A DNA stretch of 64,000 nt. Origin: an uncultured Apibacter sp. GTDB lineage: Bacteria > Bacteroidota > Bacteroidia > Flavobacteriales > Weeksellaceae. The position numbers and the translations under genes were made by a program. How positions within the stretch are numbered: position 1 is the first letter of the stretch; each line of letters begins with the position of its first letter. This document shows, one piece after another, positions 1 through 64,000 of the stretch. The notes under the pieces are model-generated. The model worked only from the letters and a program-made list of their open reading frames with translations. It was not told where the DNA came from and did no database searches. The stretch spans positions 1 to 64,000 of the forward strand of contig CALYQD010000002.1 in assembly GCA_945280365.1 (NCBI GenBank), given 5' to 3'.

Positions 1-53
1 ATTTCATTTATAGCCAAATGAGTTAATGCTAATTTTCTACTTATTATTTTCAT
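1..53 (-). CDS. possible start of a gene running off the left edge
   Basis: An ATG at position 53 opens a minus-strand frame that stays open for 17 codons to the window edge (begins MKIISRKLALTHL). A purine-rich AAAGAGAAAAACG stretch precedes it and could serve for ribosome binding. Nothing can be said about function, and so short a frame could be chance. Confidence 0.3.
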   Translation of the reverse strand, partial: MKIISRKLALTHLAINE

Positions 54-187
54 TTTTTCGTTTTTCTCTTTATATACTTCCAGTAACCATATGCTATACT
101 ATATATAACTGATTTTTCTCTTTACTACTATCAGGATGATAAACTTATATATTTACATGTGGAGAAAGATTGATTTCTTTCTTGGCT

Positions 188-829
188 TTATTCTGACAGA
201 TATGTATCCAAGAGCTGTTTATCAAACGATTTGTTGCCTATAATTCTTTTTCTTTTGCTAAACACTGATTCCATGTCTTTATCTGATAAAGACATATTAT
301 GTTTTTTGATTATGTATAAAATTATCAAAAAAGGATAAGCATAATAGTTTGGAAATAATATGATATCTTTTACTGTTTCAGGCTTTAACTCAATAAGATT
401 CATAGCTCTTGGCAAATAAATATCTCTCACCTTAGTATAAATCCATTCACAAGTCTTTTTTCTTTCTTCTTCATTTCTGGGTAAATCTACAGTACCACCG
501 AAATTCGGAGCGAATGATTTAAAACTACCCTCCATTGAAGTATTCATTGCATAAACGACGCCTTCGGGTTTGTTTGATCTATATGGTGGATTTATTTTAT
601 TAAAAAAATCAATTAATTCTGGAGAATCAACACTCGTGCAGAGGCAGTAGCCTCGGGCATTATTCAAGAAATCGAAACATATGTAACCACTTGCTTCATT
701 ATCTTTTGTTTTTTTTATGGATATTTCCTTTTTTAAACACTTGATATTTGAAGCACATACAAGGTTTGTCTTTAAATAATTATGCAACTCATTTTCAAAC
801 AATTTTCTTAATTCAGCTGTCACAGTCAT
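188..829 (-). CDS. hypothetical protein, unrecognised
   Basis: A 213-residue protein that I do not recognise. It has no signal peptide; the only hydrophobic stretch is near residues 160-176 (FPNYYAYPFLIILYIIKK), more like a buried helix than a clear membrane anchor. Cysteines at about 25, 31, 51, 62 and 64 are not arranged as a known zinc site. The C-terminal third is Lys-rich. It stands alone, 64 bp downstream of the PfkB gene on the same strand, and may be read from that gene's promoter. Base composition matches its neighbours, so recent transfer is not indicated. Confidence 0.75.
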   Translation of the reverse strand: MTVTAELRKLFENELHNYLKTNLVCASNIKCLKKEISIKKTKDNEASGYICFDFLNNARGYCLCTSVDSPELIDFFNKINPPYRSNKPEGVVYAMNTSMEGSFKSFAPNFGGTVDLPRNEEERKKTCEWIYTKVRDIYLPRAMNLIELKPETVKDIILFPNYYAYPFLIILYIIKKHNMSLSDKDMESVFSKRKRIIGNKSFDKQLLDTYLSE

Positions 830-892
830 TTTTTGCTTCTTAATAACTTAATATAGAACAAAGTTTATATATAATTTTAGACAATTTGAAAT

Positions 893-1813
893 TTAGAATC
901 TATAATTGTAGTCCGTCAAATTTTTAAATTCAGTAAGCCTATTTTCAAATTCTGTAGAAGATAAGTTTTGCAATTTATCTGTTCCGAATTTTTCTACGGT
1001 AAAAGATGCTAAGGCGCTACCTACAATAATGGCTTTTTTCATATTATCATACGATAAATCTGCCGTTTGTGTTAAATATCCGGCAAATCCACCGGCAAAG
1101 GTATCTCCTGCTCCTGTGGGATCAAATACATCTTCTAACGGTAAAGCCGGAGCAAAGAACACTTTATTTTCGCTAAATAATAGCGCACCATGCTCTCCTT
1201 TTTTTATAATTACTACCTTTGGTCCCATTGTTTGGATTTTTTTAGCTGCTTTAACCAAACTGTACTCTCCTGATAGTTGACGTGCTTCGGCATCGTTAAT
1301 AGTAATTACATCGACTTTGGATATAATTTGAAGTAATGAATCCCAAGCGGTATTCATCCAGAAATCCATTGTATCTAAAATTACTAATTTCGGTTTTACC
1401 GACATTTGCGCTAATACAGATAGCTGTATGGCAGGATGTAAATTCCCCAACATAACGATCTCCGAGTTCTTTTGTGAATCAGGTATTTGTGGCTCAAAAT
1501 TTTCTAGCACATTTAATTCAGTAATTAATGTGTCCCGATTATTCATATCAATATGATATTTTCCTGACCAAAAAAAAGTTTTTCCGTCTTCTATTTTTTT
1601 TACCCCTTCTATACCAATAGAATTTTTATGAAATACTTCTATATAATCAGATTTAAAATCTCCTCCTATAACGGAAACAATATTAACCTCTGCTCCAAGC
1701 TTTGCAGCAGCTAAGCCAATATAGGTGGCCGCTCCTCCTAAAATTTTATCAGTTTTCCCAAATGGTGTTTCTATGGCATCGTATGCAACGGTACCCACTG
1801 CTAGTAATTTCAT
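893..1813 (-). CDS. PfkB-family carbohydrate/nucleoside kinase
   Basis: A 306-residue cytosolic sugar or nucleoside kinase of the ribokinase/PfkB fold. The N-terminal substrate site is seen as GGAATYIGLAAAKLG (about residues 26-40). The C-terminal PfkB signature DPTGAGDTFAGG lies at 231-242; its Asp-237 is the expected catalytic base. Length is normal for the family. The substrate cannot be fixed from sequence; ribokinase, adenosine kinase and fructokinase-type members look alike here. A promoter box (TATCTTTG, minus strand) lies 27-34 bp upstream of the ATG, so the gene probably starts its own transcript. Confidence 0.88.
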   Translation of the reverse strand: MKLLAVGTVAYDAIETPFGKTDKILGGAATYIGLAAAKLGAEVNIVSVIGGDFKSDYIEVFHKNSIGIEGVKKIEDGKTFFWSGKYHIDMNNRDTLITELNVLENFEPQIPDSQKNSEIVMLGNLHPAIQLSVLAQMSVKPKLVILDTMDFWMNTAWDSLLQIISKVDVITINDAEARQLSGEYSLVKAAKKIQTMGPKVVIIKKGEHGALLFSENKVFFAPALPLEDVFDPTGAGDTFAGGFAGYLTQTADLSYDNMKKAIIVGSALASFTVEKFGTDKLQNLSSTEFENRLTEFKNLTDYNYRF

Positions 1814-1839
1814 TTATTTTTGTTAAAAGTAAATATTCG

Positions 1840-1847
1840 CAAAGATA
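1840..1847 (-). promoter_or_regulatory. Bacteroidota -7 box for the PfkB kinase gene
   Basis: On the minus strand this reads TATCTTTG, an exact match to the Bacteroidota -7 consensus TAnnTTTG, 26 bp before the ATG at 1813. No convincing TTG at -33 is seen. Confidence 0.5.
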
Positions 1848-1985
1848 AAAGTAATGTAAAATATAAAAAACGTTTTTATGTGAAAATATATCTTATTAAT
1901 TATAATGTTTATTATATAATTAATTGAAAAAACTTTCATAATTAAGATTTTTTAATTTTTCTTAATTTGATATCATTTTTCAGGT

Positions 1986-2900
1986 TTAATTTTTAGATTT
2001 AAAACCATAAGAAACTCCTATACCAAATGTTTGTCGTGTTTGCACTCTTTTAATTTGATCGTGATCGTAAATCATGTCAAAGGTCAACTTAGTAGATATA
2101 TAATCATTAACCTTCATATCCACTACACTCCCAAAGTTCACATCTACTCTTTCCGTATGGGACAGATAATTTGTAAATAAAGATAAGGAATTATTCCAAA
2201 CCACATTTTTCATTACCACCAATTTATATTTAGCTGAGGCCATGGCTCCTAATTCCATATATACACAGTCTCCATCGTGTTTTAACCCGTAATTATTTTT
2301 TTTCTGCAATTTTCTATCCAGTACAAACGTATTTTTAGACGTTATAGGTAATAATGACAGCTGAAAATTTCCATCGGGCTTGAAATCATAACCAATCCCT
2401 AAAGTTAGATATCCCGGAGACATAAAAGATGAAATTCTGTCTTTAGGCGTATAATCAGGATGAGCCGTATAATCATATCCGTTAAACATTTGTGTTTTAA
2501 ATGACATATCTACACTTGCATACCAATTTTTTGATATACTACGTCCATACATAGATTCAAGCAACAATATATCATCGGTTTTTTTCATTTTATCATTTTT
2601 ATTATTTACCTGACCGTATCCGATTGTTAGAATATTTTTAAAAATATTTTTACCTTTTTTATAATCAAAGGTATACTTTATTCTACCTGATCCTCCAAAA
2701 GAATTAGTACCTCCGGCAATCCAATTAGAAAATGAACTTTGATTTATAATTAAGGAATGATCTCCGCTAATTTTCCAGTTTTTAACTTTTTCAGGTATAG
2801 TTACCGTATCTTTAAGCGGACTATCTGTTAGAATTTGTTGAGAATAAGAATATGGTGAAATAGTAGTAATAAGTATAAATAATAAAAATTTCTTCATCAT
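1986..2900 (-). CDS. DUF3078 outer-membrane beta-barrel protein
   Basis: A 304-residue protein with a signal peptide (MMKKFLLFILITTISPYSYSQ) and alternating polar/aromatic strands typical of an outer-membrane barrel. It matches what I know of DUF3078: the segment WKISGDHSLIINQSSFSNWI followed by GGTNSFGGSGRI is characteristic. The C-terminus (TFGIGVSYGFKSKN) has the hydrophobic/aromatic last strand expected for a barrel. Function in the family is unknown. It stands alone between long AT-rich spacers and is presumably monocistronic. The ATG gives a proper signal peptide, so the start is secure. Confidence 0.85.
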   Translation of the reverse strand: MMKKFLLFILITTISPYSYSQQILTDSPLKDTVTIPEKVKNWKISGDHSLIINQSSFSNWIAGGTNSFGGSGRIKYTFDYKKGKNIFKNILTIGYGQVNNKNDKMKKTDDILLLESMYGRSISKNWYASVDMSFKTQMFNGYDYTAHPDYTPKDRISSFMSPGYLTLGIGYDFKPDGNFQLSLLPITSKNTFVLDRKLQKKNNYGLKHDGDCVYMELGAMASAKYKLVVMKNVVWNNSLSLFTNYLSHTERVDVNFGSVVDMKVNDYISTKLTFDMIYDHDQIKRVQTRQTFGIGVSYGFKSKN

Positions 2901-3284
2901 TAGTATTTTAATTTTATGCTTTCAAAATATTAAATATAATAATAACTCAATATACGCACTATTTTTATTTCTTAATTATTTATTTTACTATTATTTATAT
3001 ATAAATATTAATTATTACCCATTTCAAACTATTTTGTATAAACAAATAAATTACGAATATATTCGTATAAAATTTAATTTCAAAAATTTTATATTTTTTA
3101 TATTACAAATAAAAATTATCTTTACCTGAATTGTGCTTTTCATTATAAAGCAAATAACAATCTCATTTAATATTTAAAGAAATGCATATTATATTTTGTT
3201 AAGATTTAATATCGGGAAGAATTACAAAGAAATAAATATGTAAATAGGAATATATCCTATATAACTTTACTATTACTTACCAAG
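2901..3284. other. AT-rich spacer without gene
   Basis: About 380 bp of very AT-rich DNA upstream of the DUF3078 gene and downstream of the lipoprotein gene. I see no reading frame with coding character and no exact TAnnTTTG box for DUF3078; its promoter presumably lies here. Confidence 0.5.
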
Positions 3285-3314
3285 AAAAATGCACCTAATC
3301 ATTCAATTAGGTGC
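3285..3314 (-). terminator. intrinsic terminator of the lipoprotein gene
   Basis: A perfect 9-bp inverted repeat, GCACCTAAT at 3291-3299 and ATTAGGTGC at 3306-3314, with a 6-nt loop. Read on the minus strand it is followed by ATTTTTCTT, so it fits a rho-independent terminator 36 bp after the stop of the gene ending at 3350. Confidence 0.85.
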
Positions 3315-3349
3315 CTCATATAATATATTATCAATCAATATTTGACCAA

Positions 3350-4288
3350 TTATTCAGTAATAAACAGATTTACTTGTTCGATAGGTCTAAATGCTGAGTC
3401 AATTTTTCTAATCGCAGAACTATAAGTATAATCCTTTTCTTTAATGCATTTGTCATAAATATTCGATCTTTTTTTGTAAGTATCAGAGGAGATTATTTGA
3501 CTATGTAATTTAGTAAACTCATCTCCCTTTAAGGTAAAAAGGTTGTTCCAATCAGCTAGATGTTGTTTCACAAATTCTCGTCCCTCATCACATTTAATAT
3601 CAGCTATATTGATATTGGGAACAATATATTTAGTTAAATCAGCATATTTTTTGGGTTGATTTGGAAACTGTAATGTTTTGAGTCCTGCATCTAATCCAGC
3701 TAGATATCCAATGAAATCAGCTTCACGAAATAATTTATACCTTGGAGTTTGAGTAGTACCTTTTTCAAGCCCTATTTCATCTGGCAATTTATCATTTATA
3801 CCATAATTCCATGCTTGAACATATTTACCATAATATCTCTCAATAAACACATCATTAATAATTTCAACTGGAAGTTCTATCTCATCCGGCTCGCCATTGA
3901 TAGTCACTTGGTAAATCTTATAAGCTTTTTTCATCATATCGTTGTATTTCATTTGACCATTAATATCGACATAATAGATCTGCAACATATAATAGTTAGA
4001 TTGGGTCGGATTGATAAATCCAGCATTATATGAATTCGTAGGTTTAACTATGAAGTTTAATGATTGACCATTATAAGTTAACTGATGTTTACCATAATAT
4101 TCAAATGTATGATTAACGCTTGATTTGGCTGGAATAACTAATTCATTGCCATCAATTGCTACTTTTATTTCCTTATCTGTTGGATTATCTATCAAACGAA
4201 TTATAGAGTTTCCAGTGGTGCTTGATTCAAAACAACCAACCAAAAAGATGCTACATACTAATAGCAAAGAATATATAATTTTTTTCAT
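3350..4288 (-). CDS. predicted lipoprotein of unknown function
   Basis: A 312-residue protein with a lipoprotein signal peptide: MKKIIYSLLLVCSIFLVGC ends in the lipobox LVGC, so Cys-19 should be lipidated and the protein anchored in the outer membrane or periplasm. The next segment (residues about 30-90) is beta-rich; the rest is mixed, with a Tyr/Asn-rich middle. Family not recognised. It is flanked by a terminator downstream and a 129-bp gap upstream, so it is probably a single-gene unit. Confidence 0.82.
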   Translation of the reverse strand: MKKIIYSLLLVCSIFLVGCFESSTTGNSIIRLIDNPTDKEIKVAIDGNELVIPAKSSVNHTFEYYGKHQLTYNGQSLNFIVKPTNSYNAGFINPTQSNYYMLQIYYVDINGQMKYNDMMKKAYKIYQVTINGEPDEIELPVEIINDVFIERYYGKYVQAWNYGINDKLPDEIGLEKGTTQTPRYKLFREADFIGYLAGLDAGLKTLQFPNQPKKYADLTKYIVPNINIADIKCDEGREFVKQHLADWNNLFTLKGDEFTKLHSQIISSDTYKKRSNIYDKCIKEKDYTYSSAIRKIDSAFRPIEQVNLFITE

Positions 4289-4417
4289 TATATTTATTTA
4301 ATTCATATTAATTAAAAGATTATAAAAATTTTAAAAGCTATATAAGATATTACCTGTATTACAATATTTATTACATTTTTAAACAGGTGGTAAGGAGTGT
4401 GGATAATAAATTATAAT

Positions 4418-5026
4418 TTATTTATTTCTGTTATAAAGCACCGGATTTAATTCTTCATCATTATACATCTTCATTTGCTTATAAACTTTCATATATTTCC
4501 TTCCGGCAGAGTAATCCTCTAAAAGCTCTTCAATAGCTGTAGAAAGATCTATATATTGTTGTTGTAAGATCTCTAATTTCTTTCGACAACTTTGTTTATG
4601 CTCTATTCCGGCATCTTGTCTTTCTGCCTCCGCCTTCATATGATATATTTTTAGTGCTAAGATAGAAAAACGGTCTATTGCCCATGCTGGACTTTCGGTA
4701 TTAATTTTTGCTTGAGGCAAAACGTTTACGTTTTCATATTTTTGTAAAAACCAGCTATCCAAATTTTCAACTCGATCTGTTCTTTCTTGGTTGGATTGAT
4801 CAATCCATCTCTTTAATCGTAAAGCTTCGATCGGATCAATATTTTCATCCCTAATTAAATCTTCTAAATGCCACTGTACCGTATCAATCCAATTTTTTAA
4901 ATACAGTAAGTGCTCTATTTTATCTTGCGGATAGGGATTATTAATATTTTGATTTACATTATCTTTTATATGATAATCCTGAATGCTTTGATTGAATATT
5001 TTCCAGGCTTTTTCCGTAAATTTCAT
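4418..5026 (-). CDS. DUF4254 family protein
   Basis: A 202-residue, helix-rich, cytosolic protein. It matches DUF4254 along its whole length: residues about 30-60 (NPYPQDKIEHLLYLKNWID, then VQWHLEDLIRD), the INTESPAWAIDR segment near 108-119, and the C-terminal YMKVYKQMKMYNDEELNPVL. In Flavobacteriia the family often sits beside LPS or sugar-nucleotide genes, but its function is not known to me. Here it follows tatA by 47 bp on the same strand and is likely co-transcribed with it. Confidence 0.85.
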   Translation of the reverse strand: MKFTEKAWKIFNQSIQDYHIKDNVNQNINNPYPQDKIEHLLYLKNWIDTVQWHLEDLIRDENIDPIEALRLKRWIDQSNQERTDRVENLDSWFLQKYENVNVLPQAKINTESPAWAIDRFSILALKIYHMKAEAERQDAGIEHKQSCRKKLEILQQQYIDLSTAIEELLEDYSAGRKYMKVYKQMKMYNDEELNPVLYNRNK

Positions 5027-5073
5027 GTTTTTATTTATGTTAGTAATTTATGAAACTAATATAAAAATTAGTT

Positions 5074-5262
5074 TTATTCTTTAGAATTATTAGATGAATC
5101 AGATTTTTTTTTCTTTTCTTCATCAGATTTGGTAGCTTCTTTAAACTCCTTCAATCCCGATCCTAAACCTCTCATCAATTCAGGAATCTTTTTCCCTCCA
5201 AACAATAATAATACAACAACTAATATTATTATTATAGACATAGGATGTTCAAATAATCTCAT
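5074..5262 (-). CDS. tatA: Sec-independent translocase subunit TatA
   Basis: A 62-residue TatA/E protein: a short N-terminus, one membrane helix (about residues 8-22, [15 protein letters not shown]), the hinge FGGKKIPEL, an amphipathic helix ([16 protein letters not shown]) and a charged tail. It forms the pore-like oligomer that exports folded proteins through the inner membrane with TatC, which is not in this window. It lies 80 bp downstream of the EnvC-like gene. An exact TAnnTTTG box in that gap suggests its own promoter as well. Confidence 0.93.
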
Positions 5263-5281
5263 AATTTTTTTTGATTTGTTT

Positions 5282-5289
5282 CAAAGTTA
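5282..5289 (-). promoter_or_regulatory. Bacteroidota -7 box for tatA
   Basis: On the minus strand this reads TAACTTTG, an exact TAnnTTTG box, about 20 bp before the tatA start codon at 5262. Confidence 0.45.
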
Positions 5290-5342
5290 ATAAATTTTTG
5301 AAAATTGTTAATTCATATTATAATACATTTTCTATAAATCAT

Positions 5343-6881
5343 TTACATACCGGATAGCCAGTTGGCAGGATTTTGAGGAACAGTACCTTTCCATACTTGA
5401 AAACCTAATAGGGTAGTATTCGTATCATCTGTGTAAATTTTCCCTAATGCTTGACCTGTTTTTATTTTGTCTCCCACGGATACGTTAACAGATGATAGAT
5501 TCGAATATAAGGTAAAATAGTTTCCATGACTTATCAAGACAGCTTTTCCTCCGCCCGGCACAATTAAAATTCTACTAACAGTACCATTAAAAACAGCTTT
5601 TGCTGAACTACCAGGTGCAGCAGATATTTCAATTCCTTGGTGTTCAACATAAATGTTTGGAACAACAGGATGTGGCGTTCTTCCAAATCCGGAAACAACT
5701 GTACCGGAAACCGGCCATGGTAATGAATTTTTATTTGATTCAAAATCCTTTGATAACGTTTCTGAAGCACTAGTATTGACATTAGGAAGTTCTAACGACT
5801 TCTTCTTTTCTATAGCTTTTTCTTCTGCAATTTTAGCATCTTCTGCTTTCTTAGCTGCTAATTTATCTGCAACTGCCTTTTCCGCTGCTGCCTTTTCCGC
5901 TGCTTTTCTTGCATCTTCTGCTCTTTTGGCTGCCGCTTTATCATTTGCCTCTTTTTGAGCAGCTATTTTAGCTGCTAAAGCCTCTTCAGCTGCTTTTTTG
6001 GCTGCAGCAGCTTTAGCCTCAGCTATTCTTTGCGCTGCCAACTGTGCCTCCATCGCTTTTTTAGCTCGTTCTTCTTCTATTGTTTTTTTCCTTAACCTCT
6101 CAAGCTCTTCTGCTTTTCTTTTTTCTTCAGCTTCTTTTAACTTAACAATTCTTAGCTCTTCTGCAATAATTGCTTGCACTTGTTTTTCTAATACTTTTTG
6201 CTGAGTTTGTTTTTGCTTTATTTTTTCGGCTAGGTCTCCCTGCTCCTTCATATATCGTTGTACAACAATTTCTTTTTCCTTTTTTTCAACATTTAATTGA
6301 TTAATCTGGGATTGCTGTTGCGCTAACACTTCTAGCTTCTCTTTTTTTGCTGCCTCCCTTAATTCAATAGTATGCAAAATTTGCTGTTGCTTTTCATTTA
6401 TTTCCGCAACTTTTTCGTCTTGAAATTCAGAATATTTTTGTAAGTACTTTATACGCCGAAATGCTTGAGATATGTTTTCGGATGAAAGAATAAAGAGTAT
6501 CTTATTTTGTACAGATCTGTTCTTATAAGATCGAATTAATACATCCGCATAGTTTTCTCTTAATTTTTTTAATTCTCTTCTCAGTTTATTAACGGCTAAT
6601 TGATTCAAATATATTTCTTCATCAAGAACTCGAGACTCTTTACGTGTGTTACTTATGAGCTTTGCCCGTACTTTAATTTTTTTATCAAGATTAGCAATAT
6701 AGGCTATTGAGATCTTAGATTCGTTTTTACTTGAAATCAAAGCTTTATTAAGCTCTGCAATCTCTTGTTTTAGCTGGACACTTTGTTTTTGAAGATCTTC
6801 TTTCTTATAGGGTAGCTGACTATAAGTAACTATAGTTATTAATAGAAAGAAAAATATATATATTTTTTTACTACTATTCAT
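5343..6881 (-). CDS. EnvC-like murein hydrolase activator (degenerate LytM/M23)
   Basis: A 512-residue periplasmic protein: signal peptide (MNSSKKIYIFFFLLITIVTYS), a long coiled coil to about residue 250, an Ala/Lys/Glu-rich helical stretch (about 250-360) and a C-terminal LytM/peptidase M23 domain (about 395-512). EnvC-type proteins activate cell-wall amidases at the septum. The zinc ligands of active M23 enzymes are missing: the first motif reads HQGIE (Asp to Glu), the usual YxHL reads YSNL, and LHFE-like reads LGFQ. It is therefore an activator rather than a hydrolase. The start codon overlaps the stop of the DUF4292 gene by 4 bp, indicating translational coupling. Confidence 0.9.
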   Translation of the reverse strand: MNSSKKIYIFFFLLITIVTYSQLPYKKEDLQKQSVQLKQEIAELNKALISSKNESKISIAYIANLDKKIKVRAKLISNTRKESRVLDEEIYLNQLAVNKLRRELKKLRENYADVLIRSYKNRSVQNKILFILSSENISQAFRRIKYLQKYSEFQDEKVAEINEKQQQILHTIELREAAKKEKLEVLAQQQSQINQLNVEKKEKEIVVQRYMKEQGDLAEKIKQKQTQQKVLEKQVQAIIAEELRIVKLKEAEEKRKAEELERLRKKTIEEERAKKAMEAQLAAQRIAEAKAAAAKKAAEEALAAKIAAQKEANDKAAAKRAEDARKAAEKAAAEKAVADKLAAKKAEDAKIAEEKAIEKKKSLELPNVNTSASETLSKDFESNKNSLPWPVSGTVVSGFGRTPHPVVPNIYVEHQGIEISAAPGSSAKAVFNGTVSRILIVPGGGKAVLISHGNYFTLYSNLSSVNVSVGDKIKTGQALGKIYTDDTNTTLLGFQVWKGTVPQNPANWLSGM

Positions 6882-7675
6882 TCATTAATTTTTCTTTGCG
6901 AATATCCCTTTGGAATTTCAAAAGGCGTTTCCATATTAACAAATTCAAATTTATTATAATTCAACGTAATTTTAATCTCTTTTTCTCCTTTTATGAAAAT
7001 TTTAATATTTTTTGGTAAAATTTTATTCTCAATATTTACATAATCAGCATAATCTATCTGTAAATATGTGTCTTTTGATTTATCTTCCATACTAATTTGT
7101 CTTAAATTGTAATTAGAATCGAAGATCAATCTTCTTGAAAAATTTCTTGCTCCTTTCCCGCTTCCTACTTTCATTAATTTTTTGGAAGTTAGTATGTAGT
7201 AATTATTTTCTATGGAAAAGTTAAAATCTTGATCATTGATAGGAAAAAATAATTTACCTACTAATAGATCTTCGATATTTTTATACGTTAAAAAATCAAC
7301 TTTTAAAAGGCTATTAAGATAATCAAAATTAGAATCAACATAAGTTTTTCCTAATCTTTCATACATTTTAAATCCGCCGGGATATATGGAAGCTCTGGCT
7401 AAAGGAAGAATTAGGGTAGCATTCGCCCAAATCTGATTTCCTTGATCAATATATAAAGTTAAGGCTACGGAAGGATATGAACTACCTGATTCAATATCTG
7501 CAGTTGCCTTAATTTTCAAAGTAGAAAAATTTATGGGTTCTACAATTGATTTATATAAACTTGCTGCACTTGCATTTTCATGTTTGATTTCCTTGTGATT
7601 GATGGAAACCGCCTTTTGTGTTTTACATGAAAACATAAATACAGCTACCAAGATCAAGATCAGTAATTTCTTCAT
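6878..7675 (-). CDS. DUF4292 lipoprotein
   Basis: A 265-residue predicted lipoprotein. The N-terminus MKKLLILILVAVFMFSC is a lipoprotein signal with Cys-17. The rest is beta-strand rich and agrees with DUF4292 (LolA/LolB-like fold by general knowledge). The segment SIYPGGFKMYERLGKTYVDS and the following KVDFLTYKNIEDLLVGKLFF are typical. It is likely involved in envelope lipoprotein or lipid handling, by inference from fold only. It lies 5 bp after the nucleotidyltransferase gene and overlaps the EnvC-like gene by 4 bp, so it is the middle of a tight operon. Confidence 0.86.
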   Translation of the reverse strand: MKKLLILILVAVFMFSCKTQKAVSINHKEIKHENASAASLYKSIVEPINFSTLKIKATADIESGSSYPSVALTLYIDQGNQIWANATLILPLARASIYPGGFKMYERLGKTYVDSNFDYLNSLLKVDFLTYKNIEDLLVGKLFFPINDQDFNFSIENNYYILTSKKLMKVGSGKGARNFSRRLIFDSNYNLRQISMEDKSKDTYLQIDYADYVNIENKILPKNIKIFIKGEKEIKITLNYNKFEFVNMETPFEIPKGYSQRKINE

Positions 7676-7680
7676 AGGTT

Positions 7681-8691
7681 TTATTTAGTTTCTAATACAC
7701 TATAATCACCTAAACTTAAGGATCTGGATACTCCAATATATTTAGCAGAATTACCAATCATAGAATTGATAAGATTTCCGTGACTAATACGTGTATTTTC
7801 CTGTATCAATGAGTTTTCAATATTACTTTTATCGATTTTAGTTCCATTTCCTAAAGAAACATTAGGACCGATTTTTGAGTTAATTATTTCAACATTTTCT
7901 CCGATAAAACAAGGAGGGATAATTAAACTGTTTTCAATTTTTGCGCTTTCAGGATATAAGGCTAACTCATCTTTTTCATAATTTAATATTTTAGAATTTG
8001 TTTCAACGGTTACTTCTTTATTTCCGCAATCCATCCAATCATTAACCTTACCTAATGTAAAAGTAGCTCCTTTTTCCCTCAATGTATCCAGAGCATTAGT
8101 AAGTTGGAATTCATTAGCAACTTTAATATCATTTTCAATTAGATAATCAATTTCACTCATCAATTTATCAGCATCTTTGAAATAATAAATGCCTATAATG
8201 GCTAAATCCGAAACAAATTCTTGAGGCTTTTCAACGATACCTTGAATTATTCCTTGTTCATCTAATTTTACAACTCCAAAAGCACTCGGATCTTCGACTT
8301 TCTTTACCCAAATTACTCCATCTGAATTTTTATCGAGCTGAAAATCCGCTTTAAATAAGGTGTCTGCAAAGGCAATTATTATAGGGCCTTTCATACTTTC
8401 TTTAGCACAATAAAGTGCATGAGCAGTTCCTAAAGGACTTAATTGGTGGTAAATGGACCCTTTTGCTCCTAATTTTTCTGCTATGTCAATTAATTGTTTT
8501 TCGATTTCCGATCCAAAATCCCCTATAATAAATGCAATCTCATCTATTTTATCATCGACTACCTTAACTATATCTTCCACTAATCTTTGTACAATAGGTT
8601 TACCTGCAATAGGGATTAACGGTTTAGGAACCGTCAATGTATGCGGTCTTAACCTTGAACCTTTTCCGGCCATGGGAACAATAATTCTCAT
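7681..8691 (-). CDS. sugar-phosphate nucleotidyltransferase with left-handed beta-helix
   Basis: A 336-residue cytosolic enzyme that joins a sugar-1-phosphate to an NTP. The N-terminal pyrophosphorylase loop is clear: MAGKGSRLRPHTLTVPKPL with the GxGxRxxP...PKP signature (residues 7-25). Residues about 240-336 show hexapeptide-like repeats of a left-handed beta-helix. It resembles glucose-1-phosphate thymidylyl/uridylyltransferases of the Flavobacteriia; which nucleotide and sugar is not decidable here. It lies 52 bp after dut and 5 bp before the DUF4292 gene. Confidence 0.9.
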   Translation of the reverse strand: MRIIVPMAGKGSRLRPHTLTVPKPLIPIAGKPIVQRLVEDIVKVVDDKIDEIAFIIGDFGSEIEKQLIDIAEKLGAKGSIYHQLSPLGTAHALYCAKESMKGPIIIAFADTLFKADFQLDKNSDGVIWVKKVEDPSAFGVVKLDEQGIIQGIVEKPQEFVSDLAIIGIYYFKDADKLMSEIDYLIENDIKVANEFQLTNALDTLREKGATFTLGKVNDWMDCGNKEVTVETNSKILNYEKDELALYPESAKIENSLIIPPCFIGENVEIINSKIGPNVSLGNGTKIDKSNIENSLIQENTRISHGNLINSMIGNSAKYIGVSRSLSLGDYSVLETK

Positions 8692-8743
8692 AATTTTTCT
8701 AATTAAAATGTTCTTTATAAATATTTTTAAGTATTAATATTTT

Positions 8744-9178
8744 TTATTTTATTCCTGAACTTCCATATCCCCCTTCGCCTCTTACAGTCTCACTTAATTC
8801 ATCAACTTCTTCCCACACAATCGTCTCATGCTTAGCAATAACTAATTGTGCTATTCGTTCTCCATCATTAATGGTAAATTCTTCAGTTGAAAGATTTACT
8901 AATATAACCCCTAATTCGCCTCTGTAATCAGCATCTATGGTTCCCGGAGAATTCGGGCACCCTATTCCATGCTTTAGTGCTAAGCCGCTGCGTGGACGTA
9001 TTTGGCCTTCATATCCTGGAGGAATTTCCATATATAGTCCTGTAGGTATTATCTTTCTTTCAAAAGGCTTCAAAACTACAGAAGCATCCAAATTAGCTCG
9101 TAAATCCATACCTGCGGAAAAAGCTGTCTTATATTCAGGAAGTTCGTGTTTTGATTTATTAATGACTTTAATTTTCAT
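8744..9178 (-). CDS. dut: dUTP diphosphatase
   Basis: A 144-residue trimeric dUTPase that converts dUTP to dUMP and pyrophosphate. All five family motifs are visible: AGMDLRA (about 23-29), [11 protein letters not shown] (62-72), the [17 protein letters not shown] segment with the catalytic Asp (about 79-95), [10 protein letters not shown] (about 103-112) and the C-terminal [10 protein letters not shown] that closes over the active site. Length and motifs are normal. It is first in the minus-strand series dut - nucleotidyltransferase - DUF4292 - EnvC-like - tatA - DUF4254. Confidence 0.97.
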
Positions 9179-9316
9179 TATATATAAATTGTCGATCTTT
9201 TTATTACTTTACAAAATAATAATAAAATTTACAAAGTACAAAAAATAACTTAAATTATCTAATTATTAATTATTAGCTAATCATTTTATAATTATTTTAT
9301 AAATATAGTTAAAAAT

Positions 9317-9324
9317 TATATTTG
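9317..9324 (+). promoter_or_regulatory. Bacteroidota -7 box for the HerA-like gene
   Basis: TATATTTG, an exact TAnnTTTG box, about 72 bp before the ATG at 9397. It implies a leader of roughly 65 nt. Confidence 0.45.
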
Positions 9325-9396
9325 CAACAGATAGCTTCTTAATTATTTTATAAAACACTAACTTTACAGTTTTTATAATAATTTAAATTTCATTTA

Positions 9397-10956
9397 ATGA
9401 AAGAACAGTTTATTCATGACCTTACTGCTCGGTATAATTATAATGGAGAAAAAATAATGCTAGGAAAAGCTATGCTGGATGGTAATGTCGTCTCGGAAGT
9501 TGAAATAGCGGTTCCTTTAAAGATGATTAATAGACATGGATTAATTGCCGGTGCTACCGGAACCGGAAAAACTAAGACGCTTCAAGTATTGGCTGAACAA
9601 CTTTCTTTTAAAGGTGTTCCCACCCTGTTAATGGATATTAAAGGAGATCTAAGTGGGATTGCAAAATCAGGAGCCCCTAATAATCCTAAGATATTAGAAC
9701 GATACGAAAAACTTGGATTAACTTATAAAGCACAAGGATTTCCGGTAGAGCTGCTAACTATTTCGAAAGAAAAGGGAGTCAGACTTAGAGCTACCGTTAC
9801 CGAATTCGGACCTATTTTATTAAGTAAGATACTTGAGTTAAATGATGTGCAGACCAGCATTATGTCTATACTTTTCAAGTATTGTGATGATAAAAAGCTT
9901 CCTTTAATAGATCTTGATGATTTACGAAAGGTTTTACAATTTGTAACTGATAATGAACAGGGAAAATCTGAATTATCTCAAAATTACGGATCTATTGCTC
10001 CCAGCTCATTAGGTGCTATTTTAAGGAAAATTGTTTCTCTTGAGCAACAAGGCGCAGCCCGATTTTTCGGAGAACCTAGCTTTAATACTGATGATTTATT
10101 GGAAGTTAGGGACGGTATGGGAGTGGTAAATATTATTCGTTTACAAGATATTCAGAATCAACCACAGTTTTTTTCAACTTTTATGTTGAGCCTGCTATCT
10201 GAAATATATCAAACTTTTCCTGAAGTAGGTGATTTAGATAAGCCGAAACTTGCCATTTTTATCGACGAGGCACACCTTATATTTAATGAGGCTACGAAAG
10301 CTTTACTCAATCAAATTGAAATAATGGTTAAACTTATACGCTCAAAAGGCATAGGACTTTATTTTTGCACGCAAGTTCCCGGAGACGTGCCTGAAGGCAT
10401 ATTGAGCCAATTGGGACTAAAAATACAACATGCCTTACGAGGATTTACAGCAAAAGATAAAAAAGAAATTAATAAAGCCATTGAAAATTATCCATCTACT
10501 AACTATTATCAAGCTAATGAACTTATTCAGCAATTGGGTATAGGAGAAGCATTTATCACATCCTTGGATGAAAAAGGTATTCCTACCCCGTTAGCCGATA
10601 CCTTCATGATTTCTCCCAGCTCTCGGATGGATGTGCTTACTTCTGATGAAATTTACGAAATTGTTAATAATTCTGATTTAGTAAAAAAATATGCAGAAGA
10701 TATCAATAAAGAAAGTGCCTATGAAATTTTAAGTGAAAGGATGAATAGTGTTTCCGAACAAAAGAATTCGGAAAACTTGAAAACTGAAGTCAATAAAAAA
10801 GAAAATACGAAAAAACAAGAATCTGAACCTTCTCTATTTGAAAAAGTAATGAATTCACCCTTTGTAAGAGACATAGGAAGAACTTTTGTAAGAGAAGGGT
10901 CTAAAATGTTTTTTGGAGCTTTAGGCGTTAAGAAGAATGCAAAAAGAAGAAAATAA
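9397..10956 (+). CDS. HerA-like DNA-pumping ATPase (DUF853)
   Basis: A 519-residue ATPase of the helicase HerA-like DUF853 family. The Walker A motif GATGTGKT is at residues 52-59, the Walker B-like KLAIFIDEAHLIF at about 284-296, and an Arg-rich segment (LIRSKGIGLYFCTQ) follows as in FtsK/HerA relatives. The C-terminus is charged, with a conserved tail (SPFVRDIGRTFVREG, then MFFGALGVKK). It probably acts as a hexameric DNA motor; its role in the cell is not established. It is followed after 26 bp by the nuclease gene, so the two are likely co-transcribed. Confidence 0.92.
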   Translation: MKEQFIHDLTARYNYNGEKIMLGKAMLDGNVVSEVEIAVPLKMINRHGLIAGATGTGKTKTLQVLAEQLSFKGVPTLLMDIKGDLSGIAKSGAPNNPKILERYEKLGLTYKAQGFPVELLTISKEKGVRLRATVTEFGPILLSKILELNDVQTSIMSILFKYCDDKKLPLIDLDDLRKVLQFVTDNEQGKSELSQNYGSIAPSSLGAILRKIVSLEQQGAARFFGEPSFNTDDLLEVRDGMGVVNIIRLQDIQNQPQFFSTFMLSLLSEIYQTFPEVGDLDKPKLAIFIDEAHLIFNEATKALLNQIEIMVKLIRSKGIGLYFCTQVPGDVPEGILSQLGLKIQHALRGFTAKDKKEINKAIENYPSTNYYQANELIQQLGIGEAFITSLDEKGIPTPLADTFMISPSSRMDVLTSDEIYEIVNNSDLVKKYAEDINKESAYEILSERMNSVSEQKNSENLKTEVNKKENTKKQESEPSLFEKVMNSPFVRDIGRTFVREGSKMFFGALGVKKNAKRRK

Positions 10957-10982
10957 ATTATGTTGAGAAGAGAGAGTTTTAT

Positions 10983-12236
10983 ATGGATTATGCTATTCTA
11001 GATATTGAAACCACTGGAGGTAAGTTTAATGAAGAAAGCTTAATTGAAATTGCCATATATAGATTTAATGGAGAAAAAATTACTGATACCTTTATTTCTT
11101 TGGTTAATCCCGAAAAGGATATTCATTTTTATGTTCAAAAGCTAACGGGGATTAGTAAAAAAATGGTAAAAACCGCTCCAAAATTTTATGAATTAGCCAA
11201 ACGAATTGTTGAAATCACTGACGATACTATCCTAGTAGGGCATAACATTTCTTTTGATTACCGCATAATACGTAGTGAATTTTCACGATTAGGATATGAT
11301 TTTAAGCGCGCTACCTTGGATACCATTACCTTGAGCAGAACTCTTATTCCGGGATTGGCTTCCTATTCTTTAGGAAACCTATGTAATTCGTTAGGGATAC
11401 CCGTAACCGACAGGCACAGAGCTCATGGAGATGCACGTGCTACGGTTAAATTATTCCAGCTTCTCTTAGATAAAGATTCTCAGAAAAACATCATTGTAAC
11501 ATCAATTAAACATACTAACTACTCATCATTAAATAAAAAAATTCTTTCGCTTATTGAAAAGCTGCCTCTTGAAACAGGAGTTTTTTATTTTCATGATAAA
11601 ACCGGTAAAATTATTTATATAGATGAAAGCGTAAATATTTCTACTAAAGCCAGCCAGATTTTAACATCTAAAAGCAAAAAATCCAGGAAAATCCAGGAAA
11701 GTACAGAGGAAGTAAATGTTGAACTAACCGGCAATGAAATTATTGCGAAAATTAAGGCCTATAACGAAAACAAGATTAATCAACCTTTATATAGTCCAAT
11801 AAGAGAAATCCATTCAGAAATATACGGTATTTTTTTAAAGAATAACCCTACTGTTTTTTTTATTGATTTTATTAATTCTAAAAATAAAAAATATGCCTTA
11901 TTAACCTTTACTTCATTAAATAAAGCTAAAGAAATTTTGATTTATTTAGAAGAAAAAATTAAAGGCGGTGGGGATGTTCTTACCGAACTTAAATTTAAAA
12001 CAGAAAAACATATTTTATTGGCGGATAAAGGTAGGAAATTAGGAGAAAATTCATTTTTATTATTTGAAGATGGTTGCGTAAAGGGATATGGTTATTATAC
12101 TTTGCATTCTCAAATAAAAAATGTTGAACAAGTAAAAAAGATCATGATACCTGCAGTAGTTAATCATGCTATCTTATTGAAAATTAGAAATAATTTTTTT
12201 ACAAATAAAAAATTCAAAAAAATTATTCTTTCCTAA
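10983..12236 (+). CDS. DnaQ-type 3'-5' exonuclease fused to GIY-YIG-like domain
   Basis: A 417-residue protein. Residues 1-165 form a DEDDh exonuclease domain: DIETTGG with the first Asp/Glu pair (6-12), HNISFDYRIIRSEF with the second Asp (about 87-100), and HRAHGDARAT with the general-base His and last Asp (about 142-151). After about residue 190, LPLETGVFYFHDKTGKIIYI resembles the start of a GIY-YIG (UvrC-like) domain, somewhat degenerate. Such fusions are known in Bacteroidota and are annotated as DNA polymerase III epsilon-like or UvrC-like; a repair role is likely. It sits 26 bp after the HerA-like gene. Confidence 0.9.
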   Translation: MDYAILDIETTGGKFNEESLIEIAIYRFNGEKITDTFISLVNPEKDIHFYVQKLTGISKKMVKTAPKFYELAKRIVEITDDTILVGHNISFDYRIIRSEFSRLGYDFKRATLDTITLSRTLIPGLASYSLGNLCNSLGIPVTDRHRAHGDARATVKLFQLLLDKDSQKNIIVTSIKHTNYSSLNKKILSLIEKLPLETGVFYFHDKTGKIIYIDESVNISTKASQILTSKSKKSRKIQESTEEVNVELTGNEIIAKIKAYNENKINQPLYSPIREIHSEIYGIFLKNNPTVFFIDFINSKNKKYALLTFTSLNKAKEILIYLEEKIKGGGDVLTELKFKTEKHILLADKGRKLGENSFLLFEDGCVKGYGYYTLHSQIKNVEQVKKIMIPAVVNHAILLKIRNNFFTNKKFKKIILS

Positions 12237-12565
12237 TCTTCTTATTTTATAAATATTTATTGAAAATCTACAACTTATATATTCAACTTTCTTACTATTT
12301 AAAATACAAATCCCACAACTAGATCATTTTATGAAAATTTATTTTAAAGGATGTATTTCTCTCATTTTTTTATAAATATACAAATAAATACAACTAATCA
12401 ACATAGATTAATTGATTTATTGTGTAAAATTTATTTTTTTACTCTTAGGTCGATTTAATAAATCTGCGTAAATTTATGATATGACGAATTGCTGATTATG
12501 TAATTATTTTATATTACAATCAGTTCTTATTATAGCAAAAAAGGGCATTTTTAGCATTAGATTCT
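12237..12565. other. AT-rich spacer before hemH
   Basis: About 330 bp of AT-rich DNA with no coding frame that I can support. It separates the HerA/nuclease unit from hemH, whose promoter box lies at its right end. Confidence 0.5.
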
Positions 12566-12573
12566 TACTTTTG
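12566..12573 (+). promoter_or_regulatory. Bacteroidota -7 box for hemH
   Basis: TACTTTTG, an exact TAnnTTTG box, 20 bp before the hemH ATG at 12594. The transcript leader would be about 15 nt. Confidence 0.55.
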
Positions 12574-12593
12574 TAGACATATTAAATGATAAA

Positions 12594-13610
12594 ATGAAAG
12601 GCATACTTTTGGTCAATTTAGGATCGCCAAAATCTACCACTGAAAAAGATGTAAGAATTTATTTGCGTGAATTCTTAATGGATAAGCGAGTTATTGATGC
12701 ACCCTGGTTAATACGTAAATTCATTGTAGAATGTTTAATTCTTCCAAAACGACCGAAAGAATCTGCTCATGCCTATCAAAATATTTGGTGGAAGGAAGGA
12801 TCACCCTTAGTGGTAATTTCAAAGAGAATTACTGAAAAAATAAAAAATAAAATTAAGAATCCCGTAGCATTAGCCATGAGATATCAAGAGCCTTCCATTA
12901 AAAAAGGGCTTTTTGAGCTAAAAAATAAGGGAGTTACTGAGGTGCTCATCATTCCATTATACCCGCAATACGCCATGAGCACGACTGAAACCGTTGAGGA
13001 AAAAACCAAAGAAATTCATAAAAAATATTTTTCCGATTTATCTATAAGTTTTCTTCCTCCCTTTTATAACGATGAGAACTATTTAGACGTTTTGAGTAAT
13101 TCTATAAAAAAACAACTTCCCGAAAATTTTGATTTGCTTTTATTCAGCTATCATGGGCTTCCGGAACGTCATATATATAAAACCGATCCTACTAAGCAAT
13201 GTAGAATTGATAACGTTTGTTGTTTTGAAAAAGAAAGGGCTTCTCATAAATATTGTTACAGACATCAGTGCTATTACGTAACTGAAAAAATACGCGAAAG
13301 ATTAGGTTTAGACAAGTCTAAAGTAAGACAGACTTTTCAGTCTCGCCTTGGGAAAGATCCCTGGCTGAAACCTTATACCGATAAAACGCTTGAGAAACTC
13401 CCCTCCGAAGGGATAACTAAACTAGCTGTGGTAGCTCCTGCCTTTGTATCTGATTGTCTTGAAACATTAGAAGAACTTGCCATTACAGATAAAGCCTTAT
13501 TTTTAGATCAAGGAGGCAAAGAATTTCATTATATAAAATGCTTAAACGAGGATGAAAATTGGATTAATTGGTTGATTGAAAAAATTAACGAGTATTTATA
13601 CCAATCTTAA
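12594..13610 (+). CDS. hemH: ferrochelatase
   Basis: A 338-residue ferrochelatase, the last step of haem synthesis, inserting ferrous iron into protoporphyrin IX (or coproporphyrin III, depending on lineage). Landmarks: N-terminal GILLVNLGSP, the FSYHGLPERHI segment with the metal-binding His (about residues 183-193), QSRLGKDPWLKPYTD (about 249-263) and the SDCLETLEELA segment with the catalytic Glu (about 289-299). A Cys-rich insert lies between (QCRIDNVCC, then CYRHQC). Length is normal. It is preceded by a good promoter box and followed after 71 bp by the acyltransferase gene. Confidence 0.96.
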   Translation: MKGILLVNLGSPKSTTEKDVRIYLREFLMDKRVIDAPWLIRKFIVECLILPKRPKESAHAYQNIWWKEGSPLVVISKRITEKIKNKIKNPVALAMRYQEPSIKKGLFELKNKGVTEVLIIPLYPQYAMSTTETVEEKTKEIHKKYFSDLSISFLPPFYNDENYLDVLSNSIKKQLPENFDLLLFSYHGLPERHIYKTDPTKQCRIDNVCCFEKERASHKYCYRHQCYYVTEKIRERLGLDKSKVRQTFQSRLGKDPWLKPYTDKTLEKLPSEGITKLAVVAPAFVSDCLETLEELAITDKALFLDQGGKEFHYIKCLNEDENWINWLIEKINEYLYQS

Positions 13611-13681
13611 TCTTAGATTCTAAAATAGAAAAATTTAAATTATAAAATTCTTTATTACTTTTGTTTTAATATTTTACTATT

Positions 13682-14557
13682 TTGAAAAAAATTATAAAGA
13701 TTTTATTTATTCAATTATCTAAATTACCCTTCTCCATTTTATATGGGATCTCTACTTTTTTATATTTTTTAATCTATTATATAATAAGATACAGAAGGAA
13801 AATTGTTCAAAACAATCTCTTGATTGCTTTTCCTGAAAAAAGCGAGCAAGAAAGAATCCAAATTCAGAAAGAATTTTACAAAAATTTTACAGATTTTATG
13901 ATTGAACTTATCAAAACTTTTTCCATGAAAGAGGAAGACTATGATGAGAGGATTAAATTTGTTAACGTGGAAGTAGCTCAACAATGCCGGGAAGAAAAAA
14001 AGGATGTTATATTGCTAATCGGACATATGTTTAATTGGGAATGGCTAACCGGGATTTCAATGGATTTAAATTTGGAACATACCTATGCTGTATATAAAAA
14101 AGTTGCCAATAATTTTTTCGACCAAGGGGTACATGAATCACGTGCCAGGTTTGGAACCATCCCTCTTTCTGTGAAAGAAGTAGTACGAACAATGCTTAAA
14201 TTACCCAATGATGGTTCTCATGCCTTTCTTTTTGTGGCCGATCAAAGCCCTTATAAGAGTAGAATACATTATGAATTAAATTTTTTTAATCGATTGAGCC
14301 CGGCTTTTAACGGATACGATAAAATTGCACGAAAAAAGGAATATGCTATAGTTTATGTGGATATGGTTAAAGTAAAAAGAGGAAAATATGAAGCTCATTT
14401 AAAACGTATTTTGCCTGATAATGATAAATTCAGAGAAAATGAAATTGTAGAAAAATTTTACACAGAACTTGAACGAAACATAAAAACTAATCCAAGCCTA
14501 TGGCTTTGGTCACATAAAAGATGGAAATACACAAGCGGAATAGATTATCAACTTTAG
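13682..14557 (+). CDS. LpxL/HtrB-type lysophospholipid acyltransferase
   Basis: A 291-residue inner-membrane acyltransferase that adds a secondary acyl chain to lipid A or a related lipid. It has an N-terminal membrane anchor (about residues 8-35) and the catalytic motif GHMFNWEW (HX4E type, about 116-123). The start codon in use is TTG. Its 3' end overlaps the glycosyltransferase gene by 37 bp, which implies coupled expression. Confidence 0.88.
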   Translation: MKKIIKILFIQLSKLPFSILYGISTFLYFLIYYIIRYRRKIVQNNLLIAFPEKSEQERIQIQKEFYKNFTDFMIELIKTFSMKEEDYDERIKFVNVEVAQQCREEKKDVILLIGHMFNWEWLTGISMDLNLEHTYAVYKKVANNFFDQGVHESRARFGTIPLSVKEVVRTMLKLPNDGSHAFLFVADQSPYKSRIHYELNFFNRLSPAFNGYDKIARKKEYAIVYVDMVKVKRGKYEAHLKRILPDNDKFRENEIVEKFYTELERNIKTNPSLWLWSHKRWKYTSGIDYQL

Positions 14558-15537
14558 CCATTGCTATACTTAATTATAACGGAATAAGCTGGTTTGAAAA
14601 ATTTTTACAAGGTATACTAGATTATAGCCCAAATTCGACAATTTACGTCATAGACAATGCCTCCACAGATGATTCTATTTCTTATTTGCAAAAGAATTTT
14701 CCTTCTGTAAGAATTATTCAAAATAAAAAAAATTTAGGATATGCAGGCGGTTATAATGAGGGATTACAATCAATCGCCGAAGATATTTATTGTTTATTAA
14801 ACTCTGACGTAGAAGTTACTGAAAACTGGACTGTCCCCATACTGGAATTATTTAATGAAAATAAAAATATTGCAGCCATACAACCAAAAATAAGAAATTA
14901 TAAGCAGAAAGATTATTTTGAATTTGCAGGGGCAGCAGGCGGCTTTATGGATAATTTAGGCTATCTTTTTTGCCGAGGACGTGTTTTTTTTAGCCTGGAA
15001 AAAGACGAAGGACAATATAATGACAACCGTGAAATTTTTTGGGCTACGGGGGCTTGTTTATTTATCCGTAAAAAGGATTTTTGGGAAAACCAAGGTTTTG
15101 ATGCTGATTTTTTTGCTCATATGGAAGAAATTGATCTTTGTTGGAGATTAAAAAATAAGGGTAAAATCATTTACTATTGTGCAGATTCTATGGTCTATCA
15201 CGTAGGTGGAGGTACCTTAGATGTTTACAATCCAGAGAAGACTTATCTTAATTTTAGAAATAATCTTCTTATGTTAATAAAAAACTTACCTTCAAACAAA
15301 GTCCTATGGATATTTATTTTGCGATTATTATTAGATGGTTTAGCAGGAATTCGTTTTCTTTTTTCTAACGGTTGGAAACATTGCTGGGCAATTATCAGAG
15401 CTCATTTTTCTGTTTATCATATGTTACCTAAATACTTAAAAAAACGAAAAGCAGGAATTGACAATTATTATGATAAGAAATATATTATTTTCCAATATTT
15501 TGTAAAAAAACGAAATACCTATATCCGCTTAAAATAA
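14521..15537 (+). CDS. family 2 glycosyltransferase
   Basis: A 338-residue GT-A fold glycosyltransferase, probably building cell-surface polysaccharide from nucleotide sugars. Seen: the N-terminal strand LAIAILNYNG, IDNASTDDS (about residues 44-52), the LNSDVEV metal-binding DxD-like site (about 96-102) and the acceptor-site segment HMEEIDLCWRLKNKGK (about 199-214). A C-terminal hydrophobic stretch (VLWIFILRLLLDGLAGI) suggests membrane attachment. The ATG at 14521 lies inside the acyltransferase gene; no good start is seen downstream of that gene's stop, so the overlap seems real. Confidence 0.9.
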   Translation: MEIHKRNRLSTLAIAILNYNGISWFEKFLQGILDYSPNSTIYVIDNASTDDSISYLQKNFPSVRIIQNKKNLGYAGGYNEGLQSIAEDIYCLLNSDVEVTENWTVPILELFNENKNIAAIQPKIRNYKQKDYFEFAGAAGGFMDNLGYLFCRGRVFFSLEKDEGQYNDNREIFWATGACLFIRKKDFWENQGFDADFFAHMEEIDLCWRLKNKGKIIYYCADSMVYHVGGGTLDVYNPEKTYLNFRNNLLMLIKNLPSNKVLWIFILRLLLDGLAGIRFLFSNGWKHCWAIIRAHFSVYHMLPKYLKKRKAGIDNYYDKKYIIFQYFVKKRNTYIRLK

Positions 15538-15603
15538 ATTCTTATTAATTTATTTAGCTATCCACTTTTTTATAACTTTACAAACTGTTTATTTTTTAAA
15601 ACT

Positions 15604-16818
15604 ATGGAATTAGCAAGAATACAACAACTTGAAAATTTAGCCAAAGAATTTGGCGCACCACTTTACGTTTATGATTCAGAAATAATTAAAACCCAATATA
15701 ACAAGCTTTTAAAAGCTTTTAAAAGCGTAAAGAAGGTCAAGTTAAACTATGCTTGTAAAGCTAATACCAACCTTTCGATTTTAAAATATCTAAAGAGCCT
15801 GGGGTCGGGATTAGATACGGTTTCTATTCAAGAAGTGCAATTAGGTCTTCGAGCAGGTTTTGAACCAAAGGAAATCATTTTTACCCCTAACGGAGTTTCT
15901 TTTAATGAAATTAAAAAAGCTGTTGAACTTGGTGTACGCATCAACATAGATAACCTTTCTATCCTAGAATCTTTTGGGCATGAATTAAAAAATTATCCGG
16001 TTTGCATCCGTATTAATCCACATATTTTAGCAGGCGGAAATGCTAAAATCTCCACCGGTCATATTGATTCTAAATTTGGAATCTCTATTCACCAGCTTCC
16101 TCATGTATTACGAATTGTAAATAATACAGGAATTAAAGTGGAAGGAGTCCATATGCATACCGGATCAGATATCCTTGATGTAGAAGTTTTCCTTAAAGGT
16201 GCAGAAATTCTGTTTACTGTTGCCAAAGAGTTTCATGATCTTGACTATCTTGATTTCGGAAGCGGATTTAAAGTCCCGTATAAGGAAGGAGATCACGAAA
16301 CTGATATCAATTATTTGGGTAAAAAACTGGGAGAACGCTTTAATGAGTTTCAAAAAAGTTATCCGCACGAACTAACCCTAATGTTTGAGCCGGGAAAATT
16401 TTTGGTTAGCCAATCCGGATTTTTTATTGTTTCGGTAAATGTTATTAAGCAAACTACCTCTACTGTTTTTGCCGAAGTAGATAGCGGTTTTAATCATTTA
16501 ATAAGACCTATGTTTTACAATGCCTACCACAATATAGTAAATATTTCTAATCCTGAAGGTAGGAACCGATTTTATACGGTAGTAGGCTATATTTGTGAAA
16601 CTGATACGTTTGGAACAAACCGAAATATTAATGAAATCCGGGAAGGAGATTTACTTTGTTTTGAAAATGCCGGAGCTTATTGCTTTTCAATGTCCTCTAA
16701 TTATAATTCTCGATTAAAGCCTGCAGAGGTTTTATTATTAAATGGTAAAGTACACATTATCAGACGAAGAGAAAATTTAGATGATTTATTAGCTACCACA
16801 GAGGAAATTTCTATTTAA
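15604..16818 (+). CDS. lysA: diaminopimelate decarboxylase
   Basis: A 404-residue PLP enzyme that decarboxylates meso-diaminopimelate to L-lysine. The cofactor Lys is in NYACKANTN (Lys-52). HMHTGSDI and [10 protein letters not shown] bind the phosphate, [11 protein letters not shown] is the typical later motif, and CETDTFG near residue 335 carries the active-site Cys contributed across the dimer. The substrate-specifying segments fit lysA rather than ornithine decarboxylase. It has a 66-bp spacer after the glycosyltransferase gene and is followed by the tRNA-Ser promoter, only about 6 bp after its stop. Confidence 0.94.
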
Positions 16819-16824
16819 AAAAAT

Positions 16825-16854
16825 TTGGAAAAATAAAAAAGGATTGTATATTTG
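16825..16854 (+). promoter_or_regulatory. promoter of tRNA-Ser
   Basis: A TTG at 16825-16827 and TATATTTG at 16847-16854 are separated by 19 bp, a full match to the Bacteroidota promoter pattern (-33 TTG, -7 TAnnTTTG). It lies 35 bp before the tRNA. This is the best complete promoter in the window. Confidence 0.75.
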
Positions 16855-16889
16855 CAACCGTTAAAAATAACCTACCTAATAAGGTAGAT

Positions 16890-16974
16890 GGAGAGATGGC
16901 AGAGTGGTCGATTGCGGCGGTCTTGAAAACCGTTGACTGTAACAGGTCCGGGGGTTCGAATCCCTCTCTCTCCG
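16890..16974 (+). tRNA. tRNA-Ser (anticodon UGA)
   Basis: An 85-nt class II tRNA. The acceptor stem GGAGAGA pairs with TCTCTCC (16967-16973), with G as discriminator at 16974. The anticodon arm is GCGGT-CTTGAAA-ACCGT with anticodon TGA at 16924-16926. A long variable arm is present, as expected for serine, and the T arm is GGGGG-TTCGAAT-CCCTC. CCA is not encoded. Its 3' end is the integration site of the island that follows; the gene remains complete because the island carries the same 3' bases. Confidence 0.96.
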
Positions 16975-16975
16975 C
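16952..16975 (+). repeat. attL-like copy of the island's direct repeat
   Basis: The last 24 bases of the tRNA-Ser region (T arm plus acceptor stem). They agree at 20 of 24 positions with 23739-23762; the final 14 bases (16962-16975, CCCTCTCTCTCCGC) are exact. This is the expected layout for a tyrosine-recombinase element in a tRNA 3' end. Confidence 0.75.
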
Positions 16976-16990
16976 TGGAAGAACTGGACA

Positions 16991-17023
16991 AACCCTACAA
17001 ATAAGTGATTTGTAGGGTTTTTT
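16991..17023 (+). terminator. intrinsic terminator after tRNA-Ser
   Basis: A perfect 12-bp stem, AACCCTACAAAT at 16991-17002 and its complement at 17008-17019, with a 5-nt loop and a T run. It lies just inside the island and can end tRNA transcription in place of the original terminator, now displaced to 23811. Confidence 0.88.
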
Positions 17024-17175
17024 ATTTCTATTTTGTCTGGGTAGGAAGACAAAAAGTAGCCCCTAAAAGACACCTTTCGTAACCTAAACTGTACCCCCTT
17101 TCCAAAAATCCCGCAAGGGATACAGTTTGTCCAAATTTGGCCTATTGCTGTCGTGATGTGTCCACCCCCTTATAG

Positions 17176-17224
17176 AACTCACTTTGAGATAATTAAAATA
17201 AGTTTGTAACTTAAAAAGTGAGTT
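17176..17224 (+). promoter_or_regulatory. integrase control region: inverted repeat around a -7 box
   Basis: A 10-bp perfect inverted repeat (AACTCACTTT at 17176-17185, AAAGTGAGTT at 17215-17224) encloses TAAGTTTG at 17199-17206, an exact TAnnTTTG box. It lies directly before the integrase start at 17226. The repeat could be an operator or a leader stem; both readings are inference. Confidence 0.5.
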
Positions 17225-17225
17225 T

Positions 17226-17719
17226 ATGAAAAGTACATTTAGGATTCTTTTTTATGTGAAAAAAAGACAAGCAAAAAGCGAACGGTAATTTTCCAATTAT
17301 GTGTAGAATTACCATTGACGGGGAAGCATCCAGGTTTAATACCAAAGTTGATATTAATGAAGGTAACTGGGACGGAAAATCAAGTCGGGCAATCGGACGT
17401 TCTGCCGAAGCAACAAAGGTCAATAACCTGTTAGATGAATTAAAAGCAACATTGCACAGACTTTACCATGAAATACAAAGGCAGGAACAGGTAACAGCCG
17501 AAGGGCTAAAGAACGAATTTTTAGGGTATACGGAAAACTACGAAACACTACTTAATCTTTTTGAGAAGCATAACGAGAATGTAAAATCCTTGATTGGTCT
17601 TTCTAAATCGGCAGCTACTTATCAGAAATATGAAGTTACCCGGAAACACCTTGCCAACTTCATTCAATCCAAATTTAATCTTTCGGATATTGCAATACGG
17701 TCTATTAATAATATGTTTA
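17226..17719 (+). pseudogene. tyrosine recombinase (integrase), frameshifted and truncated
   Basis: The N-terminal part of a Bacteroides-type tyrosine integrase. Translation starts MKSTFRILFYVKKRQAKSER and stops at 17286. The family sequence resumes in another frame with NGNFPIMCRITIDG, so one base was probably lost near the A-run at 17273-17277. The rest (to 17719) covers the arm-binding and SAM-like core-binding domains (SAATYQKYEVTRKHLANFIQ). The catalytic domain with the R-H-R-Y residues is absent: the frame is cut at ISN-like 'SINN' by an IS21-family end. It cannot recombine DNA. It reads away from the tRNA, as usual for such islands. Confidence 0.88.
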
Positions 17720-18596
17720 TGTAATCGGTAATTTTGTATCTTCAAAAATCGGAAAAGTTAAATCGACATCATTAGCCAAAAAATAGCATTGTAATTTTGT
17801 AGTGCAAACTCCTTATTACAATGCTATGACCGAGACTTCCAAATTAAAGAAGTATCTGATGTGGAACAAAGTTAGCGAATTATTTTCATCTGGCTAAACA
17901 AGACTTAGATAGGTCAATGTGTAGGTCTTAACCGACAGACGGTATCAAAGTATCTTTCGATGACAGAAGAAGAGTTCATCGCCAATTCGAGTTATGATCG
18001 CCATTATGATCATAAGCTCGACGCTTACGAGTCTTATGTAGTGAGTGAACTACGTAAATGGCCTTTCCTGTCTGCCCCGCAGTTTCACGACCGTTTAAAG
18101 GAACATTTTCCTGACCCTCCGTCAGTTACCCCCAAGACCGTTTTCAACTTTGTGAACCGTCTTCGTTTGATCCGGAATCTTCCCAAAGAGTCTGAAAAGA
18201 GTCTCCGTCCGTATGAGAAACAGCCCGAGACGTCTTATGGCCGGTACGCCCAGTGCGATTTCGGCAAGCGATGGATGAGAACTCCTAATGGGGAGTCTTG
18301 CAAAGTTTATTTCTTTGCAATGTCGCTGAGTGGCAGCCGGTATAAGTTTCAACATTTTAGCCGTACCCCTTTTACCACGGCTCTTGCGGTCTATGCTCAC
18401 GAACTGGCCTTTAAGTTATTTTCAGGTGTTCCTCACAAAATAGTTTATGATCAGGACAAGTTGTTTTTGGTTAAGGAAAATCTTGGCGATCTGGTGCTTA
18501 CCTCGGGCTTCCGAACGCTGGTACGTGAACATGGCTTCAATCTGGTGTTCTGCCGTAAGTCCGCCCCCTAAAGCAAGGAGAAGATCGAAAATGTAG
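17720..18596 (+). mobile_element. IS21-family element, left part only
   Basis: The sequence begins TGTAATCGG immediately where the integrase frame is broken, and carries two copies of GTAATTTTGTA (17728-17738 and 17791-17801), like the repeated transposase-binding sites at IS21 ends. A damaged istA follows. The end of istA, all of istB and the right end are missing; the sequence changes abruptly to hydrolase sequence at about 18596, so a deletion removed them together with the rest of the integrase. Confidence 0.82.
17826..18596 (+). pseudogene. istA: istA transposase of IS21 family, broken
   Basis: The start MTETSKLKKYLMWNKVSELF is typical of Bacteroides IstA. After SSG a base is lost; the family sequence continues in another frame (LNKT, stop, IGQCVGLNRQTVSKYLS), showing a Gln codon turned into TAG. 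From 17960 the frame is open for about 200 residues (helix-turn-helix, then the start of the DDE core: QCDFGKRWM, SLSGSRYKFQHFSR). It ends in FCRKSAP followed by TAA where SKEKIENV should continue in frame. So there is one frameshift, two nonsense changes and a missing C-terminus. Confidence 0.88.
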
Positions 18597-19238
18597 GATG
18601 TGCGGCTCTCGGTGTACAATAATACTCATAGGCTTCTTGCTGAATAACCGGAGTATCTTCAGTAAATTCTTCTATTTAATTAGGAACATACCCAATCAAA
18701 AGGGGTTCTTCGCCCCTTCCTTCACGAGTGCGTTGTGAAGCAACATCCCGGAGCAATAATCTTTTTTGTTCGTCTGTCGATTTACGGGCAAAGCCATTAC
18801 GTTGGCTATCGCCTACATCCCATGTACTGACTCCTGCTACTGTCTGAATGCGATATTCTGTCCGTGTGGCATTAATAGCATAACCTGCACCGGCACAAAT
18901 CCCCATTGCTCCTATACGGTTTTCGTCGATATAAGGCAATGTTACTAAGTAATCTATGGCACAACGAATATCTTCAACTCTATTGAATGCATCATCAAGA
19001 TAACGTGATAAACCTTCACTTTCGCCCTGATAAGAAGCATCGAAAGCAAATCCTATAAAATCATTTTCAGCAAGTTTCTGTGCATATAGACCTGCGACCT
19101 GTTCTTTCACACCATTGCCCAGATGAGGAACAACTACACCTGCATATTTTTTATTTAAATCGAAGTTTGCAGGGAAATGAATTTCTCCTGCCATTTTTAA
19201 TGTTTTATTTTTGAAATAAATTTTTCTTTGGTACTCAT
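18597..19238 (-). pseudogene. alpha/beta hydrolase (dienelactone-hydrolase-like), broken
   Basis: The likely start is the ATG at 19238 (MSTKEKFISK); after a few codons the frame shifts in an A-run and continues as NKTLKMAGEIHFPANFDLNKKY. The nucleophile region MGICAGAGYA is present. Near 18676 the frame meets TAA after GYVPN but then continues in frame (IEEFTEDTPVIQQ, then EAYEYYCTPRAAHP) to the IS junction at about 18597, where the C-terminal third with the catalytic Asp and His is lost. It is a paralogue of the intact hydrolase at 20902-21945. It lies 4 bp after the MFS gene in the cargo row. Confidence 0.85.
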
Positions 19239-19242
19239 AATA

Positions 19243-20439
19243 TTAGTCCTTATTTATATTTTGTGATATTAAAACTCTCTTTTCATCTCGCTGTCTAAGA
19301 AATACGAATACAATACCTATTATCAGGAATATCAATGTTCCAATCACTGCATAGCGGGTGTCAAGTGCTGTAATGAACATTCCGCAGAAAGCCGTTCCGA
19401 CTGCCGTTCCTAAATTCGTTGATGTGAGGAACAAACCATTGGCAAAGTCCGGTGCTTCAGGTGCAGCATGAGTTATCATATACTGGCAGTTATTACTGGC
19501 AATCCCTGCAAGAATTCCCAGGATAAGGATAATACCTCCCATTACAAGAAAATGTTCGCCCATCAGAAAAAGAGCTACGTAGACAACTACCATAGCGAAT
19601 GGAATTGTTTTAATGCATTTTGAAGGTATTTTAACAAGTAGTTTCCCTGCTATCAGATTTCCGATAATATTTGCCCCTCCATAGATGAACAGCATCATAC
19701 TTATTACTTTAAAATCCAACTGTGTTATGTTTTTCAAGAAGTCCGACATGAAGCTGAAAAAACCAAACATTGCGCCATTGATAAAGGTTACAGCAATAAG
19801 AGAATTCCAAATAATAGGCTTTTTAAGCACGCTAAGTTGCGTTCCATAGGATAAGCGTTCTTTTACCGGAATAGATGGAATAAGAAATATAGTTGCGATG
19901 AAAACCATCGCATTTACTATTGCAAAAAACAACATTGCGATAGAGAAACTGGTTTCGCTGGCAATCAGACTGGTTACAGGTATACCAAGTACCATACCTG
20001 CCGAAACTCCAATAAAAATGCGGGAAACCGCCTTAGGAGCTTGTTCTTTAGAAACTGACGTTGCAGCAACCGAAAAAGCCATTGAAACATAAATAGGGTG
20101 GAAGATTGCCGGAATGATACGTGCAATAAGTATTACAGTAAAGTTGGTTGTTAGTATTGATACTATATTACTCAATACAAAAATACCAAGAGCTATCAAC
20201 ATTACTTTTTTTCGGTTTATACCTGAAAACAGTAATGGCATGATTGGCCCCGATATAGCAACAACTAAGGCAAAAGCACTAACAACCCATCCTGCAGTGG
20301 GTACAGTTACACCAAATGTTTCAGCAATTAGCGGTAATATTCCGACAACACCCATTTCGGTGTTTATAATACCAAATACACCGACAGTTAAAATGAATAC
20401 AAGTAAATTTCTATGTTTTGACCCTGATAGCTTTCCCAT
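19243..20439 (-). CDS. MFS transporter, DHA1/AraJ-like exporter
   Basis: A 398-residue inner-membrane protein with 12 predicted helices, of the major facilitator superfamily. The N-terminal GVVGILPLIAETFGV and the segments AGWVVSAFALVVAISGPIMP and FSGINRKKVMLIALGIFV are typical of the DHA1 drug/sugar exporters (AraJ/YdhP-like). Proton-driven efflux of a small molecule is likely; the substrate is unknown. It appears intact. It lies 18 bp after the cyclophilin-like gene and 4 bp before the broken hydrolase, as part of one transcription unit in the island. Confidence 0.9.
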   Translation of the reverse strand: MGKLSGSKHRNLLVFILTVGVFGIINTEMGVVGILPLIAETFGVTVPTAGWVVSAFALVVAISGPIMPLLFSGINRKKVMLIALGIFVLSNIVSILTTNFTVILIARIIPAIFHPIYVSMAFSVAATSVSKEQAPKAVSRIFIGVSAGMVLGIPVTSLIASETSFSIAMLFFAIVNAMVFIATIFLIPSIPVKERLSYGTQLSVLKKPIIWNSLIAVTFINGAMFGFFSFMSDFLKNITQLDFKVISMMLFIYGGANIIGNLIAGKLLVKIPSKCIKTIPFAMVVVYVALFLMGEHFLVMGGIILILGILAGIASNNCQYMITHAAPEAPDFANGLFLTSTNLGTAVGTAFCGMFITALDTRYAVIGTLIFLIIGIVFVFLRQRDEKRVLISQNINKD

Positions 20440-20457
20440 TGTTTTTATACCTCTTTT

Positions 20458-20898
20458 TTATTGATTATTTTCTTCTTTTACTAACTCAAATTTCACTTTT
20501 ACGTTACCTCTACCCACAGCCTCACGAAGTCCGGATGTGTTGTCAATTTTACCAACACTGATATAACTGTAAGATGTCCTGCTACCGGCATAGAAAAGCA
20601 CCAATGTACTCGAAGACCAAATCATCAGATCTCCGGTTTTCACGCTACCCGGATTAATCGCTCTGCCCGGTATTTTATTAGGCAGATTATAATATTTCTC
20701 ATTCCCGTTATGCTCTCCCATGTTTACTTCCATTGGAAGTAGTTTGATAAATTCTTTATCAGCTTCACTGTCGTTAAGTGTTGCTGTAAACTCTTTATTG
20801 TTGATCGTTATTTTAACTTTCATATTCTGTGCATTTAGAGGGCTTATGGATAAGCAAATTAATACGGCAAAAAGAAGTAGAAAATACTTTTTCATCAT
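20458..20898 (-). CDS. exported cyclophilin-like fold protein
   Basis: A 146-residue protein with a signal peptide (MMKKYFLLLFAVLICLSISPLNA) followed by one domain of the 'cyclophilin-like' family found in many small bacterial proteins. Typical segments are MKVKITINNKEFTATLNDS and KTGDLMIWSSSTLVLFYAG followed by SYSYISVGKID. Residues for prolyl isomerase activity are not evident, and no activity is proven for the family. It lies 3 bp after the stop of the hydrolase gene and 18 bp before the MFS gene, so it is within the cargo operon. Confidence 0.85.
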   Translation of the reverse strand: MMKKYFLLLFAVLICLSISPLNAQNMKVKITINNKEFTATLNDSEADKEFIKLLPMEVNMGEHNGNEKYYNLPNKIPGRAINPGSVKTGDLMIWSSSTLVLFYAGSRTSYSYISVGKIDNTSGLREAVGRGNVKVKFELVKEENNQ

Positions 20899-20901
20899 CT
20901 T

Positions 20902-21945
20902 TTATTTATTCAGGTATTCTTTGAAAAAAGAATCCAGTTTATCAAATGGAATCATATCCAGACGGTCGTATAAATCAACGTGTCCTGCACCTTTTACATA
21001 ATATATTTCTTTGGGTTCTGCTGCACGGTTATAAGCATCTTCGCTAAATTCTTTTGAATGTGCCTGATCTCCTGTGATGAACAGCATAGGACGTGGAGAG
21101 ATTGTTTCAATATCCTCAAACGGATAGAAATTCATGAATTTTATATTGCTCGTTACGGTTGGTTTTGTTGTCCTTTCAGGTGATGCACCTTTCGGAGTAA
21201 ACTCTCCCCTTTCCGAGTTGCGGTAAAAATCATAAAATTCACGTTCGATAGGATTAGATTCCGGTGTCAATTCAAGTATAGTACCACCGGCAACCATTGT
21301 TTCGCCACCCTCAAACTCAATATAACGTTGCTGTGCTGCATTCGCTATAATCTGTTTTCTTTGCTCTAAGGATAGGGAATGATTTAATCCATGACGGTTG
21401 GCATTTCCCATATTATACATACTTATAGTTGCTATGGCTTTTATACGGGGATCAATTTTTGCAGCACTTATAACAAAACTTCCACTTCCGCAAATACCCA
21501 TCGCACCAATACGTTCACGGTCTATATATTTTCTTGTTCCCAAATAATCAATCGCAGCACTAAAATCTTCCGCATAAATATCGGGAGAGACAGCATTGCG
21601 AGGTTCGCCTGCACTTTCCCCCCAGAAGGATAAATCAATAGACAAGGTAACAAATCCACGTTCAGCCATATGGGTAGCATAAAGATTTGCACTTTGCTCC
21701 TTTACTGCTCCCATTGGATGACCGATTACGATTGCCGCGTGTTTTTGGCTAAGGTCTATACTTTGGGGTACAAATAAGTTTCCAACAACTTCCATTTGGT
21801 ACTGGTTTTTGAAAGCAACTCTCTCAACGGTTACTTTATCACTTCCTGCGAATGTTCCTGCATGGTGGGCATAAGCATATTTTTTTTGCGCTGATAAATT
21901 TGTTATGGCAAATACGGTTAATGTTATTAGAATAAACTTTTTCAT
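20902..21945 (-). CDS. exported alpha/beta hydrolase, dienelactone-hydrolase-like
   Basis: A 347-residue enzyme when started at the ATG at 21945, which gives a clean signal peptide (MKKFILITLTVFAITNLSA); an upstream in-frame start at 22017 would bury that signal, so I reject it. The nucleophile elbow is MGICGSGSF, with Cys or Ser as possible nucleophile as in dienelactone hydrolases. DQAHSKEF and GAGHVDLYD near the C-terminus provide the Asp and His. It probably hydrolyses an ester in the periplasm; the substrate is unknown. It is the only intact one of two paralogues in the island. Confidence 0.88.
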   Translation of the reverse strand: MKKFILITLTVFAITNLSAQKKYAYAHHAGTFAGSDKVTVERVAFKNQYQMEVVGNLFVPQSIDLSQKHAAIVIGHPMGAVKEQSANLYATHMAERGFVTLSIDLSFWGESAGEPRNAVSPDIYAEDFSAAIDYLGTRKYIDRERIGAMGICGSGSFVISAAKIDPRIKAIATISMYNMGNANRHGLNHSLSLEQRKQIIANAAQQRYIEFEGGETMVAGGTILELTPESNPIEREFYDFYRNSERGEFTPKGASPERTTKPTVTSNIKFMNFYPFEDIETISPRPMLFITGDQAHSKEFSEDAYNRAAEPKEIYYVKGAGHVDLYDRLDMIPFDKLDSFFKEYLNK

Positions 21946-22048
21946 CTTATATCTTTTTTTAATATATAATACAACGCTACTTGGGATCAGTCTATGTGTT
22001 TTTGCTGTCAGGCTCAAATAAATTCTTTGTCAAGATCATTTATTCTGA

Positions 22049-22763
22049 TTATATATTACGGAGTCTGTAGCGCAACCATACGATGCCATCTCGAAGTTGC
22101 TTTACAGATAAAAGTTCCAACGCCTGACCTTTAGCGGGAAATTCATCAGATTCTCCTTTGTATTCAATAATGGATGAAACACCTGAAAGCCCATCTACAC
22201 CGGGATAAATAAGAAGACTGAGTTCATCAATCAATCCGGCTTTTAGAAACTTACCATTTAGAACACCACCTCCATCAAGTAACAGCTTTTCATACCCAAA
22301 CTCTACTTTTAATGTTTCAAGTGCTTTATTCAAATCGTATCCATCAGCACCAGCAAATAGGTAAGAGATACCTTTTTCTCGAAGGAGAAATAAATATTCA
22401 TCGGAAACTTGTTCACCTAATATTGCGATTACATTATCTCCGTTGATATTGTCATCGGGATATATTATCTTGCCTTTAGCATCAAATATGATACAGGTCT
22501 TTTTCGTTTCTCTTTTACCAACAAATGTTTTACAAATTTTAGCAGGCGAATAATTCTTGTAATCAAATATTTCTACCATATTAGTCAATTTAGATAGTAT
22601 TGTTTCCGATCATCCAAGCGTATCCACCCAACTCTTCTTCTGTTTTGTAATAAGGATTATACATTTTATCCTGTTCAATTCCATCAAAAGATGGAGTCCA
22701 GCGGTCTGCGGCAAGTCTTCCGTCAACAGAACTCATCATGTGGCAAATAATTGTAGGCTTCAT
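22049..22763 (-). pseudogene. RibD C-terminal/dihydrofolate-reductase-like protein, frameshifted
   Basis: The reductase begins at the ATG at 22763 (MKPTIICHMMSSVDGRL, then ADRWTPSFDG) and runs to about residue 57, where TAA follows GNNTI. The rest is found in another frame: EIFDYKNYSPAK, then the NADPH-site segment KLLLDGGGVLNGKFLKAGLIDELSL (in family terms) and a complete C-terminus. One frameshift near 22605-22620 thus splits the gene. The downstream half alone (22049-22588) would lack the first strand and substrate site. It is part of the cargo row, 6 bp after the AraC fragment. Confidence 0.82.
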
Positions 22764-22768
22764 TTGTT

Positions 22769-23317
22769 CTAATTTTTCAGTTTATTAATCTTTATAAAAT
22801 ATTGATAGCTTTGCGTTTTCTTTATAGAATCAAATAAAGAATTATAGAACTTTTCATCAACAAGTAATAGACTAAAAATTCCTTCTTGTTGTTTTAGTTC
22901 TACAATGTATTCCGAAGGTTTTACTCCCCATTCAAGATAAGTAGCCACAGAGATATAAAGGCGTTGAATACAGGGAATACAAGGAAGTTGTACGATATTA
23001 TCATCAATACACTCCGGCTGATATTTCTTTTTGAATATAATAGAATTGTGTATTTCTGAGAGCATAGATTCACTGAATCCTATGTAGATACCACAGAAAG
23101 ATTCAGCTCCACAATTTTCTTTGCAGAGACATACCTTAGTCCCATGATGTAAGAATACAGATTTTCCTTTGTTTATGGCTATTTTCTTATCCTCACATTC
23201 GATTATTAATTTGCCAGAGTGAATAAAGAATATCATCGAAAAGTTGATATTTACCATATCCTCTCCCTGATTATATACATAATCGAAATAAATATCTTTG
23301 AAGTTATTTGCACTCAT
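22769..23317 (-). pseudogene. AraC-family regulator, N-terminal domain only
   Basis: A 182-residue frame matching the cupin-like effector domain of AraC regulators common in Bacteroides (MSANNFKDIYFDYVYNQGED, then INFSMIFFIHSGKLIIECED). The two helix-turn-helix motifs that should follow are absent; the frame ends in NKLKN and the next gene begins 6 bp later. It cannot bind DNA as a normal AraC protein. A deletion of the C-terminal half explains this best. It would have headed the cargo operon as its regulator. Confidence 0.8.
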
Positions 23318-23738
23318 GAACGATTCTAATTGTGGTTATAATTCATGATGTAAAGCTAAAGTGAAAGCCGCAGTGTATTTTTGCTTTAAGGCTCAAATTT
23401 CTTCGCTGTGAGGTACAAAGGTTTAGATTAATACTCCCCCATTTTTACTTATAACAAAACGCTATTTTTTCAGGAACGTGCATATAAACAGTAATTCGTT
23501 GTTTAGTGCAAGGTGCAAGGTATTTATATAGATATACTTGCACCTTGCACTAACTTTATAGCATTGTTATACAGGGTAGTTGTTTATTTGAAAATTAGTA
23601 GTAACTTTGAACCTAAGTCCTATAAGGACAAAGGTGGACAAAGGCTGTAGAAAGAGTTTTTTAGTATCTAACCTATCTTGTACCCCTTTGATGAAATTGG
23701 AATAATTATCGCGATGAATAATAGTGATTTAAGCGATT
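23318..23738. other. island end without gene
   Basis: No coding frame can be supported between the AraC fragment and the attR-like repeat. The region holds a strong 15-bp inverted repeat (23505-23551) and short stretches similar in wording to the left end of the island (for example a TGTACCCC-containing segment at both ends). Confidence 0.5.
23505..23551. repeat. perfect 15-bp inverted repeat made of doubled GTGCAAG
   Basis: AGTGCAAGGTGCAAG at 23505-23519 and its exact complement at 23537-23551, with a 17-bp AT spacer. Each arm contains GTGCAAG twice in tandem. No T run follows on either strand, so it is not a simple terminator. A protein-binding or transfer-related site of the element is possible. 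Confidence 0.7.
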
Positions 23739-23762
23739 GGGTTCACCGCCCTCTCTCTCCGC
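23739..23762 (+). repeat. attR-like copy of the tRNA-Ser 3' end
   Basis: Agrees at 20 of 24 positions with 16952-16975; the four mismatches are together in what was the T loop, and the last 14 bases are exact. It marks the right end of the island. The original downstream sequence of the tRNA, with its terminator, resumes here. Confidence 0.75.
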
Positions 23763-23810
23763 AAACAAGGCTGAAAATCAATTGATTATTCGGATAAAAT
23801 ACTAAAGAAG

Positions 23811-23841
23811 GGATTAAGAATCAAATCTTAGTCCTTTTTTT
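23811..23841 (+). terminator. displaced original terminator of tRNA-Ser
   Basis: Stem GGATTAAGA (23811-23819) and TCTTAGTCC (23826-23834), 9 bp with one G-U pair in RNA, 6-nt loop, then seven T. No gene on the plus strand ends nearby, but in an island-free chromosome it would lie about 50 bp after the tRNA. Confidence 0.75.
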
Positions 23842-23935
23842 ATTTATCCGATTTATCTAAGAAATGATCAGCATAACAAGAGTAATGGACATTACATTTA
23901 TGTGTGAGGTCTAATGTGAAGTTGAGTGTTTTTAT

Positions 23936-26816
23936 TTAAAATCCGTATTTTTTTTCTCTTTTTTTAAAGGCTTCTCGACCACCCTCAAGGATTTCAGTTA
24001 CATGTTCTTTTACCCCCATACTAAATAAAATACCTAACTTTTTGTTCTCATCATTTTTGAGGAAAGTATTCTCCAATGAACCATTCACATATTCAAAACG
24101 AAAAGATATATTCTCTCTATTTTCATCTTGACCTTTTTGATTTGCAATAATAACATTTTCACTATCTGCTCCTACAACAATATTAGGATTGTGTGTGACA
24201 ATTACTAATTGCCTATTTTCTTTTCTTTTTCTAATAAACTGAACTAAATCAGTATAGATTGACCTATTGTCAAGATTATCTTCTGGTTGGTCTATTAAAA
24301 TTGGAGAGTTTGATTCACTTAGTTCAATGAGAAGTTTTAAAACAGCAAGATTTGCTTTGCCCGGAGACATATTAGTCATTTCATCATTTCCAATAATTAA
24401 CTCCCAATAATCAAAAAATTCATCTTGGAATAAAGATTTTACACTCTCTTTTACTTCCTTATATTTTCGATATGTAACTTTTCCTTCAAGAATTAAATCA
24501 AGAATCCTTGTTATCTCATCTAAATGTTCATCAAAATCCACATTGGGAAGAGAATTACTCTCTCTGTCAGATAACAAATTAAAATCACGAAGTTCATTAG
24601 ATTTTTGATTAAAAAACTCCAAAAAGTTTTTTTTGAATCGGTTATAATAAAACTTAATAGAACCCATCAGTTTTATGTCATTTATCGAATTAGCCCTCTC
24701 ATTTAATTTCTTAATGATATTTTTATATTCATAATAAGCATCACAATATCCTTGAAGAAAATTTTGTTTTTGCGTATTCTTATTTGTTTGTAAGTCCTTT
24801 ATTTTATCTTCTATATTGCTTATTTGAAGAAGTTTTTGTCTTTCATTTTTTATTTCTTCTTCAATAGATTTTATCAATTTTTGATTTTGCAATTTTGCTC
24901 TAATAGGAAACAATTCGTCTTCTAATCTTTTCTTTAAAGCCTCTACCCTATCTATATAGTCACTATTTGTTTTTTCACCTTCTTCCTTTATATAACTAAT
25001 TTCTAATTTAAAAGCATTCAGTTTGTTACTAGTATTTGCATACAATGGCCTAAAATATTTCGTTTTTAATGTTTGAGTTGACAAGTCAATTTTTGAACTA
25101 ATTGTTTTAATAGAATTTTCAAGAGCCTGCATTGTTTCTTCAAAATATCTATAATCACTCTCTATATTACTTTGTATTTTAAGAATAATGTCATTTCTAT
25201 TATTTAGGGTATTGTATCTTTTGAATTCTTTTTCTTCAAAAGATTTGCCTTTCAAAATTTGAATTTTTTCTTCTAAAGATGCTATTTATTATTAATACCA
25301 GTAATATCTCCAATATCTTTTTGATTTTGTTTTAGTCTATTTATTTGATCCTGTATATTGAAATATTCATCAATGGAAGCATCCCGTGTATTATCCAGTG
25401 CTTTTACATTCTGTATGAATTTATCATAGTGCTGCCTACTCTCGGTATCTTGCAAACGAATATCTCGGATAAAATTACTCAATTCTTTTCTCGAATTTGT
25501 TTGTATATTGGAAGTTAGATTAATGATATACGATTGAGGTATGTATACAAATTGTCGACTTCTAATTGTTTCATTATCGCTATATTTATATTCAACGCCA
25601 TCTTCCCATTCTACAATAAAATCGAATTGTGAAGATTCTGAAAACTTATAAACATCAATTTTATCCTGAGGTACTACCTGATGTGTTTGCTTATAAGCGT
25701 ATTTATAATCTATCGTATTGGCTATATAAATGAAGTAAAAGAGATTTACGCGATGATTTCCCTCCTATGATAGTATTCAAATCAGGATTAAGATAAATTT
25801 TATTAGAAATAAAATCAGGATGACCTACAAATTGGATTGACTTAATAACCTTATCTAACCTTTTATTATTAGGACTGCCTGTTTGAATCTTTCGTCTTAA
25901 ATCAGTTTCAAAAATTATTTGCCGTAATCCCTCAAAGGTTGGTTCTGCCTTTATCCAAGTGAAACAATGTCCTAATTCTTTTGGCTTTGTATTATTTTTA
26001 TCATCAGCAAATTGATGAGCATCACTGCAATGCAATAATCGGCTGTTCACTCCTTGTTTTTTTAATAAAGATATTCCATTATTCGCCATATCTGTAGTAG
26101 GAGATGCACTAAAAACAAAATGAACATCATTTATAATTATTTTCTTTTCAGCCGGAGAGCCATCCCATCTAAAACTTTCCCATTCTGCTTTGCCGATAGC
26201 TTTGAGATATTTTCCTTTTAAATAAGTATTAATCTCTGATCCTTCGCCTAATAATTCATTAATTTTAGAAATTTCAAAATTAATATTATTGAAACCTATT
26301 TCAAAAAAATTCTTATGCGTTTTCTTATCAGGAGTTGCGGATTTATAAATAAACTCACCAAAATTTACTAGATTCTCTTTTGTAACAACACCGCCCCATT
26401 TTTTACCTTCTCCATATTCAGGATTAAAATTAGTCTTTACTCTTAAACCGCTAAGAAATTGTTTTTCAATTGTATTAGTATCTAGCTGACTTTCATCTGC
26501 AAATATGATATGATAATTAATTCGATTAAGTTCAGCATTTCCAACAAATTCTTTTATTCTAAATTCAATAACAGGAAGTATTAGTTATATATTACTAAGT
26601 CTCCCCTTTTTTTATATTCTAATCCTTTCTTATAACTATCCAAAAACAAATAATCATTTATACCTAAAACTTTAACTTCTATAGGAAGATTTTCAAGTTC
26701 AGTGATAAATTTCTCCCAAATTTCATCTATGTCGCCTCCATATTCGGCACAAAGAGATACTGGGGTATGAACATGTAAATCCCATATATTCCTCTGTTAT
26801 TATTAATAGTAGTCAT
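23936..26816 (-). pseudogene. PHP-domain/SMC-like ATPase (TrlF type), many frameshifts
   Basis: A single large gene in pieces. From the ATG at 26816 it reads MTTINNNRG; after a 2-bp insertion the PHP-domain start continues as WDLHVHTPVSLCAEYGGD. Later there are a frameshift at an A/G run and a TAA codon (near 26570-26610), an open stretch with LLHCSDAHQF, and the Walker A region IIGGKSSRKS, where the invariant Gly before Lys is Arg. More frameshifts follow near 25740 and 25265-25285. The last piece (23936-25255) holds the coiled coil, the signature MSPGKANLAVLKLL, the Walker B segment SPILIDQPEDNLDN and VIVTHNPNIVV. Such PHP-ATPases, called TrlF in databases, occur in accessory and defence-type loci. 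This copy is dead. Confidence 0.88.
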
Positions 26817-26937
26817 ATTATTTGATTTATGTAATTGAATTTAATCTGTTTTTTAGAATGGCTTTATTAAAAAAAGAATCCAAAAATTAAATTCCTTTCA
26901 TGTTTTGTATTGTATTTGAGGAATAAAAACAGGAAAC

Positions 26938-27345
26938 TTATTTCTTATCCCTCAACACCTCATGTAGCAGAGAAATTGCTTCTTCTTTTTCTTTCAACAT
27001 TCGTTCATACAAAGCAATTTTTTCATCATATAGTTGAACTACTTTATCTAAAGGATTAAAAGTTGGACTATTGAATATTGAACCAGAATTATCATGCAAA
27101 GTGCTTGATATAATATTTATTGCTGTACCTTGTTCGAGTTCAGTAATGGCTTCCACTGGAATATCCAAGGCTTTTGCGACTTTATCTAATATATCCTGTT
27201 CCAGTTTTTCTTTTTTCTCATAGCTGGATAGAGTGGCTTGCGATACTCCAATTTGTTCTGCCAACACATCCTGATTGATATTACGCCATTCTCTCCAACG
27301 GCGAACATTAGCTCCATGATTGCTTTTCTTTATTGCTGCTTCCAT
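26938..27345 (-). CDS. XRE-family helix-turn-helix regulator
   Basis: A 135-residue DNA-binding protein. The HTH_3 domain spans about residues 12-68 (GANVRRWREWRNINQDVLAE, then QIGVSQATLSSYEKKE). The tail has SPTFNPLDKVVQLYDEK and a C-terminal coiled coil that should dimerise it. It shares this architecture with the second XRE gene at 38101-38481 (YGCTFNPLDKVIELYERM). It is divergent from a SymE-like toxin gene, with 179 bp between the starts; regulation of that gene is a reasonable inference. Confidence 0.9.
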   Translation of the reverse strand: MEAAIKKSNHGANVRRWREWRNINQDVLAEQIGVSQATLSSYEKKEKLEQDILDKVAKALDIPVEAITELEQGTAINIISSTLHDNSGSIFNSPTFNPLDKVVQLYDEKIALYERMLKEKEEAISLLHEVLRDKK

Positions 27346-27352
27346 AAGCCTA

Positions 27353-27360
27353 TATCTTTG
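27353..27360 (+). promoter_or_regulatory. -7 box reading towards the SymE-like gene
   Basis: TATCTTTG, an exact TAnnTTTG box on the plus strand, just upstream of the XRE start. If used, the SymE-like mRNA would carry a leader of about 160 nt, long enough to be an antisense-RNA target. Confidence 0.4.
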
Positions 27361-27524
27361 TTTTTTACTTAATTAATCGTAAAAATAAGAATTAAATCGA
27401 GTAATAATTTATTTTGTCATCAAAATATATTAACATAAAGTTAGCTGATATTATTAATAGTATTTCTAATATCATATCTATTCCTTTAATATTTTATAAG
27501 ATAGGTATGCTGTTACTTTGCTGT

Positions 27525-27737
27525 ATGAAAAAAATAGGTAGTATACAAATACGGTATATAACAGTCTATAGTCATTTTTCTCCCAGATTATTTGCAAGAG
27601 AGTGTTTGGTTCCACAAATCCGCTTAAACGGAAAATGGCTTAGAGAAGCAGGTTTTGATGTTCAAGACCGTATAAAAATAGTGGTTTCCAATAAATGCTT
27701 AGTAATTATACCCGATGAAAAAAGGGAAGATTTATAA
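27525..27737 (+). CDS. SymE-like type I toxin-family protein
   Basis: A 70-residue protein when started at the ATG at 27525 (MKKIGSIQIRYITVYS). It matches the SymE toxin family: the basic N-terminal strand, VPQIRLNGKWLREAGFDVQD (about 36-55) and the end KIVVSNKCLVIIPDE, an AbrB-like swapped-hairpin fold. In E. coli SymE is an SOS-induced, RNA/DNA-acting toxin held down by the antisense RNA SymR. A longer frame from a TTG at 27414 exists but its extra residues are low-complexity and unlike the family. It is divergent from an XRE regulator. Confidence 0.82.
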   Translation: MKKIGSIQIRYITVYSHFSPRLFARECLVPQIRLNGKWLREAGFDVQDRIKIVVSNKCLVIIPDEKREDL

Positions 27738-28634
27738 AATTCTTTTTTACAGGATTAGTTTTTATTTTCGTCGGGATTCTATTTTTAAGGTTATTGTATT
27801 TATCTCTGAACCAATTTATGATATTTTCGCCATTTAGATTTAAGTGCAACTTGTTGGGATTATCAGGTTATTTATCTGTTTTGAGGTTAATGTCTTCTGC
27901 CTTGACTTTCTGCTTATGTTGTGATGAAAAAGAAAGGGAACGATTTGGGAGTAAGATTTCTACCTTTGAATAATTTCTTTATATATTCGATGACTAAACC
28001 AATCTTCTGACAAAGGTATGCTTTTCATAATCGGAAACAGTTCGTGTATTTGGTTCTATTCCTCTTGTAATTTGTATGGCACATCTTGACAGGTAAAATA
28101 GATTGTATTCAATACCATCAATAGAAATATCTACTTTTTAAAATAGACTTAAACTGTTTCCTTAAACTTCCTTTAATTCGTGAACGGAAAATACAATCAA
28201 TACTTCTTCTTTTTTCAAATCGTTATTTGATACGTCATTATTACTTTTCTATATGAGAAATGTAATAATAAATTGAGCCATTTCAGGTTCTTTCTTTAAT
28301 TTTTCTTTCAATAATCCTTTGGCTTGAAGACAAAGAGCTGCAATATGAAAAGATATAAAACGAGCACCAAAACATACAATCGATTTTAGATTCTCAATAT
28401 TTACAGTTAAACGTTTTCTTTTCAATCTAGGTTACTCTTCTGCCCTATTTCAATGAAGGGTAAATAAAAAGATACACACCCTCGTATTATTTGCAAAAAA
28501 GTATGTATTTTTCATTCATTCTTTATATAAAAGCGACTAGTAAATTTTAATGCAGACAGTATATTCTTCCTTCTTTTTACGAATTACACATGTGTTTTTT
28601 ATCTTGCGCAAAGATTATATAAGCTGGTATACAG
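27738..28634. other. 900-bp gene-free stretch with remnants
   Basis: No intact gene can be supported. On the minus strand 28249-28425 gives 58 residues from a TTG (LKRKRLTVNIENLKSIVC, then AALCLQAKGLLKEKLKKE), which reads like protein but which I do not recognise; frames on both sides are closed. The stretch looks like decayed coding DNA between the XRE/SymE pair and the HxlR gene. Confidence 0.5.
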
Positions 28635-28988
28635 CTATTTACCTATAATTTTTTTTCGGTGCTCAAATCCCCAATCTAGAAGATGCTTAATAATAGTTCT
28701 CAGTGTTTTCCCGTATTCTGTAAGTTCATACTGTACCGTTATGGGGTGGGTATCCAAAACCGTTCTTTTGACCAATCTATTTATTTCCAAATCCTTGAGC
28801 TCCTTACTTAGCATTTTATTAGATATACCTTTCACATCATTCAACAGATCCGAAAAACGTCTTTTGCCATGATAGCAAAGGGAAGCAAGAATTGAAATTT
28901 TCCATTTTCCACTTAACACATCCATTGTATCATGGATAGCCATTATACGTTTTTCCCAATCATTGTTACAACTATTATTATCTTCCAT
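28635..28988 (-). CDS. HxlR-family transcriptional regulator
   Basis: A 117-residue winged-helix regulator. The HxlR domain is complete: DVLSGKWKISILASLCYHGK, RFSDLLNDVKGISNKMLSKE and VKRTVLDTHPITVQYELTEYG. The family often senses reactive electrophiles or redox state through an N-proximal Cys; here Cys-7 and Cys-39 are candidates. It is divergent from a nitroreductase gene, and a perfect inverted repeat between them overlaps promoter boxes for both, so it probably represses itself and the neighbour. Confidence 0.92.
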   Translation of the reverse strand: MEDNNSCNNDWEKRIMAIHDTMDVLSGKWKISILASLCYHGKRRFSDLLNDVKGISNKMLSKELKDLEINRLVKRTVLDTHPITVQYELTEYGKTLRTIIKHLLDWGFEHRKKIIGK

Positions 28989-29020
28989 TATAAGCTACTA
29001 TGTTACTTCAAGGTTACTGT

Positions 29021-29048
29021 TACTTTTGTATACTATGTTACAAAAGTA
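29021..29048. promoter_or_regulatory. HxlR operator overlapping divergent -7 boxes
   Basis: A perfect 10-bp inverted repeat, TACTTTTGTA (29021-29030) and TACAAAAGTA (29039-29048), with an 8-bp spacer. Each arm reads TACTTTTG outward, an exact TAnnTTTG box: one for the nitroreductase gene (+) and one for the HxlR gene (-). Further GTTACTT repeats lie just to the left. A dimeric repressor here would shut both promoters. Confidence 0.78.
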
Positions 29049-29110
29049 TATAAATAAAGTTTAATTTTACAATGATGAAATCAATATTATAAACAATAAA
29101 AAGGAATATT

Positions 29111-29800
29111 ATGTTATTGGAAGATTTAAGATGGCGCTATGCCACAAAAAAAATGAATGCCAGAGTGGTAAGTTCAGAAAAGTTAAACTATATTTTAGAA
29201 GCAGCACGTTTATCTCCGTCGGCTTCGGGGTTACAACCATATAAGATTATTGTAATATCAGATAAAGAATTATTAGAGAAAATTAAGAGTGTCGCTTTTA
29301 ATCAAAATCAAATTATAGATTGCTCACATTTACTTGTATTTGCTTCCTGGGACAGGTATACAAACGAAAGAATCACAAAAGTTCTCAATTACATAATGGA
29401 TGAGCGGGATCAGCCGTATAGTACCATGGAATCATACAAAAAGATTATTATAAACCATTATGAGAACATGGATCCGGCAAGTCAAGCTCATGATGCAGAA
29501 AAACAATGCTATATAGCATTTGCCATGGCAATTGCAGCTGCGGCAGAACAAAAAGTTGACACAACTCCTATAGGTGGTTTTCGTCACGATATGTTAGATA
29601 AGCTTTTGCAATTGAAAGGTAGTGGTTACAAGAGTACTGTAATATTACCCCTCGGCTACAGGGATATAAATAAAGATTGGCTGGTAAATCAAAAAAAAGT
29701 CAGAACTCCTAAAGAAGACTTTATTAAAGAAATGACTATTGCTGATGCTTCAGAAATAAATTCTCAAGATTTTACGCAAAGTTTGGGCGAAAATTTCTGA
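29111..29800 (+). CDS. nitroreductase-family NAD(P)H-dependent oxidoreductase
   Basis: A 229-residue FMN-binding reductase. Seen: the N-terminal DLRWRYATKKMNAR with the FMN-phosphate-binding Arg/Lys, AARLSPSASGLQPYKIIVIS (about 33-52), HLLVFASWDRY and the C-terminal ILPLGYRDINKDW...KVRTPKEDFI. Length and order are typical of the NfsB-like branch that reduces nitro compounds or quinones with NAD(P)H. It is divergent from an HxlR regulator, a common arrangement for stress-induced nitroreductases, with a shared operator. Confidence 0.92.
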   Translation: MLLEDLRWRYATKKMNARVVSSEKLNYILEAARLSPSASGLQPYKIIVISDKELLEKIKSVAFNQNQIIDCSHLLVFASWDRYTNERITKVLNYIMDERDQPYSTMESYKKIIINHYENMDPASQAHDAEKQCYIAFAMAIAAAAEQKVDTTPIGGFRHDMLDKLLQLKGSGYKSTVILPLGYRDINKDWLVNQKKVRTPKEDFIKEMTIADASEINSQDFTQSLGENF

Positions 29801-29835
29801 TTTGAATAAAACTGTTAAATATTAAAAGTGTTAAT

Positions 29836-30095
29836 TATTATCATTTAGAGATATTAGAAAAAGGATAAAAGGTGAACAAGAAAAACTATCTTATGAACCT
29901 CGACCTTTAAATCCTGATGAAATAAAAACTTTTTATAAAGTTAATTCTTTAGTATTGGAAAATTGTTATAAAAACAAACAAATGATTATGTCTTCAAATT
30001 CACCTTGGCCAGGCTTGGATTATATTGACAAAAGCAACAATACTATTGGAGTCTACTTATATTATTACATGCCTACAGAAATAAATTTGAAATAA
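29836..30095 (+). pseudogene. 3' remnant of an unknown gene
   Basis: A frame that opens without a start codon and runs to TAA at 30093-30095. It reads like real protein (RDIRKRIKGEQEKLSYEPRP, later SSNSPWPGLDYIDKSNNT and GVYLYYYMPTEINLK). No family is recognised. Because only a C-terminal piece is left and it lies between intact genes, I take it as a gene fossil. Confidence 0.5.
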
Positions 30096-30169
30096 AAAAT
30101 AGAATAAATAATTAATGGCGAAAGATTAGCTAACTTAATCCTAAATCTTTAAATTGTATTTGATTTTTA

Positions 30170-30177
30170 TAACTTTG
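30170..30177 (+). promoter_or_regulatory. -7 box very close to the AraC start
   Basis: TAACTTTG, an exact TAnnTTTG box, ends 4 bp before the ATG at 30182. If it is used, transcription starts at or next to the start codon and the mRNA has almost no leader. Confidence 0.45.
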
Positions 30178-30181
30178 AAAG

Positions 30182-31090
30182 ATGAAAAAAATCGAAACAA
30201 TTCAGGATTTCTATAAAAAATTATCAGGTAACAATCACATCAAACTAAATAATGATGGTATAGGTCATTTTAATGTTTTTCCGAGAGGTTACTGCTCTCC
30301 TACTGCATCTTTCCATCGTCGCGATTTTTTCAAAATATCACTAATTACCGAAGGCACCGGAGTAATACACTTTGCTAATGAAAGTTTCACGATAAACCAA
30401 CCGGCATTATTTTTTTCGAATCCTTTGATTCCTCATTCATGGGAGCCTACATCCCCCAACCAATTGGGATGGTTCTGCTTATTTACCGAAGAGTTTATAC
30501 AATCATGGGATCATTCGTTTTCAGTTAAAAATTATCCAATGTTCCGTAGAGGAGAAAATCCGATTATCCTTCTAGATGAGGAAGCAACAGAACATTTATC
30601 TTATATATTTCGGAAAATAATGCAAGAAATGAGCTCTGATTATATTTATAAATACAGTAAACTTAGAAATTACTTACAGCTCATTATCCATGAAGCTTTA
30701 AAACTTTACCCTGAGATAGGTTCACGCAACAAGCAAATAGATGCTGCTCATCGTATCACATACCATTTTTTAGAATTATTGGAGAATCAATTCCCGATAG
30801 AGAATACAGATATGCCGCTAAAATTGAGAACTGTACAAGACTTTGCACTAAAATTATCAGTACACGAGAACCACCTCAATAGCGTTGTAAAAGAGGTTAC
30901 CGGAAAAAATACTTCTCAACACATAGCCTTTCGCATTAGCGAAGAGGCTAAAGCCCTGCTAAAAAACACAAACTGGACAGTAACTGAAATAGCTTATAGC
31001 TTATCTTTCGAATATCCTTCTCACTTTACATCTTTTTTCAAAAAGAACGTAGGTATGTCCCCAAAAAAATACAGATTGAAAATTATTTGA
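30182..31090 (+). CDS. AraC-family transcriptional regulator
   Basis: A 302-residue regulator with an N-terminal cupin-like effector domain (about 25-140; AIFFSNPLIPHSWEP-like turn) and a complete C-terminal pair of helix-turn-helix motifs (about 210-300: FALKLSVHENHLNSVVKEVT, then WTVTEIAYSLSFEYPSHFTS, ending KNVGMSPKKYR). The 83-bp gap to the next genes carries a promoter box. It most likely controls the aldo/keto reductase and SDR genes that follow in the same direction; the effector is unknown. Confidence 0.93.
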   Translation: MKKIETIQDFYKKLSGNNHIKLNNDGIGHFNVFPRGYCSPTASFHRRDFFKISLITEGTGVIHFANESFTINQPALFFSNPLIPHSWEPTSPNQLGWFCLFTEEFIQSWDHSFSVKNYPMFRRGENPIILLDEEATEHLSYIFRKIMQEMSSDYIYKYSKLRNYLQLIIHEALKLYPEIGSRNKQIDAAHRITYHFLELLENQFPIENTDMPLKLRTVQDFALKLSVHENHLNSVVKEVTGKNTSQHIAFRISEEAKALLKNTNWTVTEIAYSLSFEYPSHFTSFFKKNVGMSPKKYRLKII

Positions 31091-31142
31091 TATATATAAA
31101 AACACCTTTGATATATGTTAATTCATTTCGAATATCTACACT

Positions 31143-31150
31143 TAATTTTG
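31143..31150 (+). promoter_or_regulatory. -7 box for the aldo/keto reductase operon
   Basis: TAATTTTG, an exact TAnnTTTG box, 22 bp before the ATG at 31173. No TTG at the right distance is seen upstream, which fits a promoter that needs an activator such as the adjacent AraC protein. Confidence 0.5.
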
Positions 31151-31172
31151 TGAGATAAAAACTAGATAAGTC

Positions 31173-32159
31173 ATGAAATATCGAAAATTGGGAAAGACAG
31201 ACGAACAAGTGTCTGCAATAGGATTAGGATGTATGGGCATGTCTCATGTCTATGGTGAAAAAAATGATACAGAAAGTATTGCCACTTTACATAAGGCATT
31301 GGATCTAGGTATTAATTTCTGGGATACAGCAGATTTTTACGGAAATGGTGAAAATGAGAAGCTTATATCCAATGTTTTAAAACCAAATAGAGATAAAATA
31401 TTTATTGCTACTAAATTCGGTTTTAAATACACAGGCGAAAATCATTTGGCAAGTGTTTTTGATGGCTCTCCTAAATGGATGAGACAGGCAGTAGAATTGA
31501 GCCTAAAAAGATTAAAAATTGAGTGTATAGACCTCTATTACGCTCATCGTGTAGATCCAAACATTCCTATAGAAGAAACTGTGGGAGCAATGGCAGAATT
31601 GGTCAAAGAAGGGAAAGTTCGTTATTTAGGATTATCCGAAGCTTCATCGGCAAGCATCCGTAAGGCAAATGCTATTCATCCCATCGCAGCTTTACAGAGT
31701 GAATATTCATTGTTGACCCGTGATATTGAAAAAGAAATTTATCCTACACTAACAGAGTTAGATATTGCTCTTATACCTTTTTCGCCTCTAGGTAGGGGTA
31801 TGTTTACAGAGAGTTTTGATATATCCAATTTTCTTGAAAATGATATTCGTTTTCAGTTGCCTCGCTTCCAAGGTGAGCACCTGGTAAATAACCAAAAGCT
31901 GATGAATGAGCTGACAGCCTTTGCTCATGGAAAAAATATTAATACATCACAATTGGCTTTGGCTTGGATTTTAGCAAAAGGAGACAATATTATACCTATT
32001 CCTGGAACAAAGAAACGCAAATACCTAGAAATGAACGCGAAAGCAGTAGATGTAGAGCTAAGTAATACTGAAGTTTCAGAAATAGAATCAATCATCGCTA
32101 AATATCCAAATACAGGTGATCGCTACACAGCCGAGGCTATGAAGCTAGTTAACAATTAG
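31173..32159 (+). CDS. aldo/keto reductase
   Basis: A 328-residue NADPH-dependent TIM-barrel reductase. The catalytic tetrad is visible: Asp and Tyr in FWDTADFYG (about 49-57), Lys in FIATKFGF (about 79-86) and His in LYYAHRVDP (about 125-133). The cofactor-binding [14 protein letters not shown] segment is near residue 275. It reduces aldehydes or ketones; closest in pattern to the YajO/plant perakine-reductase type. It lies 14 bp before an SDR gene, so the two are one operon, probably under the upstream AraC regulator. Confidence 0.94.
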
Positions 32160-32173
32160 AAAATAATTGATTA

Positions 32174-32941
32174 ATGCTTAAAAATAAGTTAGCTGTTATA
32201 ACGGGAGGAAGTGATGGTATTGGACTTGGTATTGCTTCAGTTTTTGCTCAAAATGGAGCTGATCTATGTCTTATTTCAAGAGATATTGAAAAACTAGAAA
32301 AAGCCAAATTACAGTTACGTGCACACCATGTAAATATTCATACCATATCGGCAGATGTATCAGTATCTGAAAATGTAAAGAAAACCATGGAGACAATATT
32401 AGCAATAAACCCATCTGTAGATATATTGGTCAACAATGCGGGAATTGCTCGGTTTATACCCTTTGAAGATAGCAATGAAGATGTCTTGGATATGCATATC
32501 AATTTGAATATTAAATCGATGTATCTGATAACAAAAGCTCTTTATTCCTCTCTGATAGACACCAAAGGTTGTGTAATCAATATTTCATCTTATTTTGCAG
32601 ATCGAATGCTACAGGGAAGAAATTCAACAGCCTATTCTCTAACTAAGGGAGCTGTAGATTCATTTACCAAATCTTTGGCATTCGAAGCTGGAAAAAAGGG
32701 AGTGAGAGTGAATGCTATTGCTCCAGGAAGTATAGAAACTCCTCAACTTCTACACAACTTGCAACAAATGGAGGAAGAGAAACAAATACAATTCCAAAAT
32801 ATGATATCAACGATATATCCCTTGCAAAAAATAGGAGAACCTAATGATATTGCCCAAACGGCTTTATTTCTAGCCTCTGATATGGCTAAGTGGATTACTG
32901 GCACAATCGTACATGTGGATGGAGGACTAATGGTAAACTGA
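32174..32941 (+). CDS. short-chain dehydrogenase/reductase
   Basis: A 255-residue classical SDR. The cofactor motif TGGSDGIG is at about 10-17, the structural NNAG at about 87-90, the catalytic Ser in INISSYFAD (about 138) and Tyr/Lys in YSLTKG (about 152-156). The C-terminal TGTIVHVDGGLMV is typical. It oxidises or reduces an alcohol/ketone with NAD(P). Second gene of the aldo/keto reductase operon; together they could process a carbonyl compound, which is inference from context. Confidence 0.94.
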   Translation: MLKNKLAVITGGSDGIGLGIASVFAQNGADLCLISRDIEKLEKAKLQLRAHHVNIHTISADVSVSENVKKTMETILAINPSVDILVNNAGIARFIPFEDSNEDVLDMHINLNIKSMYLITKALYSSLIDTKGCVINISSYFADRMLQGRNSTAYSLTKGAVDSFTKSLAFEAGKKGVRVNAIAPGSIETPQLLHNLQQMEEEKQIQFQNMISTIYPLQKIGEPNDIAQTALFLASDMAKWITGTIVHVDGGLMVN

Positions 32942-33016
32942 CGTGTTGCAAATTAGGTAGTTGCATTTATATTTGAAATTATTATTTGTCTCTCTGTATG
33001 CTATTTTATATGACTC

Positions 33017-33484
33017 TTACATTGTAGATTGTTCTGAAAATGGATCTCTTTCTATAAACTCTATAACTTCTCCATTAGGGCTGTAGACTAAAGCATTCTT
33101 AACCAACATTGCTTTTAAGCTTAAATCATCAATTAATTCTATTTCAGATAATGGACAACAAGTTGTTGCTCCATTTTCTATTGCATACTTATATGCCAAC
33201 TCTGCATTTGAAACAGTAAAGCAAATGTGTAAAATAGCATTTTCTATGTATTCTTCATTTTCTTTCTTTTTCCTCCCTTGTGTAGGCATGTCAGCATCTT
33301 TATCACAAATTTCAATATAAATATTGGCTATAGGATGGTACATCATCGTGCATCTTTTTATATTAAACTGAGTTAAAGACCATGAATGTACTGCTTCAAA
33401 ACCTAATGATTTATAAAAATTTGTGGTTACTTCAAAGTCTTGTGCTTTAATATTAAAATGATGAAATCTTATTATCTGATTCAT
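33017..33484 (-). CDS. VOC-superfamily (glyoxalase-like) protein
   Basis: A 155-residue metal-site fold protein of the vicinal-oxygen-chelate superfamily. It starts IRFHHFNIKAQDFEVTTNFY with the usual first metal-ligand His, has LHICFTVSNAELAYKYAIEN in the second half and the closing YSPNGEVIEFIERD with the ligand Glu. Glyoxalase, dioxygenase and antibiotic-binding members look alike at this level. It lies 111 bp downstream of an HxlR gene on the same strand. A palindrome and an exact -7 box lie in that gap, suggesting HxlR control. Confidence 0.88.
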   Translation of the reverse strand: MNQIIRFHHFNIKAQDFEVTTNFYKSLGFEAVHSWSLTQFNIKRCTMMYHPIANIYIEICDKDADMPTQGRKKKENEEYIENAILHICFTVSNAELAYKYAIENGATTCCPLSEIELIDDLSLKAMLVKNALVYSPNGEVIEFIERDPFSEQSTM

Positions 33485-33497
33485 ATCTGATTTTTTA

Positions 33498-33548
33498 CAA
33501 ATATATTTTTATTCAGAAATAAATACCTACTGCTTACAAAATTGTAAG
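33498..33548 (-). promoter_or_regulatory. promoter box and palindromic operator of the VOC gene
   Basis: On the minus strand TATATTTG (33498-33505) is an exact TAnnTTTG box 13 bp before the VOC start codon. Upstream of it lies CTTACAA-AA-TTGTAAG (33533-33548), a perfect 7-bp palindrome. It resembles the HxlR operator at 29021 in having TTACAA/TTGTAA halves. Confidence 0.55.
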
Positions 33549-33595
33549 TTAGGAGAAAAGATGATCTATAAAGCAGATATATTTATCTTTAATTA

Positions 33596-33928
33596 TCATC
33601 TCATACTTTCATAGAAATCACTTAGAGAGAGTAAAATTGAAATTAGTTTAGTACCATTTGTTGTTAAAGTATAGAGTGAACTATTTTTTGTTTTTTCTTT
33701 TTGAACAAGTTTATCCTCTACAAGCTCGTTTAAATGTTTACTCAGAATTCGATCACTAATATCCGGTAAAACTTTTTTAAATTCAGAATAATAAACAGGA
33801 TTACTCATCAAAGTAAATAAAATGGGCAACTTCCATCTTCCATGAAAGAGTAAAAGAGAGTTGTAAGCATTACAATATTTTTTTAGCGATATTTCATTTA
33901 GATAATTCGTAGAAGTTAATTTACGCAT
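33596..33928 (-). CDS. HxlR-family transcriptional regulator
   Basis: A 110-residue winged-helix regulator of the HxlR family: LLFHGRWKLPILFTLMSNPV (about 27-46), SEFKKVLPDISDRILSKHLN and the wing LVQKEKTKNSSLYTLTTNGT. One Cys (Cys-18) precedes the domain. It is 111 bp upstream of the VOC gene in the same direction, so the pair may be co-regulated. It is distinct in sequence from the HxlR protein at 28635. Confidence 0.9.
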   Translation of the reverse strand: MRKLTSTNYLNEISLKKYCNAYNSLLLFHGRWKLPILFTLMSNPVYYSEFKKVLPDISDRILSKHLNELVEDKLVQKEKTKNSSLYTLTTNGTKLISILLSLSDFYESMR

Positions 33929-34289
33929 ATTTATGAATGATTTAAATTAGAATAATCTGTGGTGTATTGTTATTTTAGATAACTGATATTGGGCATTATA
34001 AATATTCTCTTTTTTCAAAAATTATTGAAATTAGAAAAACGCATTTTACCATAAGCTAATTGACAACTGATAATAAGAGTCTATTGACCACTAATCAAAC
34101 TTGAAGCATAGATTTGATTGCATTCTCCTGATAGAATAGTCTTATTTTCGAAATTAGTTGATGTTTCCTTTCTCTTACCCATTACTTACAAAAATGTCAG
34201 TACCATACAATTAGGTGTAAATATACAAATAATGATGCATTGTATATAGTATATACTTTTGTCATCTTTAATTAAAATATGTATATGTT
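33929..34289. other. spacer with a palindrome before the esterase fossil
   Basis: No gene is seen. At 34242-34256 GTATATA-G-TATATAC is a perfect palindrome, and its right arm runs into TACTTTTG (34254-34261), an exact -7 box reading towards the broken esterase gene. This looks like the former promoter/operator of that gene. Confidence 0.5.
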
Positions 34290-35053
34290 TTGAAAAGGAT
34301 TATCTTATTAGCCTTGATAATAAGTATGGGTATAACAGTTTTTTCTCAAGATAAAACAACATTGAAATCAACCCATTATAACAATGAAATCATTGCATTA
34401 GTCTTTAAGCATAAAGGTACAATGCGCAACAGAAATATCTCTTAGTGTATTTACTTCATGGATATTCGGAGAATTATACTTAATGGAGTAGAACAATTGA
34501 TTGTTAAAGTATTGCTGATAAATACAATATGATTCTTGTTTGTCCTGAATGTTTTACCACATACTATATCGATATCCCTTATGATATAAATCTTAGATAT
34601 GAAAGTTTTTTCTTCAATGATCTTGTACCAAAAATACATATAAGAATTTAGTATTGATGAAAATAATGTATTCATCACTAGGCTGAGTATGGGGGGATAT
34701 GGGGCTTTACGGTATTTTATTCTTCATCCTCATGATTTTAATACAGCGGGTTCTACAAGTGGGATCATAGATATTAATTTTTCTCTTTTTAGGCAAGTCA
34801 GCATAGAATTCTGTAACAGTACGAGAATGATCGATGATCTGGAAAGGTCAATTGGAAATAAAACTGATTGGGCTGATTATAGTTAGCTCTCATCAAAAAG
34901 TATGACTTTAGAAAAACATTTATTTTTGATTGTGGTACTGAGGATATATTATACCAAAGTTCTTTTCAATTAATTGATTATCTCTATAAAAAGAATATTC
35001 CCGCAACATTTATTAGCCAGCCGGGCAATCATATATTGGCATTTTTCTATTGA
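34290..35053 (+). pseudogene. exported esterase (putative esterase family), broken
   Basis: A signal peptide-like start (KRIILLALIISMGITVFSQ; the first codon is TTG) opens the frame, which stops at 34443. Further pieces of the same family lie in other frames: CPECFTTYYIDIPYD-like text, RYESFFFNDLVPKIH, then the nucleophile elbow RLSMGGYGALRYF (normally GLSMGG) at about 34680-34720, SGIIDINFSL, and the C-terminus SQPGNHILAFFY up to TGA at 35051. Several frameshifts and stops are needed to join them. It was a periplasmic alpha/beta hydrolase of the S-formylglutathione-hydrolase/acetyl-xylan-esterase type. Confidence 0.8.
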
Positions 35054-35299
35054 ACATCATTTTGTTTATTTTCAACAACATTTAAAATAATATTACTTGA
35101 AAAATATTGATAATTATTATTCAACTTAATCAAAACACTTGATTTTATGGGGGGTAAGACAATGTATAAAAACAAAACAATACATTACCAGCTATCTTTA
35201 AGATTTAAAATTTAGATCTCTCTCTAATAATAGCCCAAAAATCTGTCTATCATTTATAAATTAGTTTTATCTTTACTTCAAATTATACAGAAAATATAA

Positions 35300-35640
35300 C
35301 GTTAAAGGAAAGAATTTTAAATGTAACAACACTATTATTTCATCATCATGGCTGTAATAATGAAATAATAGAAAAAGCAAATGTGGCAAAGACAAGTTTT
35401 TATCAACATTTCAAATTTAAAGAATACTTGGCGTTGAATATTTAGGTTCGAAGGACTAAAGCAGTACACAAATGAGAAGGAAGCAATAATTGAAATTGTT
35501 ATATCTATATTTGAATGTATAAGATATATGAATGAGGAAGAAAATTTCAGAGAATGTTGTTTTTTAAAAATGTTAACAAAAATACAAACAGATAACACCC
35601 GAATTTTTTTGTACTATTCAATCACATAAGACTGATCTTC
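35300..35640 (+). pseudogene. TetR/AcrR-family regulator, broken
   Basis: The helix-turn-helix is recognisable: LKERILNVTTLLFHHHG, then NEIIEKANVAKTSFYQHFK, but four or so residues are missing between them and TAG follows LALNI at about 35442. Later pieces in another frame (KQYTNEKEAIIEIVISIFEC, then RECCFLKMLTKIQTD) match the following helices. The gene is dead. It lies upstream of a broken HPP gene, which it may once have regulated. Confidence 0.7.
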
Positions 35641-35764
35641 TAAATTTTTCATAGCGGAAAAAGAAAGCCTTTATCATTTCTATTTGAAGCTTGTATTATT
35701 AAAAGTTAAATATTGCACTCAAAAAGTATAAAGAAGAGAAATATACACAACTTATTTAACAAAT

Positions 35765-36279
35765 ATGAAAAAATATTTATTGAAGTTCATAAGTAAAGAG
35801 AAAAGTCCTTTAAAAGTTAAATTCCACTTTTCATTATTTTCAGGAATTGGAGGATTTCTAGCGATTGCATCTATTTCATTATTGACAAAAGAAACAGCTA
35901 TACCATTTATTATGGCTCTATTTGGCGCTTCATGTGTCTTAGCTTTTGGTGTACCTGATAGCCCTCTTTCGCAACCTCGAAATATCATCGGAGGTCAGGT
36001 CATATAATATCATCAATTATTGGGATACTTATATTGATGTTACTTGGCAACGAATGGTATTCTATGTCATTAGGTGTTGGATTAGCCATTGCTATTATGC
36101 AATTGACTAAAACTACACATCCACCAGCAGGAGCAGATCCCCTTGTAATTATTACTGGAGGAGCTTCATGGAACTTTATAATAAATCCTGTATTATCAGG
36201 AGCAGTGGTTTTAGTGATAGTAGCATTGATATTCAATAATCTCAGCAAAACAAGAAAATATTCTAAATTCTGGGTTTAA
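35765..36279 (+). pseudogene. HPP-family membrane protein, frameshifted
   Basis: The first half (35765-36007) reads FHFSLFSGIGGFLAIASISL, VLAFGVPDSPLSQPRNIIGG and stops at VI. The second half is in another frame (from about 36009: SIIGILILMLLGNEWYSMSL) and carries the family's name motif in TKTTHPPAGADPL and ends with a last membrane helix. About five extra bases near 36003-36010 account for the break. HPP proteins have four membrane helices; some transport nitrite in plastids and cyanobacteria, but the bacterial function is mostly unknown. Confidence 0.82.
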
Positions 36280-36312
36280 CAAATTAATTACTTAAATATA
36301 AACTAACAATTA

Positions 36313-36774
36313 ATGAAAATGAAAAATATTGAAGTTATTTCAAAAAACGAAGGTTATACAGCAGTTAATATCGGAGAATTAGATAAGCTTACAGAGCACT
36401 ATCTTATTCATCCTAAAACAAAACAAAAAATTGAAGGAAAAGTGTTTCTAAAAGATATAACAAATGCAACAGGAACTGAAATTTCATTTTCAACTCTTCC
36501 TCCCAGAACTGAATTATCTTATTTCCATATCCATAAGGAAAATGAGGAAACTTATATTATAATAAAAGGATCAGGTGACTTTCAAGTAGATGAAGATTCT
36601 TTCCCGATAAAAGAAGGTAGTGTTATTAGGGTGGCTCCTTCGGCAAAGAGGGGATTGCGCAATTCATCGGATGATACTATGATCTATATTGTCATTCAAT
36701 CTCAAAATAATTCTTTAAATCAATATTCTTCTGATGATGGCGAACGGGTTCCTTGTGAAATAAGATGGAAATAA
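36313..36774 (+). CDS. cupin-domain protein
   Basis: A 153-residue single cupin barrel. Motif 1 is visible as SYFHIHKENEETYIIIKGSGDF (His, His, Glu metal ligands at about 76-82) and motif 2 around IKEGSVIRVAPSAKRGLRNSS, where the usual His of motif 2 is Arg or absent. It could be a metal-binding isomerase/dioxygenase or a sensor; no substrate can be named. It starts 33 bp after the broken HPP gene in the same direction and may have been its operon partner. The start could be at 36313 or two codons later. Confidence 0.85.
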   Translation: MKMKNIEVISKNEGYTAVNIGELDKLTEHYLIHPKTKQKIEGKVFLKDITNATGTEISFSTLPPRTELSYFHIHKENEETYIIIKGSGDFQVDEDSFPIKEGSVIRVAPSAKRGLRNSSDDTMIYIVIQSQNNSLNQYSSDDGERVPCEIRWK

Positions 36775-36912
36775 TCAAAAATAATAAACATATGAAATCA
36801 GGATATTTAAAAATATAAGATATCGGTTTTTAATGCATAATAAATTGTTATATAGATTTTTATCTAAAATGTAATTATAACAAATTATGCTTATGAATAA
36901 TCTACTTTAAGC

Positions 36913-36943
36913 CGAGTTATTCGATTTACTAAAGAATAACTCG
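36913..36943. repeat. 10-bp inverted repeat downstream of the cupin gene
   Basis: CGAGTTATTC (36913-36922) and GAATAACTCG (36934-36943), perfect, 11-nt loop. There is no T run after it, so it is only a possible terminator for the cupin gene. Confidence 0.5.
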
Positions 36944-37244
36944 CAACAAATAACAAACCGAAAAATGTAACTAGACTATGAAAATTTTATCGTAGAAATA
37001 GCTTCTCTTAACTAATCCGACAAAGATTATCAATTCATCTATAGGAGCTTAAGCTTGACTCTTATCGAGTTCCAGTCATTGCAAGCAGAAATTTCGTACA
37101 AGCAGGCGGGAAATGCGTTAAAAAATTGCTATTTGCAGAAAATTATTTCTGTAATTGATTTAGAATTAACATTACTAGAGACAAGATTCATTCATCCTGA
37201 GCGATTCGTGAAAGATCAGACCTTACAATAAGATATGTAATATC

Positions 37245-37270
37245 ATCCCTAAGTCGATGGACTTGGGGAT
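37245..37270. repeat. 11-bp hairpin in decayed DNA
   Basis: ATCCCTAAGTC (37245-37255) and GACTTGGGGAT (37260-37270) pair with one G-U and a 4-nt GATG loop. It follows the unrecognised coding fossil and may be its old terminator or the end of a lost element. Confidence 0.4.
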
Positions 37271-38076
37271 TGTTGCTTTGGTGAAGATTATTCGATTTCA
37301 ATTATGTAAAACCTACTCTCTCTAAAAATTATTTATTAAATTCAGTTTTTATACCAAAGTTTGTCATTTTAGTTTTAACTTCTCCGAAGATGGTTCTTTC
37401 AATTAAAGAGAAATTACCAGGTTTATTTTTCCAAAACTCGAGATACTGTTTAAAGGTATGGATATCATACTGTAATCTTTCAATGTTATTATCAAGTGTA
37501 TATCTTTCAAAAAACTATAATTATTAATAAATAAAAAATTATTTTGATTCAAATAAAAATCCAAATATTTTATATTTTTCTTATCATTAAGAATAATGTT
37601 ATTTATTGGATTTAATTTTTAGCTCCCTGAAAGAAAATCGAGAAATTTAATTAGATGAAATTTGAAAATGAGAAAAAGTTATAACTACTTTATTAAAAAT
37701 TAGAGATTGATTTTTAGAGTTCTTTATAAAAAAAGTGTTTATTAATTTCACGCTCTTTAAATTCTATATTGCTTGATTTTTCAGATAATTCTCTAATTAG
37801 TAATATTAATTTCTTTTCCCCGATAAAATGCAATTAATAAAAGATAAATCAATATAGCTATCTATTTCTACAGTTAAACAATATTTTTCCATACTTATTT
37901 TTACGAATTACTCCCAGATAATTTTTAGCTTCTTTACATAGTTATTTGCTTTTTTTACTCATAACACAACACTTTGAAGCAAAAAAATATAAAATAAAGC
38001 TATATCGTATTGATAAGTCCTTTATATTATACATTTTTACTGGTAAAATACAGGTCTCTTTTTATCAGATTTTTCT

Positions 38077-38084
38077 TATTTTTG
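38077..38084 (+). promoter_or_regulatory. -7 box for the second XRE gene
   Basis: TATTTTTG, an exact TAnnTTTG box, 16 bp before the ATG at 38101. Confidence 0.5.
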
Positions 38085-38100
38085 CTAAAATTCTTTTGTT

Positions 38101-38481
38101 ATGAATACAGATACAGCACCTAATAAAAAAGTACATCAGGGAAGAAATATAAAAAGATTAAGAGAAATGCTTGGAATTAAGCAAGAGTCTTTAGCTTTTG
38201 ATTTAGGTGTTAGCCAAGCAGTTGTATCAGATTATGAACAAAAAGAAGCATTAGATGAAAAAATATTAGAGAAAGTTTCTCAGGCATTGAAAGTTCCTGT
38301 AGAAGCCATTAAGAATATGACTGATGAAGCAACAGTAAATTACATTAATACTTTTAATGATAATGCTAATTTCAATAACTACGGTTGTACTTTTAATCCT
38401 CTTGATAAAGTTATTGAACTTTATGAAAGAATGATAAAAGATAGAGATAAATTAATAGAAAAGTTATCTAAAAGTAGTTAA
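38101..38481 (+). CDS. XRE-family helix-turn-helix regulator
   Basis: A 126-residue regulator with an HTH_3 domain (about residues 13-70: GRNIKRLREMLGIKQESLAF, then LGVSQAVVSDYEQKE) and the tail YGCTFNPLDKVIELYERM followed by a short coiled coil. It is a relative of the XRE protein at 26938-27345, sharing the NPLDKV tail. It stands alone in decayed DNA, with no obvious partner gene left; its target is unknown. Confidence 0.9.
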   Translation: MNTDTAPNKKVHQGRNIKRLREMLGIKQESLAFDLGVSQAVVSDYEQKEALDEKILEKVSQALKVPVEAIKNMTDEATVNYINTFNDNANFNNYGCTFNPLDKVIELYERMIKDRDKLIEKLSKSS

Positions 38482-38619
38482 ATTAACAATCTAACTATCC
38501 TACATTTTAATTATTAAATGTCATAATTTTTTATTTGTACATATCTACATAGCTTTTTGATTATTTATTTCCAATCATTTATTTTATTCTTTAGATTTCA
38601 AACTAAATCAATAACAAGG

Positions 38620-39099
38620 CTATCTTTTTTGCTGATTGTTATCTAATAATTTGGTAAATGAAAGTACCGCTAATTTCCATTCATTTTCGATATGTATGTA
38701 TATTTCTGTAACCATAAACGGATTGACCACTTCTTTACCCCCAACAATTGCTGTGAGAACTATTTGATCTAAAACAATAGCCGTATTGTCAACAAAACGT
38801 ACAGATATATCTTTTATCTCAGCTTGTTTATAATGTATGCTTCCGTTTTCAATGGTATTTAATTCTTGATTTTTATTCATGGTTCCTCCCATATGCACAA
38901 ATACAGATTTTTCATGAAAGAGATCGTTTAATAAATTTATATTTTTATCCGACATCCATTTCCACTTTTTTCGAGATAAATCAATAAGTACTTTTTCAGT
39001 ATTTTTATCATCGTTTTTTTGTTGTGCATAAGATTTTTCAACATTCAATAATATCCCTACTAAAAAGAGTAATATCGTCATATAATTTTTTCTTTTCAT
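38620..39099 (-). CDS. exported NTF2-like/DUF4440-type protein
   Basis: A 159-residue protein with a signal peptide (MKRKNYMTILLFLVGILLNV, cleavage near SYAQQ) and a single SnoaL/NTF2-like domain: LSRKKWKWMSDKNINLLNDL, FHEKSVFVHMGGTMNKNQEL and IYIHIENEWKLAVLSFTKL. Members of this fold act as small-molecule isomerases, dehydratases or binding proteins. It is last of three genes for exported proteins, 11 bp after the alcohol dehydrogenase gene. Gene order suggests that it works on the same compound; that is inference. Confidence 0.86.
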   Translation of the reverse strand: MKRKNYMTILLFLVGILLNVEKSYAQQKNDDKNTEKVLIDLSRKKWKWMSDKNINLLNDLFHEKSVFVHMGGTMNKNQELNTIENGSIHYKQAEIKDISVRFVDNTAIVLDQIVLTAIVGGKEVVNPFMVTEIYIHIENEWKLAVLSFTKLLDNNQQKR

Positions 39100-39110
39100 A
39101 CTATTTTTGT

Positions 39111-40241
39111 TTATTTTAAAGTTTTCATATCAATTACATAACGAAATTTTACTTTTCCATCTACTATTTTATTATAAGCATCATCAAGAGATCGTCCGTC
39201 GGCATTTATAATCTCAACTTCAGGGTAAATATGATTAGCTACCGAATAATCTAACATTTCTTGGGTTTCTGCTATACCACCGATCAACGAACCATACACC
39301 TTTCTATTAGGATTAAAAATAAATGAATCTAATGTTATTTGAGGCATATTCTCATAGGAGGGTAAACCAACGATCGACATTTCGCCCCCCATTTTTAACA
39401 TTTTCATATATATCACAGGATTGTATTTAGCCGGAACAGTACTAATGATGAAACTAAACTGATTTTCAAAACCCTTTATTTCTTCAAGATTTGTAACATT
39501 TACATATAGCACCGCTCCCAATCGCATGGCATCTGCTCTTTTTTCTTCTGAAATATCTAATACTGTAACTTGAGCTCCTAATGCTACTAAATATTGTACG
39601 GCTAAATGTCCCAATCCTCCAAAACCTACCACAGCAACCTTATCCTCTTTCTTTACTTTGGAAAAATGGATTGGGGAATAAGTGGTAATTCCGGCGCAAA
39701 GAAGCGGGGCCACTCTTTTTATATCGGCATGGGAAGGAATTTTTATAGCATGATTGGCTGACACCACATATTTGTTGGCATATCCTCCTTGTGTAATTTC
39801 ATTGTTGTTAAAATAATCATGAGATCCATAGGTGCCTACCATTCCTTTTTCACAAAATTGCTCTAATCCGTTTTTACAATTATTACACTGTCCGCAAGAA
39901 TTGATTATACACCCTATACCCGCATAATCTCCTACTTTAAATTTAGTAACATTCTTACCTATTTGTATAACACGTCCGGCTATTTCATGTCCACCCACAA
40001 AAGGATATTTCGTATTTCCCCATTCACTCCTTCCCATATGTATATCGCTATGGCAGATTCCTGAATATAGGATATCAATAAGAATATCGTTATCCCCTAT
40101 TGCATGCCGGCTAAATTCATACGGTTGGAAATGCCCGTTTTTAGAAAAAAGTGCAAGACCTTTTACCGGAATTCTTGTATTTTGTGAGAATAATACTGAT
40201 GAAATCATCACTATCGTCAATATGTTTATTAATTTTATCAT
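39111..40241 (-). CDS. zinc alcohol dehydrogenase with N-terminal signal peptide
   Basis: A 376-residue medium-chain NAD(P)-dependent alcohol dehydrogenase of the YahK/cinnamyl-alcohol type. Catalytic zinc ligands: Cys in GICHSDIH (about 61-68) and GHEIAG (about 83-88). Structural zinc: CGQCNNCKNGLEQFC (about 115-129). Cofactor site: VVGFGGLGHLAVQ (about 203-215). Unusually, residues 1-20 (MIKLINILTIVMISSVLFSQ) form a good signal peptide followed by the normal start of the enzyme (IPVKGLALFSKNGHFQPYEF), so it is predicted to be exported, although NAD(P)H is a cytosolic cofactor. Second gene of a three-gene unit. Confidence 0.9.
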   Translation of the reverse strand: MIKLINILTIVMISSVLFSQNTRIPVKGLALFSKNGHFQPYEFSRHAIGDNDILIDILYSGICHSDIHMGRSEWGNTKYPFVGGHEIAGRVIQIGKNVTKFKVGDYAGIGCIINSCGQCNNCKNGLEQFCEKGMVGTYGSHDYFNNNEITQGGYANKYVVSANHAIKIPSHADIKRVAPLLCAGITTYSPIHFSKVKKEDKVAVVGFGGLGHLAVQYLVALGAQVTVLDISEEKRADAMRLGAVLYVNVTNLEEIKGFENQFSFIISTVPAKYNPVIYMKMLKMGGEMSIVGLPSYENMPQITLDSFIFNPNRKVYGSLIGGIAETQEMLDYSVANHIYPEVEIINADGRSLDDAYNKIVDGKVKFRYVIDMKTLK

Positions 40242-40258
40242 GAGTAAGAATTTATAGT

Positions 40259-41323
40259 TTAATTTAACTTTTTATCATTTAGCCAATCTGAAATTAAATG
40301 GGCTATTGTCAGATTGTTCAAATCAGACATAATAAAATGGGTATTGCCCTTTATCCCTATTTCCGGCAAATGTATAATACTGACATCTCCCCCATAAGCA
40401 TTTACTATTTCAGCCCATTTATTGGCGGTAGCCAGTACATCTCTCCAGAAATTTTCGGAATAGGCTGTTGTTTTTTCTATGGGAATATAATCACCGTAAA
40501 AAATTATAATAGGGATTGTAGTCAATTTTAAAAATTCATCTAAGGGTATGCCCTTACCTCCCCTATTATTTTCAGGTACTTCTCCTTCAGGGAAGCAAAA
40601 TCCTCCGGGCTCAATAGCTACAATAGCTTTTACATGATTATTTTTAATTGCAGTTTTCCAGCCCAGTATACCTCCTGCCGAATGGGTAAAGAAAATCCCA
40701 TCACCCGATTTATTAAATACTGCCGACAAAGCATCCACTACTTGCGTTTCCTCAATGTTACCGGTGTTAGGAGTCATCATACGAAAGAAATTTTCAAGAG
40801 ATTGGTTGTCTTTGGGAAATTGTACCCCATCATAGAATTTAGGATACCGACCGATACGAAACTGAGTAAACCATGTCTGATCATCAGGTTTATCAGATAT
40901 CCCTACAGGTTTTGTAGTCTGGCCTGCCTCGCCGCGTCCCGGTTGGTCAACAAGATATATACTATAACCTTTTCGAAGAAAAATGTTAGAAAAACCTTCT
41001 CTTCCATCAGCGGTAGTCTGCCAGCAACGACGCGATTGTCCATATCCATGTAAAAATACTATTGAGTTGTTTTTTTTATTTACAGGAATTTGATAAAACA
41101 CATCTGCATGATCGCCATGTCGCGTTTGTCCTCCCTGTATTTCATACCAAGGTTTGAACGGATCGAAAATGCCTTTACTTGAAACAATGGTTCCACCAGC
41201 TGAAAATGCACCTTGCTCTTTTATCATGAATAAATCTTCATTATCTATTTTCTGTTGATAATTACAACTAGAATAAAGTAAAAATGATACAGCAAAAATT
41301 TGATATTTATACTTATTAGACAC
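40259..41323 (-). CDS. exported alpha/beta hydrolase, probable lipoprotein
   Basis: A 354-residue hydrolase starting at GTG (41323); residues 5-20 (YKYQIFAVSFLLYSSC) look like a lipoprotein signal with Cys-20, although Tyr at -3 is not ideal. The oxyanion segment FLHGYGQSRRCW is near residue 92, the nucleophile elbow THSAGG near 215, DYIPIEKT near 278 gives the likely acidic residue and GNTHFIM near 332 the His. The substrate is unknown. It heads the unit hydrolase - alcohol dehydrogenase (17 bp) - NTF2-like (11 bp), downstream of a LytS/LytR-type pair. Confidence 0.86.
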   Translation of the reverse strand: MSNKYKYQIFAVSFLLYSSCNYQQKIDNEDLFMIKEQGAFSAGGTIVSSKGIFDPFKPWYEIQGGQTRHGDHADVFYQIPVNKKNNSIVFLHGYGQSRRCWQTTADGREGFSNIFLRKGYSIYLVDQPGRGEAGQTTKPVGISDKPDDQTWFTQFRIGRYPKFYDGVQFPKDNQSLENFFRMMTPNTGNIEETQVVDALSAVFNKSGDGIFFTHSAGGILGWKTAIKNNHVKAIVAIEPGGFCFPEGEVPENNRGGKGIPLDEFLKLTTIPIIIFYGDYIPIEKTTAYSENFWRDVLATANKWAEIVNAYGGDVSIIHLPEIGIKGNTHFIMSDLNNLTIAHLISDWLNDKKLN

Positions 41324-41432
41324 CGTACAAGGATTTTTATTATTACAAATATTTAATAAATACGATAAAACAATATTTCGAAATTGATTAAAACGAAAAG
41401 TTGTTTGTTTAAGACGAATAAGATAAATACAT

Positions 41433-42185
41433 CTATTTATTTACAACCCATAATTTAAAATCTGCTGCTTTGTTCTTACTGATATAAATACGTTCGGGAA
41501 CGTCCCTATCGAGCGTTATTAATAAGCGATTATCAAACCAAATAGTAAGACTCTTCACACTGTTACGGGCAATTATATATTGTTTGTTTGCCCGATAAAA
41601 ATTATCCGGATTAAGAAATTTAAAAATCTGTTCTAATGTCTTGAAATAAGGATAGGAACTTCCGTCCTTCAAATAAATATGCGTATTTTTATTAGAAGTA
41701 TAGAAATAAGATACCTCCTGCAAATCGATAGGGAAAAGTTTATCTTTTAAGGAAACTAATATTTTTTCTTTATAGAGTTTTGTAGGGGCTAATTGTGCTA
41801 TTCGAGTTAGATATTCGGATAGGTCGGGTTGCGTTAGTTTTTTGAATTTCTGTATTGCACGATCCAATTCTTCTTGTTTGATGGGTTTTAAGAGATAGTC
41901 AATACTATTTACTTTAAATGCCTCAATAGCATATTCGTCATATGCTGTTGTGAAAATAATAGGAACTTCTACTTTTATATTTTCAAATATTAAGAAAGCT
42001 GAACCGTCCGACAAATGGATATCCATCAATATTAAATTGGGTTTGTTATGGTTGGATAACCAATTAATAGTTTGGGTAACGCTTTCCGTATTTCCAACTA
42101 CTTGTATGGAAGGTTCAATATCTCGTAAAATTCCAACAAGACTTTCATAAGCTGCTGTTTCATCTTCTACTATCAATATTTCCAT
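41433..42185 (-). CDS. LytTR-family response regulator
   Basis: A 250-residue response regulator: receiver domain about 1-120 with the acidic pair ED (7-8), phospho-acceptor Asp-55 (LILMDIHLSDGS), Thr in FTTAYDEYAIEAF and Lys in DYLLKPIK; LytTR DNA-binding domain about 145-250 (SYFYTSNKNTHIYLKDGSSY, later NKQYIIARNSVKSL). LytTR proteins bind imperfect direct repeats. It is 7 bp after the kinase gene and 109 bp before the exported-protein operon, which is its most likely target. Confidence 0.94.
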   Translation of the reverse strand: MEILIVEDETAAYESLVGILRDIEPSIQVVGNTESVTQTINWLSNHNKPNLILMDIHLSDGSAFLIFENIKVEVPIIFTTAYDEYAIEAFKVNSIDYLLKPIKQEELDRAIQKFKKLTQPDLSEYLTRIAQLAPTKLYKEKILVSLKDKLFPIDLQEVSYFYTSNKNTHIYLKDGSSYPYFKTLEQIFKFLNPDNFYRANKQYIIARNSVKSLTIWFDNRLLITLDRDVPERIYISKNKAADFKLWVVNK

Positions 42186-42192
42186 ATCTTAT

Positions 42193-43203
42193 TTATATTA
42201 ACGGTAAATATACTGTAAATGTTACGCCATCATTTTTAATTTTTATCTGACCATTTGTAAGTAATGAAAATCGATTTTTTAGGTTATTCAATCCTGTACC
42301 ATTGGTAGTAGGTGAAAATATTTTAGGATATATAGGATTGGATACTACTAATTCTTTACATTCATTCACTTCAATTGTAATAATCATTTTATGATCACTA
42401 TCTATAATATTATGAACTACTATATTATCCAAAATAGGCATAACTGAAAGAACCGGAAGCTTATAAGATAATGCTGATTGATTTATTTTAATATCATAGA
42501 TCAATTTATTAGCGAACCGTACTTCCATCATATAACGAAATGCTTGTATGAAATCAAGTTCTTCTCTAAATGTTACCAGTCCCTTTTTATCACTTTGTAA
42601 AATATAGCGAAATACATCCGATAGTTTATTTACATAAGTAAGGGTAACCAAATCGTCCTTTTTTCGAATAAGCGATACCAATCCGTTCAACGAATTAAAG
42701 AAAAAGTGAGGATTTACTTGATAGATTAATGCATTATATTGACTCTGCAAATTTTCAATTTTTAACTGTTCTATTTCCAGCTCTTTATTTTTCTTTTCGT
42801 TATATAATTGGTAAATATAAGATGAAAGCGTACATAAAATGCAAATAAGAAAAAATTGAAATAAAACCAAACTGCCTAAGTGAGCTATTTTAACTTTTAA
42901 AATGAAAAATATTCCTACGTAAATACAGAAAGCAAAAAGAGTAATTAGGGAATTATATAATAAGCGACTTTGAAAAGAGGTAGTTTGAATTTTTCTTACA
43001 TTGATCTTGATCAATGCAAAAATAAAAATAGTATATAGTATACAACGTAATATAAAAAACAAAAGATAATATATTTTTTTATTATCAGCCAACATACTTA
43101 TCTCCCAAGGTAACCAAGTTATATTGGGATAAACTATAAGTAGTGAGCAAATAAAGCTAATCAGCAATAATTTATCTGCTGAATATTTACCTAATATACA
43201 CAT
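42193..43203 (-). CDS. LytS-type sensor histidine kinase
   Basis: A 336-residue inner-membrane kinase of the His_kinase/YehU family. About four hydrophobic segments fill residues 10-145 (for example YYLLFFILRCILYTIFIFAL), then a short coiled coil and the phosphorylation box NPHFFFNSLNGLVSLIR (about 178-194). An ATPase domain follows, with the motif GTGLNNLKNRFSLL near 305. It pairs with the LytTR regulator 7 bp downstream. It has no large periplasmic sensor domain, so it probably senses through its membrane segments. Confidence 0.93.
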   Translation of the reverse strand: MCILGKYSADKLLLISFICSLLIVYPNITWLPWEISMLADNKKIYYLLFFILRCILYTIFIFALIKINVRKIQTTSFQSRLLYNSLITLFAFCIYVGIFFILKVKIAHLGSLVLFQFFLICILCTLSSYIYQLYNEKKNKELEIEQLKIENLQSQYNALIYQVNPHFFFNSLNGLVSLIRKKDDLVTLTYVNKLSDVFRYILQSDKKGLVTFREELDFIQAFRYMMEVRFANKLIYDIKINQSALSYKLPVLSVMPILDNIVVHNIIDSDHKMIITIEVNECKELVVSNPIYPKIFSPTTNGTGLNNLKNRFSLLTNGQIKIKNDGVTFTVYLPLI

Positions 43204-43219
43204 TGACAGGAACTTTATA

Positions 43220-43227
43220 CAAAAATA
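43220..43227 (-). promoter_or_regulatory. -7 box for the kinase/regulator operon
   Basis: On the minus strand this reads TATTTTTG, an exact TAnnTTTG box, 16 bp before the kinase start codon at 43203. This supports that start. Confidence 0.5.
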
Positions 43228-43499
43228 TTTATTTTAGCTGTAAATAAAATAATTCTTAAAAATAAATAAATTCATACTTTGAATTTTATCGTTTTTATTT
43301 TGAATATTTTATAAGAATGATCGTAAAACGAGTAAACTATATTAATTGTTCTATCGTGCAAAGCTAAACTTTTAGTTACCTATTGAAGCTTTTTTATACT
43401 ATCTCATTTTAAAAATAAAAATTCGCCGGCTTATTATTTTACTTTTTAATAATCTGATAATAATCTTTTTATTGACTAAAATATGACATAAATGGAAAT

Positions 43500-44330
43500 A
43501 AAAAATTATATAAAGATAATAGACTCTCAATTAGTAATTTGTTTAACATCTTTTATAGAAAATCCGTATACGTAATAAGGAATAAATTACCAGCACATGA
43601 TCCGGTTGATAGGAGATTATTGTCTCCGAAATCGTTTGCCTACAACAATATAATCCGAATAATGGGTTACGGGAATTTCTACTTCGCAGTCCTTTACAGA
43701 AATTTCTGCTAGCATATATAAGTAATTTGGTATAACATTCCGTAGGGATACACACCTTACCTCATTAATTTTACGGATTGGATTACAATACCATTTTCTT
43801 GGTCCTAACTATCTAAAGTCAGATTTTCAGTTTTACAACCGATGCCTTTAACTGTATCAGTATACACATAGATAAAGTAGCATAATAATTTTCAGCATTA
43901 GAGCTTATTATAATTTCAATATAATTATTGCTCAACAATTGAGCGGCACTTACATAATTTACCTCTTAAGAATATTTAGGAACAGTCTAATGTCTAATCA
44001 GAGTTATCAATGGGGTGTTATACTTTCACATAAAAATTACATGAAATTTCGTTAAAAAAATCATGTAAAGTGAAGCTTTTATTTTTCTCTGAAGCGCAGT
44101 TCAAAGACGTTTCATATCCCGGTATCTCAATTGTATATGTATCGGTTGAAAGGAAATCTCCTGATTTTGTAAAAAATATCTATTGTTTAGTGACAAAATT
44201 GGGCTAAAGGTATAAGGACCCGATTTCGTTACATATACTGTTGCGTAAATTTTATTTTCATTTGATAGTGCTGCTTCGACTATATATTTTTTTAATTTTA
44301 ATAGGGCAACAATCTATTATATATACAGCT
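43500..44330 (-). pseudogene. fossil of a Bacteroidota surface/adhesin-type protein
   Basis: Minus-strand pieces in different frames: YIVEAALSNENKIYATVYVT and KSGPYTF (about 44190-44290), SGDFLSTDTYTIEIPGY, SEKNKSFTLHDF and CNFYVKV-stop (about 44010-44170), then EVEIPVTHYSDYIVVGKRF and GFSIKDVKQ (about 43540-43720). The wording follows a repeated domain of large Bacteroidota surface proteins (pattern VYVTxxGxYxF...VNGYxFxxSGxF). Frameshifts and stops separate all pieces. The rest, to 44715, is AT-rich DNA without coding signs. Confidence 0.55.
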
Positions 44331-44715
44331 TTAGACATTTTTCCGTATATGATCTTCAATCTCTTTTCTATTTTATCCAATCATTAAAACCGTTTTCTGT
44401 AATATTTTAAAATTATAGACTTCATATACATTTAGCGCATTAATATTTTACAATTATTACTAAAAATATGCTGTTTACATATTTTTTCAAATATTTCTTT
44501 TTATCAAAATAAATTCTAAAAATGATTTTAAATAAACCAAAGTTTGTTTTTAAGATAAAAAAATATTTTGCGGAAGGCTTATTGTTACATTTTTTTTAAT
44601 TTCAAGAATTATTATATGCCCTTAATGCATTTAAATTAATTTAGTGTATTATAAAAAAAACAAGATACTTTTAACACATTTATACTAAATAATTTCAACT
44701 TTTATTTAAAAAATA

Positions 44716-45930
44716 TTATTTAACTAAAAAATCACATATTTTATCTAATGTTAATGTAAAGCAATTATGTACTTCATCAGCTATTTCCGGCGTACAAGGA
44801 AAAGGATCTTCGTGTACATAGTTGTATGGATAATCCATTAAATCAACAGAAATAGGTATATCTCTACGAGATCCTTGTAAAGTATTCATAATTTCATATG
44901 AAGGTATTACTTCATCTTTATCCAAAGTGATCACATAAAATTGATGGCTCATTCTTCTAAATTCTTCTTCCCTTTCTTTGATTAAAGTTTTATAACATAA
45001 CATACTTCTAAAATTCGGGCCTTCAGGAGTACTAAACATGTAATATCGAAGCACTTCATCCCTGTCCATATGACTATCCAAATGCTCTACTATAAATGAA
45101 TATAAACCAACCTCAGCCTCACTATCTAAAATAAATTTTGATACCGGTGAAAATCGATTAAAAACGGCCCCTCCGCAAAAAATAGCACATTTTGACTCCG
45201 AAAAATATCCATTTCTGTTACTCATCATTAATACTTGAGACAAAAATGCACCAATAGAATAAGCGAAAAGGTCTATTTTTGCATTTTTATCAATCCCTGG
45301 GTGTATTCCTTCTTTTATATCTTCTACAAAATCTAACACATCATAATAAGACTGCAAACCGGACCAGATAAATCTTTGAGGCTTATTATTAATACGTGTA
45401 CTAATAGCTACATTGGAAAGGCTTGAGCATAAAAGTAAAGGATGCCGTTTTTTTCGTTCTTCACTCACACGATACATTTCTCTTGAATTACTCCACAATA
45501 CCGGAGCTCTATTCATATGAAAAGCCATAGGAAATAAAACAATAGCTTTCTCTGTTTTTTCAGCCATATATGTTGCCCATGGTAAATATTTATACCAATA
45601 TTTCTCATTAAACCCATGAAATAAAATGACAATTTCTTTAGCCTTGTTTTCTTTTTTAGGCATGATTATATGATATCGAAATTCAATATTTTCAATGATA
45701 TCGGCATCTTTTTTAATTAACATTTTTTGGATAATATCCGACTCATCTTCATTGATAGGAGTATGTAAAAATTCATAATTATCATTATTTCCTAAACCAC
45801 CGGGTAGTATAAAACGATAATTTGATTTAAATGAAAAATTTCTAATAACCAAATTCTGATCTATATCTATTTGATCCTTAGCGTAATCTTCAATTTTTTT
45901 CAAATATATAAACAAGTCTAAATATTTCAT
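44716..45930 (-). CDS. DUF6051 family protein, alpha/beta-hydrolase fold
   Basis: A 404-residue protein that I assign to DUF6051. It has the hallmarks of an alpha/beta hydrolase: IVILFHGFNEKYW (oxyanion turn, HGF at 105-107), the nucleophile elbow AYSIGA (Ser-225), DKDEVIP around 347-353 for the acidic residue and a late His in NYVHEDPFP. No signal peptide, so it is cytosolic. The N-terminal 90 residues are specific to the family. It is divergent from a KAS III gene with 417 bp between starts. That pairing hints at acyl chemistry, for example cleaving an acyl ester or thioester, but no activity is known to me. Confidence 0.82.
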   Translation of the reverse strand: MKYLDLFIYLKKIEDYAKDQIDIDQNLVIRNFSFKSNYRFILPGGLGNNDNYEFLHTPINEDESDIIQKMLIKKDADIIENIEFRYHIIMPKKENKAKEIVILFHGFNEKYWYKYLPWATYMAEKTEKAIVLFPMAFHMNRAPVLWSNSREMYRVSEERKKRHPLLLCSSLSNVAISTRINNKPQRFIWSGLQSYYDVLDFVEDIKEGIHPGIDKNAKIDLFAYSIGAFLSQVLMMSNRNGYFSESKCAIFCGGAVFNRFSPVSKFILDSEAEVGLYSFIVEHLDSHMDRDEVLRYYMFSTPEGPNFRSMLCYKTLIKEREEEFRRMSHQFYVITLDKDEVIPSYEIMNTLQGSRRDIPISVDLMDYPYNYVHEDPFPCTPEIADEVHNCFTLTLDKICDFLVK

Positions 45931-46347
45931 TTATATGTTAAAATTTGTAATTAAGTATTACCTCACAAACAATTATATTATTACTATTTAATCTAAACTA
46001 CAATTATAATGTTTTTTTTATTTATTATTAGGATATAAATTTATAATTTTTAAACATATAAATATAATTTAAAGATTATTTTAAAAAAAAATTGTTAGAT
46101 GGTGTAATATTTTTACCAAAATTTAAAATTACATTATAAATATAAATATTCAACTATTATTGTATTATATTTTTATTTTTTTGCTAATTATTGAAAATAA
46201 TTCCCAATGGCATAAAATTTGATGTTAAATTACATTTAATAAAAAGTTAATATATGTGTTCTTTTAATAAAACTCAGCTAAATAAATTAAAAAATAAGTT
46301 ATTAGTAGCCTATATTTGCAAAAATTTTAATACTTAAATATTTTAAA
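45931..46347. other. divergent AT-rich control region
   Basis: About 417 bp with no coding frame between the DUF6051 and KAS III starts. The plus strand has TATATTTG at 46311-46318, an exact -7 box 29 bp before the KAS III ATG. No exact box was found for the DUF6051 gene. Confidence 0.5.
46311..46318 (+). promoter_or_regulatory. -7 box for the KAS III gene
   Basis: TATATTTG, an exact TAnnTTTG box, 29 bp before the ATG at 46348. Confidence 0.5.
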
Positions 46348-47289
46348 ATGTTTATAAATTCTAAAGGATATTATATACCTGCAAAAAGAATTAATAATGA
46401 TTATTTTGCTAAACTTAATAACTTATCAGAAGAATGGTATTTTAAAAGAACAGGAATACTTACCAGAGCAAGAGCTTCTGAAGAAGAAACTATAGATTAC
46501 ATGAGCATTAAAGCTGTTGAAGATGCTATCAAAAATTTACCTTATGACATTAAAGATGTCGATTTGATTGTATTTGCTTCATATACGCCTTCTGATACTG
46601 TTGGAACAACAGCTCATGTCATACAAAAAGAATTTCATATAAATAATGCCAAGGCTATTTATGTATCTTCTGCTTGTTCATCAGCTCTCAACGGCATGGA
46701 AATCATTAAATCTTTTTTTACAAGTAAAATTTCGTCTAAAGCTTTATTGATTAGTGCTGATAGAAATTCAAGCTATTCTGATGATAGAGATATACAATCC
46801 GGGCATTTATGGGGAGATGCCGCTGTGGCATTATTTTTTTCTTCCGAACCTATACGTTCTAACGAAGCCGAAGTTTTAGATATAAATACTCTTGGACTTG
46901 GGGATATCGGTCATGGTCCAGAGGCAGTCACTATGGAGCCTAAAAACGGTTTACATATGCCTTATGGGAAAGATGTCTTTACTCAAGCTTGTATATATTT
47001 ATCCAAACAGACGCAAACAATTATCCAAAAAAATGGTTTTTCAATTTCTGATTTATCATATTTTATAGGCCATCAAGCCAATAAAAGAATTTTAAATAAT
47101 GTTTGCCATGAATTAGGTTTAGAGGAAAATAAATCGCTGTCGAATGTTGAGGAATTAGGTAATACTGGGTGTGCAAGTGCTCCTTTAGTTCTTGCTCAGA
47201 ATTATGATATTTTTAAAAAAGGTGATCTTATATGTCTCTCAGTATTTGGAGGGGGGTATTCTTCCGGTACATGCTTAATAAAATTTTAA
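46348..47289 (+). CDS. 3-oxoacyl-ACP synthase III-like (KAS III) enzyme
   Basis: A 313-residue thiolase-fold condensing enzyme. The catalytic triad is present: Cys-110 in SSACSSALNG, His-242 in GHQANKRIL and Asn-272 in ELGNTGCAS; FGGGYSSGTCLI closes the fold. It condenses an acyl starter with malonyl-ACP or a related extender. It is shorter than FabH of fatty-acid synthesis and lies apart from any fab gene, so a role in a special lipid or signal molecule is more likely than housekeeping. It is divergent from DUF6051; no acyl-carrier gene is near. Confidence 0.9.
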   Translation: MFINSKGYYIPAKRINNDYFAKLNNLSEEWYFKRTGILTRARASEEETIDYMSIKAVEDAIKNLPYDIKDVDLIVFASYTPSDTVGTTAHVIQKEFHINNAKAIYVSSACSSALNGMEIIKSFFTSKISSKALLISADRNSSYSDDRDIQSGHLWGDAAVALFFSSEPIRSNEAEVLDINTLGLGDIGHGPEAVTMEPKNGLHMPYGKDVFTQACIYLSKQTQTIIQKNGFSISDLSYFIGHQANKRILNNVCHELGLEENKSLSNVEELGNTGCASAPLVLAQNYDIFKKGDLICLSVFGGGYSSGTCLIKF

Positions 47290-47653
47290 TTGATAAGCTA
47301 ACTGGTATTTAACTTAAACTAACTTCATTGTTATAAGAATCCAATAATCATATTATCATTTGGGCTTTAACAATTTATTAGTTCCTGATTATATTAAAAT
47401 ATATTCTAAAGAGATTGTATTACTTATTATTTAATAATCTAAGTAAGATAATTTTTTGTATACTATTCATATGTAAAAGAATTAATTATGATTATTTCCG
47501 AGAAGAATCTTATCAAATTTATTAATCGAAAAGGGTAGAAAATAAAATATTAGATTAGAATTTGAGTTCTAATCATATTTTGTCATTTTTATGAAAAGTG
47601 CATAAATTATTAACACTTTTAATTACTATAGGTTTCTAAATTTTTTTTAGCAA
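47290..47653. other. convergent spacer with a hairpin
   Basis: No gene is seen between the convergent KAS III and YqiA-like genes. A hairpin GATTAGAA (47553-47560) / TTCTAATC (47567-47574) with a 6-nt loop is followed by ATATTTTGTC. It may act as a terminator for one or both genes. Confidence 0.45.
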
Positions 47654-48202
47654 TTAGCTATTCGCTTTATCAAAAGCCTTCATAATTACTTGATGAATTG
47701 ATGGCATATATTCATTCATATGTGTTATTGCATGCACATCATCTAATTCTAGAATTTTTAATGACGTGCCAAAAACTTTTTTATAATAGTTCGGGTCAAG
47801 AACTTCGTCATTTTTAGAAATTATAAGATGTATGTTTTTGTTTAATATATTTTCCGAAGTAGCTGAAAATATTTTTTCTTTCAACTCGGCAGGAATTCTT
47901 TCTTGTTCCTTTATTTGTTCAGCCGAAAATACAGGATTCGTCATAACATAATGCATACCTTTAAATGAATTCACTAAATGCCAAGCAATATTTGCCCCCA
48001 TACTATCTGCCATAATTATACTATCTTCACAATTTTCTTTTAATATTTTAGCTTTATCTTCTAAAAATTTCGGAATATTCATAAATTCATCCCAATTCCA
48101 ACATATAGGATTATATTCTTCAAAATTTTGATAAAAATTTTGTAAACATTCAAACTTTTTCCCTGAAGTTTGATATCCGTGAAGAAAATATATTTTTTTC
48201 AT
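47654..48202 (-). CDS. YqiA/YcfP-like alpha/beta-fold esterase
   Basis: A 182-residue small esterase of the YqiA/UPF0227 type. It starts KKIYFLHGYQTSGKK; the nucleophile is Ser-67 in ADSMGANIA, the acid Asp-132 (SKNDEVLD) and the base His-157 in DDVHAITHM. No signal peptide. Family members hydrolyse short acyl esters or thioesters. It is convergent with the KAS III gene; a shared acyl pathway is possible but only inferred. Confidence 0.87.
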   Translation of the reverse strand: MKKIYFLHGYQTSGKKFECLQNFYQNFEEYNPICWNWDEFMNIPKFLEDKAKILKENCEDSIIMADSMGANIAWHLVNSFKGMHYVMTNPVFSAEQIKEQERIPAELKEKIFSATSENILNKNIHLIISKNDEVLDPNYYKKVFGTSLKILELDDVHAITHMNEYMPSIHQVIMKAFDKANS

Positions 48203-48446
48203 TTGTATATTTAGCTCTTTACGTTAAAGGATAAACCTTTATTTTGGATTATATTTTTGTTAATTCAATTACTTACGAATATTATTTGCAATTCATCCCT
48301 AATTTATACTTCTTCTTTTAATTCAATATATTAAGCGAATGTCTACAAACCTAATCAAATTTATTAAATTTGTCAATAATATAATATTAAAAATTTATAT
48401 TAGTACTATTCCGGAATTATTGTCAGTATTATTTAAAAAGAAATAA

Positions 48447-49970
48447 GTGTATAAAAAGTTATTTAGTCAAACACTAATTTATGGATTAAGCAATGTTTTA
48501 GTCCGAGTATTTCCTTTTATACTAACCCCTATGTTAGTAAGAACATTCGGCCCCGCTAAATATTCTATATATGCTGATTTTTATTCTGCGGCAGGTATAC
48601 TTTCTGTATTATTAACCCATGGAATGGAAACTACATTTTTTCGCTTTTTTCAAAAATTTAAGGATAAAGAAATAAAGCAAAATACAGTATATTTCACTTC
48701 ATTTACTTCAGTTTTAATTGTGTCTTTATTATTCTTAATTTTTGGAATATTAGCCAGACATTTTTTAGCCACAGCCTTTAAACATCCCGATGAAGTTGTT
48801 TTTTTAGTATGGTTTCTTTTTATCCTCGCTGCTGACGCTATATCGGCTGTTCCCTTTGCAAAACTTAGAATTCAGAATAGATCCTTATATTTTGCTTCTC
48901 TTAAAATATTGAATTCTGTCACCATGTTCTTTTCAACAATTTTATTAATATTCTGGATACCTAAGCAAATTGAAAATGGAGGAATAGGAGCTGCTTTTTT
49001 TAGCAAAGTGTATAATTTTGATTATGGTATAGGCTATGCTTTTGCTGCAAATTTATTTGCCAGCATTATAACCTTTATTGCTTTAATCCCTACTATGTTA
49101 GATGGTAAATACACCTTCGATTTTTCTTTATGGAAAAAGATGTTAATTTATGCATGGCCTATAACCATTGCAGGATTAGCCGGAATTGTAAATGAAACGA
49201 TGGATCGACAGTTTATTAAATATCTTCTTCCTGAAGGAGTTGCTGAAATCCAAATGGGGATTTACAGTGCAGTTTATAAAATAGCTACTTTTATTACTTT
49301 GTTTAAAACCGCCTACCTACTTGGTGTGGAACCATTTTTCTTTTCTCATGCAGGAGAAAAAAATTCAGGAAAAACGTATGCTACTTTAATGAAATATTAT
49401 GCCATTTTCAGTGCTGTTATTTTATTATTTTTAGTAGCCAATTTAGATTGGATAGGACGTTTATATATAAGAAATTCGGATTATTGGGAAGGCTTTCCAG
49501 TAGTTCCTATCCTATTAATTGGGTCTACATTCTTAGGTATATACCTCAATCTTTCCATATGGTACAAATTATCTGACAATACACATTACGGAGCAATCAT
49601 TTCCGGTATAGGGGCATTGATAACCGTAGTATTAAATTTTATAGGATTAAAATACACCGATCTTGGCTATTGGGCATGTGCTATTGCTACGTTTATATCC
49701 TATCTTACCATGATGCTAATATCTTATTTTTGGGGACAAAAATTATATCCTATACCTTACAATTACAGGAAACTTATTTTTTATATTGGAGGAAGTTCTT
49801 TGTTAAGTCTAATTGCCTATTATTGCAGCAATCAAATGTATGTAAGAATTCTAATCGGAAATATTTTATTCTTTTTATTTATTTATCTTACTTTAAAGAT
49901 CGAACAAAAAGACATAGAAGTCTTAAAGAAAAAATTTTTCCAACTTAAAACACATAAAAAGGAGAATTAA
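48447..49970 (+). CDS. Wzx-type polysaccharide flippase (MOP superfamily)
   Basis: A 507-residue inner-membrane protein with about 12-14 helices, starting at GTG (MYKKLFSQTLIYGLSNVLVR). The N-terminal pattern TPMLVRTFGPAKYSIYADFY and the central MLIYAWPITIAGLAGIVNET with DRQFIKYLLP are typical of Wzx/PST flippases that move lipid-linked glycans across the inner membrane. The C-terminus is basic and cytosolic. No other polysaccharide gene is adjacent, so it works with loci elsewhere. The GTG is preferred because no ATG lies upstream in frame after a stop at 48444-48446. Confidence 0.92.
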   Translation: MYKKLFSQTLIYGLSNVLVRVFPFILTPMLVRTFGPAKYSIYADFYSAAGILSVLLTHGMETTFFRFFQKFKDKEIKQNTVYFTSFTSVLIVSLLFLIFGILARHFLATAFKHPDEVVFLVWFLFILAADAISAVPFAKLRIQNRSLYFASLKILNSVTMFFSTILLIFWIPKQIENGGIGAAFFSKVYNFDYGIGYAFAANLFASIITFIALIPTMLDGKYTFDFSLWKKMLIYAWPITIAGLAGIVNETMDRQFIKYLLPEGVAEIQMGIYSAVYKIATFITLFKTAYLLGVEPFFFSHAGEKNSGKTYATLMKYYAIFSAVILLFLVANLDWIGRLYIRNSDYWEGFPVVPILLIGSTFLGIYLNLSIWYKLSDNTHYGAIISGIGALITVVLNFIGLKYTDLGYWACAIATFISYLTMMLISYFWGQKLYPIPYNYRKLIFYIGGSSLLSLIAYYCSNQMYVRILIGNILFFLFIYLTLKIEQKDIEVLKKKFFQLKTHKKEN

Positions 49971-50305
49971 TTCTGCATTTTTCTTCTTCAATTTAAAAAC
50001 AGACAATTATATTAGCTTTTATTATTATACTTAAAGCAATATTTATTTCAATTTCTTATACGTTGTTACTAGTAACCTTTAGCTAACAAATTTTTCAATA
50101 TTAAATTTTCATTACTTTTTATATTATTATTCATTTTATTTTTATTTAAATAATATTATTTATTAGCTATAATTATAGTATTAATAACGCTTTAGAAAGG
50201 TAAAAACTATAAAATAATTTAATTATATGCATTTATAATTTCAATATATTATAATAATTAAATATATAATTAGCGATTTATGATAACATATTAAAATAAA
50301 TTTAT
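49971..50305. other. AT-rich spacer after the flippase gene
   Basis: About 335 bp, nearly all A and T, with no coding frame that I can support. Its right end leads into the promoter of the candidate small RNA. Confidence 0.5.
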
Positions 50306-50313
50306 TATCTTTG
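50306..50313 (+). promoter_or_regulatory. -7 box with no protein gene downstream
   Basis: TATCTTTG, an exact TAnnTTTG box on the plus strand. The only thing downstream on this strand before a strong terminator is about 100 nt of structured sequence. No clear TTG at -33. Confidence 0.45.
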
Positions 50314-50318
50314 TCTCA

Positions 50319-50425
50319 ATATTTATTTTATCTTATAATTATAATTTTGAGCATTCACAGATAGAAATTGTACTATGCTGTGAAAACAAATAAAGCGGTC
50401 ATTTGATGACCGCTTTATATTTTAT
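50319..50425 (+). ncRNA. candidate structured small RNA
   Basis: From the -7 box a transcript of about 100 nt would end at the terminator at 50392-50416. It can fold into three hairpins: CTCAA/TTGAG closing a 28-nt AT loop; TTCACAGATAG pairing with CTATGCTGTGAA (one bulged G); and the terminator stem. No reading frame of note is present. No known RNA family is recognised. The 3' part is antisense to the end of the TPR-like operon's transcript, so it may also simply be a bidirectional terminator. Confidence 0.35.
50392..50416. terminator. bidirectional intrinsic terminator
   Basis: A perfect 10-bp stem AAAGCGGTCA (50392-50401) / TGACCGCTTT (50407-50416), 5-nt loop. On the minus strand it follows the last TPR-like gene by 28 bp and is followed by a T-rich stretch; on the plus strand TATATTTT follows. 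Confidence 0.88.
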
Positions 50426-50443
50426 AAAACTTTATTTTAAATA

Positions 50444-51511
50444 TTAATTTTTCAACTCATCATTTAATAATTTAGAAAAAAATGAGGTATTATTTCTAGC
50501 ATCAAATTTTTCAGCTAAATCTAAGGCTCGGTTATAGTAGTAGGAATACAAATCTTTTAAATTATATTCACCTGAATCGTCATATAATGGATGAGTCGCA
50601 CTTATCCTTATTTTCCTAGAACCTTCAACGTTAAAAAGATTTAAGACATTCACTGAGAAATCGAATTGCAAAGAATCTTCCGAATTAAAATCCCAAGGAG
50701 AATATTTTTCAAAAAGCTCAAATGCTTTTTCTCTATCATTATATATTAAATAATTAATTAATAATGAAACAGTTGATAAAAAAGTCCCATATTCCTCATC
50801 TACATTTTTTTTTAGCTCATACATGGCTTTTTCATAGAAATCAGCTGCTCTAGAATCTCCTAATTTATTTAAATAATAGGCAAATTTGCAAAAAGTAGTA
50901 AAAGGCATGCGATTACAACTGAGTTTCTTTACAAAAATATCATGAACAATATCAATAGCTCTGTCTACATTTCCTTTTATTAATTCAGACTCAATACTAA
51001 TATCTAGCTCACAAGCCACACAGTGGGACATATCATCACGGGTGTCTTTTTCTCTTAATTCAATATAAGCATCACTTGCCTCTATATCTCCTATAAAATT
51101 ATACCATCTAATTATAAGACTGTAATACCCACGTAAACTATAACCATTTTTTGTCATTCTAGATTTAAGATCCTCAAATATTTTTTCTATTTGCTCTTTT
51201 TCTATATTTGAATTTCTATAGGAAGCTTGCGCTAACCATCTATATTTCCATAATAAATCTTTTTCATCAAAAATTTCAGGATTTTTATCATAGGTTTCAA
51301 GAAGCCATGTAAAGGCTGGAAAACTTTCAATACATCTTGAAGTTCTAAATTCTTCTTCTATTAACTCCAACCTAAAATCAAATCCACATTCTAGATCATT
51401 ATTAGAATCCGCTAAAAGTATTGCTTGTTTTAAGAGAATTATTTTGTCATCCGGATTTGTAATTGAATTTAGCTTTAAATTAATTTTATGTAATTCTAAA
51501 TTATAGCTCAT
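50444..51511 (-). CDS. TPR-like protein, third tandem copy
   Basis: A 355-residue, all-helical, cytosolic solenoid protein (pairs of helices such as AAFYEKAM-type repeats), TPR-like rather than a strict TPR match. It carries a conserved DDMSHCVACELDI segment near residues 182-194 with two Cys three apart. Except for about 15 residues at the N-terminus and about 20 at the C-terminus (EKFDARNNTSFFSKLLNDEL) it is identical to the copy before it. Its ATG overlaps the stop of that copy by 4 bp. Function unknown; such solenoids usually bind proteins. Confidence 0.85.
   Translation of the reverse strand: MSYNLELHKINLKLNSITNPDDKIILLKQAILLADSNNDLECGFDFRLELIEEEFRTSRCIESFPAFTWLLETYDKNPEIFDEKDLLWKYRWLAQASYRNSNIEKEQIEKIFEDLKSRMTKNGYSLRGYYSLIIRWYNFIGDIEASDAYIELREKDTRDDMSHCVACELDISIESELIKGNVDRAIDIVHDIFVKKLSCNRMPFTTFCKFAYYLNKLGDSRAADFYEKAMYELKKNVDEEYGTFLSTVSLLINYLIYNDREKAFELFEKYSPWDFNSEDSLQFDFSVNVLNLFNVEGSRKIRISATHPLYDDSGEYNLKDLYSYYYNRALDLAEKFDARNNTSFFSKLLNDELKN
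50514..51468 (-). repeat. 955-bp direct repeat, copy A
   Basis: By eye this is identical to 51581-52535, at a constant offset of 1067 bp. It covers nearly the whole of the third TPR-like gene except its two ends. Such identity means a very recent duplication or ongoing gene conversion. Confidence 0.88.
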
Positions 51512-52578
51512 TTGCTCATTGTTTCTTTAGTTAATAAATTTTTAAAATTATCGGTTTTATTTCTTGCATCAAATTTATGAGCTAAATCTAAGGCTCGGTT
51601 ATAGTAGTAGGAATACAAATCTTTTAAATTATATTCACCTGAATCGTCATATAATGGATGAGTCGCACTTATCCTTATTTTCCTAGAACCTTCAACGTTA
51701 AAAAGATTTAAGACATTCACTGAGAAATCGAATTGCAAAGAATCTTCCGAATTAAAATCCCAAGGAGAATATTTTTCAAAAAGCTCAAATGCTTTTTCTC
51801 TATCATTATATATTAAATAATTAATTAATAATGAAACAGTTGATAAAAAAGTCCCATATTCCTCATCTACATTTTTTTTTAGCTCATACATGGCTTTTTC
51901 ATAGAAATCAGCTGCTCTAGAATCTCCTAATTTATTTAAATAATAGGCAAATTTGCAAAAAGTAGTAAAAGGCATGCGATTACAACTGAGTTTCTTTACA
52001 AAAATATCATGAACAATATCAATAGCTCTGTCTACATTTCCTTTTATTAATTCAGACTCAATACTAATATCTAGCTCACAAGCCACACAGTGGGACATAT
52101 CATCACGGGTGTCTTTTTCTCTTAATTCAATATAAGCATCACTTGCCTCTATATCTCCTATAAAATTATACCATCTAATTATAAGACTGTAATACCCACG
52201 TAAACTATAACCATTTTTTGTCATTCTAGATTTAAGATCCTCAAATATTTTTTCTATTTGCTCTTTTTCTATATTTGAATTTCTATAGGAAGCTTGCGCT
52301 AACCATCTATATTTCCATAATAAATCTTTTTCATCAAAAATTTCAGGATTTTTATCATAGGTTTCAAGAAGCCATGTAAAGGCTGGAAAACTTTCAATAC
52401 ATCTTGAAGTTCTAAATTCTTCTTCTATTAACTCCAACCTAAAATCAAATCCACATTCTAGATCATTATTAGAATCCGCTAAAAGTATTGCTTGTTTTAA
52501 GAGAATTATTTTGTCATCCGGATTTGTAATTGAATCTAACTTTAAATCAATTTTATGCAACTCTAAATTATAGCTCAT
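51508..52578 (-). CDS. TPR-like protein, second tandem copy
   Basis: A 356-residue helical solenoid protein, nearly the same as the third copy (differences at HKIDLKLDS near the N-terminus). Its last 19 residues (HKFDARNKTDNFKNLLTKET, ending MSK) instead match the end of the first copy (391 residues), so it is a mosaic. The conserved DDMSHCVACEL is present. Its ATG overlaps the stop of the first copy by 4 bp, and its stop overlaps the next ATG by 4 bp: the three genes are translationally coupled. Confidence 0.85.
   Translation of the reverse strand: MSYNLELHKIDLKLDSITNPDDKIILLKQAILLADSNNDLECGFDFRLELIEEEFRTSRCIESFPAFTWLLETYDKNPEIFDEKDLLWKYRWLAQASYRNSNIEKEQIEKIFEDLKSRMTKNGYSLRGYYSLIIRWYNFIGDIEASDAYIELREKDTRDDMSHCVACELDISIESELIKGNVDRAIDIVHDIFVKKLSCNRMPFTTFCKFAYYLNKLGDSRAADFYEKAMYELKKNVDEEYGTFLSTVSLLINYLIYNDREKAFELFEKYSPWDFNSEDSLQFDFSVNVLNLFNVEGSRKIRISATHPLYDDSGEYNLKDLYSYYYNRALDLAHKFDARNKTDNFKNLLTKETMSK
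51581..52535 (-). repeat. 955-bp direct repeat, copy B
   Basis: Second copy of the repeat described at 50514-51468; it lies within the second TPR-like gene. Recombination between the two would delete or add one complete coupled gene. Confidence 0.88.
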
Positions 52579-53750
52579 TTTCTCATTATTTCCTTAGTTA
52601 ATAACTTTTTAAAATTATCGGTTTTATTTCTTGCATCAAATTTATGGGCTAAATTCTGTGCTATAGATAAATAATAGTTATATAAATCATCAGAATTATA
52701 CTTTGCATCAGCCCTATAGAAAGGTAAGGATGGATTTAATTTTTCTAGCTCGATAGTCCCTTTTTGTTTAAATAAGTTTAAAAAATTTAAACAAACGTCG
52801 AAATTTGTCTTGTCTTCTGAATTTAACTGCCAATGAGCATACTTTTGATAAAGATCCAATGCATGCTGGGTATTATGGTAAGATGCGTAATTAATTAATT
52901 TAGAGAAACCTGAAATAAATGAAGATTCAAAATCATTATCAAACTCATTTAATCCCTTTTCAAAATACTCTTTCGCTTTACTCTCATTAACATTATTAAG
53001 ATAATAGGCTAAATTACAATAAGTATCAAAAGGGACTTCATGACAAGATATGCCTTTAAATAGCATTTCCTTTGTATCTAAAATGGCCGAATCATAATCT
53101 CCTGCAATTAATTTAATTGTTATTTTTTTATTCAACTCACAGGCTTCACAATCCGACATTCCATCTCTTCCATATTCATCTCTTTCTTTTAATGTTTGTA
53201 AAGCACCGGAAATATCTCCAATTGATTCTTGCAAATCTATTTTAGGAACGTAATATGCTCCTAATCCATATCCATTTCTTTCCAACCTCATTTTTAAATC
53301 TGCTAAAATGTCTTGAATTTGCTCTAATGAAATATCTGCATTATTCACAGCCCTACAAGCCAACCATTTATATTGCCATAATACATCCTCTTCCTCAAAT
53401 AAATCGGGATGAGAATCAACCGCTTCGAGCAACCAAGTCATCGCCGAAAAACTATCAATACAATGGGATGTATAATTTTCCTCTTCAATCAGTTGGATTC
53501 GTAGATCAAAAGATTCTTCTAAATCATTGGCAGCATCTGACAATCTGATTATCTCTTTCAATATGGGAATTCGATTATCTGGATTTATTTCTTCATCCAT
53601 TAAGATATGGCGTAAATCCATACTTTCATATAAATCTTTATTAAGATCCGCAATTTCAATTGCTTGATTTATTAATTTTTTTCTCAGATCGATATCATTT
53701 TCTTCATCAATCTTAATCTGTAACTTTTGTAATTGTAATTTGTAGTTCAT
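52575..53750 (-). CDS. TPR-like protein, first and most divergent copy
   Basis: A 391-residue helical solenoid protein, longer than the other two by one extra N-terminal helical repeat (residues about 28-62: IEIADLNKDLYESMDLRHIL then the related IIRLSDAANDLEESFDLRIQ). It keeps the Cys motif as DGMSDCEACELNK near 200. It is only moderately similar to the other two, so it is the older paralogue. It starts the operon; a -7 box lies 33 bp upstream. Divergent from the VKGC-like gene. Confidence 0.86.
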   Translation of the reverse strand: MNYKLQLQKLQIKIDEENDIDLRKKLINQAIEIADLNKDLYESMDLRHILMDEEINPDNRIPILKEIIRLSDAANDLEESFDLRIQLIEEENYTSHCIDSFSAMTWLLEAVDSHPDLFEEEDVLWQYKWLACRAVNNADISLEQIQDILADLKMRLERNGYGLGAYYVPKIDLQESIGDISGALQTLKERDEYGRDGMSDCEACELNKKITIKLIAGDYDSAILDTKEMLFKGISCHEVPFDTYCNLAYYLNNVNESKAKEYFEKGLNEFDNDFESSFISGFSKLINYASYHNTQHALDLYQKYAHWQLNSEDKTNFDVCLNFLNLFKQKGTIELEKLNPSLPFYRADAKYNSDDLYNYYLSIAQNLAHKFDARNKTDNFKKLLTKEIMRK

Positions 53751-53783
53751 ATCAGCTTTTATTAATGTTTCTCTGTTTTATAC

Positions 53784-53791
53784 CAAAGATA
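53784..53791 (-). promoter_or_regulatory. promoter of the TPR-like operon
   Basis: On the minus strand TATCTTTG, an exact TAnnTTTG box, 33 bp before the start codon at 53750. A TTG lies 23 bp further upstream (53815-53817), within the range known for -33 elements. Confidence 0.55.
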
Positions 53792-53881
53792 CTACTTATA
53801 TCATTATTCATATACAACCAAATCTTATATTTTGAATTGATTTTTATTTATTATCTTTATTGAGCAAGAAAAAACAACAAT

Positions 53882-55210
53882 ATGAAAATATCAAAAGGTA
53901 AATTATTCCAGGAAATAGATAATTCTCCCCTAATTATATTTAGGATGTTATTCGGATTTTTACTTTTTGTAGAATCTTGGGGTGCTATATTGACAGGGTG
54001 GGTAAAAACTAACTTAATATCTCCAAAAGTATTCTTCAGTTTTATTGGTTTTGAATGGCTTCATCCTCTTCCCGGATATGGAATGTATTTTTATTTTATA
54101 TGTATGGGAGCTTTAGGATTATTAGTAATGATTGGATACAGATATCGGTTAAGCCTTTTGTGCTTTACGATTTTATGGACAGCTCAATATTTAATGCAAA
54201 AAACGGCATATAATAACCATTATTATTTTCTGACTCTCATAAGTTTCTTAATGCTTTTTTTACCTGCAAATGCTTATTACTCCATTGATGTAAAAAGAAA
54301 TAAGAATATAAAATCATTGACAATGCCCCAATGGTGCTCATTCGTTCTGATACTGCAAGTTTCAATTTTATATATTTATGCAAGTATTGCAAAACTCTAT
54401 CCTGATTGGCTGGATGGTACTTTTACCCGATTATTATATTCTCATAAAACAGATTTCCCCTTTATAGGTAAATTTTTTACGGAAAAATGGTTTTATATTT
54501 CAATTGCTTATCTTGGTATTTTATTTGATGGATTGATTGTTCCTATGATGCTTTGGAAAAAAACCAGGACATTAGCTCTAATAGCAAGTTTAATTTTTCA
54601 TCTTTCCAATTCATTTATTTTAAAGGTAGGTATTTTCCCTTATTTTGCTTTAAGCTTTATTGTTTTTTTCTATCCTCCGGACACAATAAGAAGAATATTT
54701 TTCAAAAAACGACCCGCACTTTCATTAAAGACTTATAATTATACTAATAAGAATCAGACATATATCCTTTTAGTAATAATCTATTTTATCATTCAATTAC
54801 TCCTACCTATACGCCACTATTTCATTAAAGGAGATGTTTTCTGGACAGAAGAAGGACATAGACTAAGCTGGAGAATGATGTTAAGACAGCGAAATGGTTC
54901 TACCTATTTTACGATCATTGACAAAAAGACAAAGGAAATCCTTACCTTTAATATGCATGACTTATTTACTGAAAAGCAAATCCACAGAATAGATTGTTAT
55001 CCTGATTTTATATGGCAAGCAGCTCAGTATATAAAACAAGATTTTAAACAAAAAAATAAGGAGATTGAAATTTATGCAAATACAAAGATCTCTGTTAATG
55101 CACATCCGTTCAAGCAATTTATTGACCCAAAAATAGATTTAGCATCAGTAAGCTGGGATTATTTTAAACACTCTAATTGGATTCTTTTATATGATGATTA
55201 TAGAAAATAA
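53882..55210 (+). CDS. HTTM-domain membrane protein (vitamin K-dependent carboxylase-like)
   Basis: A 442-residue protein with several membrane helices (about residues 15-275) and a soluble C-terminal part. It fits the HTTM/VKGC family: an N-terminal RMLFGFLLFVESWGAIL helix, a central AYNNHYYFLTLISFLMLFLP, IYASIAKLYPDWLDG and the conserved HRLSWRMMLRQRNG segment (about 326-339). Animal relatives gamma-carboxylate glutamate in secreted proteins; the role of bacterial relatives is not known. It is divergent from the TPR-like operon (131 bp) and convergent with the EamA gene (16 bp). Confidence 0.88.
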   Translation: MKISKGKLFQEIDNSPLIIFRMLFGFLLFVESWGAILTGWVKTNLISPKVFFSFIGFEWLHPLPGYGMYFYFICMGALGLLVMIGYRYRLSLLCFTILWTAQYLMQKTAYNNHYYFLTLISFLMLFLPANAYYSIDVKRNKNIKSLTMPQWCSFVLILQVSILYIYASIAKLYPDWLDGTFTRLLYSHKTDFPFIGKFFTEKWFYISIAYLGILFDGLIVPMMLWKKTRTLALIASLIFHLSNSFILKVGIFPYFALSFIVFFYPPDTIRRIFFKKRPALSLKTYNYTNKNQTYILLVIIYFIIQLLLPIRHYFIKGDVFWTEEGHRLSWRMMLRQRNGSTYFTIIDKKTKEILTFNMHDLFTEKQIHRIDCYPDFIWQAAQYIKQDFKQKNKEIEIYANTKISVNAHPFKQFIDPKIDLASVSWDYFKHSNWILLYDDYRK

Positions 55211-55226
55211 AAATCATATATTTATC

Positions 55227-56186
55227 TTAGTGGTTATGAGAATTTTTTTGGGAGATTATAATTCCAAAAACTCCTAAAATAATCAATAATATTCCTAATA
55301 ACATCATGGATGAAAAAGGTTCGGAAAAAACCAAAACCCCTATGATCACCGCTGTAATTGGTTCAAAAGCCCCTAAAACTGATGTTAGTGTTGATCCAAT
55401 TCTTCTAACTGCCTCAACCAACGTTATAATTGATACTATGGTAGGAATTAGTGCTAGTAATGTGATGTTGAGAACACAAGACACATCTTTTACCGGAAAC
55501 CATTGGAATGAACCGGTTAATAAACAAAATAGAAGAAGATAAACAACACCTATGACTTGTATATAAAAAGTATATCTAAGCACCGGCATATCCTTGACCG
55601 TTGATTTTACAGAGAATACTAAGAAAAAAGCGTAAAATATAGCTGCGGATAGGGCAAATAAAATTCCTTTAAAATTTATTTTTCCAATACCCTCTCCTAA
55701 TGATAATAAAGCAACACCTGTCACAGCTAATAAAATAGAGATAAAACCTTTTATTGAAATTTTTTCTTTAAAGAAAATTCCCATAATTAAAGTAACAAAA
55801 ACAGGATACAAAAAATGTACGGTAGTTGTTACTCCACCTCCTAAATAGGTATAAGATAGAAAAAAAAAGAGTGAACAGGTATTGCACAGTAAACTGAGCA
55901 CTGTTAATGCTTTAAATTCTTTTAACGATACTTTAAAATTTACTTTTTTAATTTTCATCAAAACAGCTACGGCAATACATGCGAGTAAAAAACGATACAA
56001 TAATACCGTATCAAAATTTAATCCTTTTTGCATCAATGGTATGCTAAATAAAGGAATTAAACCATAGGTCATAGAAGAAATGATTGCGCTTAATGATCCT
56101 TTAAAAAAAGATCCTTTTCCATATTTCCCAACCAGTGCCTTTGATTTTCTTGGTAAGCGTAATAATATATACCTTGCTGCCCTCAT
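55227..56186 (-). CDS. EamA/DMT-family transporter
   Basis: A 10-helix drug/metabolite transporter with two EamA repeats (first: SLSAIISSMTYGLIPLFSIP; second: GILFALSAAIFYAFFLVFSV). It exports small metabolites or amino acids; the substrate is unknown. The longest frame starts at 56210, but an exact -7 box at 56208-56215 covers that codon, so the ATG at 56186 (MRAARYILLRLPRK) or one further in is the real start. That gives about 319 residues with a basic N-terminal tail before the first helix. Confidence 0.88.
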   Translation of the reverse strand: MRAARYILLRLPRKSKALVGKYGKGSFFKGSLSAIISSMTYGLIPLFSIPLMQKGLNFDTVLLYRFLLACIAVAVLMKIKKVNFKVSLKEFKALTVLSLLCNTCSLFFFLSYTYLGGGVTTTVHFLYPVFVTLIMGIFFKEKISIKGFISILLAVTGVALLSLGEGIGKINFKGILFALSAAIFYAFFLVFSVKSTVKDMPVLRYTFYIQVIGVVYLLLFCLLTGSFQWFPVKDVSCVLNITLLALIPTIVSIITLVEAVRRIGSTLTSVLGAFEPITAVIIGVLVFSEPFSSMMLLGILLIILGVFGIIISQKNSHNH

Positions 56187-56207
56187 TTTTAGTGTAAAAA
56201 TTTGCTG

Positions 56208-56215
56208 CAAAGATA
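56208..56215 (-). promoter_or_regulatory. -7 box that decides the EamA start
   Basis: On the minus strand TATCTTTG, an exact TAnnTTTG box. It overlaps the most upstream possible start codon (56210), so translation must begin further in, at 56186 or later. Confidence 0.5.
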
Positions 56216-56551
56216 TTTCTTAAATTTTACATTAAAAAACATGTTTTTTTAAAAAATACTTCTTTGAATTTAATACTCTATATTTTTAGAAATAATGATT
56301 AAAATCTGTATCGTTAAAAAAAGTTTATATTATATAATTATCTCACAATATTATTACTCTCGTTTTTTTAATTAAATAATAAAGCGGATATAACTCAACC
56401 ATTAACAATATCAACGGAATTATCTTAAATTCAATTATTATAGCTAATTATTAAAAAAACGCTATATAATAAATAAAAAATAATTTTTTATCAACTATCT
56501 TTTGTAATTAATATTTATAAGTTTGAAAAAATATAATTAAAAAAAGGTTTA
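56216..56551. other. AT-rich spacer
   Basis: About 335 bp between the start of the EamA gene and the end of the HSP90-like gene. No gene, hairpin terminator or repeat was recognised. Confidence 0.5.
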
Positions 56552-58354
56552 CTAAAAATCTAATTTTTCCATAAAATCGCTCATTCCTAAAATTATAAGT
56601 TGATATAAAGCATTATTAAATACTTCCATTTCTTTTTTATTTACAGGATATCCTCCCAACATAAGTGCTTGTACATACATGATATGAACGATTGCTTCAA
56701 ACATAAAGGAATCTTCAACCTGAAATAATTTTTGTACTATTTCATTATCTTTATTAAAGCATAAAGTCGGCATATTTTCATTTTCTTTTTTCACAAAATT
56801 CTGTAACGTTGATGAAAAAGGATTGGCCGAATTAGATAAATTCTGTATATTTTTATTATTAATAGCTTGATCATTCGCTACATATATAGCAGGAGTATCA
56901 ACAGGGTGGAATTCTTTAATTTGAACCTTACAATAAAAAGATCGAAGAAGCTGATTGGCTTTTTTTTCAAATCTAATATAATTTTGATTTTCAGCGATTT
57001 TAACATCTTCAAAATTATCCAATATATCTTGAGGGGTTATCTTTTTGAAAATGATCTCGGGTATTGTTACCTTAATTTTTTCAATCAAATCTGTTTCAAA
57101 GCTGTAAGCTGAATTAATTATTGTTTTTCCTTGAGATCCAGCTATTCTTCGTATTTGCCTGAAATCATCCAAGTAAGGAGTATAGTATATAATTTCATTA
57201 TAAGTTCTGAGTGATAAAAAAGTCATGTCTCCTTTGTTTGTTTCAAAGGGAATATAATCAATAAACATTTTTAATAAATCGGAATCTTCTAACGCTAATG
57301 CTTTGATATATAAATGATGAATTTTTATTATTTGACTAAGGATATGTGTATCTGTAACAGCAAGATATTTTAAATAATCCTTAAAACAAAATGTAAGCTC
57401 ATTTTTAGCTTTTGCCATGAGCTCATTATTCATAAGCGCTTCCCTTGAGGCCGTAGGTCGTAATGTGTTAGTGTTTATTATGCAACGTACAAAGGTTGAC
57501 CAATCGGGAAGGAGTCCTTTAACATCCTCACATAGAAACATTCTTTTTAAATAAACTTTATTCTGCTTCGTATTTCCTAAAAACTGAACCTTATGAGGCA
57601 TTATATAAGCTATACCTTTTATCTCTCCTACCTGAGATTCTAATTTAAAGGAATCTAAAAAATTTATACCAAATATTTTTTTACCATATTGAAGTATATC
57701 TTCTTTTGATGCTTCAGAACTTAACCACACAGGTTCTTTATCGACAAGCACATCGTTTCCCTTTTCGGAAACAAAATTAATTTTTATAGGTAAGGCATCT
57801 CCAAAATAGAGAATATTTTTCTTTATTTCTTCTTCTTTAAAGAGACTTTTCCATTCTTTCTTTGGGGTAAGAATCACTCGAGTGCCTATTTCTTTTATAT
57901 CTTCCGAAGGTTCAACTACATAGGTACCATCTGCCTTTCCAATCCAACGTATTCCTTTATTTTTTAATAGCGAACGAGTTTCAACAATTATTTCATTGCT
58001 TACGACCAAACAAGAAAGCATCCCTATACCAAACTTTCCTATATAATCTTTTTCTTCAAGTTCTCCTCTTTTGGAACTTTGTCCTATTACGGAAAGAAAT
58101 TGATGAACCCCCTCTTCTGTAAGCCCAATTCCATTATCTTCAAAAATAAATTTGGGTGTATCCTCATCATGAGTTAAGTACAACGTAATTTTCCCTTCAA
58201 ATTCATCTATACCTTTGCGTGCTGTAATCGCATCTACTCCATTTTGAAGTAGCTCACGTATGAAAACATTGGGACTGCTATAAATATGTTCTGAAAGTAA
58301 TTCAATCATCCCTTTCAGATTAACCTGAAATAAATATTTATTAGTATCTGACAT
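56552..58354 (-). CDS. atypical HSP90-family GHKL ATPase
   Basis: A 600-residue protein with an HSP90-type ATPase domain: FIRELLQNGVDAITAR (31-46, with Glu-34 and Asn-38 for catalysis and Mg), FEDNGIGLTE (71-80), YIGKFGIGMLS (104-114) and GTRVIL (157-162). A middle domain with NTNTLRPTASREAL near 300 follows. Canonical HtpG has LLSNASDA in the first motif and is a little longer; this belongs to the separate bacterial 'HSP90 family protein' group. The C-terminal domain is divergent. It starts 30 bp after the Sel1-repeat gene's stop, in one operon, recalling HSP90 with solenoid co-chaperones. The client is unknown. Confidence 0.9.
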   Translation of the reverse strand: MSDTNKYLFQVNLKGMIELLSEHIYSSPNVFIRELLQNGVDAITARKGIDEFEGKITLYLTHDEDTPKFIFEDNGIGLTEEGVHQFLSVIGQSSKRGELEEKDYIGKFGIGMLSCLVVSNEIIVETRSLLKNKGIRWIGKADGTYVVEPSEDIKEIGTRVILTPKKEWKSLFKEEEIKKNILYFGDALPIKINFVSEKGNDVLVDKEPVWLSSEASKEDILQYGKKIFGINFLDSFKLESQVGEIKGIAYIMPHKVQFLGNTKQNKVYLKRMFLCEDVKGLLPDWSTFVRCIINTNTLRPTASREALMNNELMAKAKNELTFCFKDYLKYLAVTDTHILSQIIKIHHLYIKALALEDSDLLKMFIDYIPFETNKGDMTFLSLRTYNEIIYYTPYLDDFRQIRRIAGSQGKTIINSAYSFETDLIEKIKVTIPEIIFKKITPQDILDNFEDVKIAENQNYIRFEKKANQLLRSFYCKVQIKEFHPVDTPAIYVANDQAINNKNIQNLSNSANPFSSTLQNFVKKENENMPTLCFNKDNEIVQKLFQVEDSFMFEAIVHIMYVQALMLGGYPVNKKEMEVFNNALYQLIILGMSDFMEKLDF

Positions 58355-58384
58355 ATAATTTTGTAAAACTATGAATCTATCAAT

Positions 58385-60901
58385 TTAAAATAACTTCCAT
58401 CTTCTTTTTCTTTTTCCTACTATCTTAGAGGCTTTTTCATGACCATTATCTGATGCCTTCTGATACCACATCATTGCTTTTGTTTCATCTTCGGCAACTC
58501 CTTTTCCCATTAGATAACAATTTCCTAATTCAAATTGTGCTTCTGCATATTCGGACTCAGCGGTCTTGGTTAATCGGATAATTCCCTGCTCCAAATCTTG
58601 ATTGGTACCTTCTCCATCCAATAACATCATAGCGGTATAAAATTCTGCATATAAATTACCTTCTTCCGCTGCTTTTGAAAGCCATGTAAAAGCCTCAACC
58701 TGATTCTCATCCGTTCCAATTCCAAATTTATAAGAAATTCCTAATCTATATTTGGCGCTAGTAAATCCTGCTTCAGCCCCTAAGGTATAATACTTAAAAG
58801 CTTCTTTAAGATTTTCCTCTGTTCCTACTCCGTACTCATAACAAACTCCCAATCCTTCGGAAACCAATCCTTTTTCTTCGGCATTTTTATAATATTCAAA
58901 GGCTTTATCATCTTGAGGATTTTCCAATCCTGCATCATTATAAAGATAATAGTCTCCTAACAGTAACGCTGCATATGGATATCCTCTTTCGTAAGATTTA
59001 TTAAGCCATTCTAATGCTTTTTCAAAATTTTTCTCAACTAAACCATAATAGTAATAATATCCCATTTTATATTGCGCAAAGGAATAGCCTTGTTCAGCAG
59101 CTTTCAACATATAATCCATGATTTTTTCCGCATCAAATTCTAAACCACCATATTCGCCTTCATAAGATAAGGCTAATTCAATACATGCATCTCCGTAATT
59201 ATGTTCGGCAGCTTTTTTAAAGTTATCTAAAGCAAATTCGGGGTTTTCAGGAACTCCAATTCCATATTTGTAGGCTCTTCCAAGATTGTAAATGCCTTCT
59301 AAATTTCCAGATTCAGCAGATTTTTGATAGGCTTGAAATGCTTTCATATAGTTTTTTTCACCCAGTAGCCCTTCTTCTTCATAATAGCCTATTTTATTAC
59401 AAGCATATGAATATCCGTTTTCTGCAGCTGAATTATACAATTCATAAGCTTTTTGAATGTCTTTTTCAACTCCTGTTCCCTCTTCATAACAGATGGCTAA
59501 TTCCATCTTTGCATAATTCGACCCCATTTCTATAGCTTTATTAAAATATTCTATTGCTTTAGCTGGGTCTGCTTCTTCAGTTTTAGTTACTCCTACCCTA
59601 TAATAATGTCCTACTAATTCTATTCCATAAATTGAATTTCTTTCAGCAGCCAATTGATACCATTTAAAAGCCTCATAATAATCCGGTTCAAGCACTCCGT
59701 TTTCATACATTTGTCCTAAAATATAAGGGGCAAACGAATCTCCTAATTCTATAGATTTGTCTAATAAGTTTCTGGCTTCTTCTATATTCGGCACTTCTTG
59801 ATTTAACAATTGATAGGCTTTTTCCGACATGGCGGAGGCATTACCTTCCTTTATTGCTAAATCTAAATAAAAATTCCCTTTTTCAAAATCTTTAACTGAA
59901 TCTTCATATAAGTATATTAATGCTAATTGAAATGTAGAATCATCGAAATAATACAAATTAGCTTTTTCATGCCAATGTATGGATTTTTGAATTGATTTAT
60001 TTTCATCTGGGGAATAATTGTAATAACGTGCCAACCAATTTGCTGCATAAATCACTCCATCTTCATATGCTTTTTCTAAGAATTCAATTCCTTCGGATGT
60101 TTGATAACCTTTAATTCTTTCATTAATTATATTTATGCCCAGCAAATATTTACTAATGGCGCAATTATTTTTTATTCCTTCTTCTAGTATTTCTTTTGCC
60201 TTTTCTAAATTTTCTTCTTTGTATAAATAGAATTCTCCTAGTAAATGATAGGCTCTTTCGGATTCTACTTCTCTGGAATTATTAAATTCTTCTATATCGG
60301 AAAGAATTTTAGCATTATCTTGTTCTGTATAAAAAGTTACATTAAGCAATAAATTGTCTGCTTTTGTATAACCCAATTCTTTAGACTTATGTAATAAATG
60401 CAATCCTTGTTCTTTATCTTCTTTTTCACCCCTCATTGCAAAATATAGATTATATCCATGAGTAGCCATACAAGCAGGATCTCCTAATTTTATTCCTTGC
60501 AGAATATATTCTTTTGCTTTTTCATTACTTCTATAGGGCCTACGAGCAGTGTTTATTATATATCCTCTTTTATGATATGCTCTTAAAAATTGTTGTTTTA
60601 AAAATTTATCATTTACTTCTTCTACTTTTTCAAACCAAAATCTGTAGTCAATATCAGATAAATTTGTAGAAAAATGTTGATTACTATTATCATCGTATAA
60701 AGATAGATATAACTTCTTTATTTCTTCGTTAACAGAATTAGAATCAAGAGCTAACTCACACAAAATCAAACCCTTTAACCAGTTATCTTTATTATAAAAA
60801 TTTTTTTCTTTTAACAATTCAATGACTTCTTCTTCTATCGGCTGATTATTTAATTGTTTAAATAATTCTTGATAATGGTTTTCTAAATTTGATTTCAACA
60901 T
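58385..60901 (-). CDS. large Sel1-repeat protein
   Basis: An 838-residue cytosolic protein built of about 18 Sel1-like (TPR-related) repeats from about residue 130 to 825, with the typical units of about 36 residues (for example AKMELAICYEEGTGVEKDIQ, then KAYELYNSAAENGYSYACNK). The N-terminal 120 residues are helical but not Sel1. The C-terminus is very basic (KRKRRWK). No signal peptide, unlike most secreted Sel1 proteins. Such solenoids are protein-binding scaffolds. It is the first gene of the unit with the HSP90-like ATPase; a co-chaperone or adaptor role is the natural inference. Divergent from the AsmA-like gene. Confidence 0.92.
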   Translation of the reverse strand: MLKSNLENHYQELFKQLNNQPIEEEVIELLKEKNFYNKDNWLKGLILCELALDSNSVNEEIKKLYLSLYDDNSNQHFSTNLSDIDYRFWFEKVEEVNDKFLKQQFLRAYHKRGYIINTARRPYRSNEKAKEYILQGIKLGDPACMATHGYNLYFAMRGEKEDKEQGLHLLHKSKELGYTKADNLLLNVTFYTEQDNAKILSDIEEFNNSREVESERAYHLLGEFYLYKEENLEKAKEILEEGIKNNCAISKYLLGINIINERIKGYQTSEGIEFLEKAYEDGVIYAANWLARYYNYSPDENKSIQKSIHWHEKANLYYFDDSTFQLALIYLYEDSVKDFEKGNFYLDLAIKEGNASAMSEKAYQLLNQEVPNIEEARNLLDKSIELGDSFAPYILGQMYENGVLEPDYYEAFKWYQLAAERNSIYGIELVGHYYRVGVTKTEEADPAKAIEYFNKAIEMGSNYAKMELAICYEEGTGVEKDIQKAYELYNSAAENGYSYACNKIGYYEEEGLLGEKNYMKAFQAYQKSAESGNLEGIYNLGRAYKYGIGVPENPEFALDNFKKAAEHNYGDACIELALSYEGEYGGLEFDAEKIMDYMLKAAEQGYSFAQYKMGYYYYYGLVEKNFEKALEWLNKSYERGYPYAALLLGDYYLYNDAGLENPQDDKAFEYYKNAEEKGLVSEGLGVCYEYGVGTEENLKEAFKYYTLGAEAGFTSAKYRLGISYKFGIGTDENQVEAFTWLSKAAEEGNLYAEFYTAMMLLDGEGTNQDLEQGIIRLTKTAESEYAEAQFELGNCYLMGKGVAEDETKAMMWYQKASDNGHEKASKIVGKRKRRWKLF

Positions 60902-61087
60902 ATTAATTATTAATTTTTTTAAGCTATAAATTTTAAGCCATAAAATTATAAAATTTATATATAAAATAAATTTATATTTTTAGATTATCCAAAAATTACA
61001 AACTCTTCAAACCTACTTAAATTACAGAATTAAACATATTCCAAAAATTTATATTTCGTTCTCTCATGTTTTTATTTTATTTTTATA

Positions 61088-61095
61088 TACATTTG
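61088..61095 (+). promoter_or_regulatory. -7 box for the AsmA-like gene
   Basis: TACATTTG, an exact TAnnTTTG box, 20 bp before the ATG at 61116. Confidence 0.5.
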
Positions 61096-61115
61096 ATAAA
61101 AAATAATCAATTTGC

Positions 61116-63911
61116 ATGAAGTGGAAAAAAATTTCATTTTGGTTGATTTTTATCTTTATTTTAGGTTCTCTTTTAAACTTTGGAATTAATGATTGGATAA
61201 AAAACAGTCTTCCGAATTTTATTTCAAAAAGAAATGATACACCTTATAACTTCAATTATGCTGATGTATCTTACTCTCTTTTTGAGAGGCAAATGATTAT
61301 TAGTAATATAAATATTTCTCCTAAAAGTAAAAAAAAGGGTATCTATACAATTAATGTAAACAAAATAACTATTCATGGAGTTAAATTTCTACGTTTTATT
61401 ATTTTTAAAGATCTTGCCGCCAATCTTATTGAGATAGATTATCCGAATATCTTAATTAAACAAAACATTGATTCTTTTAATCACAAAAATGATTCAGTTA
61501 AATATAATCTTGGCAATTCTATTCAAATTGAAAAATTTGTAATTAATAAAGGGAATTTAGCTCTCTATAATACATCAGACGGTATTAAAAAAGCTTCTTT
61601 AACAAATCTAAATCTTTCTCTTTCAGGAGTTTTATGGGACATCGCTAATAAAGAAAAAAGAATCCCTATTACTTACAATAAGATAAAATTAGAAGTTTCG
61701 GATGTTTTTTATCAACTTAATGAAATTCATCATCTCCAATTAAAAAAATTGAAATTTGAAGATGGATATATACAAACCGATCAAATAATATTGCATCCGG
61801 ATATAACAGAAGAACAATTTAAAAATGAAAAATATTATCAAAAAAGTTTACTAAATATAAATATTCCTACAGCAAAAATAAAAAACTTGGATTGGGGATA
61901 CGACAAGGACGATTTTTTCTTCCTTAAAACTTCCAAAATTGAAGTTGATTCAACCAGTATTGTAATTAAAGAAAAATCATTAAATAAACCTACTAAAAAT
62001 ATTACAGCACATATAGATCGTATTATTCCCTTTAATTTAAATATAGATACTATTCAAATACTTAACTCAAAATTAAATTTTAATAATCACATAACCAGTA
62101 ATAATATAAATATAATTATTCAAAAAATCGTTAATAAAATAAATGATAAAATAACTCTGGAAAGTCTTAAATTATATAACAATTCATTAATTATATATCA
62201 ACAGAATAACACTGAATATACTCACAATAATCGTAACAATTTTACTTATTTATTCGACGATATCCTTGAAATAAAAAATTTTACTATTGCTAACACACAT
62301 ATACAATATGTAAACGAAAATAAAAAACCTATATTAGAGATGGGTAATATGAATTATTCCATCAATGATATCAATATAAATACGATATTTACAAATACTA
62401 AAAAATACATCCCTTTTTCTTATTCTGATTATAAATTAGAGGCCGATGATATTGTGTATTCAGGTATAAAATATCATACGTTTAAAATAGGAAAAATGCT
62501 TTTGAAAGATAATGAATTTCTTGCCAGTAAAATTCATATCATTCCTACTATAACTACCCCAGTATTTTCCGGATCAAACGACAGTAAAGATCTTTTTAAA
62601 ATATATGTTGATTACTTAAAAATTCCTATAGTAAATTGGAATATTACTGATAATAAATTTAATTTACAGGCCCCTTTCATTGTTATCAATGAAATGAATG
62701 CATCTATTTACCGAAACCCTTCAGTTAAATTAAATTCCAAAAAAATTCATTTAAATAATTACGATTTAAACACGGACATTCATATTGATAAATTTTCAAT
62801 TAATAAATCTTCCTTAAACCAATACAATGCCGCTAATGGTGAACTTATCACCTCTATAAAAGACCTTAAATTACAACTCTATACCATAACTTTAGAAGAT
62901 TCATCTAATGAAAATCCTTTAGATTTACCTTTTTCTTTTTCTAAATTTAATTTAACTGGAAAAAACATTTTTCATGATATGGGAAATCATACCATACATA
63001 CAAATTATCTCATGCTAACAAACTCCTCACTGTATGCAACTCATATAAAAATAAAACCTAAAAAGGAGCAGTTGGATTTGATGAAAAAAAGAGGTATTGA
63101 TGCGTACACTATAAACATTCCAAAAGTTAATATTCCAAAATTAAATTTCAAACTTACAAATCATAATATTGAATTTGCTGCCCCTCTTGTTTCATTTGAA
63201 AAAATGGATGTTACCATACACCAATTTGACCTTCCCAAAAAGTTGTATATTCCAACTTATAAATCTTTTCTAAGTGAAAAATTAAGAAAATTAAAGTTCA
63301 AATTAAATTTAAAAGAGGTTAATTTTTTAAATTCTTCTTTAACTTATGAAGAAGAATCTCTTAATAAAAAAACCGGAAAAATATTTTTTACTGATATCAA
63401 TGCAAAAGTTAAAAATATAATCGGCGGATATAAATTTTCATATTTACCCGATGTTACTATTAATTTTAAAAGTAAATTCATGAATTCCGGCAAATTAACA
63501 GCCATATGGAAATTTAACACTTTAAATAAAAATGATAATTTTATTGTAAAAGGAAGTATAGTAGGTTTGGCCGCCGAACAAATTGACAATTTTATCAAGC
63601 CTTACTTAAATATATCTTTTAAAGGATATATTAAAAAAGTATCCTTTAATTATTACGGAGACAATACGTACGGATATGGATCTTTTGGTATGGATTACAA
63701 AAATTTAAAAATAGCTTTTTATAAAAAAAACGGAAAAAAAGAAAAAAAAATGATGTCTTCACTAGCTAATTTAGCAATTAAAAAAAATTCAAAAGATTCT
63801 TTAAAAATATCGGAAATCAAAAAAGTAGAAAGAGCTAAAGATAAATCATTTTTTAATTTTATATGGAAATTAACCCTTAAAGGACTAAAAGAGACTTTAT
63901 CCATTTTTTAA
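61116..63911 (+). CDS. AsmA/DUF748-like large envelope protein
   Basis: A 931-residue protein with an N-terminal membrane anchor (KISFWLIFIFILGSLLNFGI, about 5-24) and a long periplasmic part of repeating beta-strand units, rich in Asn, Ile and Lys. Units begin with phrases like DVSYSLFERQMIISNINISP and recur as DYKLEADDIVYSGIKYHTF and SKFNLTGKNIFHDMGNHTIH. The C-terminal part (PDVTINFKSKFMNSGKLTAI, then VKGSIVGLAAEQIDNFIKPY) fits the AsmA/DUF748 group of bridge-like lipid-transport proteins. A role in phospholipid movement to the outer membrane is inference. The last 60 residues are Lys-rich. Confidence 0.82.
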   Translation: MKWKKISFWLIFIFILGSLLNFGINDWIKNSLPNFISKRNDTPYNFNYADVSYSLFERQMIISNINISPKSKKKGIYTINVNKITIHGVKFLRFIIFKDLAANLIEIDYPNILIKQNIDSFNHKNDSVKYNLGNSIQIEKFVINKGNLALYNTSDGIKKASLTNLNLSLSGVLWDIANKEKRIPITYNKIKLEVSDVFYQLNEIHHLQLKKLKFEDGYIQTDQIILHPDITEEQFKNEKYYQKSLLNINIPTAKIKNLDWGYDKDDFFFLKTSKIEVDSTSIVIKEKSLNKPTKNITAHIDRIIPFNLNIDTIQILNSKLNFNNHITSNNINIIIQKIVNKINDKITLESLKLYNNSLIIYQQNNTEYTHNNRNNFTYLFDDILEIKNFTIANTHIQYVNENKKPILEMGNMNYSINDININTIFTNTKKYIPFSYSDYKLEADDIVYSGIKYHTFKIGKMLLKDNEFLASKIHIIPTITTPVFSGSNDSKDLFKIYVDYLKIPIVNWNITDNKFNLQAPFIVINEMNASIYRNPSVKLNSKKIHLNNYDLNTDIHIDKFSINKSSLNQYNAANGELITSIKDLKLQLYTITLEDSSNENPLDLPFSFSKFNLTGKNIFHDMGNHTIHTNYLMLTNSSLYATHIKIKPKKEQLDLMKKRGIDAYTINIPKVNIPKLNFKLTNHNIEFAAPLVSFEKMDVTIHQFDLPKKLYIPTYKSFLSEKLRKLKFKLNLKEVNFLNSSLTYEEESLNKKTGKIFFTDINAKVKNIIGGYKFSYLPDVTINFKSKFMNSGKLTAIWKFNTLNKNDNFIVKGSIVGLAAEQIDNFIKPYLNISFKGYIKKVSFNYYGDNTYGYGSFGMDYKNLKIAFYKKNGKKEKKMMSSLANLAIKKNSKDSLKISEIKKVERAKDKSFFNFIWKLTLKGLKETLSIF

Positions 63912-64000
63912 TTTTTCCATATTTTCAATATACAATATTCTGTATTCTTCCTTAGTTAATTGAATCATTTGCATACAACAGCTTTTATTCATAGGCTATC

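Follow-up and report, generated by a model that had tools for sequence, protein, structure and literature searches.

A non-HtpG bacterial HSP90 linked to a TPR-like solenoid gene across eight phyla, with a Sel1-repeat neighbor in one Bacteroidota clade

The window, i.e. the whole stretch of 64,000 nucleotides analyzed here (uncultured Apibacter sp., GenBank assembly GCA_945280365.1, contig CALYQD010000002.1, positions 1 to 64,000), carries an HSP90 gene, a Sel1-repeat gene, and three solenoid genes, as follows.

50444..51511, minus strand, TPR-like solenoid (putative partner), short copy, 355 aa, modeled with AlphaFold
51508..52578, minus strand, TPR-like solenoid (putative partner), recent chimeric tandem copy, 356 aa
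52575..53750, minus strand, TPR-like solenoid (putative partner), long copy, 391 aa
56552..58354, minus strand, HSP90, 600 aa, NF010683/PRK14083, with N, M, and C domains
58385..60901, minus strand, Sel1-repeat protein, 838 aa, first gene of the Sel1-HSP90 pair, with a Pfam Sel1 match

The HSP90 scores 658.5 bits against NF010683 ("HSP90 family protein"), above the curated cut-off of 455, and 174.8 bits against the HtpG model NF003555, below its cut-off of 371. Its first GHKL motif reads ELLQNGVDA. The original prediction of a non-HtpG HSP90 with QNGVDA, preceded at 30 bp by an 838-residue Sel1 protein, is borne out for family and motif, and both ORFs lie where it had placed them. Identity with HtpG is rejected on the NF003555 score and on placement in a separate branch, with support of 100 in a quick tree, in which L055 and L056 have long branches that could be drawn together artificially. 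The source genome holds a second, HtpG-like gene (G000:C3:112200-113987), which scores 176 bits with NF010683. The full Hsp90 architecture is present in the window protein: a profile of 10 family members aligns to Escherichia coli HtpG over nearly its full length (profile 5-576 vs. chain 5-612, E=2.6e-60), and the structure model matches full-length Hsp90 structures in Foldseek (best E=5.5e-36), so that the domains follow one another as N, M, and C. Residues E34, N38, D73, G75, and R304 are invariant among 38 aligned members; E34 and R304 align to RELI and SREI of HtpG, and we take them to be the catalytic glutamate and the middle-domain arginine of the Hsp90 superfamily.

The Sel1-repeat gene lies upstream of HSP90 on the same strand, with a gap of 30 bp. 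Pfam Sel1 matches the protein with E=2e-81 and 266 bits (cut-off 30.7), 7 stretches pass individually, and 11 units score above 0 bits with a repeat model built from the window; judging by length, about 18 repeats are plausible. All Sel1 matches across the source genome fall inside this single protein, and inspection by eye reveals no apparent signal peptide at its N-terminus (MLKSNLENHYQELFKQ). A promoter scan over positions 56200-61200 returned 33 sites vs. 29.1 expected from shuffles, i.e. the background level. One of these (9 of 12 matches, 58383-58355, minus strand) sits within the 30-bp gap directly 5' of HSP90, and Sel1 and HSP90 may therefore not share one transcript.

The three tandem solenoid genes (50444-53750) are members of an unnamed TPR-like family. 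The AlphaFold model is an all-helical superhelix of antiparallel helix pairs (pLDDT 95.5), and its matches in the PDB are PPR proteins, APC/C chain O, MalT, and other solenoids, with a best E of 7e-4 and TM-scores mostly between 0.3 and 0.6. None of the three window copies matches a Pfam family, and curated TPR families each match at most 2 of 46 solenoid members at a threshold of 0.01; one Listeria copy barely passes TPR_8 (26.1 vs. 25.7 bits). Three cysteines (C164, C167, and C199) are present in 45 of the 46 members. The copies at 50444-51511 and 51508-52578 share 97.5% DNA identity, and a single unequal crossover of recent date seems to have produced the amplification. The nearby amplified solenoid genes had been predicted to fit a system that adapts its partners: the copies are real, but no partner adaptation is seen. 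These tandem copies had been taken as background in the first reading and now stand as the main candidate partner.

At most of the loci analyzed, the solenoid is encoded directly behind HSP90, and the stop codon of one gene frequently overlaps the start codon of the other. Of 80 named HSP90 loci, drawn from eight phyla, 67 contain the solenoid, which is no more than 50 nt away in 63 of these; at 38 loci the two genes overlap, by either 4 nt or 1 nt. Among the 13 genomes with no solenoid in the HSP90 locus, 11 carry it on another stretch; of the two in which no solenoid was found, one is a MAG whose completeness is not stated and the other a draft genome in which the contig stops just behind HSP90. 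Within the genus of the window, the two genes are not adjacent: three genomes have them about 2.6-7.6 kb apart with intervening genes, and a fourth HSP90-bearing genome has the solenoid on another contig. No in-frame fusion of HSP90 and solenoid occurs among 71 solenoid frames in the 67 loci, and no further family recurs beside HSP90 in nearly as many genera. Relatives were also examined at 25 HtpG-type loci, where 489-1458 nt of sequence follow the gene, and neither partner is present at any of the 25.

Presence and absence are shared as well. In one draw of 250 genomes from the Paenibacillus class, the 26 genomes with HSP90 are the same 26 that have a strong solenoid match, and strong matches to both families fall in the same 5 of 60 relatives. 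A comparison of distances over 56 HSP90-solenoid pairs gives r=0.907 (permutation maximum 0.223), much of which is explained by shared species history. Weak solenoid homologs occur without HSP90 in 8 of the 250 Paenibacillus-class genomes, and at the three of these eight that were examined no HSP90 lies nearby. Linkage and co-occurrence are also what a dedicated chaperone and its client would produce, and the solenoid, together with Sel1 in Bacteroidota, could be an obligate client, i.e. a long repeat protein that HSP90 folds or assembles and that does the actual work. Solenoid genes are paired in Listeria and at L105, L136, and L141, as an effector or client might show. We nonetheless consider this reading unlikely, given the eight genomes with solenoid homologs (albeit weak and diverged) and no HSP90, a fold that is compact and confidently predicted, and window copies that match no catalytic family.

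The HSP90 is patchily distributed, occurring in 2 of 395 Bacteroidota and in 4 of 9 genomes of the window's genus; outside Bacteroidota, Corynebacterium glutamicum also scores above the NF010683 cut-off. Such a patchy spread would suit a sensor or defense ATPase whose GHKL clamp is triggered by a signal that the repeat proteins recognize, and further observations point the same way: the N-terminal ATPase weakly matches PADLOC TmtA (E=2.2e-10), single members among the 46 solenoids weakly match SieB (1.8e-4), the TnsA C-terminal domain (0.0037), and PIN (0.0039), and a distant HSP90-like gene of Pseudanabaena lies near TIR and TPR genes. The TmtA match, however, spans about 110 residues of the common ATPase fold, SieB, TnsA, and PIN are matched by one member each, and the window proteins match no nuclease or other effector family. 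With no third family recurring at the HSP90 locus and no confirmed relatives in IMG/VR, a sensor or defense function appears improbable.

Sel1 has a far narrower distribution than the solenoid. It adjoins HSP90 in 4 of the 80 loci, all from Bacteroidota. A search of 17 Bacteroidota genomes found full-length orthologs in 8, within one clade only, and they are absent from all 30 non-Bacteroidota genomes searched, 6 of which give partial matches of at most 235 bits vs. at least 856 bits for orthologs. Sel1 is consequently rejected as a general HSP90 partner. The original prediction of a two-part bacterial chaperone module, with adjacency conserved in many lineages, survives in that a non-HtpG HSP90 is kept next to a helical-repeat protein across lineages. 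The widely conserved partner is the TPR-like solenoid of about 355 aa, for which adjacency holds strongly, and not Sel1, for which it fails outside one Bacteroidota clade.

Within that clade, Sel1 presence tracks HSP90 and the solenoid. Two MAGs hold all three genes on different contigs, and the five genus members without HSP90 also have neither a Sel1 ortholog nor a strong solenoid match. Eight aligned Sel1 orthologs are co-linear over their length, most of them keeping the basic C-terminal tail, and the pairing with HSP90 is maintained over Apibacter, Bacteroides, and two further lineages at Sel1 identities of 35-71%. Since the orthologs are limited to one clade, close ancestry alone could maintain the pair, and the promoter-like site between the genes would agree with a Sel1 role unrelated to HSP90; the retention of all three genes in MAGs that separate them, their joint absence from the five genus members, and the divergence over which the pairs are kept make adjacency through lineage inheritance only very improbable. 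A viral module is rejected: PHROG families match Sel1, HSP90, and the solenoid (one weak match being the phage RIIA family), but the closest phage records are short, unannotated contigs that are probably host contamination, and none of 33 pattern matches in IMG/VR is a confirmed relative.

On balance, these observations make it fairly probable that the locus encodes a dedicated Hsp90 machine, apart from HtpG, that works with a TPR-like solenoid and, in one Bacteroidota lineage, with a second adaptor, Sel1. The HSP90 would probably be an ATP-driven clamp that cooperates with its own solenoid in a physical complex, and the solenoid is most likely an adaptor or co-chaperone, which would hand clients to HSP90 or modulate its ATPase. 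The larger Sel1 protein, encoded upstream, may have been gained by one Bacteroidota lineage as a further adaptor. From gene order and joint inheritance we infer that HSP90 and the solenoid bind, that the machine serves clients, and that the solenoid acts as co-chaperone rather than as client. More tentatively, and just short of an even chance, this could be an ancient bacterial Hsp90 branch with a co-inherited, near-obligate co-chaperone, independent of the eukaryotic MEEVD-TPR system, to which at least one lineage added a Sel1 adaptor that widens the range of clients. A gene pair common to eight phyla is a concrete, testable candidate for such a partnership.

This second kind of bacterial Hsp90 is little studied. 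It shares with HtpG (Hsp90A, or Group A) the full-length fold, the N-terminal GHKL ATPase, the middle-domain SRE arginine, and the C-terminal domain, but it differs in its separate branch, in an HtpG model score below the cut-off, and in having a repeat partner of a kind not seen at the HtpG-type loci. HtpG has a co-chaperone, TwinS, on which nothing relevant appeared among the results listed by one open-licence library (preprints and most subscription papers lie outside it); a description of the HSP90-solenoid pairing was likewise not found there. The window protein is a member of NF010683/PRK14083, and the name and description of that model, as printed, cite HSP90 alone. HTPG Groups B and C (Chen et al. 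2006) and hsp90B and hsp90C (Press et al. 2013) are likewise described, in the available portions of both papers, as non-A bacterial Hsp90 paralogs across phyla. The second Hsp90 copy of Bacteroides fragilis (HTPG2) is given there as 588 aa (Chen et al. 2006; PMC1525184), the same length as the Bacteroides members of the present family, which may correspond to Group C or B, judging by this match in length. Press et al. (2013; PMC3708813) excluded hsp90B and hsp90C from their analysis, and the same portions of the two papers mention no partner for these groups.

Another parallel is with eukaryotes, where Hsp90 is paired with helical-repeat proteins, i.e. TPR co-chaperones such as Hop, FKBP51/52, and AIPL1. 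By contrast, the window solenoids have no Pfam match, and none of the 38 HSP90 members ends in MEEVD, so direct eukaryotic-style TPR docking cannot apply; the bacterial partner is, moreover, usually encoded right behind its HSP90. The usual adjacency of HSP90 and solenoid, joined in the window's group by a second, much larger repeat protein, suggests that bacteria, too, have helper proteins dedicated to Hsp90, and the HSP90-solenoid pair offers a small system for studying how the partnership between Hsp90 and its adaptors originated.

The gene pair of the original prediction is present in the window: on the minus strand, the gene of an 838-aa Sel1-repeat protein precedes, with a 30-bp gap, that of an HSP90 of 600 aa. 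At 2.8 kb downstream lie three tandem solenoid genes that belong to no Pfam family and that the original prediction had overlooked as partners.

50444-53750 (-), three tandem solenoid genes (unnamed TPR-like family)
53882-55210, HTTM protein carrying the lumenal domain of vitamin K-dependent gamma-carboxylase, between the solenoid array and the HSP90
56552-58354 (-), HSP90, 600 aa
58385-60901 (-), Sel1 protein, 838 aa
61116-63911, 931-aa protein without a Pfam match, its gene pointing away from the Sel1 gene; in 3/3 genus relatives examined, this position is taken by an ORF of 921-930 aa

The predicted placement of the HSP90 outside HtpG also holds, with a score of 658 bits against the NCBI model NF010683 (cut-off 455) and a score below the cut-off of the HtpG model; another HSP90-type gene, HtpG-like, is found on a separate contig of the window's genome. 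The protein is a true Hsp90. In a profile alignment, a ten-member profile covers E. coli HtpG over almost its entire length, and the top structure matches of the AlphaFold model (mean pLDDT 83.3, poor at residues 94-108) are full-length Hsp90s, at 16-20% identity across the 50 hits displayed. Across an alignment of 38 family members, there is no variation in the catalytic glutamate or in the SRE arginine. A quick tree, from which most Paenibacillus loci were left out, splits 73 family members from 8 HtpGs with support of 100. The family itself is already known and named, and a 2006 paper reports non-A Hsp90 groups in bacteria (PMC1525184).

Relatives of the window solenoids lie directly behind the same HSP90 outside the window's genus: in two of the genomes compared (G036 and G344), in Listeria, and in Paenibacillus. 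The named-genome scan retained the best 80 of at least 574 confirmed HSP90 relatives, and each of the 80 was examined; as top matches to the window HSP90, these loci are a nonrandom set with many Paenibacillus. Among these best 80 of at least 574, 67 loci contain the solenoid (E below 1e-5), i.e. in Bacillota (32/37), Myxococcota (11/12), Planctomycetota (8/11), Bacteroidota (5/9), Actinomycetota (5/5), Pseudomonadota (3/3), Acidobacteriota (2/2), and Thermodesulfobacteriota (1/1), or in 39 of 49 when counted per genus-level label. In the same best 80 of at least 574, spacing is 50 nt or less in 63 loci, and 38 have a stop-start overlap of 4 or 1 nt; the four in-locus solenoids beyond 50 nt are at 2.7 kb (L062, Apibacter adventoris) or 203-772 nt (L078, L093, and L094). 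By neighbor clustering, which relied on a crude gene finder, no other family approaches the solenoid in the number of genera where it neighbors the HSP90: the runner-up spans 10 genera at scattered distances, mostly on the opposite strand, and another cluster has 27 members in 5 genera, many about 1 kb upstream. Neither solenoid nor Sel1 protein was found at 25/25 relatives' loci with an NF010683 match below the cut-off (HtpG-type, all from the window's order and not named one by one), where 489-1458 nt are visible behind the gene.

Actinobacterial partners adjoining the HSP90 (L121, L129, L131, L138, and L141) are of greater length, measuring 488 to 963 aa, and carry extra sequence besides the solenoid part. 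More distant HSP90-like genes, each with TPR-match proteins behind it, occur in Salmonella (L060:5962-10109), where those matches are weak, and in Pseudanabaena (L061:5932-10795), near a TIR gene.

Within the window's genus, the solenoids do not adjoin the HSP90, being 2.6-7.6 kb away with other genes between in three genomes and on a separate contig in G008. This lack of adjacency speaks against the simple picture, as does a promoter-like site within the 30 bp that separate the Sel1 and HSP90 genes, one of 33 in a promoter scan, at background frequency.

The two families also occur together when apart. Among the 13 genomes without a solenoid in the HSP90 locus, 11 encode one on another stretch; in one locus (L139), the contig stops about 70 nt behind the HSP90, and the solenoid may adjoin after all. 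Only 2 of the 80 genomes have no solenoid match anywhere: one is the MAG G449, whose completeness is unstated, and the other is G453, in which a contig end falls just behind the HSP90 gene. Of 250 genomes sampled within the class that includes Paenibacillus tuaregi (L109; solenoid threshold 1e-10), 26 have the HSP90 and 34 have a solenoid match. Strong matches (below 1e-100) number 26 and fall in exactly the 26 HSP90 genomes, while the other 8 are weak (1e-12 to 1e-14), all without the HSP90. Likewise, 5 of 60 relatives exceed the HSP90 cut-off and the identical 5 have strong solenoid matches, with 2 more weak and partial. In Bacteroidota, the HSP90 (2/395) and the solenoid (2/390) are found in the same two genomes. 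Weak homologs of the solenoid that occur without this HSP90 (L142:5004-6113, L143:5233-6342, and L144:5176-6222) each adjoin a gene that by eye resembles an Rrf2-type regulator, and an Oscillospiraceae locus (L145:7298-10721) holds a solenoid tandem pair, one of 757 aa, with the HSP90 on a different contig.

The predicted Sel1-HSP90 adjacency across lineages did not hold up beyond one Bacteroidota clade: a Sel1 ortholog adjoins the HSP90 in 4 of the best 80 of at least 574 loci, exclusively in Bacteroidota, and full-length orthologs are absent from all 30 HSP90-carrying genomes of other phyla, 6 of which show partial Sel1 matches. The two are also side by side in the window, G006, G008, and G036, and 8 of 17 Bacteroidota genomes searched have the ortholog. 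Eight orthologs align lengthwise, with 35-71% identity to the window's and a basic tail ending most. In the quick tree, HSP90s with a Sel1 ortholog group in a single clade (11 rows, support 100), where the only further row is a Tannerella MAG. Different contigs carry the three genes in G450 and in G451, as judged from hit positions that on a shared contig would fall inside the HSP90 locus or past the contig end; G450 has other genes flanking the HSP90 and one solenoid copy, and G451 has about 620 nt upstream of the HSP90, so that its Sel1 gene may adjoin past the contig edge. All three genes are present in the window genome and three others of its genus, while five genomes of the genus have no HSP90, no Sel1 ortholog, and no strong solenoid match.

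Nearby solenoid amplification had been taken to fit a system that adapts its partners, but it does not amount to evidence for such adaptive change. Between the copies at 50444-51511 and 51508-52578, differences are confined to the first 43 nt and to the part beginning at about nt 999. The middle copy (51508-52578) matches the short copy without a difference along its body, for about 955 nt, and resembles the long copy at its 3' end; its sequence fits a chimera from a single recent unequal crossover; an assembly error is also possible. Three relatives have two copies apiece.

PHROG families match all three proteins (56552-60901 and 50444-51511). Host contamination may be the source of these families, and for the HSP90 and solenoid the nearest phage records are merely short contigs lacking annotation. 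In searches of an open-licence library, no description turned up of a partnership of the HSP90 with the unnamed solenoid or with the Sel1 protein, and one may be in print elsewhere.

The main rival account makes the solenoid a dedicated client of the HSP90. The simplest reading, given the tight solenoid-HSP90 coupling and the solenoid-type fold, is that the solenoid would act as an adaptor or co-chaperone of an ATP-driven HSP90 clamp, and the Sel1 protein would be a second adaptor, gained in Bacteroidota. Helical solenoid folds typically serve to bind protein partners or nucleic acid. The AlphaFold model of the solenoid is a confident, all-helix superhelix, which is likened, with weak scores, to the solenoids of PPR proteins, APC/C chain O, and MalT.
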